Assembly (NCBI RefSeq): GCF_000149955.1
Contig: NC_030994.1
Coordinates: forward strand, 1,975,071-2,039,070
Direction of reading: 5' to 3'
DNA: 64,000 bases
From: Fusarium oxysporum f. sp. lycopersici 4287
Lineage: Eukaryota > Ascomycota > Sordariomycetes > Hypocreales > Nectriaceae
A program made the position numbers and the translations under genes. A model generated the notes under the pieces. The model was not told the DNA's origin. It was given only the letters and a program-made list of their open reading frames with translations, and searched no databases. Positions 1 through 64,000 of this stretch are shown here, one piece after another; position 1 is the first letter of the stretch; the number at the start of each line of letters is the position of its first letter.

Positions 1-304
1 GACGAGGCAGCTCCAAGCCTCCCGAGGACCCTACCGACCCAACCCTTCTGCAGGATATCCCCAGCTGGCTCCGCAGTCTTCGCCTTCACAAGTACACCGA
101 TAATCTCAAGGATATGAAGTGGACAGACCTTATCGAGTTGGACGACAAAGCCCTGGAAGAGCGTGGTGTCAACGCGCTCGGTGCACGCCGAAAGATGCTC
201 AAGGTTTTTGAACAGGTTAAGGGTAAGTGCTTTCAAGCCAGAGTTGTTTGAGACTATGTACTAATGATGTTTCAGAAGCCAAGGCCGATGGAAAACTGGG
301 CTAG
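1..304 (+). CDS. VTS1: VTS1-type SAM-domain RNA-binding protein, C-terminal end (partial)
   Basis: Two exons are visible, 1-222 and 276-304, around a 53-nt intron (223-275; GTAAGT donor, TACTAAT-like branch, TTCAG acceptor). The encoded tail contains a SAM domain with the landmarks [41 protein letters not shown] and [11 protein letters not shown], and ends in AKADGKLG and a stop at 302-304. In the Vts1/Smaug family this domain binds stem-loop RNA (Smaug recognition element) and recruits deadenylation factors to cytoplasmic mRNA. The 5' part of the gene lies outside the window. Vts1 normally ends with its SAM domain, so the stop is expected. The identification is secure from the SAM sequence; the mRNA-decay role is family knowledge. 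Confidence 0.93.
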
Positions 305-895
305 AATCACCACAACCGGGCATGCCCATATATAGACCTGCGAAAATGGACGTTAAGTGGTTCAACTTTGCACACATTATGTTGGACATGGGTTACAGCC
401 CTGTTACAATTCTGTTACAGACTCGATTTAGTATTTTACACCAAGATGGAAGGTTGCTGAGGATCAAAATTAATAGTTCGAGTGCGCAAACTCATGAGTT
501 TCCACGAGATCATGTTGTTGATAGTAACGTCTTGCCTTATTTTGCATATCCAAGGTTTATTCACCTCATCCTTGTCCAGATGGCTTCGTGATAATGATTT
601 GTGCTTTCTATGACTCTTTTGGTCGGCAGCCACCTTGTATTTCTGCCATATTTTTGATCGACAGACCTTGATACATGGTCTTATTTTGCATTGATGACCC
701 TTCCCTCATCTCGAAGTTATACGTTTCATTTGTAGGATGAGTATGCATAGAGCCTGTGGCATGTGATAATAGGAGGCTCATTCAACAAATGAGACAAAGA
801 GTCATCATTGTATGACGGCTTCTGATAGATCACACTCAAGAGCCTCGAGGAGATCAGAGAGCTTCAGAATCAGTGGACTGGCTGCGTCGTCCTCG
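305..895. other. Intergenic: convergent 3' regions of VTS1 and IRA
   Basis: This is about 590 nt between two convergent stops (VTS1 at 304, IRA at 896). It is AT-rich and has only short chance ORFs (up to 89 codons) with no family resemblance. It presumably holds both 3' UTRs and poly(A) sites. I see no RNA gene or repeat. Confidence 0.7.
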
Positions 896-3800
896 TCAAG
901 CTCGATCATCTAAATCCGTCTCCAAATCAGGGACCACAAAGATCTTCAAGTTGGGCCAGTCGCCCTTCACGAATTCCTTTCTGATAGATTCCATCAGACT
1001 CACCGCGCCGAAACGGTAGGGAGGCTACTGGATGTGNNNNNNNNNNNNNNNNNNNNNNNNNNNNNNNNNNNNNNNNNNNNNNNNNNNNNNNNNNNNNNNN
1101 NNNNNNNNNNNNNNNNNNNNNNNNNNNNNNNNNNNNNNNNNNNNNNNNNNNNNNNNNNNNNNNNNNNNNNNNNNNNNNNNNNNNNNNNNNNNNNNNNNNN
1201 NNNNNNNNNNNNNNNNNNNNNNNNNNNNNNNNNNNNNNNNNNNNNNNNNNNNNNNNNNNNNNNNNNNNNNNNNNNNNNNNNNNNNNNNNNNNNNNNNNNN
1301 NNNNNNNNNNNNNNNNNNNNNNNNNNNNNNNNNNNNNNNNNNNNNNNNNNNNNNNNNNNNNNNNNNNNNNNNNNNNNNNNNNNNNNNNNNNNNNNNNNNN
1401 NNNNNNNNNNNNNNNNNNNNNNNNNNNNNNNNNNNNNNNNNNNNNNNNNNNNNNNNNNNNNNNNNNNNNNNNNNNNNNNNNNNNNNNNNNNNNNNNNNNN
1501 NNNNNNNNNNNNNNNNNNNNNNNNNNNNNNNNNNNNNNNNNNNNNNNNNNNNNNNNNNNNNNNNNNNNNNNNNNNNNNNNNNNNNNNNNNNNNNNNNNNN
1601 NNNNNNNNNNNNNNNNNNNNNNNNNNNNNNNNNNNNNNNNNNNNNNNNNNNNNNNNNNNNNNNNNNNNNNNNNNNNNNNNNNNNNNNNNNNNNNNNNNNN
1701 NNNNNNNNNNNNNNNNNNNNNNNNNNNNNNNNNNNNNNNNNNNNNNNNNNNNNNNNNNNNNNNNNNNNNNNNNNNNNNNNNNNNNNNNNNNNNNNNNNNN
1801 NNNNNNNNNNNNNNNNNNNNNNNNNNNNNNNNNNNNNNNNNNNNNNNNNNNNNNNNNNNNNNNNNNNNNNNNNNNNNNNNNNNNNNNNNNNNNNNNNNNN
1901 NNNNNNNNNNNNNNNNNNNNNNNNNNNNNNNNNNNNNNNNNNNNNNNNNNNNNNNNNNNNNNNNNNNNNNNNNNNNNNNNNNNNNNNNNNNNNNNNNNNN
2001 NNNNNNNNNNNNNNNNNNNNNNNNNNNNNNNNNNNNCCTCTAAAGATTCGTCATGCGCGCTATAGCTCATTGCTGACTTCAGGAGCTCATCTAGGAAAAC
2101 CCTCGAGCAAGATTTTCGTCTGAACCGATCCTTGGCCATACAGATTGTTCCCAAGGCAAAGGTGAGTGAAATGATCCTGTACAGTCACATCAATAAGCTT
2201 TCGAAATAGAATTGCGACTCTTTCTCTTCCTTTCTCCCCATCCAGCTCATTCGTGAGGATGTTGGTCCGTAGGCCAGGAAGCCAAGGAGCCATATAGGCA
2301 AGACTTAGAGGCTTCTGTTCATCCGGGAAGCTTTCCCAGCCCACGAAGAATTCTGTCAAAAAGTCTGACGTCAACTGAGGCTCGCTCAATGCCAACTCCT
2401 TACTGATGTCCACTACAAAACGGGTTGGATCTAAAGGAACAGAAACATCTGGAATAGAGTTAGTTGCTATGTGCGGAGACATTTTGATATTATCTTGAGA
2501 CTTACCTTTGGTGCAGACGATCCTTGAAGCAGAGCTGAATTTGAAGGCCCGGCAAAGTGCCCCAAGAAGATTGTAGGAAGACAGCCTTAGGATATGATCA
2601 TGGCTCGACAAATTCGCCAACGAAAGATTCAGGAGCGTGCCTGGCACATCTTGTGGCCTGATGAGGCGCTCAACAGATTTATGAGCCCTGCTATCCTTGC
2701 CATGTTTCGCCTTGGCACCCCGGATCGTCTGAAGCACATCTGACTTCTTTGGGCTCGTAAAGTACATCACGATCTTCCCGTTGTCAGCTCGTAAGCCAAA
2801 AGCCGAATCATCTTCAGTCTGTATGGATGTTGGTGCTTCGTCAACTTCGCCCAACCGGAAGATGTCGTTCACGGTCGTGCCCAATCGAAATCCCGCGAAA
2901 ATCTCTTGCTTTTTCGTGGTTGTTACTTGCACAAACTGACTGCCAACTTTGATAATTACTTCAATCTTACCCTTTGACTTTGACAAGCGGGTGATCGGTT
3001 GAAAGACATATCGTGTATCGGTCACGACACTGATTGTTTCCTTGGGTAGATGTAGCTGGCTAAGGTGAAAATGCGCTTGTAAGTCCTGAAGACTTCCTAT
3101 CAAATGATATTCGACGTTTTTAGGGTTAAATACGCCGTTCTCGTTCTTGGTGCATACCCTCAGTAGGCGTCGAAAGCACCGCCTGTAAGTGAGGTTAGCT
3201 TAGAAACCTGAACCCGTCAATCTGAGAAGTCAACTTACTTGAATGCACTGTTCATGTTATAAACATAAATACGGCTAAGGTTTTGTGACAGCTCCGAGGG
3301 TGTTAGGAGCTCCAACTTCTTGAACAGGTCATCCTGAGGCTCGTTGCGGCCATTATAGCAGGTCGCATCGATTAAGATGCCAAAGGGTCTGTGCCACAAC
3401 CTGCTGGCAATTTTGAGGTAGCAATACATTAATGTGTCATAGTCGATGCTCTCCGTCTCAATGTGACGCAAAATGACGCAGATTATAGACAAGCCGTCCT
3501 GTTCATGTTCAGCCAATATTATAGTTTGTCTAATACTTCGGACTCACCTTGCTTTCACCACCATCGTAAACAGCACGTGCCGTCAAGAATGATTCCGTAC
3601 TTCGAAAGGCATTTCGGAGCATGAAGTTTTGAAATCGAGAGTACAGCGGTGGGCTATTGGATGAGACTTGGGGTCTGTTCCACGAAACAGCAAGTGGTGG
3701 TGGACCAAGATTCGCAATCAGGTTTCTCAGCGGTTCCAGGACTGGTGATCTCCCACGGACAACATCCCCAGATGTCTTACCGTAATCCTTTCTCTCGCGT

Positions 3801-6800
3801 GAGATAAGTGTTTGGCGTACATGGTCCCAATGATCGTAGAGGAAACGATGCAGCGCAACACAAGATCCAAAGTCGAACGATTCCGTCGTGCCTTGCACCT
3901 CCAACTGATTGGGAGGAACCGAAATCTCGCGAAGAAACGTCGTAACATGATAAATATTCTGTGTCAAGAAGTCGTTAAGGGGAAACATGTATGGCTCTTT
4001 TGCTCCAAACAACACGTTATTGGCGAGGTTCTGAATGACCTTGGCAATAAGAAGTAAACCGCGCCGCATTTCTTTAGATGGTGCTGTCGACACGAGACCC
4101 TCGACTTCAGGAGCAACGATAGCTGGGCAAAAGAATCGTAGGAAGATGAAGGCTCCCACAGCTGTGTACTTGGCATCGGGGAACCGTGGCATGACTGCGT
4201 TTGATATGGTGTAGCAAATCTTGCGGAAAGCGGGTGGAATGTTGGAAGAAGACGCGCATATGTCGTCAATGAAAACCTTGGCCACAATACGCAGCTGTAA
4301 AGCATTTTTCTGCAGCTCCTCTGTCGAGCTGACTCTTGCAGGGTCAAGCTCGAGATCGAGATCCTTAGATGTCAGCATAAGCCGCTCCAAGACCTTTTGT
4401 AGCGTCGTTCGAATATACGAAGCACCCTTCCACTTGGCATAGACTGATAGCATCTTGGTTGCAACACATCCTCGTCGTAATATCTCAGCCTCATTCTCGG
4501 TATCTTCAATCTCTTGTTTGATGAGTGCCTCCAAAAGCTCAAAGATCATTCCTCGTTGCTCGAAAACAGTGAGAAGACAGATAGTGAGCTCATCCACCTC
4601 GGTGCTGGGGCAAGCAACGGCCATCGAGATGGCCAGGGAGAGATCACTGGTCAGTAACTCAAGTAGTTCCTCATACTTCTCACTCACAGCCGAGTCCGTC
4701 AGGTTGCTAAACTCAGTGCCTTGGATCAGAATGTTGTAGAGGACCTTGACGAAGGCAGTGCGGATCTCAACATTGTCATGATATCCAATATTAAGAGAGT
4801 GTTTGAGGCCAACATCGATATTAGCACTAAGTAAATTGGACAAGATGGTGATGGCCAAATCTGAGTTTGATGCAGACTCTTCACGAAGAGTGACGCTCAA
4901 ATTCGTATCAGTCCTAGTCAGCTCTGATGGCTCATGGTTAAGCAAGGACAGAAAGCGGTTGAAATATGTATGAAACATTTGCGACTTCATCTCGCTCATC
5001 CCAGCATCAGTATGGCTTTCGGAGGGTTGCAATGGCAAACGAAAAGTCAAATCAGCCAGTGATTTTAAACAAGCCTTGTCAAGGTCTTTCTGCACACGAG
5101 CCGTGTCGTCTTGTCGGGAGCCAGGGCCGTGCTGAGGCGAGCGAGGTCGAGCAATCCAGCCGAAAATGTATTCAAGTAGTTGGTTCCGAATGCGAACATC
5201 GTCCCGCAAGTTCAGGTGCTCTTTTCGCTTCGTCACGACTTCGCACAGGTGGCATACCCGGATCTTGACCCTTAGCGTATTGGGTGTATCGGTGACGCCA
5301 TCCAGGAACTTCGCAAAGTTAAGCGTGAGCGCACCCAGATGAACTGAGGAGGCCGCGCCAAGGTCAGAGGGGCTTTCTAGTCTTTCCACAAGAGCCCGAA
5401 GTAGAGATGCGGCTTGCTCAGCGAATACCACTTCACTATCCTGATCTTTCTCAACGGGGGCCAGAGCTCCAGTGAATAATACTTCTAATTCAGATTCTAA
5501 GGCTCGAAATAGCGGATAGTAAAGCGCAGGCGAGACTTCACTGGCAAGCACATCTCGCATTGCTTCGCGTACTCTCACATTGGCACAAGCTAAAAGCTGG
5601 ATACTGAGTCTCAGGTATCTTGTTAGAAGTGGTTCCTCGGAGTGCTCAGAAGAGACACGGTCGATCCATCTTAGACCTCCAAGAGCAGGCTCTTCGAGAA
5701 TAATAGCCTGGTCAGCGGTGCAAATGCCACCCAAGGATGCCAAGAATCCGGAATAGTTTCGCCACTCGGCCAGCGCTCTTCCATCCACGATCTCGACAGT
5801 TGATGTTGAGACATCCTTTGCAAGATGAAGCCAACGATCGAATGCGGTTTCCCAGGCGTTTACGATGCCCGTCGTTGGGAACTGCATGCGGCGCAGAAGA
5901 CCCCTTACTCGCTTCTGGAATGCAACTAGTCCAGTGAACCGGAAGGCTGGAGAGGATATCTCGCGGTAGACTTCGGCGTTTCGAAGCACTGATGCCGAAG
6001 ACTTTGCCGACTCAACATGTTTGTCGACAATCGAGCACTCTTGAATGAACAATCCTGTGCAGGAAGTCACCAGTTGACAAGTTGTAATGCTGGCAGAACA
6101 AAGGGAGATAAGAAGTGTCGTCTCGAGCTTGGAAGATGCATTGATGACATCCGGTGCGTCCTCTGGTACTTTGGCCAGTTCCTGCAAGAGGTTAGCAGCC
6201 CATAACTATCACGAATAACATTACTAGAGGTGCAGAATTGCATACCGGGATGTTCTTAAGAAGTAGTAAGCGTGCTTCTAGATAGTCTTGTAGATCGCGC
6301 AAGCTCTGGTCATCTTTCTTCGAGGTGACAGACTCGCATAAAGCAAGTAGAACTTTGGAGCTTGGGAGTTTCGTTAGCGGGTTTAAGATTGACCGAATGT
6401 TGAGAATGCGCTCACCTTCGACTCCAGATATCATCACGAAGTTCTTTTGTGCCGAAGCGGTGCCCAGTATCGAATTGGCGGTATGCCTCAAGATGGCCTT
6501 GAAAGAGTCGGCTTGCAACGCCAGTGGCAAGTTTACGCACGGCCGGATTCTCAGACAATACGCAAAGAAGGAAGGACTTGAAGAAGCTATTATTTGAACC
6601 ATCTTTTGACAGATCATCTAACAAGCGAGCTGGGGATGCATCCAAGAATTGGAGAATGCTGCAAACCAGTTCTGTCCTTTCACTCCCTTGTCGACCCATC
6701 GTACTGACAGCCTTGGCATTTTCGGTCTAAGAGTGTCAGTTGAAAACCGGCAGAAATGGTAAGTCGCCAATTCTCACCTCTAATTGCGTCCGCATGAAGG

Positions 6801-8372
6801 GTATTGCCGCATCAAATAGTTCGTGGTACCTTAGTGCATATGGCTGCTGAGCGAAATACGTACAGCCCTGAACAGTAGCTAGCTTAAAACTGCTTGGGGC
6901 ATTTGGAGCGATACAGCTTTCAACAAAGCCGCTGACACTCGTATCAAGATTGAGATGGGTCAAGCTCACAAAGGCTGCGGTCATCATGTCCTGATCAAAG
7001 AGTCCGTATTCTGATGCGGTAAGACGGCGAAAAACAGCATCGCGGACTTCATCCTGAACATCCAAAGCATAACTGACAAGCGCCGAGTCGCTTTCAACAT
7101 CAAAATGTCTGGCAGCACGGAGCAGAGAAACCAGACAATAAGCTGCTTGCTCGTTTCGATTGCGCGAAGCTTTTCTCAGTCCGTCTAGAAAGGTAACTTT
7201 CTTCACCATGCTGCTGCTCTTTGCTTCGCGCATATTGCTCGCTACCTCAAAAACATCCGGCAAAAGGAAAAGCAGAGTGGTTTGGAGAGGGTAGAATAGA
7301 CCTTTTCGACGTCCGTTATCTGTCGCAGCCTGCGCCATGTCAAACAGTGTATCAGCTCCGCCATCAAGTCGCTTGTGAAGCTGGTGAAGCTGCACGAACT
7401 CGCGGGGGAACCGATCCAGCCATCTCATGATCAGCAATGGAGAGACTACAGCAATAGTGTTTTGGTAAGGCTTTCGAAAGTGTAGGAAGCTTGAGCAGAT
7501 CTCTTGTATAACTTGACCCAGCTTTGGGCCATCAACCCAGAAGAAAGAGAGTAATCGCAGAACGACGAGGGCTGCTCTCTCAGCATCTTGAGTAGATCCA
7601 GGCGTAGAGACGCCAGGCTGCGTAACAATACTAGTTCGAATAGTGTATATGACATTCCTCAAGTAGTCGAAGGCAGCCGTCCAACTGGAAGTAGTGACAT
7701 ACTCGGTCACTGTCTTGATGTGGATGTCCATCTCCACCAACGTCTCTGCAAACCTCTCATCGCTTGGGGGGGAACTATCGGCGTCGGAGGAGACAGAAGA
7801 GCTTTCGGGGCGAGCGACGGAGACATTTCGCGTCGAGACTTGGTCAAGTAGAGTCTGGGCTGGGAGTATACAGTTCTCGGGGATCGGTTCAAGAAGGTGC
7901 TTGAACGCGTCGAACAGGCGGCTCACAAGTACTTCGTCTAGCGGAGGAGGAGCTGGAGCCGGTTCTACATCTGCGTCCTGTGAGAGAGAGGCCCAATGGG
8001 AAGAACAGCAGTCTGCAACAACGGCAACAATGTAGAGCTCGGAGGCCAAGATATGGCTGGGGTGGTCGGCGACGGCTGCGTAAGGGCGAGCAAGGTCCTC
8101 GAGTAGAACCAGAAGCGATGCGATGACTGTGGATATAGATGTGTTTCCCTAGCTCGACCAAGGTGGCTCTTGTAACGTGGAGGACATCGTCTTGCTGTAG
8201 GCTCTGGCCACTGGTGCCAGCTCGATGGGGGAGCTATTGAGAGGTACCCAACGTCAGTCAACCCTAGCCGCTAAGGGGATCGCAAGCTGCCTCGCGCATG
8301 GGATATGCAGATGCTTACTCTGGTAGCGAGCCTGTCGACAAGGCAGCCGACTAGGCTTGCGTCGCAATTCAT
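896..8372 (-). CDS. IRA1: Neurofibromin/IRA-type Ras GTPase-activating protein, interrupted by an assembly gap and three apparent frameshifts
   Basis: Inhibitory regulator of Ras: it stimulates GTP hydrolysis and lowers cAMP/PKA signalling (family knowledge). Exons on the minus strand are 8372-8319, 8233-6778, 6726-6416, 6360-6246, 6181-3548, 3498-3239, 3182-2506, 2448 to the gap, and a last exon 1024-896; intron phases agree throughout. The start is MNCDASLVGCLVDRLATR at 8372. The RasGAP core in the big exon shows the arginine-finger segment EILRRGCVATKML and the FLRFFCPAIVAPE signature. It is followed by the neurofibromin Sec14-PH-like module (SIICVILRHI, then IGSLQDL...YVFQPITR). Exon 2 is one base too long (near 8141). 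Two further frame changes lie beside the gap (about 2155-2175 and 2096-2104), between the VTVQD, EQSVWPRIGSDENLA and VFLDELLKSAMSY segments. These look like consensus errors, not decay. The C terminus is PPYRFGAVSLMESIRKEF to DLETDLDDRA. Confidence 0.9.
1037..2036. other. Assembly gap of exactly 1000 N
   Basis: There are 1000 consecutive undetermined bases inside the IRA coding region. The round number suggests a placeholder, so the true length is unknown. It removes much of the C-terminal third of IRA. Both flanks stay on the minus strand of the same gene, and the acceptor of the final IRA intron (CAGTAG) lies only 12 bases left of the gap. Confidence 0.99.
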
Positions 8373-9086
8373 GATCGCGACAGCATTGAGCGTTGATACG
8401 CAGATTTGGGAGAGATCAAGTTGGGAGTCGCTCGTCCCTCTGTCCTGACCGGGCAGGCATTGCCCAAGGGTCACTGCGTTCGTGCCAAACCCCGCGAACA
8501 GTCCCCACAGGGGTAGCACGCATAGGGGAGCTCGCCGTTTTCAGACATCTACGACGTGAAAGGTAACGTATTTCAATGGATACCTTAGTACGGATAACGC
8601 ATTAAGTTATTTTTATCATGAGGCTGAAGCAGGCTGAGGATAATGTAATTTACCTAGGCACCGAGGCATTTAACATCAATTTAGTCTCCAGAAGCACATC
8701 ATATACTTTATATTCCCCAATTCCTTACTCTGTTCTAGCTAAGTAAACATCCAATTCTCACTCCCAAATGCACATATCTCGATGCTAGCTGTCTTTGATC
8801 AGCAACTACAAATGAATCAGAAATAGTCTAGTCAAACCTCAAATACCAACGACGGCTTCCAGCATCTCAAGACCTCAAACACAATCCATCTTAGGTATTT
8901 ATAATTAATATATAAAGGCCAAAATCCCGAGCTTCACTGCTCTGGTATTGATTTAATTCATTCCATTTTCAGTTGGTCATACACAGTGCCGTATATAATG
9001 TACCTTGGCACGGTTGATCAATCTCCAAAGCTTTGATAGAGAACTTATTCATTTATCCGCCATCTCTACGTCTTTAGTTCCACAAA
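8373..9086. other. Intergenic: IRA promoter and RAT1 3' region
   Basis: About 710 nt between the start of IRA (8372) and the stop of RAT1 (9087), both on the minus strand. The half near RAT1 is AT-rich and suits a 3' UTR with terminator. The half near IRA is of mixed composition and should hold its promoter and 5' UTR. I found no further gene. Confidence 0.6.
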
Positions 9087-12000
9087 CTACCTGTATGACC
9101 GCCCATCTCGGTAGTTACCTCGAGAACCATAGCCTCCTGAGCCTCGTCCTCTATCATAGGATTGTCCTCCGTACCCCTGATAACCAGAAGCACCGTGAGG
9201 TGGCTGTGGTGGGCCTCTGTATTGGTTGTTATAGCCTGGAGCACCGCCGTGGCGGTTGTCGTACTGCTGGTGATTGTAATAATGAGCTGGTGGGGGCGGT
9301 GGTGGTACCCCGATCCCGAATCCAGGGGCTCCTGGTGGTGGAGGCACATGAGAAGCGGCCGGCGGAGGGTAATGGCCATTGGATCTACCATATCCTCCTT
9401 GGTGCCTGTCATGCTGAGGCCCGCGCGACATACCAGGGCCATTGTAGCCACCTCGATTGTGGCCTCCTCGTCCGAAGCCGCCATTCCTGCCTCCGCGGTT
9501 GGCCTTATTCCGGATATCTTGAATGTCGCTTTGTGTGAGAGCAGGCTTCGGAAGCTGAACCCCACGAAGCAGCATCGACTTGTGTGTTTGTGAAACGGAA
9601 GGCATATCGTAGTAGACGCTAGAAATATTAGCCAAACGGAGACTGTGCGTTATAGGCACGGTGTCATACCTGACTGATCGATCATATTCGAGATTGGGCA
9701 TACCATTCCTCTCAAGAGGGTACTTCAATTCTTCATGGGGAACATATCCCTCTTTCTTCTCGACCTTGCCCGACAAGCCGTCACTCTTTTTCGGGTTCAG
9801 CTTGAATTTGGAGTCTCCTTGTTTCTTGGAGTAGAACTTGGTTAGAACATCATCGTACAGGCTCTCATGGGCTTCTGAGAAGATCAAAACATCTCTGCCC
9901 ATTTCGTTGCGTGCTGAATCTGCTGCACTGAGTTCTGGGTATTTTGCTTGAACGGCGGCTAGTAGGCGAGGCATCTCAATGAAAGGAAGCAAGGCAACAC
10001 CTTGCCAGGCCATCTTCTTGCCATTGAGATCAATCTCAAAGTCCTCCGGATAGAAGTCAATGATGTTGCTTTCTGGGTTGAGCATGAGGTCGTGGAAAAC
10101 CTCCGGAAGGGCATGGCGTGATGCAGCCGGCAAGACACTCATCAACTGCTCGAATGGCTTAGATATTCTGCCCTTCTCGAAGGAAATCTTCATCTTGTCG
10201 ATGTCTTGGAAGTCAGCTGCGAATGGGGCATAATGATACGGGTAATACCACTCCAAGAGGGGCACCCCTGGAAGTAGTACAGCAAGACCCAAGCAAGACC
10301 CTCCACATACGCTCGTGCGACCTCGTGACGAAACTCGATGTCTTGGGGATCTTTGTGGAATTTCTTCTCGTAGTATCGATCGGCATAGCCGTCCTCCCAG
10401 AGGCGCACATCATCGACGGGGCCCTCCTCTGCCGGGGCTGCTGGAGTTGGAGCATTGGATGTATCAGGAGTCGAACCATCCCCTTCTTCGAGAGTTGATG
10501 CCTTTCGTTTTCCTAGAGCGGAAGCAGAATCTTGATCCGCTTCCGCTGGTTTCGCGGTTGATAGTGACTTCTGCGACTGGAGCTGGGCTTTGAGGACACT
10601 CGCGGCGCTCTTGTTGGCAACATTCGCATCTGGCGCGCTACTGCGGTTCACAATCATGTCGTGCGTCAGTCTCTGCTCGTTCGGCCCAGAAAAGGAGGTA
10701 ATGGGTTGGAGTAGCACGTTGGCAGGGTTTTCGAGGCCGTTGATCTTCTTCGGATGAGCAGGTCCACCTTGACGTCCGCCTCGGCCATTGTTCTCGTTCT
10801 GCAGCTTTCTCCGCTTGAAGTTGGCCTCACGCCGGTCTTCCTGTTCTTTTCGCCGCTTGAAGATACCGTCTTCTTGCTTGGCCAAGCCGCTCAGAATCAC
10901 CTGCGCCCTTTCAAGATCGATATGCCCGTCTTTGGTGACGTAGCCACCCATAACAGGCAGATTGTCTTTCCAGATTTTGGTTAGAGTATCAATTCCATGC
11001 TCTCGGATTTCCAGGGCTGGAAGATGCGGTAAGAAATCGTTACCCACGAAACAGCACATAAAGATCCAATCATCAACCGCACGTTCCACGTCGAAGCGGA
11101 AGGGCAAATTAGGAACGCTGAGCTCAACTTCGAGGTATTCTCGCAACACAGCGACATGAAGCCAGATGAAAGGCTTGAGAGCGACACCTTTGTCCTTCTC
11201 GTCGTGTTCGCCGTCTTTCTTCTTTTCCTCGCCACGGCAATTCTGGGCATCATGTCCTTTCTGGCCACAGAGCTTACACAAACGAGCCTTCTGTTCCTGG
11301 AAGAAGACGTCTTCACGAAGGACACGGAAATGAGGCTCATGGGTTGCAAGCCCCAGCATGATAAGATCGGCATCAAGGCCATAGATCACATGCCGAGTGT
11401 TGGGGTCATGGTCTGGTGATGCCCGCTGGGACCGAACAAAATTCATGATCTTGTGCTCTCCCTCTCCGGGAACAGTAGCATCAGAAATGATGATTTTAAG
11501 TTTCGCCCAACCAGGATCCGTGTTGAGTTTGTACTGACACCAATATCTCAGGCTGAGGGCGAGAATGTCCATGAAAGGCGTTCCAGGGGTGATCGAGTTT
11601 GAGTCGAAAGCCTTTTTAAGGACAGTCTCTTCACTTTCGGCAGTCAAATTACCACCATTCTGTTGTTTTAGAAGTTTGATAAGTTCTTGCTTGTCCTTCT
11701 CCTTCTCCTGGGCTTCTTGTGCGGAACGAAATCGTCTTGACCGTTGCTGGTTCATCTTGGCTCGAGGCGCAACACCATCTATGGGGGTTTGTTAGCTTTG
11801 AACAAGTTAATTACATGTACAGCTCCGACCAAAGGGCCGAAACTGAGCTAGAAAAAAAATGGCTTAACATACCAACTGCAATCATGAGTATCTTTCGGGG
11901 CCGAACCATATTCACCACGCGATCGGTATATCTGAAGACTTCCATCATCATTTCCTCCTCGTCTTTGGGAGCTGGTCGATCTTCAGGATGAGAACAAGGA

Positions 12001-12182
12001 TGAACGATGCCATTCATGTCGAGATACAGGTTATCAAACTCTTCGCCGTTCGGGTTTGGGCGAGTCGTGTCGACAGGAATCGTGGAGCCATCTTCCATGG
12101 TAAGGGGCTGATCCTCAATTACCGGTGAGATAATCTTGGGATATCTGGAAGAAAGCCATCGGAAAGCCGCGGGAATACCCAT
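9087..12182 (-). CDS. RAT1: 5'-3' exoribonuclease RAT1/XRN2, with a one-base frameshift in a conserved motif
   Basis: Nuclear 5'-3' exoribonuclease for rRNA/snoRNA processing and torpedo termination of RNA polymerase II (family knowledge). Exons are 12182-11873, 11778-9670 and 9618-9087 (introns 94 and 51 nt). The N terminus [17 protein letters not shown] and the block [14 protein letters not shown] are the XRN nuclease core. A CCHC zinc knuckle ([14 protein letters not shown]) lies near residue 270. The tail is rich in G, R, P and Y with RGG-like repeats. The coding length is one base short of a multiple of three: near 10251-10252 the frame changes inside the near-invariant stretch YYFQGCPSW / [14 protein letters not shown]. 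One base appears to be missing between the two Trp codons. With it the protein would be about 983 aa, normal for the family. RAT1 is essential, so a consensus error is the likely cause. Confidence 0.95.
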
Positions 12183-12761
12183 CGTAGCGATTCTGCGGAA
12201 GTCGACCTTTCGGAAATTTCTGGTGAGCTCGTTGCGCGAGCAGACTCTGGGTGAACAAAGACAATGCGGTTACAAAACCTGAGACTAAAGAAAATAAATG
12301 CCTCTCACAGGACGTGTCGCATCAATGAGTTGAGGCGACAGCGCGCTAAGGCCAAGCGAATAGGCTCCCCAGTTGTCGTTTGAAGGAAGACGAAAGTTGT
12401 GTGTAGGATGAAGACTGTCGCTTTTCGAATCGCGACATGATTCTTTGACTGCTAGCTTGGACCCTGAGCCACACCGTTATGCAAGTGAGTGGATATCTGT
12501 GGCTTCAGCGTGGGACCTTGAAATCCATTTATTGAATCGCATCTTAATCGGGAATTATGCAGCAATGGAGTTAGCATGCCTGCTCCCATCTTCTCCTGAC
12601 AAGCTGGCCAGAATTAAGAAGCCAATACCTAGTGTTGACTAATTAGGATAGCTTCCTCAGTGATCTTCACCAACAGGAAAGACGTTATTAACAGTCGCCG
12701 GAAGGGCTCCATGCAACCTCTCGAAACCTTTTGAGCCATATGGCATTGAGGCGCCGCAATC
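12183..12761. promoter_or_regulatory. Divergent promoter region RAT1 / USO1
   Basis: These 579 nt separate two divergent start codons (RAT1 at 12182, USO1 at 12762) and must hold both promoters and 5' UTRs. No coding potential, RNA gene or clear repeat was seen. This is inferred from gene orientation only; no specific transcription-factor site is claimed. Confidence 0.6.
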
Positions 12762-15700
12762 ATGTTCTCTATTGCCAGCGCCCCGGCGAAACAATCGGTT
12801 GGTGAGACCATCGACGTTCTAAGCGGTCGCCTCAGTTCAGCAACCTTGTTAGAAGACCGAAGAGCTGCAATTCTGGGTCTTCGTAGCTTTGCCAAAGATT
12901 ATCCAGCTTCTGTAGCTTCGGGTGCCCTACGAAGTCTAATAGGGAGTCTAAGCAAAGACGGTGAAGATGTCGACACCGTCAAAGTGGTACTCGAGACGTT
13001 GTTAATGCTCTTCAACCCTAATGAAGATAGTCCCGAAGCTTCGGAGGAGATCGCCCTATGGTTGGCTGACGAGTTCACTCAACGCCAAGAGAACATTACG
13101 TTACTGCTCGATTTCCTCGAAACAAACGATTTCTATTCCCGTCTATATTCTTTGCAATTACTAGCCGCCATACTTTCCGCACGTACAGAACGCACTGAGG
13201 AATGTATCTTTACTGCTCCCCTCGGTATACCACGGCTGGTTTCCGTCCTCGATGACCAACGCGACGCTATACGCAACGAAGCTATCATTCTCCTGACCTA
13301 CCTCACACCAACATCGATCGAAATACAGAAGCTGGTGGCTTTTGAGAATGCTTTTGAGAGATTGTTTGCCATCATCGAAGCCGACGGAGCCCTCGTAGAA
13401 GGAGGTCGCACCGTTGAGGACTGCCTGATCCTTCTGGCCAACCTCCTCCGATCAAACAGCTCAAACCAGGCACTGTTCCGGGAGTCGGGCTGCATGAACC
13501 GTTTGGCGGATTTGTTAGGTCGAGTTCTGAAACCTCAAACTGATGGGTCTGAGATCGCTTCATGGGCAGCAGCGCAACGAAACCGAAATGTTTATGCTTT
13601 CCTCGCTGTGATTCGTCTATTTGTTGTCAGGGGCTCTGCGGGTACTTCGTTGAATCAAACAGCTATATGGAAACATGGCCTTGCCTACCACATTCTACAA
13701 CTGGCCTTCAGCCATGAAGCGCAAACACAAATCAAGGCTGAGGTTCGATAATCTGATTGCTACCGGAAGACCATTTCGTTGACATCATATAGGCTCTGAT
13801 CACTTGTGGTGACGTGATTCGGCAAAACGCACCGCTTCAGGAGACATTTGCTCAGATGATGGTTTTGTCTCCTCTGGCAAAGTCTGGCACGGCCGATGGA
13901 CAGGCCAGCCAAGGCGAAAAAGTATTCGTTATCGACGGCTTATTAGACCTGACATTGTGTCTGCAGGACCTTCAAGAATTCGATGTCCGTTTTGCGGCGG
14001 CTGAGTGCTTGCAAGCTTATTTTGCACATCATCCAGCTGTCAGACTGCATTTTCTTGGCCGGGCCATTGAAGGACATCAATCTGGGGCCAACGAGTCTTC
14101 CAACGTTTTGACAGTTCTTCTGCAGCCTTCAGTTGAGTCCTCGGATCCATACAGGCAATGGTTCGCTGCTGTGATCACTTTCCATCTCTTGCATGAAAAC
14201 TCAAAAGCCAAGTCAGAAGCCATGGGCTTGACCGAAGGTGATTCGGAAGACGGGGAAGAGGTTGTGACAGCCATTCAAACTCTTTCAGCTCACGTTACGT
14301 CAGGCCTTCGTCGAGGCGACGATACTCGGGTTTTGGTCGGTTATCTTATGCTACTCTTGGGCTGGCTTTTCGAGGATCTCGATGCGGTGAACGACTTTCT
14401 CGCCGAGGGAAGCAACGTTCAAAGCCTAATTCAAAGCTGTTTCACAGCCTCCAGCCATAGGCGGGGGCGAGATCGTCCAAGGACTGTGCACAATGTTGCT
14501 TGGTGTTGCTTACGAATTCTCAACAAAAAGACTCACCAATCCCAAGAGCAACATTACTCTCTATCTTGACGGCTCGCATAGATCGAGATGTATACCTAGA
14601 CCGCCTATCAAAACTTCGCAGCCACCCTTTTATCCGTGATTTCGAAGTCTTGCCTCAAAAGCTAGATGCTTCGTCTCCAGGGCGACTCCCTGATGTCTTC
14701 TTCGACAGGGAATTTGTTGAGTTCTTCAAGGACAACTATAGCCGAATAGCACGTGCTATTGACAGAGAGCCTGGCATGGAAATCTCTGTTGTAACCAACG
14801 GTGTTCAGAAAGGTGTCTCGAGGGAACTTGTAGACTCTCTGAGGAGCCAGGTCGAGGAAAAGCAGAATGCTGTGAACGAGATCCAGGAAAAGCTAGCAGT
14901 ACTTCAGGGGCAGCTAGGCCAGGAACAGGCGGATCATCGCAGATCAAAGGAAACCGCTGCTCTAGAAATGCAACGGGTCAAGACTGTGAATGAAGGGTTA
15001 CAAAAGCATCATAGCGAAGAGCTGCGGTAAGTGCCACTATTATCAACTTGTGTTAACCCTACTAAAACGGCTACAGGAAGCTTCAGGGTCAGTTGGCGTC
15101 CAAGGAGAATGATCAGCGTAAGCAGGTTGCTCAATTACAATCTCAATATTCGATCAAGGAGAACGAGTATCAAAACCAAATTGCTCAGCTGCGTTCACAA
15201 CAAACAGCACAAGAAAGCGATCATCAGAAGCAGCTCGAACAAGTCCGGAAAGCGGCCGAGGCCGAAGCAGAAAAGATTAGACGGAGGACGGATGCTGAAG
15301 TGGCAGATCTCAAAGCGAATATCAGTCGTCTCGAGGTTGTTCTGATGAAGGTGCGTGCCTGTTATCCCAGCCATTACGGTTTGTACGAGTGCAGTCGGCT
15401 AACATTGGCTCAAACATAGTCCCAAAAGGAGTACAATGCACTACAGCTGCAACGCAAGAACGAGATAGATATGCAAAGAGAGAAATATGAGAAGGTGCTA
15501 GGGCACCTTCGTCAGGAATACGAAGATTTCAAGACCCAATCCAAGGCTAAAGCAGATGAAAAACAAGCCAAGTTCAAAGTGGAACTGCAAAGCCTCTGCG
15601 ATAGAAAAGATGCCGAGATAGACGCTTATCGAGAGCAGAGTCAGGTGGACCTGGAGCAGCAGAAATTGAAGACCAAGGAAGCAGAGGAGAAGTGCCAGAG

Positions 15701-16258
15701 CCTCGAGAAGCAGCTCAGTGGAGGAGACGCTGGAAAGAAGGACTTGGAGGCTAAGCTCAAGAAGGTATGTGATTATCAATCTGTCTTGATCGAAGATACT
15801 CAAGAAACTCACATGTCTCACAGATGGAATCGGAACTATCAGCTGCCAACAAAGCCAAGGACGCAGCCGAAAAGCAACTATCAGAATCGAAGGAAGGAGC
15901 AAAAGAGGAGACTAGGAAGGCTAGAGAGGCGACTGAGAATAAGCTGCAAGAGTCAAATGAGGCTAGGGAGACCACTCAGTCCGAACTTGATGACCTCTTG
16001 ATGGTATTTGGCGATTTGGAGGAAAAGGTGGCCAAATACAAGGCAAGTCAAGAAACGCGGTGCTCATATTTGCATGCTGTATACTGACTGACATGACCGC
16101 AGGCTCGTCTCGTTGAGCTCGGAGAAACCGTATCAGACGGCGAAGACGATGATGATGAGGAAGACGATGACGACGACGACGATGAAGACGACGAAGAGTC
16201 TGAGAATAACAATGACGAAAAGGAAGAGACGAAACAGAAGCCGAAGGCCAAAAAATAA
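12762..16258 (+). CDS. USO1: Vesicle tethering protein USO1/p115, with two one-base frameshifts
   Basis: Golgi tether for ER-derived COPII vesicles (family knowledge). Exons are 12762-13742, 13793-15026, 15077-15350, 15420-15764, 15824-16042 and 16103-16258. The N-terminal half is the armadillo-like globular head (LSGRLSSATLLEDRRAAILG, LFRESGCMNRLADLLGRVLK). The second half is a long coiled coil rich in E, K and Q, and the C terminus is strongly acidic, then basic (GETVSDGEDDDDEEDD to KPKAKK), as in Uso1/p115. Exon 2 carries two extra bases: one near 14457-14460, after ASSH and before GGGEIVQGLCTMLLGVAYEF, and one in the A5 run at 14525-14529 before KDSPIPRATLL. Correcting both gives a continuous protein of about 1068 aa. 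The first intron has an unusual GTTCGA donor and the last intron is GC-AG. Confidence 0.93.
16043..16102 (+). other. GC-AG intron in USO1
   Basis: The last USO1 intron starts with GCAAGT, not GTAAGT, after AAG, and ends in CGCAG. Phase and protein sequence (EEKVAKYK joined to ARLVELGETVSDGE) require this junction. GC-AG introns are a known minor class whose donors otherwise match the consensus closely, as here. Confidence 0.85.
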
Positions 16259-16627
16259 AAAAGGTACATCAGCAAAGTCGTCAAACAGACGGACACAGAG
16301 ATATATGCGATATACCCCCTTACAGACATATCATATATATTAACAGCAAACACCTCGCGGATTGCATCTGGCAGGTTACCTCGCCTTGCCTGTGCCTTAA
16401 CTTTCTACCTGTCATGACCCAGAAAAAAATTCCCCAACAGGGCATAGCCTTCTCCAATCACCGTGATCCCACAAAATATTCTCCAAGCTAAGGTAGCTAA
16501 CTCGGTGCAAACCAAACCAACCAACATTCAATACTGGCCACTCGAGTTCTTCGTTCAAATTTTCGTCTTCTCCTAAAGGAATTCAACTTGGTTTGATCTG
16601 GCCTGGTCTTACAGTGAAAGGGGGAAA
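16259..16627. promoter_or_regulatory. USO1 3' UTR and PRMT3 promoter
   Basis: A 369-nt tandem spacer between two plus-strand genes. It should contain the USO1 terminator and the PRMT3 promoter with a short CT-rich leader. No ORF or RNA gene was seen. Confidence 0.55.
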
Positions 16628-18293
<1,666 letters not shown>

Positions 18294-18376
18294 ACGCATC
18301 TTTTATCAGCTTGGACGCGGCCAGCAAAGTCTGAGAAGATGGTGTCTCCACGGGTCGAATATGGTATGTGATGCAG

Positions 18377-20774
18377 TCACAGATGAGGAACATCCAGGCC
18401 TTGCAGCAAGAGGTTTACAATGCTCAGGAAACCCTCGCCAAGAATGAATCCCTAAAGGGGTCAGGATGGTTTCGACATGGACTGGACAAGATACGTACTG
18501 AAGCAAGGATGATTAGAGGGGTCTGCGTCCGTCGCGCGATATGAGTCCAGTACCATGCAAACAGACCGCCAACGGTTCGAGCCAGCGTGAAAGATGGGAC
18601 GTTATACATGCCTTGTCAGGTGTCAGCAATAGTATCTCCCTCGGGGCCACACATAGTCAACTTACCAACGGCGACAGCAATGCCACCAGGAATCAGAGGT
18701 CGCCATCTCTTACCGATAGCGAGCGTTCTGGTGATAGTGGCAACTGCGAATAGAACCGCAGTTCCAATGGCCCATTCCTTGACGCGATATGGTAGCCCAG
18801 AGCCTGTGACAAGCCTTGCAGTGAATATCCAGACGTAGGCGGTTGGTACCTGGAAGAGATCACCAGGAATCATATACACGCTGCATTTCAATTGTGTCAG
18901 CCAGGTCCTCTTTCTAGTATGAGATGGCGAAGTGATAGGCTACCCACCTCGTGTAGACACGGTAGATGAATGCACTCAGAACAGCACCGACGCTTGCTCC
19001 AATGACTTGACCCCAGAATTGGGCTTTCGGAGCTGCTCCCAGTAAGTGCCCAGTTTTCAGGTCCTGCATGAGATCGCCAGCTTGTAAAGCACCAGCTTCG
19101 GACTGTGGCAGATTAGAATATTTGCTTGAATATGTAGGCATAGGAATTACTTACTACGGCACCAGCGATCAGGTTGATCAAGACACTGGACTTGTGAGTC
19201 TGAGGGATGATAAAGGCAAAGAATAGCTGCGCAAGTTTGCTAATGCCAGATACGGGGTTCAAATCCGTCTCACCCAGCGCCCTAACTCCCATGATGCTTA
19301 ACACTAGAGCCATGAGAACAGCAATGGTGGTGGCATAGAGCGGTACAAGGTCACCAAAGACCAAATGAATAGTGAGGACGCACAGAGCTATCGAAGCAAG
19401 AAGGCCGATCGTTACCATACGGGGCCCAATGCGCTGGTGCGGAGGAGCATCCTCCTCATCATCATCTTGGATAGGGGCATATCCATTAGCTCCATAGCGC
19501 CTCTGAGCAGGCTCAGTCTCGTTACTCAAGAGTGGTGAATAGTCATGGCTCAGGTTCTTCCACAGGCCAGAGACGCCATGTTCCTGTACTCTCTGACGTA
19601 GGGAAGACATAATCCCAGTAACCTTTTGGCTGGTAAAGATTCCGCGGAGGGCAACGTAAGCAAGGCTGACGATTGCATCCGCTAGCATAATAGCCAGCGA
19701 GATCCAAATGATCCATCCCTTGCTACCACGTTCCCAATCATCAACATCTCCAGGCGCCCATCCCCGAGATTTGGCCAGCGGACTGAGGATTCCCCAGCCA
19801 ACTACAGCACCAAGAAGCATATGCAGCGTCGTTTCGGTCCCCATGATGATTCCCTGGCCGATATAAGCAAAGCTGGGGTTGAATGTCCAGAGCCATGTGT
19901 GAGCTGCGGCAGAACCAAAGATTGGCAAATTGCGCAGTATAGGGAAAAAATATGTCGCCAGAGTATAAAGCCCAGAGCCGCCAAAACACAAAAGTAACAG
20001 TTTGATATTGGCTGCCCAGTCTCCTTTGTCCGACACGTCATCTCCAGCACTCTGTTGATGCTCCTGATCCGTAGCAGCTCGGCCAATGGCGTCTGGTTGA
20101 AGAGGCTCGTCACGAGGAACGAGGCTTGCAAAGCCGCCTTTAGCAGCAGCGTCAAGCTCGTCTTTTGTCGATTGGCGACCTTGTCCGTGCAATACTGAGA
20201 TCAGTACGGCCGTACTGAATCCACTGGGAAATTTGAGGCGCTCTCGGATGATGACTTGCTTACGTCTGGTGGGTATCAGCAAGCTTGAAGCAGAAAGACA
20301 CGGGTCATATAATGGCTTACAGGGGAACAGCAAAGACGACGCCAAAGTAGCAGAGTCCCAAAGACCAGATGATGAGCTGCCAGGTACTCAGATTGATCGG
20401 CCTTGCTCATCTTGAGCCAAAAGATAGTTCAATGCCGGGATCTGCCTTGCTAGTCAGAACAATCTCTTGGTATAATATGAGTCTAGATGACATACGACAC
20501 CAACGAAGCCGCATCCAAGTGGCATAATAGCCATGCCACAAGCTACGCTCTGGAGCAATACGTTCTCAACAGGAGAAAATGGAAACCTCAGATGCGGTGC
20601 AAGGAGCCTGAAAATACCAAAGCCCATGAGACTCGCAGGCATTGACATGATGGAAACCCATCCTGTCTGCAAGCCAAAGTACATATTGGAGAAGCAGATG
20701 ATGGTGCCAACTGCGAGACCAGCTACAACGCCTCGCAGCGTGAAACTGCGCCCTGGAATCACGCGTGTCGCCAT
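18377..20774 (-). CDS. OPT-family oligopeptide transporter, with a one-base frameshift
   Basis: Multi-pass plasma-membrane or vacuolar transporter of the oligopeptide/siderophore OPT superfamily; the substrate (oligopeptide or metal chelate) cannot be told from sequence. Exons on the minus strand are 20774-20496, 20441-20321, 20265-19155, 19102-18948, 18880-18666, 18611-18499 and 18451-18377. The first helices (TLRGVVAGLAVGTIICFSNM, YFGLQTGWVSIMSMPASLMG) and later helices (DLNPVSGISKLAQLFFAFII, GDLMQDLKTGHLLGAAPKAQ) are typical OPT blocks. The end is GFILGEGFLSIVNLLLQGL. Exon 2 is one base short: the frame changes at about 20399-20402 between IPALNYLLAQDEQG and PINLSTWQLIIWSLG, implying one missing base in a GGCC context. 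Restored length is about 689 aa. The ATG is directly preceded by 18 A. Confidence 0.9.
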
Positions 20775-20792
20775 TTTTTTTTTTTTTTTTTT
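20774..20792. repeat. 19-nt homopolymer (T on +, A on -) abutting the OPT start codon
   Basis: Nineteen T on the plus strand. Read on the minus strand this is 18 A followed directly by the A of the OPT ATG. Purine-rich or A-rich leaders are common before fungal start codons, but an uninterrupted run of this length at -1 is unusual and is also error-prone in sequencing. Confidence 0.95.
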
Positions 20793-20983
20793 GGCTGGGA
20801 GCAGCTAATGAATGACGATGTTTGGTTTAGAGACGCGTTGAGAGATGGTTGTGACGTTAAGTGAGATGAGATAGGTAGTTGTATTACCAAGCGAACCAAA
20901 CCCCACATTCCGCTATCCGGGGAGACTTTCCGCTATTAACTTATCGGTTAATTTACCTACTATCGCATCGACCTCGTAAGATA

Positions 20984-21281
20984 AGTACCCGTTGGCTCGG
21001 CCTGACGGTGGCCAACTTAGCTTGCTAAGTTGGGCACAAAACCATGAGACACGCACAAAAGGGTGAGACATATCTTCATTGGTGCAATCTACCTCCTTCA
21101 ATGTTATCCGGAGATTGAGCATGGAAATAACCGGGAATAATATACCATAAATTACACTAACAATCTGGTTGGATATTTTACTAGTTATCAAGATTGTCTC
21201 ACCCTTTTGTGCATGTCTCAAGGTTTTGTGCCCAACTTAGCAAGCTAAGTTGGCCACCGTCAGGTCGAGCCAACGGGTACT
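20984..21281. mobile_element. MITE-like element with 87-bp terminal inverted repeats and TA target-site duplication
   Basis: A 298-bp non-coding element. The left arm (20984-21070) and right arm (21195-21281) are inverted copies over 87 bp with three differences. Both start AGTACCCGTTGGCTCG and end TGCACAAAAGGGTGAGACA or a near variant. Each arm contains its own hairpin (CCAACTTAGC, 2-nt loop, GCTAAGTTGG) at 21012-21033 and 21232-21253. The element is flanked by TA on both sides (20982-20983 and 21282-21283), which suggests a Tc1/mariner-type target duplication. The 124-bp centre has no ORF. It sits about 210 bp upstream of the OPT start and 233 bp past the RAV1 stop. A non-autonomous family moved by a transposase elsewhere is the natural reading; no family name is assigned. 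Confidence 0.88.
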
Positions 21282-21513
21282 TAATAAATAGGTGCCTTCC
21301 AAGTAGAGATACTTTTATTACCACTAAAATATTAACTATACTTGCTATCGTGTTTGCAGCATAGCTCTACGAATCAATTCTTCCTAGCCTTAGCTCCACT
21401 GCCTTGCCATGAAAAAGCCATACATCATGAGCTTCAGCGTACTTACATGAGGCTCACTATTGAGTAATACACACACATCGCCGCCTCTTCAATACCACAA
21501 CTCAACAACCCTA

Positions 21514-24500
21514 TCAGAAGCCGAAACTGTCGAGCAGAGAGCCAGCATCTGGTTCTTCAAATGTCGTGGGTGGTGGTTTGACCGTCTTCTTGTTCTCCCG
21601 GTGAGAGTCAAATTTAAGAGTTGGTGAAGGCAAGTCGGCAACCACCAAAGAGCTTCTCCGGCGAAGCAGCTTCAGAGGGTTGACCTCTCCACCAAGGCCA
21701 GTTGCTCCAGGTGACTGTTGGAACTCCCAATTACGTACTATTTCACAGTCAGTGAACATGTGCTTGGTACTTGTAGTCTCGCACTCACCTATATCCAATC
21801 CCAAAAGATCGCATCCCATTCTGTCATATAGCTTGGCGCTGTGCAGCACAAACTCCCACTCAACTTTCGGAGTAATCTTAGATGCTCCTCTCAAAGTTTG
21901 CAGAGTCTGGTGACGTAAATGCGAGTAAAGGACAACCAAGGCAGGGTCATCAGTCAAAAACAATCGAGACTTGATGTCAGGTGAACAAGGTGTTTCCAAA
22001 AGAGTATACACCGGTGTCTATCAACATGTCAGCGATTCAGCTCGTATACAAAACTTCACAGATCACAACGTACAATAAGTGCTCGTACGGCCACATCTTT
22101 ACGGCCGAGCATCCAGAAGGCCCATGCAGCCAGCCAGCGGTTACCCTCCTGCGCTGCTAGTGGGAGCACTGTATCTTGAAGAAGACGGCGCAAGACAGGA
22201 CCGTCATCGCCTTCATAGACGCGCGATATTGTGATGGCTAATTGCATGTCTTTCAGCTGATTCAGACAAACCTGAACAGCGTCGTGAAGGTGGTCCGCAA
22301 GAAGGAAGAATGCCGCAGCATACTCTGTTTACAATCAGCATTTGTACCAGAAAGCTGGTACCCCAAGGATATCTTACCGAATCGCCGCCTACTAAGCAAG
22401 GCATAGGCATTCTTGAGTGCTGCCGATCTCCATTTAGGGTCTTCAAAATTGTTTGCCAACAGGCGTTGAGTGGCTGCCTGCTCCTTGTTCCAGTTTGCCA
22501 TTCTCCATAGACCTTGGAGGACCGTCTTCTTCCGGAGTGCGAGGTAGTAAAGGCTGCAGTCAACCGGGTTTTTGACCTCGTTCTTTGTGTACTCGTTTCT
22601 GGCGATCAGCTCGAATTGAGCTTTCTGGAGGATGTTAGCTACCGGAACAAGTTCGTCAAATCCGAACGGTCTTTACCAATGCAGTAGGATCAGTGAGCCA
22701 CATGAACAGGCCACTTTCACGAGCATGTTCCCAAAGCATACTACCATGGTTCTGCCGCGATACAAAGTCAACCAGAATATCTTGGCTGTTGGAGTGGAAA
22801 GCCCAGTTGATTTCACGCCATGAGAGGTGCATCTCGTTGGTGCGTCCTTTGCGGAGGGCATGTTGACGGAACAGCAGCATGAATCGAGCACCATTCTCGT
22901 CCATCGATCGCCGATGTCGCTCAACAAGGGCAACGCATTCAATAATATCAGCGAGTTGAATCTGTTCGTGTCCTGAGAGTTGGATGATATCGATCTTGAC
23001 GAGCTTCTCGTTGATCGAGACCGCGGTCTGCTCCGTGAATATGTCCTCGTCATCGGTCTCATCCGTGTTGTTTCCATTCAGATAGGCCCCAGAAGACTTG
23101 TCAACAGCTAAAGTATGACTTTGCTAAACAATTGGATTAGCACGGCCTGGTGTCCTCGGCATGGTCGAATTGTCACTTACCTCGGGCATATAGAATTCGC
23201 TCAAGTCCATTCCTAGGTAGTCATCCAGCGTTTCGCCGTTAATGTGGTATTTCAAGGTCTTATGCAAAGCCACCAAAATGCGTCTAACAAGGGTCGCCTT
23301 CCCTGAAAGGATGCATTGCATGAGAAACTGGGGATGGAAGACTGGTAAGGGGCCGTTGAATCTTTGAACAACCTGGAATAAGTCTAGTTTGCCATCTTTT
23401 CGCAGAGGAAGACGCAGATCCGTCTTCATAGACTCGGAGATTCCAACGTGCCTGTCCTGCACAAACATCTGGTTGCCGGCACCAATAATCAAGTGGCCGT
23501 CGCCCAACCAAGTTGAGTCTCCGATTGGGTGAGGTGTGAGTTCTCGAATGCTGATCTCACGAATTTGTGCCCATGCTGGGCCCTTGTTGAGATAATCAAA
23601 TCGCATCTGAGAGAGGAGGATGATTCGGTAAGGGAAACCAACGGCGAGAATAGACTGGCCATCGGGTGTTGATGTCCAGTCAAGATCTTGAATCACCTGG
23701 TGTTCTTGAAAGTTATTCTCATATTCGAGACGAGCACCGCCAATGTCCCAAATTGTTAATTGCGATCTCGACGAATTCACGAGGGCAGCTTTCTTCAATG
23801 TACTGCCACTGACCAGTGCTGGCTCAGAAACTCCCGTCTCCGTGGTACACGTCGATAGCCATCCAACGCTTCGCTGTTCAGGGTCAACTCGTGCAGTCCA
23901 AAAGTCCACACGGCCCGTGTGTGTATAAGAAATGGCAACATCTCGAGCGAATATATCGAGAAAGCCCGAGACAATGGGCTGCGAACCGGCAGGATCAACT
24001 GGCAACACATAGGCCAGATTCTTTATGTCCTTGATTTCAAAGCGACACAGTTCCTCAACATTGGCTCCGGCTGTTGTCTTTGGGTCATCAAAGTAGCGAG
24101 GCAGTTGAACCTCCCATACGATACCGTGTCCTTCTGATGTTATCGTCGCAATATGAGCAACGGTATAGTTCTTGACATCTGACCGAGGCAGAATGATGAG
24201 GCACAACGGTTTCCCTGACACCTCGTAGTCACACTGAGAAAGGGCAGTAGCTCGACTTGTCCTGCAATCCCAGAGCGAGAATGTGTCATGGCGAAGGAAA
24301 ACCACAAACCGCCCCTTTCTCAGCACACAGATGCGATGTATGTGACCCTTCTCGGGGATAACGCTCCCTCGTGTCAAGGTCAGGCCTGACTTGTCGCGTG
24401 GACTCAAAATATGTTTCCACACGATACTTTCACCGTCTCTGGTTCGAGAGACCACCGCTCGCCCGCTGAAATTTCGGACAATCTTGGTAATTGAAGTCGA

Positions 24501-25856
24501 ATGTCCAGACCAGATTGTTTGAAGGGCGAGGCGTCGATCATTGGTCATGGGATCAAAGAGATCGGCAACGCTTCCAGTAAATACGCCTATTCTTCCATCG
24601 AATGCATGTAACATAAAGTGAACCTTGCCACTCTCCTTATCGCAATACGTTTGAATCTCCGTATGAGGCGTGTCTTGAACCGGAAGAAAGTTATCGAGAA
24701 GCTCAAAATGGACATCCTTGACTTGAGCCACCTTGAATAAGGTTGGTGAATTCGCGGTACTACTGCCAACATTCTCGAGCGCCCATGCCGACATGATGCC
24801 CTTCCCATCAAGAGCTATACATATTTCTGGATTCTTAGTCGCGACTGCTACTAGGTGATCAAGGGCAACGGGGTCGTCGGTGGTTGAGTCGTCAGACATT
24901 CGCGCCTGAACAGCTTGTTCTACAGAGGCTGTGAAGTCTCGCCCGTCAAGAACCAGAGCGAAGCGCATGTCCAAGCCCTCTGGGTTCTCTTGCGATGGCG
25001 CACAAAGATCCACCTGTCCCCATAGCTGCCAATGCTTCCCGTCGGGTGTGTCGGTAGGTGTCCAAACTCGTATGCATTTATCGAGACATGTGGTGTATAG
25101 AACATTGTCGGAGGCCTGCTCAACATGGAATGGTCTGCGCCATCTCACAGATGTTATAATATTTGGATGTCGGAGGTATGTGAGATCGAATCGGACTTCG
25201 TCAGCACCAAAGTTGAGTCTCCTCCAGACCTTGATCAAGTGGTCATGATGGCTGGACGTGGCAATGTATCTCGAATCGTATGACAATAAGGCATATTTGG
25301 CGATGCTCGGCAGCTTCTTTTGCCAGAGACACCTCGGTTCGGTCTTGGTATCGAAAAGGGACAGGTATTGTGTACCCAACAACAGCTCCTCGGAGCTGCC
25401 CCAGGATAATGTACACGACACGTCTTCGGAGTTCGGATAAGGAATGTCCAAGGTCGATTCGAGAGCCCACTAATAGAGTCGTGAGCTGAGTTTCTTAAGC
25501 ATCTATCATGAAATCGGGAATTGGAACCTTCAAAGTGTCTTCGCGCGACCCGAATGGCTTGTACAGACGGACTTGGGTCAATGTGCAAGTAGCGATCTTG
25601 CCTGTCGCTTCGTCGAATGCGATAGCTTCTAGCGGTTGTTCGCCTTCATCGTAAACTGTCTGTAGAATCCCGTGGGATCCTTCCAAGATCGCAAAGGCGC
25701 TGCCTGTGATGTATATCTATGCAGCATCAGCTCATCAGCTGAGTTCAGAGCTCAGGAGTAGAGCTTGGTACTTACATTAATGTGTCGCGAGTCCCAGTAA
25801 CCCGAGGCAAGCCCTTGGAGCCTCGAGCGCGGGTTGCCCGGCAAGACGGCCTTCAT
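21514..25856 (-). CDS. RAV1: RAV1/DMXL-type regulator of V-ATPase assembly (RAVE complex)
   Basis: WD40 scaffold of the RAVE complex, which with Skp1 promotes V1-V0 reassembly at vacuole and endosome membranes (family knowledge). Exons on the minus strand are 25856-25776, 25716-25528, 25469-23181, 23123-22677, 22624-22378, 22324-22074, 22017-21789 and 21737-21514. They sum to 1319 codons with all phases consistent and no frameshift. The start is MKAVLPGNPRSRLQG. WD repeats fill the N-terminal half (SVRWRRPF, WSGHSTSITKIVRNF, TIWDIGGARLEYE). The C-terminal half has the Rav1 helical region (WREINWAFHSNSQDILVDFV, ALRKKTVLQGLWRMANWNKE, WLAAWAFWMLGRKDVAVRAL). The length of 1318 aa is close to yeast Rav1. 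Intron 2 has an unusual GTTCCA donor. Confidence 0.94.
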
Positions 25857-26599
25857 GCTATTAAGGAGAACAATTTGCGCGCATCTCTAAGGAATTGTGA
25901 TGGCGCTACCCTATATTTAGGCGCAAAGGAGAGGAGCTTGAGGTGTGACAGCTGAAGCTTTGGTGAGCTAAGTCACCAGAGTCAATCAATGCAATAAACG
26001 GAGTAGACCCCAGCGTGATTAGAGGTGACGTGACCCCCCCAAAAGCGACCCCCACACCCCGGCTCATGCACAAGAACCCATGACGATAAATGCCACCCTA
26101 AACATCTTCACTTACAGAAGCTAAATATAATTTGGCCATTGGAAGAGTGTTGATGATGCTTTCCCACGTCCAAATTACATAAATAGAACTTTCGAGTATA
26201 TTAACATCCATGTAATGGTTTCGGGCATCATGGCTCGAGGTTCACAACATGGCACATTGCTTATCTACACTGCTAATAACGAGAAGACACCCACTCTATC
26301 CGCGTGGACATGATATTCACCTCTGCTCAAGCAAACTCATGCCAAGTAACAAATTTTTCAAGATCAGCAAATTTCATAAACTATTGCCTATCCAACGCCA
26401 TCGACGTATCGTCGCTATGCATTCACATATAACAATAACACTAACAGAAAGGGGTATCCTTTTATCAAACAAGTCATCCAACGTCAGAGAAACACATCCA
26501 GATCATCCACAGCCAACCCAACTCTTGCAAACCGTCAAAGCCAGCTTCACACATGCTCCTCCCTGATGTATATACTAATAGCCATCCTGATGGACAGGG
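25857..26599. other. Intergenic: RAV1 promoter and SFI1 3' region
   Basis: A 743-nt tandem minus-strand spacer. It includes two short C-rich runs near 26033-26060 (C7 and CCCCACACCCC on the plus strand) close to the RAV1 side, and otherwise AT-rich sequence suited to the SFI1 3' UTR. The 105-codon plus-strand ORF here has no protein-like pattern. Confidence 0.55.
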
Positions 26600-29500
26600 T
26601 TATTGGTTTGTACTCACACGGCCACGCAGATGATCCCCTCTTGGCAATCCTGGTGGCCGAGATTGTGGTGTAGCCGATAGTGTTCTCGGTGATTGAATAC
26701 GCACAGATCTTGTCGCTGGCGTAAACTTAGTAGTGGTCTGTCGCGGAAGTCCAAATCGTGTGGCAGATGGTCTCGCGCCCACGGATTTGCTGTTGATGAC
26801 TGGAGAGTTTGGCTCCGGCGAGGAAGACAAAGGTCCGATCGTACGCCCATTTGGAGGCCTGATCCCAAATGATCCCGCAACTACTGGCCGCCGTGAGGGT
26901 TCAGGCCGGCCAGGCCCTGCTGTGCTTGCCAGGTCCTGGTCAAACTCGGGGTCACGACCCTGGGTATCTCGCTCTAAATGCGATGGGACTGGTGCCATCG
27001 GTGTCGTTGATGGCAGACCTGAGAACTGGCCAGGTCCTCGCGAAGCAGGTCTCAAAGATGGCGAGGCTGGTAGCTCATCATCTTCATCGCCAGCTAGCGA
27101 AAACGCCTCATCATTCTCGTCCGCCTCTCGGAGCGGAGCCATGGATCCTGGTGGCATCATAGTCGACATGGAGAATGGCTGCCCAGTCCATCTAGTTGGT
27201 GTCTCAAGCGGTGTACTGGAGTAATCAAAGCCCCTATCATTGCGACTGGCCAGTGACCGCCTCCCAGACAACGCTCGCCAACTTCCGCGTGGCCATGCAG
27301 CCGGCACAGATTGTGGCTGTGGGCGAGTTCCAGGAGCCATGGATCGAATTCTATCGTCCCGTTGACGCCAATATTGCAGTACGCGGTTACGCCTTTCGCG
27401 TTCGTGCTTCCTTTGAACTTCAATTGCTGTGTGACCCTGTCCACTTTGTTGTAACGATGCAATTGACCAGGACTTGAGGGACTGCCGTTGCTTGTCGGCT
27501 GCCCAAAGCTGCCAGGCATCTGTATCCCGCTGCTCAAGGTCGACGGTGTACACTTTCCAAGCTTCTAACCATCCCTCTGCATGTTGCAGTTTAGCTTCTT
27601 GCATGCGTCTTTGGTCAATGTCCGCTTGGCGTTTCCATGTATCAGTAATTAGGATAACCTTTTGGGTATCTTTATGGGCTCGCAACTCTTGTATCAAGTC
27701 GCCCCGTGCCCGATCCTCCGTCGCCAATGCCCTCCATCGATCGACAGCAGCAAAGAAATTGCGTTTCTTTCGAGCAGAAGAGACTTGGGTATACCTAGCC
27801 ATCAGATACCTCTTGACCTGCTGCTTGTCTTGGTCCCTACGACTCTTGATCGCTCGATCAAAGACTTGCAACAATCTAGTAGCTCCGAGATAGAGTTGAG
27901 CTCGATCTCCCAAACGTGCCATGTGTGACGAATCACGCTTAAATTGCCTGAAAGTCCTTACAACATTGGACTTTGCTTGCTCCTCATAAAACTCTTCTGC
28001 TCTTCGGCCCATGTCCACATCCTGTTCGGTGCATTGGAACCATCGGTCGAACACTCGCGTCACTTGAAGATACTCGCGCCTCCACTGGAATGCCTGGGCT
28101 CTTGCCCTCAAGTTCCACTCATCGAAAGCAAGGATTGCCTTCTCAATCATCAATCGCTGGCGGTACCCGACCGCCCTTCGACTGATCTCAGCTTGATCCC
28201 ACCATTCTCGAAGATATGTGAAGGAGTGCTGAATATCTCCAATTCTTCTGGCAGTGTTATATAATTGGCTTTCATTTTCTGACATGCCCTGCCATTTGTG
28301 AATGGCATCCACTTGGAGTCGCAAAGTCGTTTGGGTCTGTATGGCTTGACTGAGAGCCTTGTCATGAGAAGCCTGTGACAGCCACTTTGACATGGCTCGT
28401 GTCCTACTACGCGAAGCTGTCATTTGACGGCCGAGGTGTTTGAGTCGGTGACAAGACCATATATCAAGGACTCGCTGGACTCTTCTCTGCTCGTAAGCCC
28501 GAGCAGCTTCTATCGCAGTGGCCTGTAGACTTTTCTCTTGGGCGACAATACGTTGCCACTTCTTCACAACCACGGCTGCCCTCATGTGGTCGGTGGTAGG
28601 CTCACGGAGTGCAGGGGCTTGGCTCCATGATCGGAAATAGCGAAATCGTATCATATGCCGTCTTGCAACGGCGTCTCGTTCAAGACGACGTGCGGTGCGG
28701 TCAGCCCAATGGTTGAAGACCTTGCTTGCGAGGTAGATCTCACGAGCTCTGGCGGCCTGTTTGAGGAGCCGGCTTTGTTCTCTTTCCGAATCAATCTGCT
28801 GCTCGGGTGTCAAAGGGCCTTCTTCAGCGGGTTGTTCTTGTTGGGATATTGTATTTCTAGTGCGCTCTTGGGTCACAGGATGATGAACAATTGTGCCTTC
28901 GTTGTTAGTTACAGTGTTAGATCGAGCCCTTGTGGTTGGAGAATGGACTTCTGGTGGATTTTGGATCTGTGTATGTTGAGAGGGTTCTGCTTCAGGTTCG
29001 TCGAGTTCTTCAGGCTCTTCGGGCTCTTGAAGTTGCTGTGGAGGCTCCTCAACTGGGCTGTGGGGTAATTCATCATCACCGTGGCGCGATGGCTCGTCAA
29101 AGTGCTCCTCTTGTGGCGCACTCCCTTGGATTAAAGAAGTCGTAGATCGTATAGCACTACTTAGAACGGAAAGGGGTCGATGCATAAATGACTGAGCGGA
29201 AACCGGCCTTGTGTGCATATCTGTTGGGTCTTTGAGCGAAGTTTGAGTGTGTGGCTCGAGTCCATTGACTTGTGAAGACGTCACTGTTTGATGCCCGGTC
29301 ACTGGTGGTCGATCTTCAAAAGGTTGAGCTTCAAAGTTCCTCACATCGGCTGAAGCTTCTTCGGGAATGCTCGGAAAAGAAGGGATCCGTTGTGCAGGTT
29401 GTGCTCGACGACTCGCAACCAGAGAGCGCCAGCGATTCATGGCTGAAGAGACAACCGCCTTTCGCATTTCCTCATATGCGCCCTCCTCCTCCTCCTCCTC

Positions 29501-30214
29501 GTCGGTCTCGGAAAATTCCAATTCATCCTGGGGGTGAGGTTGCGATCCTGGCGGAGAGACTGATGGTGATGGTGACGGTGAAGCTGAAGCTGGTGATTGT
29601 GGGACTCGCGGTCCAGTCGGGGCATGGCCGTTTTGTAGGCCTTTTTGTGGAGTTGTTTGCTGGCGCGAGATGGCATGGCTCTGGCGACTCGATGAAGATA
29701 CTGCGGGAGATGTAGAGGCTGAAGTCCGCGGCGACGCAGTAGTATTATCTCCAAACTCTAAAACGATTCCCATTCGACTGAGGATAGCTTGGAACTTGTC
29801 GAGCAAGTTGCCATCGCCTCGCTCACCGCCTACGCGGAAGACAAAAGTCGACAAGTGGTGATCTGAATCGGGGTCAATTCCATAGGTCGGGAGTACGACG
29901 TCGTATGCCTTGAAGAGCGCAGCAGCAGGGAGAGGTTTCGGTTCAGGCGCTGAGTCGAGCAATTCCTGGGCAGCGACGACTACGGCGTGCAGCGCAGCGA
30001 TGTCTAGGCCGGTCGGTCAATATCAGGTCGACACAGCATCGCAAAAATGATACGGACCTTCGTTGGAGTAGTATGGATCCTGGCTAGAGGGTGCCCGACT
30101 GGCATTGCTCGAGCGGCCATCATCAGACGGTGAGGCCGCTCTCTGCGCAGCCGGAGACATCGATGCTGCTGGTGAAGTCGCATTTGAGCCCTGGCGAGAG
30201 ATGTCGGAGGACAT
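26600..30214 (-). CDS. SFI1: SFI1-type centrin-binding spindle pole protein
   Basis: Sfi1 homologues form a long helix that binds centrin (Cdc31) and builds the bridge for spindle pole body duplication (family knowledge). Two exons, 30214-30058 and 30003-26600, are joined over a GTCCGT-donor intron of 54 nt and give 1186 aa. After an N-terminal helical region (FKAYDVVLPTYGIDPD, FVFRVGGERGDGNLLDKFQA) and a Ser/Pro/acidic linker, residues about 440-900 hold many spaced Trp-centred helices, for example VFNHWADRTARRLERDA, FRYFRSWSQAPALRE, VVVKKWQRIVAQEKSLQ and VFDRWFQCTEQDVDMGRR, the Sfi1 repeat signature. The C terminus is disordered, Pro/Ser/Arg-rich. A GTGAGT near the stop (GRGRVSTNQ) leaves open a further 3' exon. 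The start at 30214 is the first ATG in frame with exon 2. Confidence 0.9.
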
Positions 30215-30744
30215 GGACAGATAATTATTGGCGAGCTGCCCACATCCGTCATTGACCCATAGTCAAGAAGTCGGTGTGCAATGAAGCGCGAGCAGTTCTG
30301 TTCTGCTGTTTATTTATTTAGTTATTTGCGGCGAGCTACCACAAATTTGCGAACAGGCAAACTTCAGTTGACTTCGAGTATTGCGCTTCAGTAAATCGGA
30401 TTATAAAAATGTAAGAATAGAGATCGACAAAGACGATGCTAGCGGCGCTTCAAGAATTGCACTATCGTATTCGACGAGGGGGTCGTATCCAAACAAAGCG
30501 CAATCTGAGGTCCAACCTGACAGAAAACGCACGCGAATTTGCGCGGTCGCGATGCCAACGGCCAACAGCTCGGACGTGTAAAGTGGGTGGCTGGTGCGGA
30601 CACGCCTCATGGGGCTTGATAGCCGTACTGTGTTATTCAATGATCCATCGACACTGTATGAGCAATACTATTTTCAGTCTCATAACAACTTCAGCAACTG
30701 GCCATTCATTGTCTTCACTCATCTCCTTCTCTCACAAAGTCACC
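30215..30744. promoter_or_regulatory. Divergent promoter region SFI1 / NDUFAF8-like gene
   Basis: These 530 nt lie between divergent start codons at 30214 and 30745. The chance ORFs here (up to 126 codons) have no protein pattern. The role is inferred from orientation only. Confidence 0.55.
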
Positions 30745-31033
30745 ATGAACCAGCAAAGAACTCGTCCCATTCAAAAGTTTGCTAAAGCAGTCTCACAATG
30801 CTCCGTCGAGGTCTGAATTCTCTTGTCATACCTGCATCAAATCACTAAAATCTGGTAGGCTACGGCATATGGCAAGTGTATCGTTGCCGACTATAACGCT
30901 GTCCACAAGGATAAGTGTGCCAAAGAGTTTATGAGGCTCAAAGATTGTTATTTAGTATGTCCCCCTATCTATTCGCCTCTTAACGGCGACAAGTCTGACA
31001 CTGTCACTCAAGGCTGCATCCAAGAAAACATGA
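30745..31033 (+). CDS. NDUFAF8-like twin-CX9C mitochondrial protein (60 aa, three exons)
   Basis: A micro-gene easily missed by ORF calling. Exons are 30745-30810, 30859-30954 and 31013-31033, with introns of 48 nt (GTCTGA donor, GGTAG acceptor) and 58 nt (GTATGT donor, CAAG acceptor). The 60-aa product starts MNQQRTRPIQKFAKAVSQC and ends LAASKKT. Splicing creates two exact CX9C motifs: CSVEATAYGKC and CAKEFMRLKDC. The spacing, the AYG(K/R)C block and the AA(S/A)KKT end match the NDUFAF8 (C17orf89) family, which is imported by the Mia40 pathway into the intermembrane space and helps assemble complex I with NDUFAF5. The fold is read from sequence; the complex I role is from the family. Only the spliced form has the correct nine-residue spacing, which supports the exon model. 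Confidence 0.85.
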
Positions 31034-31073
31034 TGCACTCATGTAGCCACAAACAACACACTTTTAATCGAAC

Positions 31074-31092
31074 TTTTTTTTTTTTTTTTTTT
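31074..31092. repeat. 19-nt poly(T) tract
   Basis: Nineteen T on the plus strand between two convergent genes (NDUFAF8-like stop at 31033, ILS1 stop at 31138). On the minus strand it is an A run downstream of ILS1. Its position suits the shared 3' end region. Confidence 0.9.
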
Positions 31093-31137
31093 AATAATTT
31101 ATCTCCTACATAAACTTGAATTTTGTTTCCCGAAGTT

Positions 31138-34100
31138 TTACAGCTTGAGTAATCTCAACAAAAATGTTGCCTGTTGGACCTCTTGCTCCTCCTCTGCAAT
31201 AAGACCCTCAGTCTGTGGTTCCGCTCCAGTCTCTTCTAGTGGTCGGCGCAAGACCTTCTCAAACACTGGATTCTGGGACTTGAAGGCACCAGACAAGCCA
31301 ATATCTTCAGGGTCTGTAATGACACGGTACTCCATCTTAATATCGTCCGTTGGCACGAGACCTGCCTTCTTTCGAAGTCTCTGTACACGGTTGATGATCT
31401 CACGTCCTAGACCCTCAGCTGCCAGCTCAGGGTGAATCTCAGTGTCCAGGATGGTGAGCACATCGCTATCGGTGTTGATCTCCAAGTTCTTGGAAGACTC
31501 ATCCTCCTTGATACCTCTGCGCACAACGAGATCGCCCTCTTCCAGACGAATACCGTCAACAAAGATTTCCTTGTCGCGGACGTATCCCTGGACCTGCTCG
31601 CTGGTAAGGAGAGGCAGCCCCTTCTTTACGCGGGCCATATCCTTCTTGAGCTTCTTTCCAAGAACAGGCCAGTCGGCAGTGACGCTGTATTGGACGTTGT
31701 ACTTGGCTTCGTCGCTCGAGAGCACGAGGTCTCGCACATTCAACTCCTCGCTGATATACTTCTCAAGGGACTTGACATCCTCAAGATATTGAGGATCGGA
31801 GTGAATTACCACCAGTGTCTTGAGAGGCTGCTTGAGGCCAATGGTACGGCGTTCACGCGATACACGAGCGAGCTCAATGACACGCTGCATGCGACCAACA
31901 CGTCGCTCCACCTCCTCATCGAACAACTCTTCGCGGACATCGGGGAATGGCAGGAAGTGCACGCTTCGGGGATCTTCGCTTTGGAGCTCCTTGGGAATGT
32001 GAGGTAGAAGCTTGAGGTAGATGTTGTCAGTAAGGAAAGGGGTGAAAGGTGCCAGTCCACGGCACAAAGTGAACAACACTTCGAAGAGGGTGTTCAGGGC
32101 ATGGAGGGTATCGTCGAGACCGTTCTCTCCCTTGAGTCGCTTTCGATTGAATCGAATATACCAGTTCGTTGTGCTGTCAATGAGACCAAGGAGCCTGGGT
32201 ACGACAGTGTACAAACGGTATGAGGCCATCTCCTTGTTCACGAACTGAAGAAGGCTTTGGCAAACTGCCAGAACCCAGCGGTCCATGACATTGGTGTTGC
32301 TTGACTCCAACTTCGGATCCCAAACGAAGTCCACGCCCTCTGCCTTCTTAAGCAGAGCAACTTGACCCTCGAAGAACTTGTAGCTGTTCCACAACGGTAA
32401 AAGGACCTTCTGAACGACCTCCTTGACGCCAGACTCCTTGAAGCGGAGGGGCTCGGCTCGCACAACAGGAGAGTTGATAAGGTAGAGTCGAAGAGCATCA
32501 GAACCGTACTTGGACATGACGATAGAAGGGTCAGGATAGTTTTTGAGACGTTTCGACATCTTCTTGCCATCCTCTGCAAGCACAATACCGTTGACAACAC
32601 AGTTCTGGAACGGCGACTTGCCAAACAGGTGAGTTCCCAGCACTGTCAGTGTGTAGAACCATCCACGGGTTTGATCCAGACCCTCAGCGATGAAATCTCC
32701 GGGGAACGACTGGTTGAACTTATCAACATTCTCGAAGGGGTAGTGTTGGCTGGCATAAGGCATGCTTCCAGACTCGAACCAGCAGTCAAACACTTCCTCG
32801 ATACGCTTCAGTTGACCTTTGCCCATCTTGCTGGGAATAGTGATATGATCAACCTTGTCGCGGTGAAGATCAGACAGATCACCCTCATATCCACTCAGTT
32901 CACGTAGCTCTTGAACGCTTCCAATGCACACTCTCTCCTCCAGATCATCGCTGACCCAAAGAGGGATGGGAGTACCCCAGTATCGGTTTCGGCTCACGTT
33001 CCAATCACGAGCGTTGGCAATCCAGCTGGCGAATCGCTTCTCCTTGACAAATGATGGAACCCAGTGGGAACCCTCGATGTTCTTGAGCATGTCGGGGACG
33101 ATGTTGGGAATGCGGATGAACCAAGAGGGAACGGCCCTGTAGATAAGGGGAGTATCCGAGCGAGGGCACATGGGGTACGAGTGCTTAAGCTGAGACTCGT
33201 TGGCGATGCGACCGGCGTTCTTGAGGTGCTTGATGATGTGCTTATCAGCCTCCTTCACATGCAGGCCCTTGAAATCGGAGACTCGGTCAGTGAAGTGACC
33301 GGTGTCGTTGACGGGGTCAGGAGGTGGTCGCTTCTCGGTAATGATACCTGCGGCTGCAGCAATATTGTAATCGTCCTCACCAAACGCCGGTGCCTGGTGG
33401 ACGATACCCACACCACTGTCGTCTGTAACGTAAGTTGCGTTCAACACCTTGAAGGCAATGTCCTTGAACTCCTCGTAAAAGTAGTCGAAAGGAGGGGTGT
33501 ATTTCCATCCTAGCATATCCTTGCCGAGAACTGTTCCGAGCTTCTTGAATTTAGCCTTCTTGGGATCCTTGTATAAGGTACCAAGGAGCTTCTCGAGAAG
33601 GATAAAAGTCTTTCCTGTCTTCTCATCCAGAATCTTAACATACTCGAAGTCAGGGTGAGCTGCGAGACCAAGATGCGATGGCAGTGTCCAAGGGGTGGTG
33701 GTCCAGGCGAGCAGGTTAACTTCAGGATCGTCGACAAGGGGAAATGTGACGACAACTGCAGGATCAGTGACATCTTGGTAGTTCTGGTTGGCCTCGAAAT
33801 TGCTCAGGGCGGTGGTGAGAACAGTAGAGTAGGGCATAACTCGGTGTCCTTGGTAGACTTGGTCCTTGTCGAACAGTTGCTTGAAAACCCACCATTCAGA
33901 CTCCATGAACTTGGGGTCCATTGTCTGAAGGAGCGCGGTTAGCTATCTGGCTAGGGATATAGAGTGTATGTTTCTTTACCTTGTAATCGTTGTCGAAATC
34001 AATCCAACGTCCCAAACGCTCAATGGTGTGTCGCCATTCGCCGGCATATCGCATGACAATGGATCGACACTCCTCGTTGTACTTGGCGATACCGAGTTCC

Positions 34101-34408
34101 ATGACGGCAGCCTTACCAGAAATTCCCAGCTTCTTGTCAATCTCATGCTCAATGGGCAGACCGTGTGTATCCCAGCCAAAGCGTCGCTCGACGTGGTAGC
34201 CCTTCATGGACCAGTAACGAGGGATAACATCCTTGATGGTGGAGGCCAAAAGATGGCCGTAGTGAGGCAGACCGGTTGCAAAAGGAGGACCATCATAGAA
34301 GGTATATCGAGGGCGTCCTTCGGACAGTTCAACCTGTCGCAGGAAGGCATCGATTTCCCGCCATCTTTGGATGATGGCCTCCTCTTCTTTCGGGAAGTCG
34401 ATCGACAT
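31138..34408 (-). CDS. ILS1: Cytosolic isoleucyl-tRNA synthetase
   Basis: Class I aminoacyl-tRNA synthetase that charges tRNA-Ile, with a CP1 domain that edits mis-charged valine (family knowledge). Exons 34408-33980 and 33924-31138 are joined over a 55-nt intron and give 1071 aa, the usual length for eukaryotic cytosolic IleRS. The HIGH-type motif is PHYGHLL at residues about 48-54, in [16 protein letters not shown]. The KMSKS loop is [15 protein letters not shown] near residue 600. The [14 protein letters not shown] and [16 protein letters not shown] blocks are typical. The start at 34408 ([10 protein letters not shown]) is preferred over codons further up because a 5' UTR intron ends at 34425. 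No mitochondrial presequence is seen. The frame is intact. Confidence 0.97.
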
Positions 34409-34424
34409 GATTGTGATGGTTCGC

Positions 34425-34542
34425 CTGTAAGAGGAGGTGTTAGTGGACAAGTTTTGAACGAGATGGTATGAGGGATCATAGAAGAGGCGTAGTCGTGTTT
34501 AAGTAGCTAGGGGAATAGGCAAGAAAGAAATGTTTGACTCAC
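34425..34542 (-). other. Probable 5' UTR intron of ILS1
   Basis: On the minus strand a GTGAGT donor follows GCCG at 34542 and a CTTACAG acceptor ends at 34425, 17 nt before the ILS1 ATG. The enclosed 118 nt has a CTAAC-like site. The intron would join an untranslated first exon. Transcript evidence is needed. Confidence 0.6.
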
Positions 34543-35553
34543 CGGCGATGCCTTGAAAGTGTCACTATCTGCGACAAACCGTTGATGGAGGGGCAAGTTT
34601 AAGAAAAAAGGCAGCTCGCTCACCCGCTCGCTATGGTGGGTGAGTCAAGCAAGAGCGACGGAACCGGAGGTGGGGTCAAATTTGTGCCCCGCGTCTACCT
34701 TAGTTCCAAGGAGGGGTTCAAGGGTTACCTATCATAATCACAGCACTTTCTGTCCATGGTTGCTTATAAGCATAAACAATAAATTTTAATAGTTCGAATT
34801 AGAATGAATTTATATATAAATTACCTGGAATACTCTAACTATCTTATTTTTAAAAATTTTCCTCAAGCAAAGATGTCTTTTCTGGCAAATCAGCATAACA
34901 CTAACCCATCAAGAGATGACATAAGACCGACACCGGCAGATAATGGATGTATGGCCTCAAATGGTACCAAGGCCTATGAATCTTGGTAGCTTCTAGACCA
35001 ATTTACAAAGCATCAGTAAGATTTGATGCATTGCATCCAATTTCTCCCTTCAGCAATGGCACTAATAATAGGTCTCATTATGGATTGAGATTAGCGATTG
35101 TGGCCAAGTTTGCAGCGCTCCAGCACTAAAACGACCAGGGCCCGTTGGTGCATGCGTGGTTGCTGCCCGCCAGACAAAGCAAAGCAAAGCAAATAGGATC
35201 GAGCTTGATGAAGTGTTTGTTTATATTATTGCTTGGTTTTGCCAACATCAACCCACTCTGGTATGACTTTAGCATATATGTCGCCAGCTTCTGTATCTCG
35301 TCCTTCCGCTTCGATTCATCATAATTGAGGTGAATAGCCCCTGTATTTCTCAAGGGAGAGCTACTCGCCGCTATTCGGTTCTGAAACCAAAACACTATCG
35401 ATAACAAACCTGACGTCGCAAGACCGTCAGTTGCATACCATACCATTACCAGCAACTCACTTTACACAAACAACACTCTGGACCGTGATAGGTTCTTGTG
35501 TCGCTGTGATAACTTTGTATTCTTCTTCAACAATCGCATTATAACCTCGAACC
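34543..35553. promoter_or_regulatory. Divergent intergenic region ILS1 / HYM1
   Basis: About 1 kb between divergent genes. It includes a very AT-rich core (about 34755-34865) and a small tandem AAAGC-type tract near 35175-35190. It should hold both promoters and 5' UTRs. Translated ORFs (up to 109 codons) show no family resemblance, and no tRNA-like fold was found. Confidence 0.5.
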
Positions 35554-36828
35554 ATGTCGTTCCTGTTTGGAAGAGCCCGCACACGCACAGTTGCCGATCT
35601 CCCCAAGCAGGCCCGCGAGCATGTCTTGAAGCTCGAGGGGCCACAGGGCCCTTCCAAGGTAGCAATCATATCACCTCACCTCGACTCAAGGCCAAACACT
35701 GACTCTAAAAGGCCGAAGAGCTTGCCCGAGTCTTGAGCCAGATGAAGACTATCCTGCAGGGAACTCCCGGTATGCTGCTTCGCCTTGCTCCACGAACCCC
35801 TGACTGTATGGCTAAGACATCTTGCAAGAGGCCGATACCTCTCCAGAACAGATCTTACAGCTTGTGACTGGTCTCATCGACGAAGATCTCCTCCATCTCC
35901 TCGCCGTCAACCTCTTCCGTCTTCCATTCGAGTCGCGTAAAGATACCCAAGTCATATTCTCCTACGTCTTCCGCTTCCGCCCCGCCACCGCCGCCCCCAA
36001 AAGCGATCCTCTCGCACTATCATACGTTGTCTGCAATCGACCCCAGGTCCTAGTTGAGCTATGTCGAGGATATGATCACAAGGAGAGCGCTACGCCGGCA
36101 GGTTCAGTTCTACGAGAGCTACTCAAGAACGAGGCCGCCGCCGCAATCATTCTATACGACGACGGAGATGAGCCAGGTTCGAGTTCCAAGGGTCTAAATG
36201 CCATTGACCGTGACCGACCCCAAAGTGGGAGAGGCGTGTTCTGGAGATTCTTCGATTGGGTTGATAAGAGCTCCTTCGAGGTAGCAGCAGATGCTTTCAC
36301 CACTTTTCGAGTGAGATTGGGTTACGGTACCCGAATTACTTCCTGTTGCTGATCTTACTGTAGGAACTCCTGACACGCCACAAGGATCTTGTACCAAGAT
36401 ACTTGAACGCAAACTTTGAACTCTTCTTCGACAAGTACAACAACATCTTGGTGCAATCCAACAGTTACGTGACCAAGCGTCAGTCCATAAAGCTTCTCGG
36501 TGAGATCTTGCTTGATCGCTCCAACTATAACGTCATGACTGCCTATGTTGATCGCGGGGAGCATCTCAAGATATGCATGAACTTGCTACGCGATGATAGG
36601 AAAATGGTTCAGTACGAGGGCTTCCACGTATTCAAGGTCTTTGTTGCAAACCCGCACAAATCAATTGCCGTCCAAAAGATTCTCCTCATGAATCGCGATA
36701 AGCTTCTCACTTTCCTCTCCCACTTCCTTGAGGATCGGACAGATGACGAACAGTTCATCGATGAGAGAGAATTTTTGATCAAGCAAATCCGCGGCATGCC
36801 CTCAGTTCCCGTTGCTCCTCAGCGGTAA
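35554..36828 (+). CDS. HYM1: Mo25/Hym1-type scaffold of the RAM/MOR kinase network
   Basis: Armadillo-like helical scaffold that, with a Ste20-class kinase, activates the NDR kinase (Cbk1/COT1) for polarity and septation; in animals Mo25 activates LKB1-STRAD (family knowledge). Exons are 35554-35658, 35712-35769, 35817-36310 and 36364-36828, giving 373 aa with consistent phases. Landmarks are MSFLFGRARTRTVADLPKQA, LPFESRKDTQVIFSYVFRFR, FDWVDKSSFEVAADAFTTFR, LNANFELFFDKYNNILVQSN, YVTKRQSIKLLGEILLDRSN and VFVANPHKSIAVQKILLMNR, all highly conserved in Mo25. Fungal copies are slightly longer than the animal protein (about 340 aa). The identification is secure. Confidence 0.96.
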
Positions 36829-37233
36829 ACGTATGCATGCCGCATTGCCTACTTACTCTGGACAAATATGTTCTCACTATACCATTTTGCACTCATGCGG
36901 CGTTTCCACTGCTTTTCTTCCACCCGACAGCGATTCATGAGGCCAAGGAGCACAGTTCTCTATTCATCACGATGGCATAGCATGATATGCAGTTTTGTCT
37001 TATTTTATCCCTACAGTACTTGTGTTGAATGCCCCTGGCGGTAGCATTGATTGCAACCAGGCTATGCATGTCGTTTCGCCGATCTTGGTTCATGATATTA
37101 TTATACAAAAAGACGCTCCCAACGCCCCCTCGTTCCCCGTATGTGGCCAATTAAACATGACACAAACTCTATAACTCCAATTGGTTTGTCAATAAGTGCC
37201 GTCCTGGCGTGTTGACAGTTTTCAGGTGGATGC
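36829..37233. other. Convergent 3' regions of HYM1 and RSC6
   Basis: These 405 nt between two convergent stops should hold both 3' UTRs. Nothing else was seen. Confidence 0.6.
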
Positions 37234-38927
37234 TCATCGTTGCTGCTTTGAGAGCAAGACGTTGACGCTCTCTCGCGCATTTTGGGTAGTCCAGACGCTA
37301 TCTTTTCCACCACGGCGCCACTCGTCACCCGATGCATGCTCTCCACCTCCTCTGGGTGCTTCTCCCATAATGACCTCGAGGTCTCTCTTCTGAGAACTCA
37401 GCCAGTTCTTGATGAAGTTGGTAGGATCCTTGCCAAGAGACTGGAAGAAGGAATGCTTGGCCTTCGACACGGCGATCGCCTGAACCACCTTGGCGAGCTG
37501 GTCGTCAAGCCCTGTCACGTCCTTGAGCATTGCAATGTACTGAGGGTTGTTGAGCATAGGCAAGAGTGTATCACGTAGAGGATCGTCCACAGGAACCTGG
37601 ATGTCATAGATCGTAGGCTGGGGCTCCTTGTGAAACTCCTGGTCAACTCGGATAGTGTATGGCAAGCGAATTGGCTCGAGAGGTCGCAGGTGTTGCTGAA
37701 CATACTCGTTGAGCAAAGGGATGTGTCCGATGTCGCCTTGCCTTATAACCTGTGGGAATCGTCAGAGCCATGTCAATATCAACATAGGTATATACATAGA
37801 CCAACCTTCTTGAGAGGCTCATTGCACCGGAAATTGCGCTTCTCCTCATCTTCCTGTAGTCCAAGTAACTTGATGTACTCCCAGAGAGCCATGACCGCCT
37901 CTTGATGGGTAGCATCTTTCATATCGACCACATCGGCAAGCTCAGGGGTCAGTTGGTATCTCTCGGGTGTCTCCTGGCGGAACAGGTTGATGGTGATGTT
38001 TTGGTTTTCGTCTCCATTTCTCTTGAAGGTAAGTTCATCGAAATCAGCGGCTGCTGGAAGGTTGGCAGCGGGTTGGTTTCGGGCCGGGGCATCTGGCTTC
38101 TTCCATTCCACTGTCTGTTCGGCGCCTGTTCGGAATCGAGATCGGTCGAAATCGACTGTCAAAGACTTGAAGAAGTGCGAGAATCGGGGTTTCTCTTGTG
38201 CTTTGGACTTCTGTGCTGACTCGTCTGACTCCTTTCCTTCTTCTGTGGTTGACTCCTGTTTCTTGGGCTGCTCGGTCTCCTCGTCTTCATCGTCGAGTAG
38301 ACGACCTTCAATCTTGACTCGGTACGACGCCTCCATGCTAGGGGTAAAGTCAAACGAGTCAGAGTTCAGTCCATTGCTCTGCCAGATTTGATCCTCGACC
38401 GTGTTGCTGATCCAAACTCGCAATGTTTTGTATCTCTGAATCATGGGTTAGTCGGTTCCTCCCAATAAATGCATTGTTGTCGAACACACCTTGGATCCAC
38501 GGCTGGTGTAGTCGACAATGTCCAGACGCTTTCGTGTGATAGTAGCATCAAGTCGACGCTCGACATCTCGCAGTTCTTTGTACCGTTGAACACCGTCTGG
38601 ATCAATAATGCTGTCCTCAACTCCATCGGGAATGTTCTTATCTGTAGGCTTTCGACTACGTCGCTTAGCTAGCTCACTGGCGTGAGCCTGAACCTGTTGT
38701 TGCTGAGCAATCTGTGCCTGGGTGAGGGGAACTGAAGGGTGAGGCCCTGAGGACATCATGGGTCCTGAGAAAGCGTCCATTTTAGTAGATGATTGATGAA
38801 CGAGGTCGGGTTGCGCAAATGATGGGGGATGGGTTTTAAACGTACCAATTCCACCACGTCGCTGGTTTGTCGCATGAGGCGAGCGCTGCGGAACCTGCTG
38901 CGCATAAGCGCGATATTGAGGCTGCAT
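37234..38927 (-). CDS. RSC6: SWIB-domain subunit of SWI/SNF or RSC (RSC6/SNF12, SMARCD family)
   Basis: Core subunit of an ATP-dependent nucleosome-remodelling complex in the nucleus. Exons on the minus strand are 38927-38490, 38435-37806 and 37749-37234, giving 527 aa. The N terminus is Gln/Pro-rich (PLTQAQIAQQQQVQAHASEL). A conserved helical block follows (RKPTDKNIPDGVEDSIIDPD, RLDATITRKRLDIVDYTSRG, RVWISNTVEDQIWQ). The SWIB domain lies at about residues 310-385 (RYQLTPELADVVDMKDATHQ, ALWEYIKLLGLQEDEEKRNF, IRQGDIGHIPLLNEY). Yeast has paralogues Rsc6 and Snf12; filamentous fungi often have one, so the exact complex is not decided. The second intron has a GTTGGT donor. Confidence 0.92.
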
Positions 38928-40061
38928 TTTACCGAGAAAAACAAAGTCTTGTGTTGGGGTACGGTAGGCGTCGGCTGGTGGGATTACAGGTTGATCGTGT
39001 CGCGTCGCATCGCATTGCTGCGTCGCGAGAAAACGGTAACGGCCAGTACCTTAGCTAACTCTATTACTCATCCAGTCACGTGACCGTGTTCACCTTCAAC
39101 GATTCCATTGAATGGAAGTCATTCATCCTTTTTGTATGTACCTAGGTAATTGAATATGATTTATATCTAAGAAATGCTGATGTCTCTGAATAGCACTGGA
39201 CATGATCCAGTTCCACAGCTCTAGAAAGGGCGATCTGGGCTTGATCGAAAACCGAATGCCATCCCTGTCTTGATGGATTGGTTCTTCATATATCAGTAAA
39301 GCCTCAGAACGAGTGCCCAACTCTCATCGCCCTACTATAGTTCCTATCTATAGCCCCTACATTGCTGACTAGCCTTGCCCTTTGAATAGGATCTCAAGAA
39401 ATACAGGGTGGCATTCATGACTGTCAAAATCGGCTGGAGTTGATCCAGTGCCACAGCTCTGAACCCGTCCTTGCTCACACCAAACACACCACCACTTCTC
39501 CTATCCCGAGCATACTTGAAGATACAGCACCTGCAGACTTGACCTCAGCCTCCAGCACTTTGGGGCTGTTTTCCCCAAAACTCAACACGAGAACATATAG
39601 AATACTAGTAAACAGTTTTCCGACAATGGCGTAAACCTATCTGGTGGTCCGGATTGAGCTTCTTCAAATCGAGAAACCTTGGGTTTGGGAGCCCATCAAA
39701 TAATCACCATTTGGCGGCTCTGCCCATCCTTCTTCCACAACGCTGAAAACAAAATGCACCCCAAAATAATGCATTGCCAGTCCGCTCAGATGAATAAAAC
39801 TCCGCAATTAAGACGCCGCGCTCTCGATGCCATGAACGTACTGAATGTGATCGATGAGAGGCAAAAATGACAAATGTCGTCGACTGTAAGAATCTGAAAC
39901 TCGTCGAGATCCGAGTTTGTTCGCACCATTTCTTCGTTCAGGACCCTTAGAATGCAGATCCTAGCCCGTTCCTCGATTGTCTCTTACTGAAGCGGTTGCG
40001 TTTTGGCGCGGGATCTTCATTATTCCCCTGATTCTTACTCAGCTGGTTTCGTCCTTGTCGG
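38928..40061. other. Intergenic: RSC6 promoter and PKH 3' region, with a 20-bp direct repeat
   Basis: About 1.1 kb in a tandem minus-strand setting. It contains two copies of TGATCCAG(T/G)... CCACAGCTCT, 20 bp with one mismatch, at 39203-39222 and 39441-39460 on the plus strand. The ORFs are short and not protein-like. No tRNA or other RNA gene was recognised. Confidence 0.5.
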
Positions 40062-42433
40062 TCACTGAGTCCGAAACCATCTGAATAGTTTCCTGGACCC
40101 TCCCAAAGTACTTGATGGGCTTGAAACTTGAGACGACATGTCGGCAAATCCACTATCACCACCATAAGAGGTGGTCATGTTCTGAGATAGTGCCATGTCC
40201 CTTGCCCTCTCGAGACATTCAACCCAGTCAGCGGCAGCAGAGCCACCTTCTTGGGGTGTGGATGAGGACTTGGCCTCTTCAAATGTGTAGTGGTGGCCGC
40301 CCTGCAGGTAGATGTCAGTGTGCTGACTAAAAGACACAAACCCAATCGAGATTCACTTACTGTATTGACACACCACACCGTTTGGCCCTTTGCGTCCACT
40401 TGGGTCTTCCAGGTGCAATCTGAGCCGAGCAGAGACAACTCCTGCTTCGCTCTTTTCTCCTCTCCACCAGCCGGAGCAAGGACAATTCGGCCGCTAGATG
40501 TAATCATTACCAGGCGCTGACGCTTCTTAGTAGTGCTGCCGATAAAGAAACGAGACAACTTCTTATGTCCTTCTCCTGGTTCCTTTCCGTGGGGGCTTGA
40601 AGGTAAAGGCGTCGAGACCACCATGAGATCGCCCAACTTGAGAATGCGCTCGTTATTCTTAGTCAAAACGGGTGACCATTCAATGTCAAGCTGTGTCGGG
40701 GGAGGAAGTTCTGTTATTATCCTCGATGGTCGATTATTCCCATTGGAGGGAGTGGCCTGGGACTGCTGTGGAGGCCTGGCGTTAGACGAGGTGGAAAAGC
40801 CGTTGAGCTGAATAACTTGAGGTTCCTGGGGGGGTGGTATATATGGGCGAAGACGGGGTGCCTTGGTCCTCCAGAGTCCTTTTCCGAATGGATGTCCATC
40901 GAAGAATTCGTGGTTTTTAATGTGCTCGACAGTGAGTCGTCTGGCTGGTTCGAGTACCAAGCAGCGCTCCACGAGGTCTCTGGCTGCTGGTGGAAAGCCA
41001 GGGGGGAATTCGTATTCGAGATTTACAATCTTCTGAAATGTGAGATACTCACTGCCTCCCTTGAAAGGAGGTCGGCCAGCCAAAAGCTGGTATACAATGC
41101 AGCCGAAAGCCCACAAGTCGCTAGCCTTACAGGCGTTCTTGTGTGTGAGAAGCTCAGGGCTCACATATTCAGCGGTACCGACAAATGATGCTGCACGACT
41201 GTCATCGTCCTTTCCAGGATCTGGTGCACCGCTGGCTGATGCGGCTGAAGGGTCTTCGCGTGGATCTTTGAGCAGTTTAGCAGTTCCAAAGTCCGTAATT
41301 TTGACGTGCATCTGGTCATCCAACAAGACGTTTTCGGGCTTCAGATCTCGGTGGATGACACCCCGAGAATGCATGTAGTCAATGGCGTCGAGAATTTGTG
41401 CACCATAGAACCTGGTGCATTCAACATCGAAGGTGCCTGTCTTCTTCAAGACACCCAAGAGCTCTCCGCCATTGCACAAATCGAGGACGTAGTAGAGCGA
41501 TGTCTCGTCTTGAAATGTATAGTATAACCGGACAATTCCAGGGTGTTCAGTAAGTCGGTTTAGTGTGTTCTTCTCGATGTTGACATATTTGATCTTCTTC
41601 TCCTTGATGATATGTCTCTTTTCGAGTACCTTCACGGCGTATTCTTTGAGAGTTTGGCGATCTGTCGCCATGTAGACTGTACTATAGGAGCCCTCGCCAA
41701 GAACTCGCCCGAAGGAAAAGTCGCGGACGCCCTTTTTGACCTGGCGGACAACGGTACGTCCATTTGCATCAACCTCTCTGCGGACCCCAACGGCCGCTCC
41801 ACGCTCCTGCCAGTCCTCTCTGCTGGTTGGGACCGGCGCGTCACCTGCGTAAGGCTGGTTCTGCTGTGGCCCGCCAGGACCAGGTGCATAGCCAACCCCC
41901 ATACCTCTTGAGCTCCTTCGAGGTGGCAATGGGCTGCCACCAGACATTAAACCTGATACTGGTCGGCTTGAGTTGTTGAAGCGATGAGGGTCTCGTCGGC
42001 TGGACTCTCTCACGGGATACGAGGGGTTCGAGCCAGGTTCTGACACATTGGACATGCCGTAAACGGAGGACCTCGACGGCTCGGTTTGAGGAGATGGCTG
42101 TGGATGATTTGCGGAGGGGCCTGGATCGGAAGTAGGGTCAGAAGGTTGAGCGGATGGAGTAAGACGAGGATCGTTAAGTGAGGTTTCGACACCGGCATCT
42201 ATAGGGTCGAGGCGGATTGCATCATAGGATGAGGGCGTGGTGGATGTGGTTGTCGGTTGAGGCGTAGAGGGGAGGGCGGATGTTGAAGTTGAAGCGGAGA
42301 TGGAGGTATTCTGAGCAGTCGAGTCGGGCCCGGGAGGAGAAGTCGAAGATGAGTTAATAGCCTCAGCAGCATCGTCAGGATTGGCGATGCGCAGTCCGCC
42401 CAAAGCCTGAGAAAGGCTCAGGTCCCCATTCAT
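40062..42433 (-). CDS. PKH1: PDK1-type AGC protein kinase (PKH1/2 homologue)
   Basis: Master AGC kinase that phosphorylates the activation loops of Ypk, Sch9 and PKC-type kinases, acting near eisosomes in fungi (family knowledge). Exons 42433-40361 and 40301-40062 give 770 aa. After a long Ser/Pro/Thr-rich N terminus the kinase domain shows GEGSYSTVYMATDRQTLKEY, AVKVLEK, HRDLKPENVLLDD (residues about 360-372), DFGTAKLL and the PDK1-specific activation loop SFVGTAEYVSPELLT (about 412-426). The activation loop has an acidic/Ala insert (DPSAASASGAPDPGKDDD). A C-terminal PH-like domain follows (RFFIGSTTKKRQRLVMITSS, WKTQVDAKGQTVWCVNT). The open frame runs 18 codons upstream without an ATG, so MNGDLSLSQALGG at 42433 is taken as the start; an upstream exon is possible. 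Confidence 0.93.
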
Positions 42434-42685
42434 GGTGGGCGATGGAGGAGCCTGGGGCAGATGCTCAGGGGAAGTGGACAGGCTCAAGCTCGACTCGCAC
42501 TGGGAGGAGAAACGCGAGTCGTGAGCAAGGGACGGTCGGCCACTGGCGGCGGCTTGGACCGTGGAGCATCACCGATGGATGTTGAGCAGAGCTGTCCAGA
42601 AGAGGAATCGACGGGTAAGGTAGATGGGAAAATGCGAGCGAGGTCAGTTTGTGAGGTTAGCAATAATAAATTAAATCCCGGATTG

Positions 42686-42715
42686 TTGCGTTGCGTTGCG
42701 TTGCGTTAGGTTGCG
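42686..42715. repeat. TTGCG pentamer tandem repeat upstream of PKH
   Basis: Four perfect TTGCG units, one TTAGG variant and one more TTGCG. It lies about 250 nt upstream of the PKH start, in the likely promoter or 5' UTR. Confidence 0.9.
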
Positions 42716-44909
42716 CTGGCGGTGGTTGCAGTGGTAGTGCTGTAACGAAACTGATAAAGTATAGACCCGTCCGTCAGCCAACAGCACCTAGCAAAACAGA
42801 GGTACGAGGCCCCAGTCTAGATTACGAGAGCCCAGAGAAGCGAAAGACGCCTTAGGCCGCCGCCAACCTTGTCTTTAAACCTGGGTATAACACCTTAGGT
42901 AGGGGTTTTCTTTGCTGGGATGATGCACAGGTAAAAGGAGAGACTGCGAGCCCCCAGTGTTTTTTTTGCAAGGTGCTTTACCTCGTCCTGTCTGATATTT
43001 TGGTGAGAGGAGCACCAGCCACCAATATCTGTCCTGAGCCAATCTCCAATGTACTAACGAATGTACTATAGAGTGTGAGGTGCAGCTGGCAACCTCGAAT
43101 ATTGATCCACGAGCACAGTCTGCGAGATCTCCTGGCCACTGTTGCAAAATGGTTGGTCCGTAATCTGGGCAAAATGCTGGCTTAGATACTTTTATGCCAA
43201 GGATAACGACTTAAATATATCACGGGCCTGGTTCAGTTTAAATACCTGAAGAGGTGGTTTGGGTGCAGAAGCCGCACTTGTCCCTGTCTATCATGGCGCT
43301 AAAAATACCTACCTATTCAACATGATGAACAAGCCTGCAAATTGCTAATGAAGGCATTTCATCTAACCCAGACATGGAGACGACGATATCCAGGATCTAG
43401 GGCTTGGTGCTGTTCAACAATCGTAATGCCCAAAAATAGAATTGATGTAGTAGGTACGTGCGGATGCCATTCTGTCCGTGCTCTTAGGACTCAGCCTGTT
43501 TCAAGACCTTTTAGTTAAGGTAATCAAGACTTTTGAGGTCGTGAAGCGGCGGTGCGATAATACTGCACAGGACATTTACTATCACAATTTATGTAACAAT
43601 AAACGCATTCATGTTGTGTTTACCATTTCCGTACGGTGATTATTAGGTATCTCCTCTCGAGCTGAGAAGCACTATTGATTCCACGTGTTCATTAGATGCA
43701 CAATCATGACAACGTCATTGCTGAATTACAAGATTCACTGCAAATGCGGATATCATATCGTACGAAACATGGGGGTCTTTTTTGCATGCATATCGATATC
43801 ATTGCCATCACTTGGTTCTTCCAGCGCGGCGCAGCACCTCGTATCAGCCAGAAACCACCTAAATTCCAAGATATATCTGGAAATCGAGTATCTCGTGATG
43901 GACAGCCGCGTAATAGAGACGCCATGTCGAACTGTCTATACTGCTAGATAATGGGAACTGTTACTGACCACATACTATCAAGGAAGTTATCCACCGTATC
44001 ACAGTATCTCTTGCTGGGGCTGTGCAACATTGTGTACTGTCGTAACTGTGGTGTCGTCAGCTTCTCATCGAATCATGAAAGCACCAAAAAAAGAAGGCAT
44101 CTAGGGAATGAGAATACATGAAGCCATAACCAATGATAAGAACCAGAGAACACCATTGAACCTTACCGCATGAGCACACATCAATAAACCACCTCATTGC
44201 ATGATGAATAAACATGATACCTGTTATGTATGCCTTACCCTAGAGCTCAGAAGTTCTAGGGAAGTTCCTGCTCTCGTCAACTCTCCCCTGTAAAAATTCT
44301 TTCTTGGCACGCACTGTTAGTGCACTGTTAGGAGCGGGATTTTCTACGGGCTACTCGGCCACACAATACTGCGGGGACGCCATCGGCTCCCTAACAGCAG
44401 TTTTCAGAGAAGGAATTTTGGAGAGTTCACCTTCTCTGACAACACCTTTGTCGGATCTAATGGCGGCACCTCAGAACCAGAACGCCTTAGATATCGGAGG
44501 ACGGTGCCCGTGGCATCGGTAGCGACATCCTCCCGATCAACGACGCCGATTGCGATGGGTTTTTCCCCTTTGAAGGCAAGCCGCACCGCCGGCCTCTGAT
44601 TCCTTCCCAAGGTTTTTCCCTGCCGCCACGACAGTCGACTACGAGCTACAACTTGGTTACTGGAGATTGTGGACTGCGTCAGCAGATGTAGTGATGCGTG
44701 AGAGAATTCTGGTCGGTGGAAAAAGCTCGACAGTAGATTGCCCCCGAACCCGCTGACGGGTGACGGGCTTGAGAAATACAGCACCTTTTGTGCCATTGGT
44801 ATGCTGGATGGTGAAGGAAGCGGGGTTTCCCTGTACCTAGCTAGCTCAGCACGTCTTTTGCTCCAGTAGGAGATCTGGCTTCGTTACAGCCACCCAGACG
44901 AAAAATATA

Positions 44910-44937
44910 CAAACAAACAAACAAACAAACAAACAAA
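44910..44937. repeat. (CAAA)n microsatellite
   Basis: Seven tandem CAAA units on the plus strand in intergenic DNA upstream of the hypothetical gene at 45134. Confidence 0.92.
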
Positions 44938-45133
44938 AAGGTTCCTGCTCTCGTTCTGAGTTTTTCCCAGTAGCCAGACTGAACAATACTGTCTATGGGA
45001 AGCTGCGTTCTAAAAGAAGTTAGGAATAAATATATACACAAGCTATTACGATGTTATCTATTCATGTGTCTGCAACCATGCATATGGCACTTCCATGTGA
45101 AAGCTTAGAGTGAAATTGCCCTCACTCTGCAGG

Positions 45134-46255
45134 ATGCTCCGACTTCAACCTACGACGATCAAGATAGCCACGCGCGATATTAGCGACGCCGAGCGTCGCA
45201 GCCGCTACAGAAAGCACCTACTCAGTCGTCAGAAGGCCAATAAAAGACGCGATGATCTCACCCAGCTTGATCAAGGAACCGTGCTTGAAGATGCCCTCAA
45301 CACCAGGATCGTAACACCAACCACTGACTCTAGCATTGGGCAAGACACGCCAGGTTCAGATGGCAGAAATGAGTCAGACGGTGAAGAGGAATTAGGATCA
45401 TCAGTTCCTCCGCTAGACTACGTTACCATCAGTTCCGAGGAGACCACCTACGTGGACGTTGTTCACGGCACCAACCGCCTGCATCGACAACCAGACCAGC
45501 ATCGACTTCCTTTCCGCCCGCGACAAAGCTTGGGTATGTCAACAGACCAGCAATGACGAGATACGATCGGAACTGAGGCAAATACTAACAAGTTTGAAGA
45601 TGATCATGAAGATGCGGATACTGCGCCCGTCCACACACAACCCCACGATAATGTCAGGGATGGTTCCATGACGGATGAGGATGAGCGCGATACGATAGAG
45701 CAACCTTTGGCAGCAACTGTGAGGGACACTTCCCCAATCGAATATCCTGTCCCTATCATTATTATCGGATATGTATCCATGAAAGCCCTTTGAATTGCCT
45801 TGATTGTGGCGAAATGAAAGATAAGTACGCATAGGCTAATGGGCATTTAGCTGGACGGATCAACGTATGAATCGGAAGAAGTCAACGACGACCTCTTGCA
45901 GACCTCGGGAGAACTTGTAGACCCCCCCGAAGATGCTGGTGAGCTTTCAATCTCACCGGCTGACGAAGGGTTGGAGCCTACGACACCCCGAAGACATTTT
46001 CCTGTGTACAGCGATCGCCTACCCGTTGAAGAACAACCTCAAACTCCAAGACAACTTCCAGAAGCTCGCCATCAAAGCAGGTTTGATGGAGTTTATACGG
46101 CGCCAGTTCGAGGACGACGAGTGAGAGTCGAAATTGACGATGCACCAGTGACAGTAAGGAGAAGGCGTGCTGGACGCAATACTAGCCCAGTAGGGTTGAG
46201 AACACCAGGGTTTCAGGGTTTGTACGGAGGCAGTGAGAACGCCGACGATGTGTGA
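45134..46255 (+). CDS. Hypothetical protein, acidic and disordered (325 aa)
   Basis: I do not recognise this gene. A three-exon model (45134-45533, 45600-45772, 45851-46255) has matching phases and acceptable sites: GTATGT with CTAAC branch and GAAG acceptor, then GTATCC with a TTTAG acceptor. The product starts MLRLQPTTIKIATRDISDAE and is basic at first (RRSRYRKHLLSRQKANKRRD). It then becomes acidic and Ser/Thr-rich and ends with an Arg-rich patch (VTVRRRRAGRN) and TPGFQGLYGGSENADDV. No domain, signal peptide or membrane helix is visible; IIIIGY before the second intron is the only hydrophobic run. It lies alone between two long gene-poor intervals. A CTGCAG acceptor-like site just before the ATG leaves room for an upstream exon. 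It may be lineage-specific; it could also be a mis-predicted fragment. Confidence 0.45.
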
Positions 46256-48060
46256 TGTGATTTGCCGACAGACATCCGTAGTGATGTCAGGTGGTTCATA
46301 ATCATCGGCAAATGCAAGGAGTACGAGGATCAGTCTTGCTAATACAAGATAAACGGAGCATAATATTACGGTGACTGTTGGTTTTGCTGATCAAGCAGGG
46401 CGTTGACTGAAGTTATTAGACACCTTACCTTACCTTACGTTAGTTTGATATTGAATCAGGATAATGAACTGTTCAGTTCGTTTCCAAGACGATGTCAACT
46501 AAAGGAGCATTCCTCCCTTGAGTCTTGCTTCTCCATAAGTGATGGAAGATCGGTGATAGTTCCTTTGTGATCCGTTTGGGACAACGGGGTGCGGACATGG
46601 ATCCGTCCTTACAAACTCGGGCAGGTTCGAATTTTCAGTTGGTCCGGCTCCGGGGGGCTCCAGATCCAGCCATTCGCGGCAACGAAAATTCCAGTCAAGC
46701 AGAGTTTTGTCAGACTGGACGTGCCTGGCTTGGCTGTGGCCACCTCAGGCACCAGGAGAGGCAGAAAGGCACTGGACATCGGGAGTTCTATTTGATCCAC
46801 TCATTTCACTTTCTTCCTTCGCAAGGTACGTACTTGGAAACGGGCTCGGAACTACAAACTTCCAATTCCAATGATCCATTGGAAGAGAAGATCAGGGCAG
46901 AAACAAAAACTGACTCGGGCTGGGCGGAAGCCCGGGTGGATCTCTTTGGCGTCCCATCGGAAAAAGATTGGTCAATGTCTAGCTGCGGATCAGAAGCAAA
47001 AAACTTGGCTGAAATGGGGCTCGGATTGCTGAGTGAGTGCTCAGAGTGGCACGGGGCAACTAGAGTCAAGTCAAAACGTTGTCCATCCAACCAGGCAAAG
47101 GCTCAAGACATGCTAAAGACCCGCCCAGACGCCATGCCCCTTACAGCCACGAGACCCCTAACAATTACGCAATCCAGAAGGGGTCAAGCGCGAATTAGAG
47201 CTGACCATTAGACAGTACGTACCTGACGCTGCGATGTGCCTTAGCTTCGAGCTAGACCACTTTTAGGGCCGGGAGGTTTGCGATAAGCTGATGGCGTGCA
47301 TACCGTATGCATACTGTCTTGCACGGACCCCAGCTGCAGCTTGCCGAATCCGATACAAACTGCTGATGCTTTAGCCGGGCTGTTTTGGGTGTACGGGTAT
47401 CTTCTCAGAGTACCTGTACGCGGCGTTCGCCGTTCGTGAGACCAACGCACAGTGTCAACTCCAGTAGCTGTTAGAGATCGGAGTGAGGCTGCATGGGTTG
47501 GGTGGGTGCGTTAAAGAGCAAGAGAGCACCTCAACCTGGGGTAAAGAGCCACTCACACTTCACGCCCCTTCTTCGTCTCTCTACTCTCACAGGTTCTTTC
47601 CATTTTAGCAGTCCTCCCCTCGCATTCTTTTACAGCTTTTAATCCTCCTTCTTCCTCCCATCGATTTCCTCCTCCTCTTCCTCTCTTCACATATTCCATC
47701 CATCACAGGACATACCAACTCAAAAGTCATTCCCATCACGACTTGTCTTAAACCACACCCACTTACTACCTATTATCCACCCTCATCCTCACCTTCGCGT
47801 ACCTTGCCCTCGTGCCTCGTCCTGGCCGAACCCATCGCGTTCTTCTACTACTTCTCTCTATCTCATCGTCACTCATCAGGCTCCATCTCGCCGACGTCCT
47901 CCTCAACTCTCCTCTTGAGCGAACTCATCATCACCGCGTGTCCCGGAGACTATACGCTATAGATGGTTTGTGACAACACTGACTACTAACCTTGCAAACA
48001 CTCCCAGTTTCCCATCACAGATCAGATCAGAACAGGACAGAACAGAATACGCTTTTCAAA
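46256..48060. promoter_or_regulatory. Long upstream region of the gene at 48061, with CT-rich leader
   Basis: 1.8 kb. The last 400-500 nt (about 47560-47960) are strikingly pyrimidine-rich (TCTCTC, CTTCCTC, CCTCCTCC blocks), as in core promoters and leaders of strongly expressed fungal genes. A possible short 5' UTR intron runs 47966-48007 (GTTTGT donor, CTAAC branch, CCCAG acceptor). A 205-codon plus-strand ORF (46597-47211) has no recognisable protein features. A small hairpin (GCATA CCG TATGC) lies at about 47299-47311. Confidence 0.5.
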
Positions 48061-48909
48061 ATGTCGTACTTCAGCTCTCAGTTCTCTTCCTCTCCCGTCC
48101 TCACCATGACTCCCCAACATGCCCACCAGTCTATGGGTATGGCAAGCTTCGGACACCACACACCACCCCGATTTGCACCTATGCCAAACCAGTTTGCTGC
48201 TCAGCCCGTTCGACCTTCTGCAGCTGGTAGAAAGCGTTCCCGGGACGAGGCCTCTGAAAACCTTGAGCCTGACATGAAATCCCTGCCCGTTGAAGAGCCC
48301 GAAGAGGAATGGATCTACGGTCCCGGCATGACCCTCATCAAGAAGAGCACTCGCTACGTCACAGACGCCAGCAGTCAATCCGGCACCTGGGTTGAGGAGA
48401 AGAAGGCTGCTGAAGAGGCCGCCATGAAGGAGGCGCGCTCTCTGATCAGAAACCCCAAGCTGCAGCGCGTATCGCCCACTCTATCAAGCGCACCTGCCGC
48501 CAGCACTTCTCCCCTCCAGTCTGAAGTCAAGCCTGCTACTGAGGGTCCCATTGTCGATAACTTCACTCTGCACCTCGGCATTGGCTGGCGAAGAATCAGC
48601 GAAGAAGAGCACATCCAAGCCGCTGCTCGTGGTTGGGCTCGCTATATCGAAAATCACTTCCCTGTTTCCAATGCTCGAATCCTTCTTGAGAGCAACGGTC
48701 TCCAGTCGTATCTGGTGGAGACCAACGAGGGCTTCTTCCTATTTGCCGAGAACCTCCGACAAGGCCAGCTTGTCAGCCAGACTGCTGAGGGCGCACTCCG
48801 AAATCTTCGATGCTCTCCTCCTATCTTTGACGGAATGGAGGTTCTTTCAGCAGCCGAATCACCGCGACCAACCAACGCCGTCCCTGATATGGACATGAGA
48901 ATGGACTAG
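48061..48909 (+). CDS. Conserved fungal protein of unknown function (282 aa)
   Basis: Single exon. The N terminus (residues 1-55) is Ser/Pro/His/Met-rich and probably disordered, then a basic nuclear-localisation-like patch (GRKRSRDE) precedes an acidic segment with EEEWIYGPGMTLIKKSTRYV. A helical charged stretch (EEKKAAEEAAMKEARSLIRN) follows. The C-terminal part looks folded: LHLGIGWRRISEEEHIQAAA, RGWARYIENHFPVSNARILL and LESNGLQSYLVETNEGFFLF. I do not recognise a named domain. The long CT-rich leader suggests strong or regulated expression; the patch suggests a nuclear protein. The coding call rests on the sole ATG, the compact frame and protein-like composition. Confidence 0.8.
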   Translation: MSYFSSQFSSSPVLTMTPQHAHQSMGMASFGHHTPPRFAPMPNQFAAQPVRPSAAGRKRSRDEASENLEPDMKSLPVEEPEEEWIYGPGMTLIKKSTRYVTDASSQSGTWVEEKKAAEEAAMKEARSLIRNPKLQRVSPTLSSAPAASTSPLQSEVKPATEGPIVDNFTLHLGIGWRRISEEEHIQAAARGWARYIENHFPVSNARILLESNGLQSYLVETNEGFFLFAENLRQGQLVSQTAEGALRNLRCSPPIFDGMEVLSAAESPRPTNAVPDMDMRMD

Positions 48910-50708
48910 AGTAACCTCGTCCGGGAACGTTCCGAATTTTTTTTCTTGATGCATCTTGTACTTGCTATTTACGGAGTTACGTGTTTGCCATGCTTATGGA
49001 CTGGGAATGGGAATGGGAAAGGAGCCTTGGGATGGACGGGAAAGAAAGGCTACCGAGAGCGAATGCCATAGACCGGATAGTCATGGCTTGATATCATTTG
49101 ATTGCAATTTACATTATTGAACAACAACTGGTCTTGAATGTGCCTCTGATGTAAATTGTGTTATTGTGTCGAACATTTCCGTGACTTTGTGCAAATTGTG
49201 TAGTTGTGTTTGTGGCATAGACGGAGAAAAACTCCCGCTAATAGATGCGCGTTTGTTTGTTCAGGGCGTGATTTTCGCGAGCAAGCCAATACGACGCGAC
49301 ACCCTTGGCTTGGCTGGGCTCGGGCTCGGGCTATCATAAGGAACCCTACCTTGCACTTACATTACACACGCAGCAAGCAAGCATCATGGGCGTTAGGATT
49401 GGAAAGGGCCGGTTTGAAGCCAAGAGTCCAATTAAAGAAAGTTCAATTTTTGATTTCCTCGTATAGCACGATACGTGGCATTGTGCCTGAGATGCAGGAC
49501 ATGCTGGAAGCACCGCTAATGCAACACAACACAAACAGACTCATCCAACAAATGATAGCCAATGCAGTCCATGAAATGGCTTGAATAGTCTCTTCATGGG
49601 CTGCCACAGAGCCAATCTCTTGTCTTGGATCTGCAACTCTTCTCATGCGGCTCAGCTAATTCATTGGTTATTCAGACATGAAAAGCAGCAATGTTGCTCA
49701 ATAATTATGTGGCGTATCGTATGCATTGGCTTTCATGGTAGATAGGTAGACTATCCAGCTGTATGTTCCACCTTTCGATCAATGAAACAACTGAAATAGA
49801 CTGAAGCAAATGGTCAATCTTCTCTTAGAATGCTCGAATGCAAGCATGACCCCATTTAAAGATTGGCTTTCTACCGATGTAGTAGTGAACCTACACTATG
49901 GTATAAATATATAGATGGCTCTTAATAAACTTCCCTGCACGGTATCTTTTTACTTTTCGTGAAATCAACCATTTGAATTACCTATCGGCCTTTTGAGGAC
50001 TGAGTTGAGAGCTTGCTCAGAGCGGGGCTTGACTCCCGTCTCTTGAACTGGTCTTCTCAGCATGAGATAACATTTAGAACCACGAATCATACTGTTGAGC
50101 TTGATAGTGTATATACCCATTTCACTGCTGCCTTTTTCCTTCTTCATATCGTTTAAATGGAAGCCTACCTTGCCTTGCCTTACCTTGACCGGACTGGCTC
50201 TGCCTTTGGCTCAGGGGAAGCATGTCCCCAACCTCCTCCGTTGAGCTTGGCCGAGGTATTTGCCTCTAGAGTCCAGATAGGCCAAGACTCTTGAGTACCT
50301 TGTCGGCGCAGGGGTACCAGTATTATCTCATGTATTTTAGTCTGTTCGACTATCGTCTAGGTAGCGCAAATACATCAATTGTCGGAGTTACACCAACTCT
50401 CGGAACCTTTGGACAGCCCATCCGTCATCCAGTTACGTATGATAATAGAAGTCAAGTAGGTTCAGGAAGGAGGTAACTTCCATCTACCGTACAACATCAT
50501 CACTTGGGCGTTGCATCCCCAATAAAGCATATTCTCTCTCCTTGTGATTCAGATTAAAGCTATACAACCGTCGTATCTTTTTTTTTTTTTGGCGCCTGTA
50601 GTAGGTCCCAACTGAGAACAGCTCCATCTAATTGATTGATCAATCTACCTACCTTATCCACCGCATCCATCAACCACATCGCATCGCATCGCATCGCAAT
50701 CACCAACC
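48910..50708. other. Intergenic region between 48909 and SYN8
   Basis: 1.8 kb of mostly AT-rich DNA in a tandem setting. It contains degenerate G-rich short repeats (GGCTTGGCTGGGCTCGGGCT near 49306-49330), CTTGC/CTTAC pentamers near 50168-50185 and a T13 run at 50578-50590. ORFs of 60-126 codons start at non-ATG codons or lack protein pattern. No RNA gene was recognised. The SYN8-proximal part is its promoter. Confidence 0.5.
50677..50696. repeat. CATCG pentamer repeat in the SYN8 leader
   Basis: Four perfect CATCG units, 12 nt upstream of the SYN8 ATG, so inside the 5' UTR. Confidence 0.9.
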
Positions 50709-51556
50709 ATGTCGAGCGCCAATCAACTCTTTCTGCTCGCTGACCACATTAAGCTCTCGCTGTTGGAGCGCCAACGGGCTAAGAATCTTAATCTTGAAGG
50801 CGACTCGCAAGATGGTCACATCTCACGATCTTTTGACCAGTTCCGCGATGGTCTGGCCAATCTCCGTGATGAGGAGCAGCGGTTGACCTTTGCAGGCGAA
50901 ACAGAGTAAGTCTTTCTCAAGGTACTAAACACCATTATCCAATGCTAATCTTGTTCCTCAGCGCCGCTACAAGCCTCACAGAATCCATCACATCGCTCCA
51001 GAAGCAATTAGACGACCTCACAACTCAATTCCAAGGCCAACCAAACTCCAAAACCGCCGAAACACTCATTCATCCCAACTCGGAAGAGCTCGCCGACGAC
51101 TTTGAGCACGCAACATCCACATCTCCAGTCTCGCGGAAGCCAAAGACTGTTCGCTTCAGCGACACTCCTCCTTCACCGTCCGCCGAGCTCTTTGGCCGTT
51201 ACCGCGATGATCCCTCCGATAGCGCCGGCTACCGAGACGAGGCACAGGGCATGGACAACCAGCAGATTCACCAGTACCACGCCCAAATCCTAGAGCAACA
51301 GGATGAGCAGCTTGATCGCCTGGGCGAGTCTATCGGACGCCAGCGCGAGCTTAGCATGCAGATCGGCGACGAGCTCGATAGCCATGTTGCTATGCTCGAT
51401 GAGGTTGAGGCTGTTACCGATCGTCACCAGAGCCGACTGGATCGTGCGAGTAGAATGCTCGGAAAGGTTGCTCGAGGCGCAAGCGAGAACAAGCAAATGA
51501 CCACTATTGTGGTTCTCATCATCATTCTTGTCTTGCTCATTGCTATCCTGAAATAA
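50709..51556 (+). CDS. SYN8: Qc-SNARE of the SYN8 (syntaxin 8) family
   Basis: Tail-anchored SNARE for endosome/vacuole fusion (family knowledge). Exons 50709-50905 and 50962-51556 give 263 aa. The N terminus is helical (ANQLFLLADHIKLSLLERQR) and the middle is Pro/Ser-rich. The SNARE motif runs from about residue 180 (ILEQQDEQLDRLGESIGRQR, ELSMQIGDELDSHVAMLDEV, VTDRHQSRLDRASRMLGKVA). A C-terminal membrane helix follows (TTIVVLIIILVLLIAILK). At the ionic zero layer, where syntaxin 8 has Gln in ELDEQNEIIDDL, this protein has His (ELDSHVAMLDEV). The alignment around it is unambiguous. The remaining heptads are normal. Confidence 0.9.
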
Positions 51557-51932
51557 AGCACCTAGTCTGTAGACCATGCTTGTCTCTTCTTTCCATCCGT
51601 CTCAAAAGAAACAGCGGGCTTAGCGCATTGGTTGGAGTTCTCGGAGTCGTTTGCTTGGGCGTTATTGTGGCATCTACCTACATTTTGATTTGTTTTTGTT
51701 CCTTTGCTTCAGTACAACAGTGGACAGTTGGCCTTTTCTGCGACTCACTTCCTGTAAATACGCCAATACTTGACGCAGTTTAACAGAATAGAGACCGATT
51801 TAGGTTCCTCGTCTTATCATATTATCATTCTCAGAGAAAAAGCTACCTACCAATCCTGAACATAACTTGCAGTCTAGACAATTCTCCTCAGGTAGAGATT
51901 ATCTCGAACAAGGAAAGAAGAAAGAAAGCAGT
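51557..51932. other. Convergent 3' regions of SYN8 and AMA1
   Basis: These 376 nt hold the 3' ends of both genes. A 67-codon ORF is a chance frame. Nothing else was seen. Confidence 0.6.
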
Positions 51933-54445
51933 TCATCGGATTACGTCTCCTTCTTTGTCAATGCCTTCAAGCCCCTCCAGGATATCGCTTCCTGCTAGAA
52001 TACCCGTGGCGCCCACGGTCACGCCCCGTTCTCGCGACCATACTTCATGAAACTTTATGCTCTTGTCACTCGATGCAACAATAATGCACCCTTCCTTGCC
52101 TCCTACTGGTGCAGTTGGGTCCTCAGAGGTCGGCCCTCGAGGGTATGAGATGGCATACAAGGCCCGCAGGTCGTCCTCCCAAGGAATTGCTGCAACCTGT
52201 TTGCACTCCGGCCAACTGAAAACGCTGACACGATAGGGGTGTTCTGGTGAAGCGTACCCGAATGTGGCGGCAATCTCTCTGCGCGTTGTGTTCCAGATGA
52301 GCGAGGTTACCTGGGCAGACACTGATATCGTTGCGAGAGCTGCTCCGGATGGCGTATGGAAGAAGTGTATGCACTTGTCGTTAGAGCCACCTCCTGTTGC
52401 CACCAACTCTCGCCTCCAGGGGCAGAAAGCAATGGCTTTCACAGCAGCATCGTGGTTCCAATGATGCTTCGCGATAGCAGGGCCAAGATACCGAACGGTG
52501 TCAGTTCCAGTCGGAAGTGGCTGTAGCTGTGCCCTGAACGCCCTCACAGGCATATCGTCGTCCCATCGACGCTCAACAGCCGTGTAACTCTTGTCTCAAT
52601 GCCACCATACGCGCTGCCCGCCTCAATGCGCCCTCGATGACCATTTACCCCGTGGGCTTGCTCAGTTCGCCGTCCAGAGACTTGATCAGCATCGAAAAGA
52701 CAGCAGAGATTGTCGTTTCCCCCCGAGGCGAATAGACGACCATCATATGACCATGCAAGACCGCATACTTGCTGACAGTGAATATTGCTGATCTTGGCTA
52801 CCAACGATACCGCACCGGGCCAAGTGTCCCGCGTGACTTCCCAGCCTATCGGCCATTCCACAACGTAGTAGTAGATATTGCCCATCTCATCCCCAACTAC
52901 CAAGTCCTCCGTCAGAACTTCGACCCCTAGATTCATGGGGTTCTTGGAAGGTCGCAGAGTACAAGCTGGGCGCCAGCTCACACAGGAAATAGGAAAAGTC
53001 TGGCGAACCTCGAATCGTGGTAGTGTGTCAAAGAGAGATTGGAAAAGCACACTCCCGTTCGAGTGTCCAATCCCAAGCACAGCTTTACCTCCAGGAGTTG
53101 ATGAGAAGGCAACCGACGTCAACTAAGTATCGGAGTGTGTTCCATGGATCAGCTGCACGCCCCGAAACTCAGACCAGGCATAAAGAAGGCTCCCCAAGCA
53201 GACAACAAGAGTTTGTGCCGTATATGAGTACGCCAGTGGTGAACAGTAGAAGTCATCCTTTAGATTAGGGGCATCGAGTACTCTGAAGACCGTTAGCTCA
53301 GCTCTTTTGAACACTCAGACTTACCAACCTGAATGGAGCAGCCGGTAGGAGACGCCTCTTTGCTGGCCTAAGAGGAACTGTTTATGGTCAACTATGATTT
53401 TAATAGACCAGCAGGTTCAACTTACTTGACCACTCCTCTTTGTTGACCCACTGATATCCATTCCAACTTGTGTGACTAAAGTCCGTATGAAGACCATGCT
53501 GTTTGAGGCTTTGAGGGATTTGCTGAGCCCGTGCGAACTCGAGGATCTTTCGTACCTGGTCAATGTTGAGAGCCGAAGCGATGCGGCCTTCGTGCTTCTC
53601 CTTCTCGACTGACGTGCTGACAAGACTTTCCTGGAAGAGGGTGGGAAACACACGAGCGTTGGTCCCACGTCTGACGAGATGCCCCTGTCCATCATCGGTA
53701 GCGATTGCATTAGGCGCAAGACCACCAACCGACCACATGGCTCCCATACTAACTTGACGATCTCCTCCTCGGTTCTGTGGTAGTTGGCCAAGAGCTATAC
53801 CTAGTGATGAGCTGGTTAGATGAAAACAAAGAAGAAGAAGTAAAGCAAGTTGGCTGCCAAACCTCTGTCCAGATGACTATCGTCAACTCGAAAAGGAAAA
53901 CGGGGATCAGGGTCCATCACACGACGCTTTAGAACGAATGGATCTGCTGAGGCACTCTTGTCACGCTTCAGACGCTCATCTCTCGATAAATCCTGGCTTT
54001 GCTTTGTTGTTCGATATCTCTCGGATGATGGGGAAATGGGATCACGTCTCGGGACGTATCTGTCTAGAAGCTGTATGTTTGGGTCAATGCGTTTGTCTTG
54101 GAGAGGCAAACGTCTAGAGAATTTTGAGTATAAAAAAGGAGAAATCACATCAGCCTTCCCTTTTGGATGACGCCTTTCTGGTGTTTTGGGAGGCTCGGCC
54201 GCGAGCCTTGTTTTGCTCGATGCTGGCGGTTTTTGCTCTTGGTTTTCAAGCGATTTGATTGGAATTTCATCCGGGCTTGAGCCATCGAAAGAAGGAAAAC
54301 ATCGTTTTCGGAGATTCGGGCAGAACTCAAAGACTTCACCTGCTGAACCATAGCCTGAATCCGGCGAGCTTATCGACTGACAAGACAAGTCTGTCCCGCT
54401 AGTTCTTGGAAGCAGTTGAGGACGTCGAGGCGGTTGTCGAAACAT
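51933..54445 (-). CDS. AMA1: AMA1-type meiotic APC/C activator (Cdc20/Cdh1 family) with one in-frame TAG
   Basis: WD40 co-activator of the anaphase-promoting complex. Exons on the minus strand are 54445-53863, 53800-53426, 53377-53329, 53282-52649 and 52589-51933; phases agree and sum to 766 codons. The C-box is DRYVPRR at residues 128-134, the WD40 propeller starts at APFRVLDAPNLKDDFY, and the protein ends in the APC-binding Ile-Arg tail (EGDVIR). Codon 389 (53125-53123) is TAG, in frame, between GVQLIHGTHSDT and LTSVAFSSTPGG. In Cdh1 the matching position is aromatic (DTYISSVKWS), so UGG (Trp) is expected. Excising the 36 nt ending in this TAG would keep frame but is too short for an intron and removes a needed strand. 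The long basic N-terminal region, the divergence from Cdh1 and the weak donors (GTTTGG, GTTGGT) suit the AMA1/Mfr1 branch. The last intron (52590-52648) is less certain. Confidence 0.85.
53123..53125 (-). other. In-frame UAG codon in AMA1, candidate A-to-I editing site
   Basis: The single stop in an otherwise open frame. The edited base would be the A at 53124 (minus strand), preceded by U and followed by G, the most favoured context reported for stage-specific A-to-I editing in Fusarium and Neurospora. Flanking CCGA(T) and (G)TCGG can pair and place the codon in a hairpin loop. Editing is inferred, not shown by DNA. Confidence 0.55.
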
Positions 54446-55008
54446 GCTTATCGATATCGATTTTTTGACGAGTTCCAGGTGTATGGCTCTTGAAAGTCTG
54501 GGACATGAAGAAACGAATGAACTGTTGTACGATAACCTGAACAATACTGTCACGATAGACAGAACTTTCCCTCGACGAGATTACCTACCTTGTGAGATGA
54601 TGCGTTTTATTGATGCTTAGAAGAAGAATTTCGTAGGGAAGAGAGGTAAAGGTGAAGTGAGGATGTAGAGAGGAGTTTGGGTGGAAGGGAAGGAGTCATG
54701 CCAGATGCACCTAATGTCTTGCCCTACCTTAGTTGATCACAGATTGAAAGTCGTAGAATCGGCGGTACTTACTTAGAATGCTCCAATAAATTAAAGCTTG
54801 AGGCAATCACGATAGTGCTGCTCCATGGTCTCACTACGTGCCTATTCGAAGATAAATATCCTGCATCTTCCAGGCATGACAGAGAGCCATATGATCTTTG
54901 TAACGGATATTATAAATTTATTTAATAGTCAATAATCAGTAATGTTTTGAGCTTAGGACCTCATGATTCATCCAAACTCCGTGACGAATCTTGTAAATTC
55001 GAGCCGGC
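54446..55008. other. AMA1 promoter and chitinase 3' region
   Basis: A 563-nt tandem minus-strand spacer. The AMA1 side is purine/pyrimidine-biased and the chitinase side very AT-rich. No ORF of note. Confidence 0.5.
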
Positions 55009-56486
55009 TCAGACATAGGCCTCACCCATCTTTGTCGCAATATTGTCAAAGTACGAATTCGCATAATCCAGCCAGTTCTCTGTCGTTTCCAGGCTTCCCA
55101 AGGTGCGATAGCTTGTGCGGATAAGGGACTCGTCTCCTTGCTTGTCCGCAGAAGCCTCCCAGAACATGCTTCCGCCGAGACCATGCCCCAGCACATATTC
55201 TGCCTTCTTCTGAACCACACTCGGAGTATCGTAGGAGATTAATTCGCGTTTTCTCTGGTCGTAACTGAAAGAAGCTTGGGCATTTGGGTCGTACATGATT
55301 GTAGCTCCTTCCTTTGGAAGTGCCTTGTAATCCCAGACGCCTCGCTCCCCCCAGGAGCCCTCACCAACACCGCTGAAGGTCTTTCCAACGCCCAAGTTAT
55401 CTTCAAAGGAGCGGCCGAAGACAGGTATGCCGAGGACAATCTTTTCAGCGGGCACCCCGGCTCCAAGATAGTCCTTGATAGCATAGTCGGTATTGATCGA
55501 TGTTTCAAAGCTTTCCGTGAGGGTATAGTCGAGATTGAGCCTTGTGACAGGACGTTTGTACGGGAACAGGTTGGCGTTATGACCACTGATATAATCCCAG
55601 CTTCCAGAGTACTCATAAGCCATGAGATTAATTTGGTCGACAATTCGGCCTATATCGTTCAGGTGAAGCTTTTTATAATGCTCAGGAGCAGCAGGGGCTG
55701 CGATGGACAATAGGAAATGATGGCCAGAGGTGTACGTTCTTGCATATAAGTCGAGCTCATTCCGTATAGCCTCAAGGAGCAGAACTAAATTGGCAGCATC
55801 GATTTCATCATACGGAAATTCCCAATCGATATCGATACCGTCGAAACCCCAATTCCACATCAAGGAGACCGAAGTCGAGGCAAATCTGACACGCCTGTCA
55901 GGTGTGCTTGCGGCAGAGCTGAAGTTCGCAGACCCGGCCCCCCACCCACCGATGGAAAGCAGAGTCTTGAGGTGACGATTGGATTTCTTTAACAGGAAAA
56001 GTTGCTTCACACATCCGTAGGCATTTCTTTTATGTTCCTCGTAGCCTAGTCTCTCGTCAGCTGTGAAGTTAAGGTAAAGAAGGTAGACTCACTGTCTCCG
56101 TCAAATTGTGCCATAAAGTCGGCATATTCGTCTTTGGAGTATCTGATGTTTGTTTAGCCTTACGTAGATATTTAGGTTATTCTACGTTCCGCTTACACTG
56201 TTCCATCGGGTTCGACACCCAAGAATGCGTAGAGTACGTGAGAGATGTGGGTTACATCGATATGCTGAGGGTAAAAGCTTCTGTCATAGATGCCCCTGAT
56301 ACTGTTAACAAAGTGCTATGCTTGATAAAGCGAGATTAAAAACCATTTGATGAAGTAAACAGCGTTCACATGCCCTCTTGGGGCATACTCTGGTGACCGG
56401 AGAGAATGATCAGGACGAAGTGCATGGCACGGCCGAGTTGCGAGAAGAATGGCAACAACCGCCAGGCGGTGGAGAAACGACAGCAT
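55009..56486 (-). CDS. Secreted GH18 chitinase (class V type, 442 aa)
   Basis: Endochitinase of glycoside hydrolase family 18. Exons on the minus strand are 56486-56344, 56295-56197, 56142-56093 and 56045-55009 (introns 48, 54 and 47 nt). The N terminus is a clear signal peptide (MLSFLHRLAVVAILLATRPC, then HALRP), so the enzyme is secreted. The mature part starts with the first GH18 strand (HVNAVYFIKWGIYDRSFYP), then KTLLSIGGWGAG. The catalytic DxxDxDxE motif is intact as DGIDIDWE near residue 165. The later blocks QINLMAYEYSGSWD, KIVLGIPVFGRSFED and GGSMFWEASADKQGDESL are typical. No chitin-binding domain, Ser/Thr-rich tail or GPI signal is visible. It may act in wall remodelling or mycoparasitism; sequence does not decide. 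Confidence 0.93.
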
Positions 56487-57629
56487 AATTCGCCTTGATT
56501 TATGAAGAGCTGAGTTTCAGTATTTAGAAGAATCGATGTTGGAGATGGAAGGGGTAAAATTTGTTGATTGTGTTGAGAACTGGGAGGCAGGTTGACTGAC
56601 ATAAAGACCGAAGCGGGAGAGGACTAAATGGGAGGAACAGTCGAGGTACCGTTTCCAGATTCCCACATTATTAAAGGAAGGTACAAGAGGCACAGATACT
56701 GAAGTGCTTACCTCCCTAGTTCTGTTATTGTATTCTAGGTACTGAAGCATCGTGCAAGGGTGCGTATGTACCCCTATCACGTTGATTTGATGTCTCTGTA
56801 ACTCGAGCAGAATGAGTCGGGCAGGACGAGTTTCTGCATCACATAGACGTTGTGTAAAGTGTCAGTCGACGATATTGTATCACAATATCAAGTGAAGTAG
56901 TAGGAATTCATTTAAGTACATGTTGTGGTGTGATCCTTATAGATATTATATGCATTCTCCTCAGTTCCTACACCTATTGATACGACATGCTCCATGCCAG
57001 GGACGACCTGGAGCCGCATGAAGCCCAACACAACACGGTGACGCCGTGCATCGTGATCTACATAAAACATTCAAGCTTCGTAATTCACATATGCTTAATC
57101 TGCAGCTACATTGTTCTCATTTGCACTAGATCACCAAATCATTGGTTTGCCTCAAACGACTCCTCACTCCGAGATCATTCACTCAGTTACGAATCAAGTA
57201 CGACAAACAACCCTCTATAGAGACTCCTTGTACTCTTGTGTTGGATTATGGCCCCGTGATTTCTACCCGTGAGAGTTTTATTATGGAGGCCTTTTACCTT
57301 TAGCTGTTGTGACGCTCGTATTGCCAGTTTCCTAGCATGATTTTGAAGTCAATAACTATACTTTTCTCTCAATCCGACTGATACACACTTGAATATAAAT
57401 ATTGATGTCGGTAGATCGTACCCAGTGAGTCATTTAATGTTTGTTGCAGCTCTAGGTTTCTGAATAAGTCAAGGATATCGCAGCACAAAGACATGATATT
57501 CCATGTCACGCTACCCTACACTCTTACGCGGGGTCAGATCATCCAGCTCAACAGCGAACATTCACAAGCCTTCACAAACCCATCGCGAGCAACGACCAAG
57601 GCTAAATTAACAAGCCGAGGCTCTTCAGA
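56487..57629. promoter_or_regulatory. Divergent intergenic region chitinase / BET4
   Basis: 1.1 kb of AT-rich DNA between divergent genes, with both promoters. ORFs of 60-87 codons show no protein pattern. No RNA gene or repeat was recognised. Confidence 0.5.
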
Positions 57630-58996
57630 ATGACCAGTGTTAGTCTCAACCCCCCAAAAAACTAGTCCACCGTGACTGATGCTGATCCCAAGGCTTGCAG
57701 CACGGCATAGCCCGCTCTGCGCGGTCACGGACAGAAGAACAGCGCCAGCAGGATCTCGTCAAGATCCAAAAGTACCGTGGTCTCGAGGACGATATACGCC
57801 AAAAGGTCAGTTCTAGCCGACCATGCAAGGGTCGTATTTCTCACGCATAAGCAGATATCCGACAACGACTACGGCACCGACACATTCCAGCTTACATCGA
57901 AGCTACTACGCCTCAACCCTGAATACTACACGATATGGAACGCCCGCAGGCGCTGTCTAATCTATGGCTTATTGTCCAAACCCTCGGCTGGATCGCTGCC
58001 CTTGAAGGAGTCGCAGAATACTTCAGCGATAGACACTCACACAGCCTCTTCCGACGCTTCATTGCCCTCCTCCTCGACCGAGATCCCGCCACGCCCCAAC
58101 CCCCCGACAGCTGGGAAGACTGGTACAACGACTGATAGCGATGCCGATAGCGACGTGATACGCTCCGAACTGGGCTTCACTGTTCCCTTGCTGATGGAAT
58201 TTCCCAAGTGCTACTGGATATGGAATTATCGACTATGGACGCTTGACCGCGCCATCGAAAGACTTGATGTATCTATAGCTCGGCGCATTTGGGAAGAGGA
58301 GCTAGGTCTTGTCAGCAAGATGCTCACCAAAGACCGACGAAACTTCCACGCCTGGGGCTACCGTCGCCACGTCGTAGCGCAGCTTGAGAGCCCCGTGCTC
58401 AACGGCCAGAGCCTGGTAGAGCTCGAGTTTGAGTATACAACCAAAAAGATCCATGAGGATCTGTCCAATTTCTCAGCATGGCATAACCGAAGCCAGCTCA
58501 TTACAAGGCTTCTTAACGAGCGCAAAGCAGACGACGCGTCTCGGAAAGATTTACTGGATAAAGGTTTGTTTTGACCTGCACCATATGGAACAATTGCTAA
58601 TCTGGATTAGAAATTGAGATTATTCGCGAAGCGCTGAATGTTGGACCGGAAGACCAGTCTTTATGGTACTATCACCAGTTCCTAGTATTGAACCTCGCAA
58701 ATCCTTCATCAAGTCGCCAAATAGCACCAAACCTGACGGTGGAGGAGCGCAAGTCATACATTGATGATGAAGTAACCGAAATCAAGGATCTACTACAAGA
58801 CTACAAGGACATAAAATGGATCTACGAGGCTCTCATTGAGTACGCAATCGCATTGAACCAACTCACGGGGCAGCCATTCGAGCCTGAGAGTCGAAGTGAT
58901 GTGACATCTTGGTTACAGACTCTCAGGAAACTAGACCCTAAACGAAACGGACGATGGAGTAATTTGGAAAAGGACTTGGGCTTATCACAGACATGA
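57630..58996 (+). CDS. BET4: Rab geranylgeranyltransferase alpha subunit
   Basis: With the Bet2-type beta subunit and the Rab escort protein it attaches geranylgeranyl groups to Rab GTPases (family knowledge). Exons are 57630-57636, 57693-57805, 57855-58563 and 58611-58996, giving 404 aa. The first coding exon is only 7 nt (ATGACCA), joined over a 56-nt intron to LQHGIARSARSRTEEQRQQD; the phase and lack of another ATG in frame support it. The PFTA repeats are clear: LLRLNPEYYTIWNARRRCLI, FPKCYWIWNYRLWTLDRAIE, KDRRNFHAWGYRRHVVAQLE and DLSNFSAWHNRSQLITRLLN. A low-complexity insert (about residues 90-145, Ser/Thr/Pro-rich) separates the first two repeats, as in other filamentous fungi. The frame is intact. 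Confidence 0.92.
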
Positions 58997-59188
58997 TTCT
59001 GAACCCATTAACTATCTAGTACATGTATACCATATGTCATTAGACCATGATGTAGCAATGAATTCGTTGATAACCCTTATCGCTAACCTATGAACCGAAA
59101 ATTTGTGAACGCATATGCTTCAAAGTCCTCCAGCATTGGTATCAATGTGCCCGTTAAATGAAAACCCCTTACACGCTTTCTACACCCT

Positions 59189-62100
59189 TCAATGCCCCCT
59201 CCCACTACCCCTTGGTCTACCTCTACCTCTGCCTCTACCTCGCCCAACTCCTCGGCCTCCACGACCAGCGCCACGTCTTGCCGGAATATCCCCATCACTA
59301 CCGGAATCCGATCCTGACGCAGACACTGAATCACTCATATCTGCTTCCGAATCTGTATCACCAATTCTGACAACTGTCGGCTGTGGAGGTCGCCGAACTG
59401 GTGGTGGTGGCGAAGGGCTGCGCGAGCTTTCGTTATGGGCCGAGGATTGAGAGGGTGATCTATTGCCGAGATATTCACTGTGCTGACTCAGACTACGAGC
59501 AGCCTCCTTCGGCTCTTCTGCTGTCGGCTCATCCATTACCGCCAGAGGAGTCTTGAAGGTTGGCGCGGGTGTGGACGCCCCTGACTGTGCTGCAGTCACA
59601 TTGGCCGAAGCAGTTGTGGATTTGCGTTTGCCTATCTTGAACTTCTTCCCCTTAAGTGCCATTCGTTCAGCCATAGACATAAGCTGCGTTCCTCCGTTAC
59701 CCGATTTGGGCGGCGGTGGAGATACAGAATCCCGAGTAGATCCGTTATCAACACCCTCTGATCGTCGAGTACGGCGAGCACTTCGCGAGGCTCGATCCTC
59801 AAGGTTGCCTGATGTTGACCGGGCGTCTTCTTCTGAAGGGTCTACAGCAGATGATCCCACTGTAATGGTGGTTACCTCGGATTTTCTAGGCCTTCCTCGG
59901 CGTCGGGGTTGAGGAGGCCCTGCTATAGCCTCCGAAGGAGCCGTACGGAGCTCGGCAGCTAGCTGTGCTTCTAGTTCGCCAATCATTCTCTCGTGCTCGG
60001 CGTCACTGTCGTCGCCTTGGGTTTGGATGGACTCGTCAGCGAATTCGTTTGAATCATCCGCGGCTAAAACTTGAGACAAGCGTGACTTTCGAGGTCGACC
60101 CTTGGGCCAACCTCTCTGGCCGCCTGTTGGCTTCTTGGAAGAACTAGCTGGCGTAGATTGGGAGGAAGCAGATGCATTCTTAGGGGGACGACCACGGCGT
60201 TTAGAGGGAGTCTTGGTCTCAAGGACAGACTCAGGGTCTTTTCCAATGGAGGGTTGCGGTGCGGGGGATGATGTCCCGAATAAGGCACGAACTGCGTCAG
60301 CAGCCATATCAACAGCCGACTTCTTCTCTCCCTGTGCGCCGACAGCGGGTGTTTTAGGCCTTGTCGCTTGCGTGCGCTCTTCCTCGAACTCATCTGAGTC
60401 GACGTCCGCCTCCACATATGATGCTATGGGTTTGGCGTGTCGAAGTTCGGGCTCATTTGCATCAAACAGCAACTGACCCCGTTTCTTAGATGGGACTGGA
60501 GCCGCAGCCGGAGCCGGAGCCGGGCCTGGAGCTGGGGTTTCATCTGGTGTGTTCTGGGGGCCGTCTGTTCCAGTGTCTTGTGCAGTGCTCGGGTCCCTTG
60601 TATCTTGGCCAGGCTGATCCATGGCAGCCTCAGGGGCAGCTGGCGGCCCATTGAACAACGCAGGGTCCATGCTATCCAGAAAATCTGCTTCTGGCTCTGC
60701 CGCGAGACGAGGCTTCTTGTGGTGGGACTTGCCAACAACAAAATCGGGATCCTCGTTTTCTCGTTTGGCCTTTCTCTTGGCTGCGCGGATAGACTTCTTG
60801 ACAAACTCAGGGATGTCTGGCTCGGACGGTCGTATGGCTTCCTCAGATGGAGCCTGGAAAGGATCAAAGAGAATCTTGTCGGGTGTATCGTCTGGTTCAT
60901 AGTATCCCATACCAATGCGCTGTCGTGCCACCAGTGAAGGATCAGGGTAGAGGGAGGTATCAGCGTCTTCAGCCTGTGACATGTCCATCGCCATGGACTG
61001 ATCGGCCAGTCCAGTATTCTCTTCATGGTATGGTGGATATGGCCCTTCCATGGTGGTATCAGCCATAGACTGGTCGCCTTGACCAAGAACATGACTCTGA
61101 TCTCCGTAGCCGTTCATGCCAGGTACGTGCATACCGCTAGGAGGATCATGCTCTGCGTCTTGCATGGAGTCATCTGCTTCATCCTGCTCGGGAATATCTT
61201 GTGCCTTGGCATTATCGGCCTGCTCTCTTAACCTCTTCATCCGTCTGCTGTCCTTGCTGCGACTTTCCTCTCCAGCAGCCTTCAACCATGAGAGGTTGTG
61301 GACTCGGAAGTCGACAAGTGCTTCCACACTTCGATCATCGGCAATCGGGCGGGTATCATGTCCCAGCAGAGTGTTCTTTGGTGTATAGGGGTCTGTATGT
61401 CCTTGGCGGCGACAGTGGCCACAATTGCATATACCTAAGCACTTTGGACATTGCCATTGCTCATCCTCAAGCACTTTCTGCGGCAACATATCAAAAGCTC
61501 GATAAAGAACGCCATAACAATAGGATTCAGTGCAGCCAGGGTTGGTGCATTGGTGTACTCGGTAGGCATAGTCCTTGTGACAACAGACGTGGCATCTCCT
61601 AAGCTCTCCCTTCTTCTTCTTGCGTTTGTACTTCTTCTTTGGCTTTCCTTCGCTATCGACCTCGGGCTCCGACTCGCTTGGTGTAATTTCGCGTTCTGGC
61701 TGAGTGATGTCTTTCCAGGGTCGTCTTCTCAAGGCTTCTTGACAAATTTGTGCCAAGGACTTCTTTCCCGAACGCTGTCTGGCGATCTCCACGGGCTGAG
61801 GCGAGGTTTCAAAGTCAACAAATCCGTCGTTCTTGATAATCATTGAACGCCAATCCTCGTAGTTATTGACCAAGTCAGCCCAAGACCATTGCTCACACCA
61901 TTGAAGACCCGAAAGGCAGGCACAAGACCGTCCCATGGCGTAGCATTCCATGCAAACGTCATAAGTATCCTCATCGCCGTTTATTAGCGTCCGAGTACAA
62001 TGTTTGCATGTCAAAAACCGGTTGAAGATATTTGAACGGCAATATGAGCATGTGATGCACGAGTCAAACTCGATGAACTCGACCTCCTTCTCCTTGTGTG

Positions 62101-63405
62101 CGAACATTTCATCAATGAGAATCTCAGTAAACAGACAGAATAGCTTCTTAAAGTCACCCGCAAGCTGTCTAGCACGAGGTGAGCTCCTGAGAATGTCTTG
62201 ACCAACTCCTATGAAACTTATCGAAGTCATCTCTGCATCCTCCTCCAGTTTCTGAAGTTGGCGATAGTACTTCTGTAGAGTGAAGAAAATGATGGCCTTG
62301 TTCTTATACTGTTCGTCGCGACAGACAAGACGAGCCTTCGGCAGGGCTTCGTGCAACGCCAACTCTAGGGTCTCGGCAGTCGTGCGATTCCATGCTACTT
62401 TTATGGTTCGAGTACCACGATTCCAAACTTGATGTGCTGCCAAGGGCGGAATGAGGATGAAGTCACCGACTCGCTGTTCAACTACATATACATCGAAGGG
62501 TGCTTTCTTCCATGCATTGATTTGAGCAAAGTGTTTCTCAATCTCAATATCGTGTCCCAGCATGGAGAGAAAGTATTCTCGAACGACCTCGCGATCCTTG
62601 CTTTCCGTCATGAACCAGATGGAGCTTCCTGGTTTCTCGCCCTTCTCGTCCTCTGATGCTTCTACCATGATATTTTGACCTAAAGATGCACACATCTCAC
62701 GATGAGCTGGGGTAAATGTGCCTTCGTGTCCAATGTAGCACATAAGATTTTGGGCTCGCATTTCTTCTGGTAAGCTCGACATCAAATCACCAGCTGGTGC
62801 TGCAGCAGCCTCATCGCGGAAGGCGTCTTCCTTTTTTTGCGAGCCACCGGCTTCGCTGGCGTTCTCATTTAGGTAGAATAGGTTCGGATGGATGACCTTT
62901 TGTAGTGCATCGTGCCACTCGGGAGGACAGTCAATGTCTTTCAAGTAAAGGCGCTGACGGCGCTCGTCTCTGAAATTTGTAGGTGTCCATTGATTCGCCA
63001 ATTGTCGCATCGATCGTAGGTAATGCCCCATCGTCATAGGAATATCCGAACCCGCATTGATGTCTCTCACATTTTCCTCTGTTTAACATATGGTCAGTAA
63101 GCTTTCGATGGTCATCTGAGAAGAGTTGACCTACGTTGCTTATCATACGTCTCCTCCAGCCAACGGACATCGAAAAGCCCCTTTGGTAGAACACCATCCC
63201 ATCCATCAATGACCAGGGGTTTGCCACCAGCGATGACGTGAATCAACACCAGCTTCTCAAACTCTTGTTGTCCAAGATTGCGTATTTGGGTTCTTGACAC
63301 ACGCTGAACCCATTTGAAATTCGGGGTCTTGTCGACCAAGCCATACAAGTCCAGATCAGGCGGGATAGGATCGAATTTGGCCTGCGGGTGCAGTGAAGTC
63401 GGCAT
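59189..63405 (-). CDS. JmjC-domain protein with 4CXXC-R1 zinc finger, likely chromatin dioxygenase
   Basis: Two exons, 63405-63135 and 63078-59189 (intron 56 nt), give 1386 aa. The JmjC domain (about residues 195-320) has the Fe-binding HxE in TFTPAHREMCASLGQ (about 212) and the distal His in LIPPLAAHQVWNRG (about 304), so it looks catalytically able (Fe(II)/2-oxoglutarate demethylase or hydroxylase). A Cys-rich cluster at about 375-420 (CITCSYCRSNIFNRFLTCKH) precedes a 4CXXC-R1 zinc finger at about 583-655 (RRCHVCCHKDYAYRVHQC, CPKCLGICNCGHCRRQGHTD), related to CDCA7. The C-terminal half is disordered, with AT-hook-like patches (KRRGRPPK, RRRGRPRKS) and an Arg-Gly tail. A nuclear histone or DNA-methylation-linked role is inferred; the substrate is unknown. 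The start at 63405 gives MPTSLHPQAKFDPIPPDLDL. Confidence 0.9.
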
Positions 63406-64000
63406 CTTGTCGAGCTTCGAGAATCATACGCGCGAAGCTGTAGTGGGGTTTCGCTCGAGAAAGGAATGTCGTCGGTCGCCAAGAACGGGAAGTCTCGAAA
63501 ATTCGTATGCGTGAAATCAGGCCGAAAAGCCGTTCGTTTCGCAAATCGCCCCCATTGAGTACGAAAATAGCGACAACGATACCGTAAACGACGATAGGTT
63601 TTTGGGGGAGGTTACAAACCCTAGGCGAATGGATGAAGGCGCGTCAGAAGCTCAGGCGTTGAATTGTAGAATGCGCAACCAATCAAAGGTGCTTACGCAG
63701 AAACAGATAGCGAGCCATGGGGGCACGTGATAGATCACTTGCCGATCTTGCGCTAACAAGCTCGGCCAATTCGCTTCACTGCTTCGTGAGCTTTGGTGAC
63801 AAGGATCCTAAAGTTTATAAGATTCATATTTTTGGATCGAGAGTTTTCGATTTGAACTCTGGTGGGCTGCCATTGAGGTCTGACGTGACCAAGAGTCCTT
63901 TACAGAGCTTCGTAGTAAGTCAAATATGAAATTTTTATAAAATCCTAGTTCAAATTCTCATGATCCTAGTAGGTCTGTAGACTGTAATCTCATGAGATTA
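63406..64000. promoter_or_regulatory. Upstream region of the JmjC gene
   Basis: About 600 nt with the JmjC promoter and 5' UTR. The outer part is AT-rich. No other gene can be supported before the window ends. Confidence 0.5.

Follow-up and report, generated by a model that had tools for sequence, protein, structure and literature searches.

The Fusarium oxysporum f. sp. lycopersici 4287 DNA analyzed here (the window, 64,000 nt) carries a gene resembling AMA1 whose reading frame contains a TAG codon where a tryptophan would be expected. This raises the question of whether the gene is broken, whether the codon belongs to an unrecognized intron, or whether the stop is corrected in the mRNA.

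The gene consists of four exons (Table 1). Its predicted product contains a C-box, a Fizzy WD40 domain and a C-terminal IR followed by the final TGA, and on the basis of these features it was assigned as AMA1, a putative APC/C activator of the Cdc20/Fizzy type. The score against PF24807 (E = 2.8e-54, 184.9 bits) is under the curated cut-off of 200; it was obtained with a provisional AMA1 model in which X replaces the stop and part of a loop is omitted. The protein also matches Slp1, Cdc20 and Cdh1, and some of its relatives bear the name AMA1. A 701-base probe covering the site has one match in the genome (61.2 Mb, 71 contigs). The initial annotation, which had reported a TAG at codon 389 together with an intact C-box and IR tail, was correct on these points, and the frame is open on either side of the TAG. 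Of the five exons that it proposed, introns 1-3 were retained; the fifth exon was abandoned and the last exon is that given as exon 4.

Table 1. Coordinates of the AMA1 features and of the frame changes in other genes of the window
Feature	Position	Strand	Remarks
AMA1, four exons in all	54445-51933	minus	
AMA1 exon 1	53863..54445	minus	holds the C-box; matches P0001 along its length
AMA1 exon 2	53426..53800	minus	
AMA1 exon 3	53329..53377	minus	
AMA1 exon 4	51933..53282	minus	WD40 part, to the final stop
C-box DRYVPRRD	54041-54064		residues 128-135 of AMA1
In-frame TAG	53125-53123	minus	AMA1 codon 389, Trp column
Supposed intron ending in TAG (81 nt)	53123..53203	minus	F. oxysporum and F. verticillioides models
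One-base frame slip in AMA1	52558..52567 (near 52,563)	minus	relative to homologues
Frame change in RAT1/XRN2	10250-10270	minus	one base
Frame changes in USO1/p115	14430-14570	plus	three successive frames

The initial annotation had further described 766 codons broken only by the TAG, which could not be upheld, since a one-base slip also breaks the frame. Exons 1-4 total 2357 nt, which is not a multiple of three, and the window encodes the sequence of P0004, an F. oxysporum model, in two frames that meet at the slip. This arrangement, and the residues that other Fusarium homologues have throughout the loop, led to the rejection of the fifth exon. We infer that the intron behind the 766 codons was a 59-nt stretch with a GTT donor. 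Candidate introns of 77, 122 and 128 nt, from a search limited to GTA or GTG donors (which thus excluded the 59-nt stretch), contain no CTRAY branch-like site. The slip is probably an assembly error, because RAT1 and USO1 of the same window slip in a similar way. If real, it would break the protein a second time, and as a second lesion of AMA1 in the assembly it was counted against an editing of the stop.

In the gene encoding the RAT1/XRN2 exoribonuclease, the frame changes by one base in a conserved stretch that is too tight for an intron (the alignment with PDB 7opk extends to residue 624 in one reading frame and picks up again at residue 617 in the next), and this change is likely an assembly error. 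In USO1/p115, a single Pfam domain is spread over three frames (profile positions 1-212, 214-248 and 233-313), consistent with one or two slips. RAT1 and USO1 are both essential in yeast. Twenty ORFs were scanned and eight stretches of six genes were inspected; two genes had slips, four stretches in as many genes had intron-type borders, and two stretches were uninformative.

The TAG had initially been assigned to an aromatic slot of the protein, in agreement with phmmer alignments that set the codon opposite a tyrosine of both Slp1 (4aez) and Cdc20 (4ggc). Alignment of the orthologues, a check proposed in the same annotation, identified tryptophan as the commonest residue of this column (W 80, H 13, Y 7 and gap 20 among the 120 homologues listed of 178). 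Codon 389 is accordingly a UAG that occupies a Trp column of a conserved frame. A U preceding the edited A, which is favoured according to a review (PMC11156358), is also present, but it is inherent in the TAG codon itself. All 20 gaps belong to Fusarium models that omit the codon. The remaining 8 of the 28 Fusarium homologues listed carry W and come from solani-group species, F. decemcellulare, F. zealandicum, F. nematophilum and NRRL 66182. One gap model (P0027, F. solani) is from a W-bearing group and drops the region, which leaves 19 gap models, some of them without a longer stretch around the site. On this comparison, the stop seems to be confined to part of the genus Fusarium. A stop arising by chance at a Trp codon is only mildly surprising if the codon alone is considered, as TGG to TAG accounts for 16 of the 288 single-base nonsense paths in AMA1 (5.6%) and for 16 of the 80 transition paths to nonsense (20%); the case rests on the cross-species pattern.

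Seven of the Fusarium gap models resume exactly at LTSV, directly past the TAG, and in five of them the two borders of the supposed intron are identical, so the predictor took the TAG for a splice acceptor. The main rival explanation is that a real intron of 81 nt, spliced constantly or alternatively, ends with the TAG, which would make the protein 27 residues shorter. The segment has GT...AG ends, a length divisible by three and, 26 nt from its end, a branch-like CTGAT, and the five models mentioned above agree on both borders. Against it, the splicing would remove conserved propeller residues that are encoded by the W-bearing homologues, the borders vary among the models of different species, and the donor (GTCTGC) is weak. 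The stop of FgBUD14 is both edited and spliced according to the review cited above (PMC11156358), whereas Liu et al. (PMC4817773) describe introns of this kind as annotation errors. We consider a true intron unlikely; the 81-nt intron is probably an annotation artefact.

The residues located behind the stop are identical to those of P0004 at 370 of 370 positions. For residues 1-198, 199-388 and 390-759, respectively, identity amounts to 116/178, 149/184 and 302/349 with F. graminearum P0005, 182/198, 158/164 and 354/370 with F. verticillioides, and 90/192, 111/170 and 288/370 with the W-bearing F. duplospermum. Since identity rises towards the C-terminus also in W-bearing species, only the absence of decay counts here, and by these comparisons the sequence behind the stop is free of it.

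This bears on the possibility that AMA1 is a decaying pseudogene of a clonal lineage, in which the stop and the frame slip would both be real lesions. The assembly does contain two lesions, and the lack of a sexual stage known to us would suit such a fate. However, the codon is likewise missing from models of sexual species, and RAT1 and USO1 carry slips similar to that of AMA1. Moreover, AMA1 is identical to P0004, which itself has no slip and represents a cluster of 115 sequences, at all 556 alignable positions (556/556); 5 of 453 residues differ from F. odoratissimum P0019. Together with the identity of RID given below, these values indicate a genome of the F. oxysporum complex. We regard a pseudogene as very unlikely. 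An error of the assembly at the TAG itself would have company in the several one-base slips found elsewhere in the window, but those are insertions or deletions and the TAG would be a substitution. In addition, the F. oxysporum and F. verticillioides models resume after the codon at a splice AG, which requires a codon ending in AG. A base error is thus extremely improbable, and both explanations fit worse than a true intron.

As evidence for editing, the initial annotation had also cited a CCGA/TCGG hairpin that holds the codon in its loop, but the site performs no better in this respect than control TAGs. In short folds the A of the AMA1 TAG lies within an 11-nt loop, and in the 101-nt fold it is paired. 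For comparison, 500 control TAGs were sampled from this strand; their A is predicted to lie in a hairpin loop 264 times with folds of 31 nt, 224 times with 41 nt, 152 times with 61 nt and 111 times with 101 nt. The fold z-scores at the AMA1 site are 0.15, -0.03, 0.83 and -1.09. The hairpin neither supports nor excludes editing, and its lack of any advantage over the controls was counted against the editing reading.

Components of a putative editing machinery were distinguished in the genome. A Tad2-like protein is encoded (best PDB hit yeast TAD2, E = 2.6e-26; one of the eight loci of PF00383 was compared with PDB). Inspection by eye of a Tad3-like ORF revealed H-x-V in place of H-x-E, and an E to V change in Tad3 is described in PMC11156358. 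The family of Ame1, DUF726, is represented by three loci, any one of which is a candidate Ame1.

Other genes edited in F. graminearum were also searched for. The RID DNA methyltransferase gene, edited in that species according to PMC4817773 and PMC11156358, contains an in-frame TAG at a Trp column (L031:1907-1909, contig C8). It separates two open stretches, of 203 and 449 residues, that share a frame, and the product shares 614 of 625 residues with F. oxysporum f. sp. pisi P0121. This TAG would correspond to the codon edited in FgRID. Among the 120 homologues listed of 435, the column comprises 63 W and 57 gaps, the latter belonging to all 42 Fusarium homologues listed, nine named ones from other genera (Ilyonectria, Neonectria, Dactylonectria, Thelonectria, Mariannaea, Cosmosporella and Cylindrodendrum) and six unnamed ones. 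Six of all the gap models (P0172, P0184, P0201, P0213, P0239 and P0240) have no residue in the whole stretch inspected around the column and may lack the region. Judging from this wider distribution, the RID stop is apparently older than that of AMA1. SPO22 (L032, contig C1) contains a UAG that undergoes editing in F. graminearum; here its coding pieces are interrupted by TGA and TAA, and inspection by eye showed no TAG. PUK1 was not found: the search listed 134 kinase matches and scored 122 of 300 candidates; 16 had a TAG, of which 12 were retrieved, and the published tandem stop is present in none of the 10 TAG-bearing candidates inspected in detail. The results for SPO22 and PUK1 were both counted against the editing reading. 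A MAT1-1 alpha-box gene (L033, contig C8) covers profile positions 55-193 of 194 and is stop-free.

In our opinion, the TAG of AMA1 is very probably a conserved premature stop subject to correction at the mRNA level. A-to-I editing, proposed in the initial annotation, gains support from the published editing of the AMA1 orthologue FGRRES_10728 and, by comparison of gene models, from the 19 Fusarium models that omit the codon in the way that a stop would compel. Liu et al. (2016, PMC4817773) place FGRRES_10728 in a set of 69 genes whose UAG to UGG editing lies behind mispredicted introns and, for F. verticillioides, describe the event as common to 34 of 47 orthologues. According to the same paper and the review PMC11156358, F. 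graminearum AMA1 is edited from UAG to UGG in perithecia; the review names FgAMA1 among the stop-corrected genes and describes Tad2, Tad3 and Ame1, and AMA1 is reported to require editing (PMC9499528). The stretch that the F. graminearum models skip points to editing of the same codon in that species, and the F. oxysporum codon would be edited likewise. The tRNA deaminases Tad2 and Tad3, as a pair and with the cofactor Ame1, would convert the A of the UAG to inosine in fruiting bodies; ribosomes would read the edited codon as tryptophan and produce full-length AMA1 of about 785 residues. Unedited mRNA would yield a 388-residue fragment that keeps the C-box, with nearly all of the WD40 propeller missing. 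The tying of AMA1 activity to meiosis, as put forward in the initial annotation, needs care.

A sexual stage of the F. oxysporum complex is, to our knowledge, not known. The usual setting of editing may therefore be absent, which counts against the correction of the stop. AMA1 and RID keep stops that would be passed only in edited mRNA, with intact sequence beyond them. One possibility, which we hold to be less likely than not, is that editing persists in a hidden sexual cycle or in another stage, and that such stops mark hidden sex; a plain alternative is that sex may have been lost recently, with too short a time for decay. If the first possibility is true, conserved edited stops would constitute a DNA marker of hidden sex in supposedly asexual fungi. 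Because both stops persist in a supposedly asexual complex, hidden sex can be tested on sequence data. For annotation, the stops mean that conserved residues are missing from many public Fusarium models of AMA1 and RID, as gene predictors steer around the stop.

As AMA1 editing is known in a sister species, the F. oxysporum stop is most likely a conserved known case and not a new one. It concerns the orthologue of a known case, in which both the gene and the phenomenon were already known, and provides a further instance of the documented editing switch on a spore-formation gene. What is added here is the reach and relative age of the stops, with that of AMA1 apparently limited to part of Fusarium and that of RID extending through the listed members of the genus to several other Nectriaceae. 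No publication on AMA1 editing in F. oxysporum was found among the open-licence papers listed.

The closest known system is FgAMA1 itself, the same gene with a stop masked by mispredicted introns; the homologous stretch is absent from both F. graminearum models listed. Its editing was shown by RNA from the sexual stage of F. graminearum, whereas F. oxysporum AMA1 is known here from DNA alone. FgRID, PUK1, AMD1 and FgBUD14 are different genes with a similar UAG inside the frame and correction in perithecia, according to PMC4817773 and PMC11156358. CHE1 and zao (PMC11169179, PMC12754623) also resemble AMA1 in having a UAG corrected to Trp at a conserved stop and in the resulting annotation errors. 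The data examined gave no sign of hyphal correction of this type for AMA1. The correction of CHE1 and zao differs in its setting, as it occurs in stressed hyphae, or upon virus infection of Neurospora with another deaminase.
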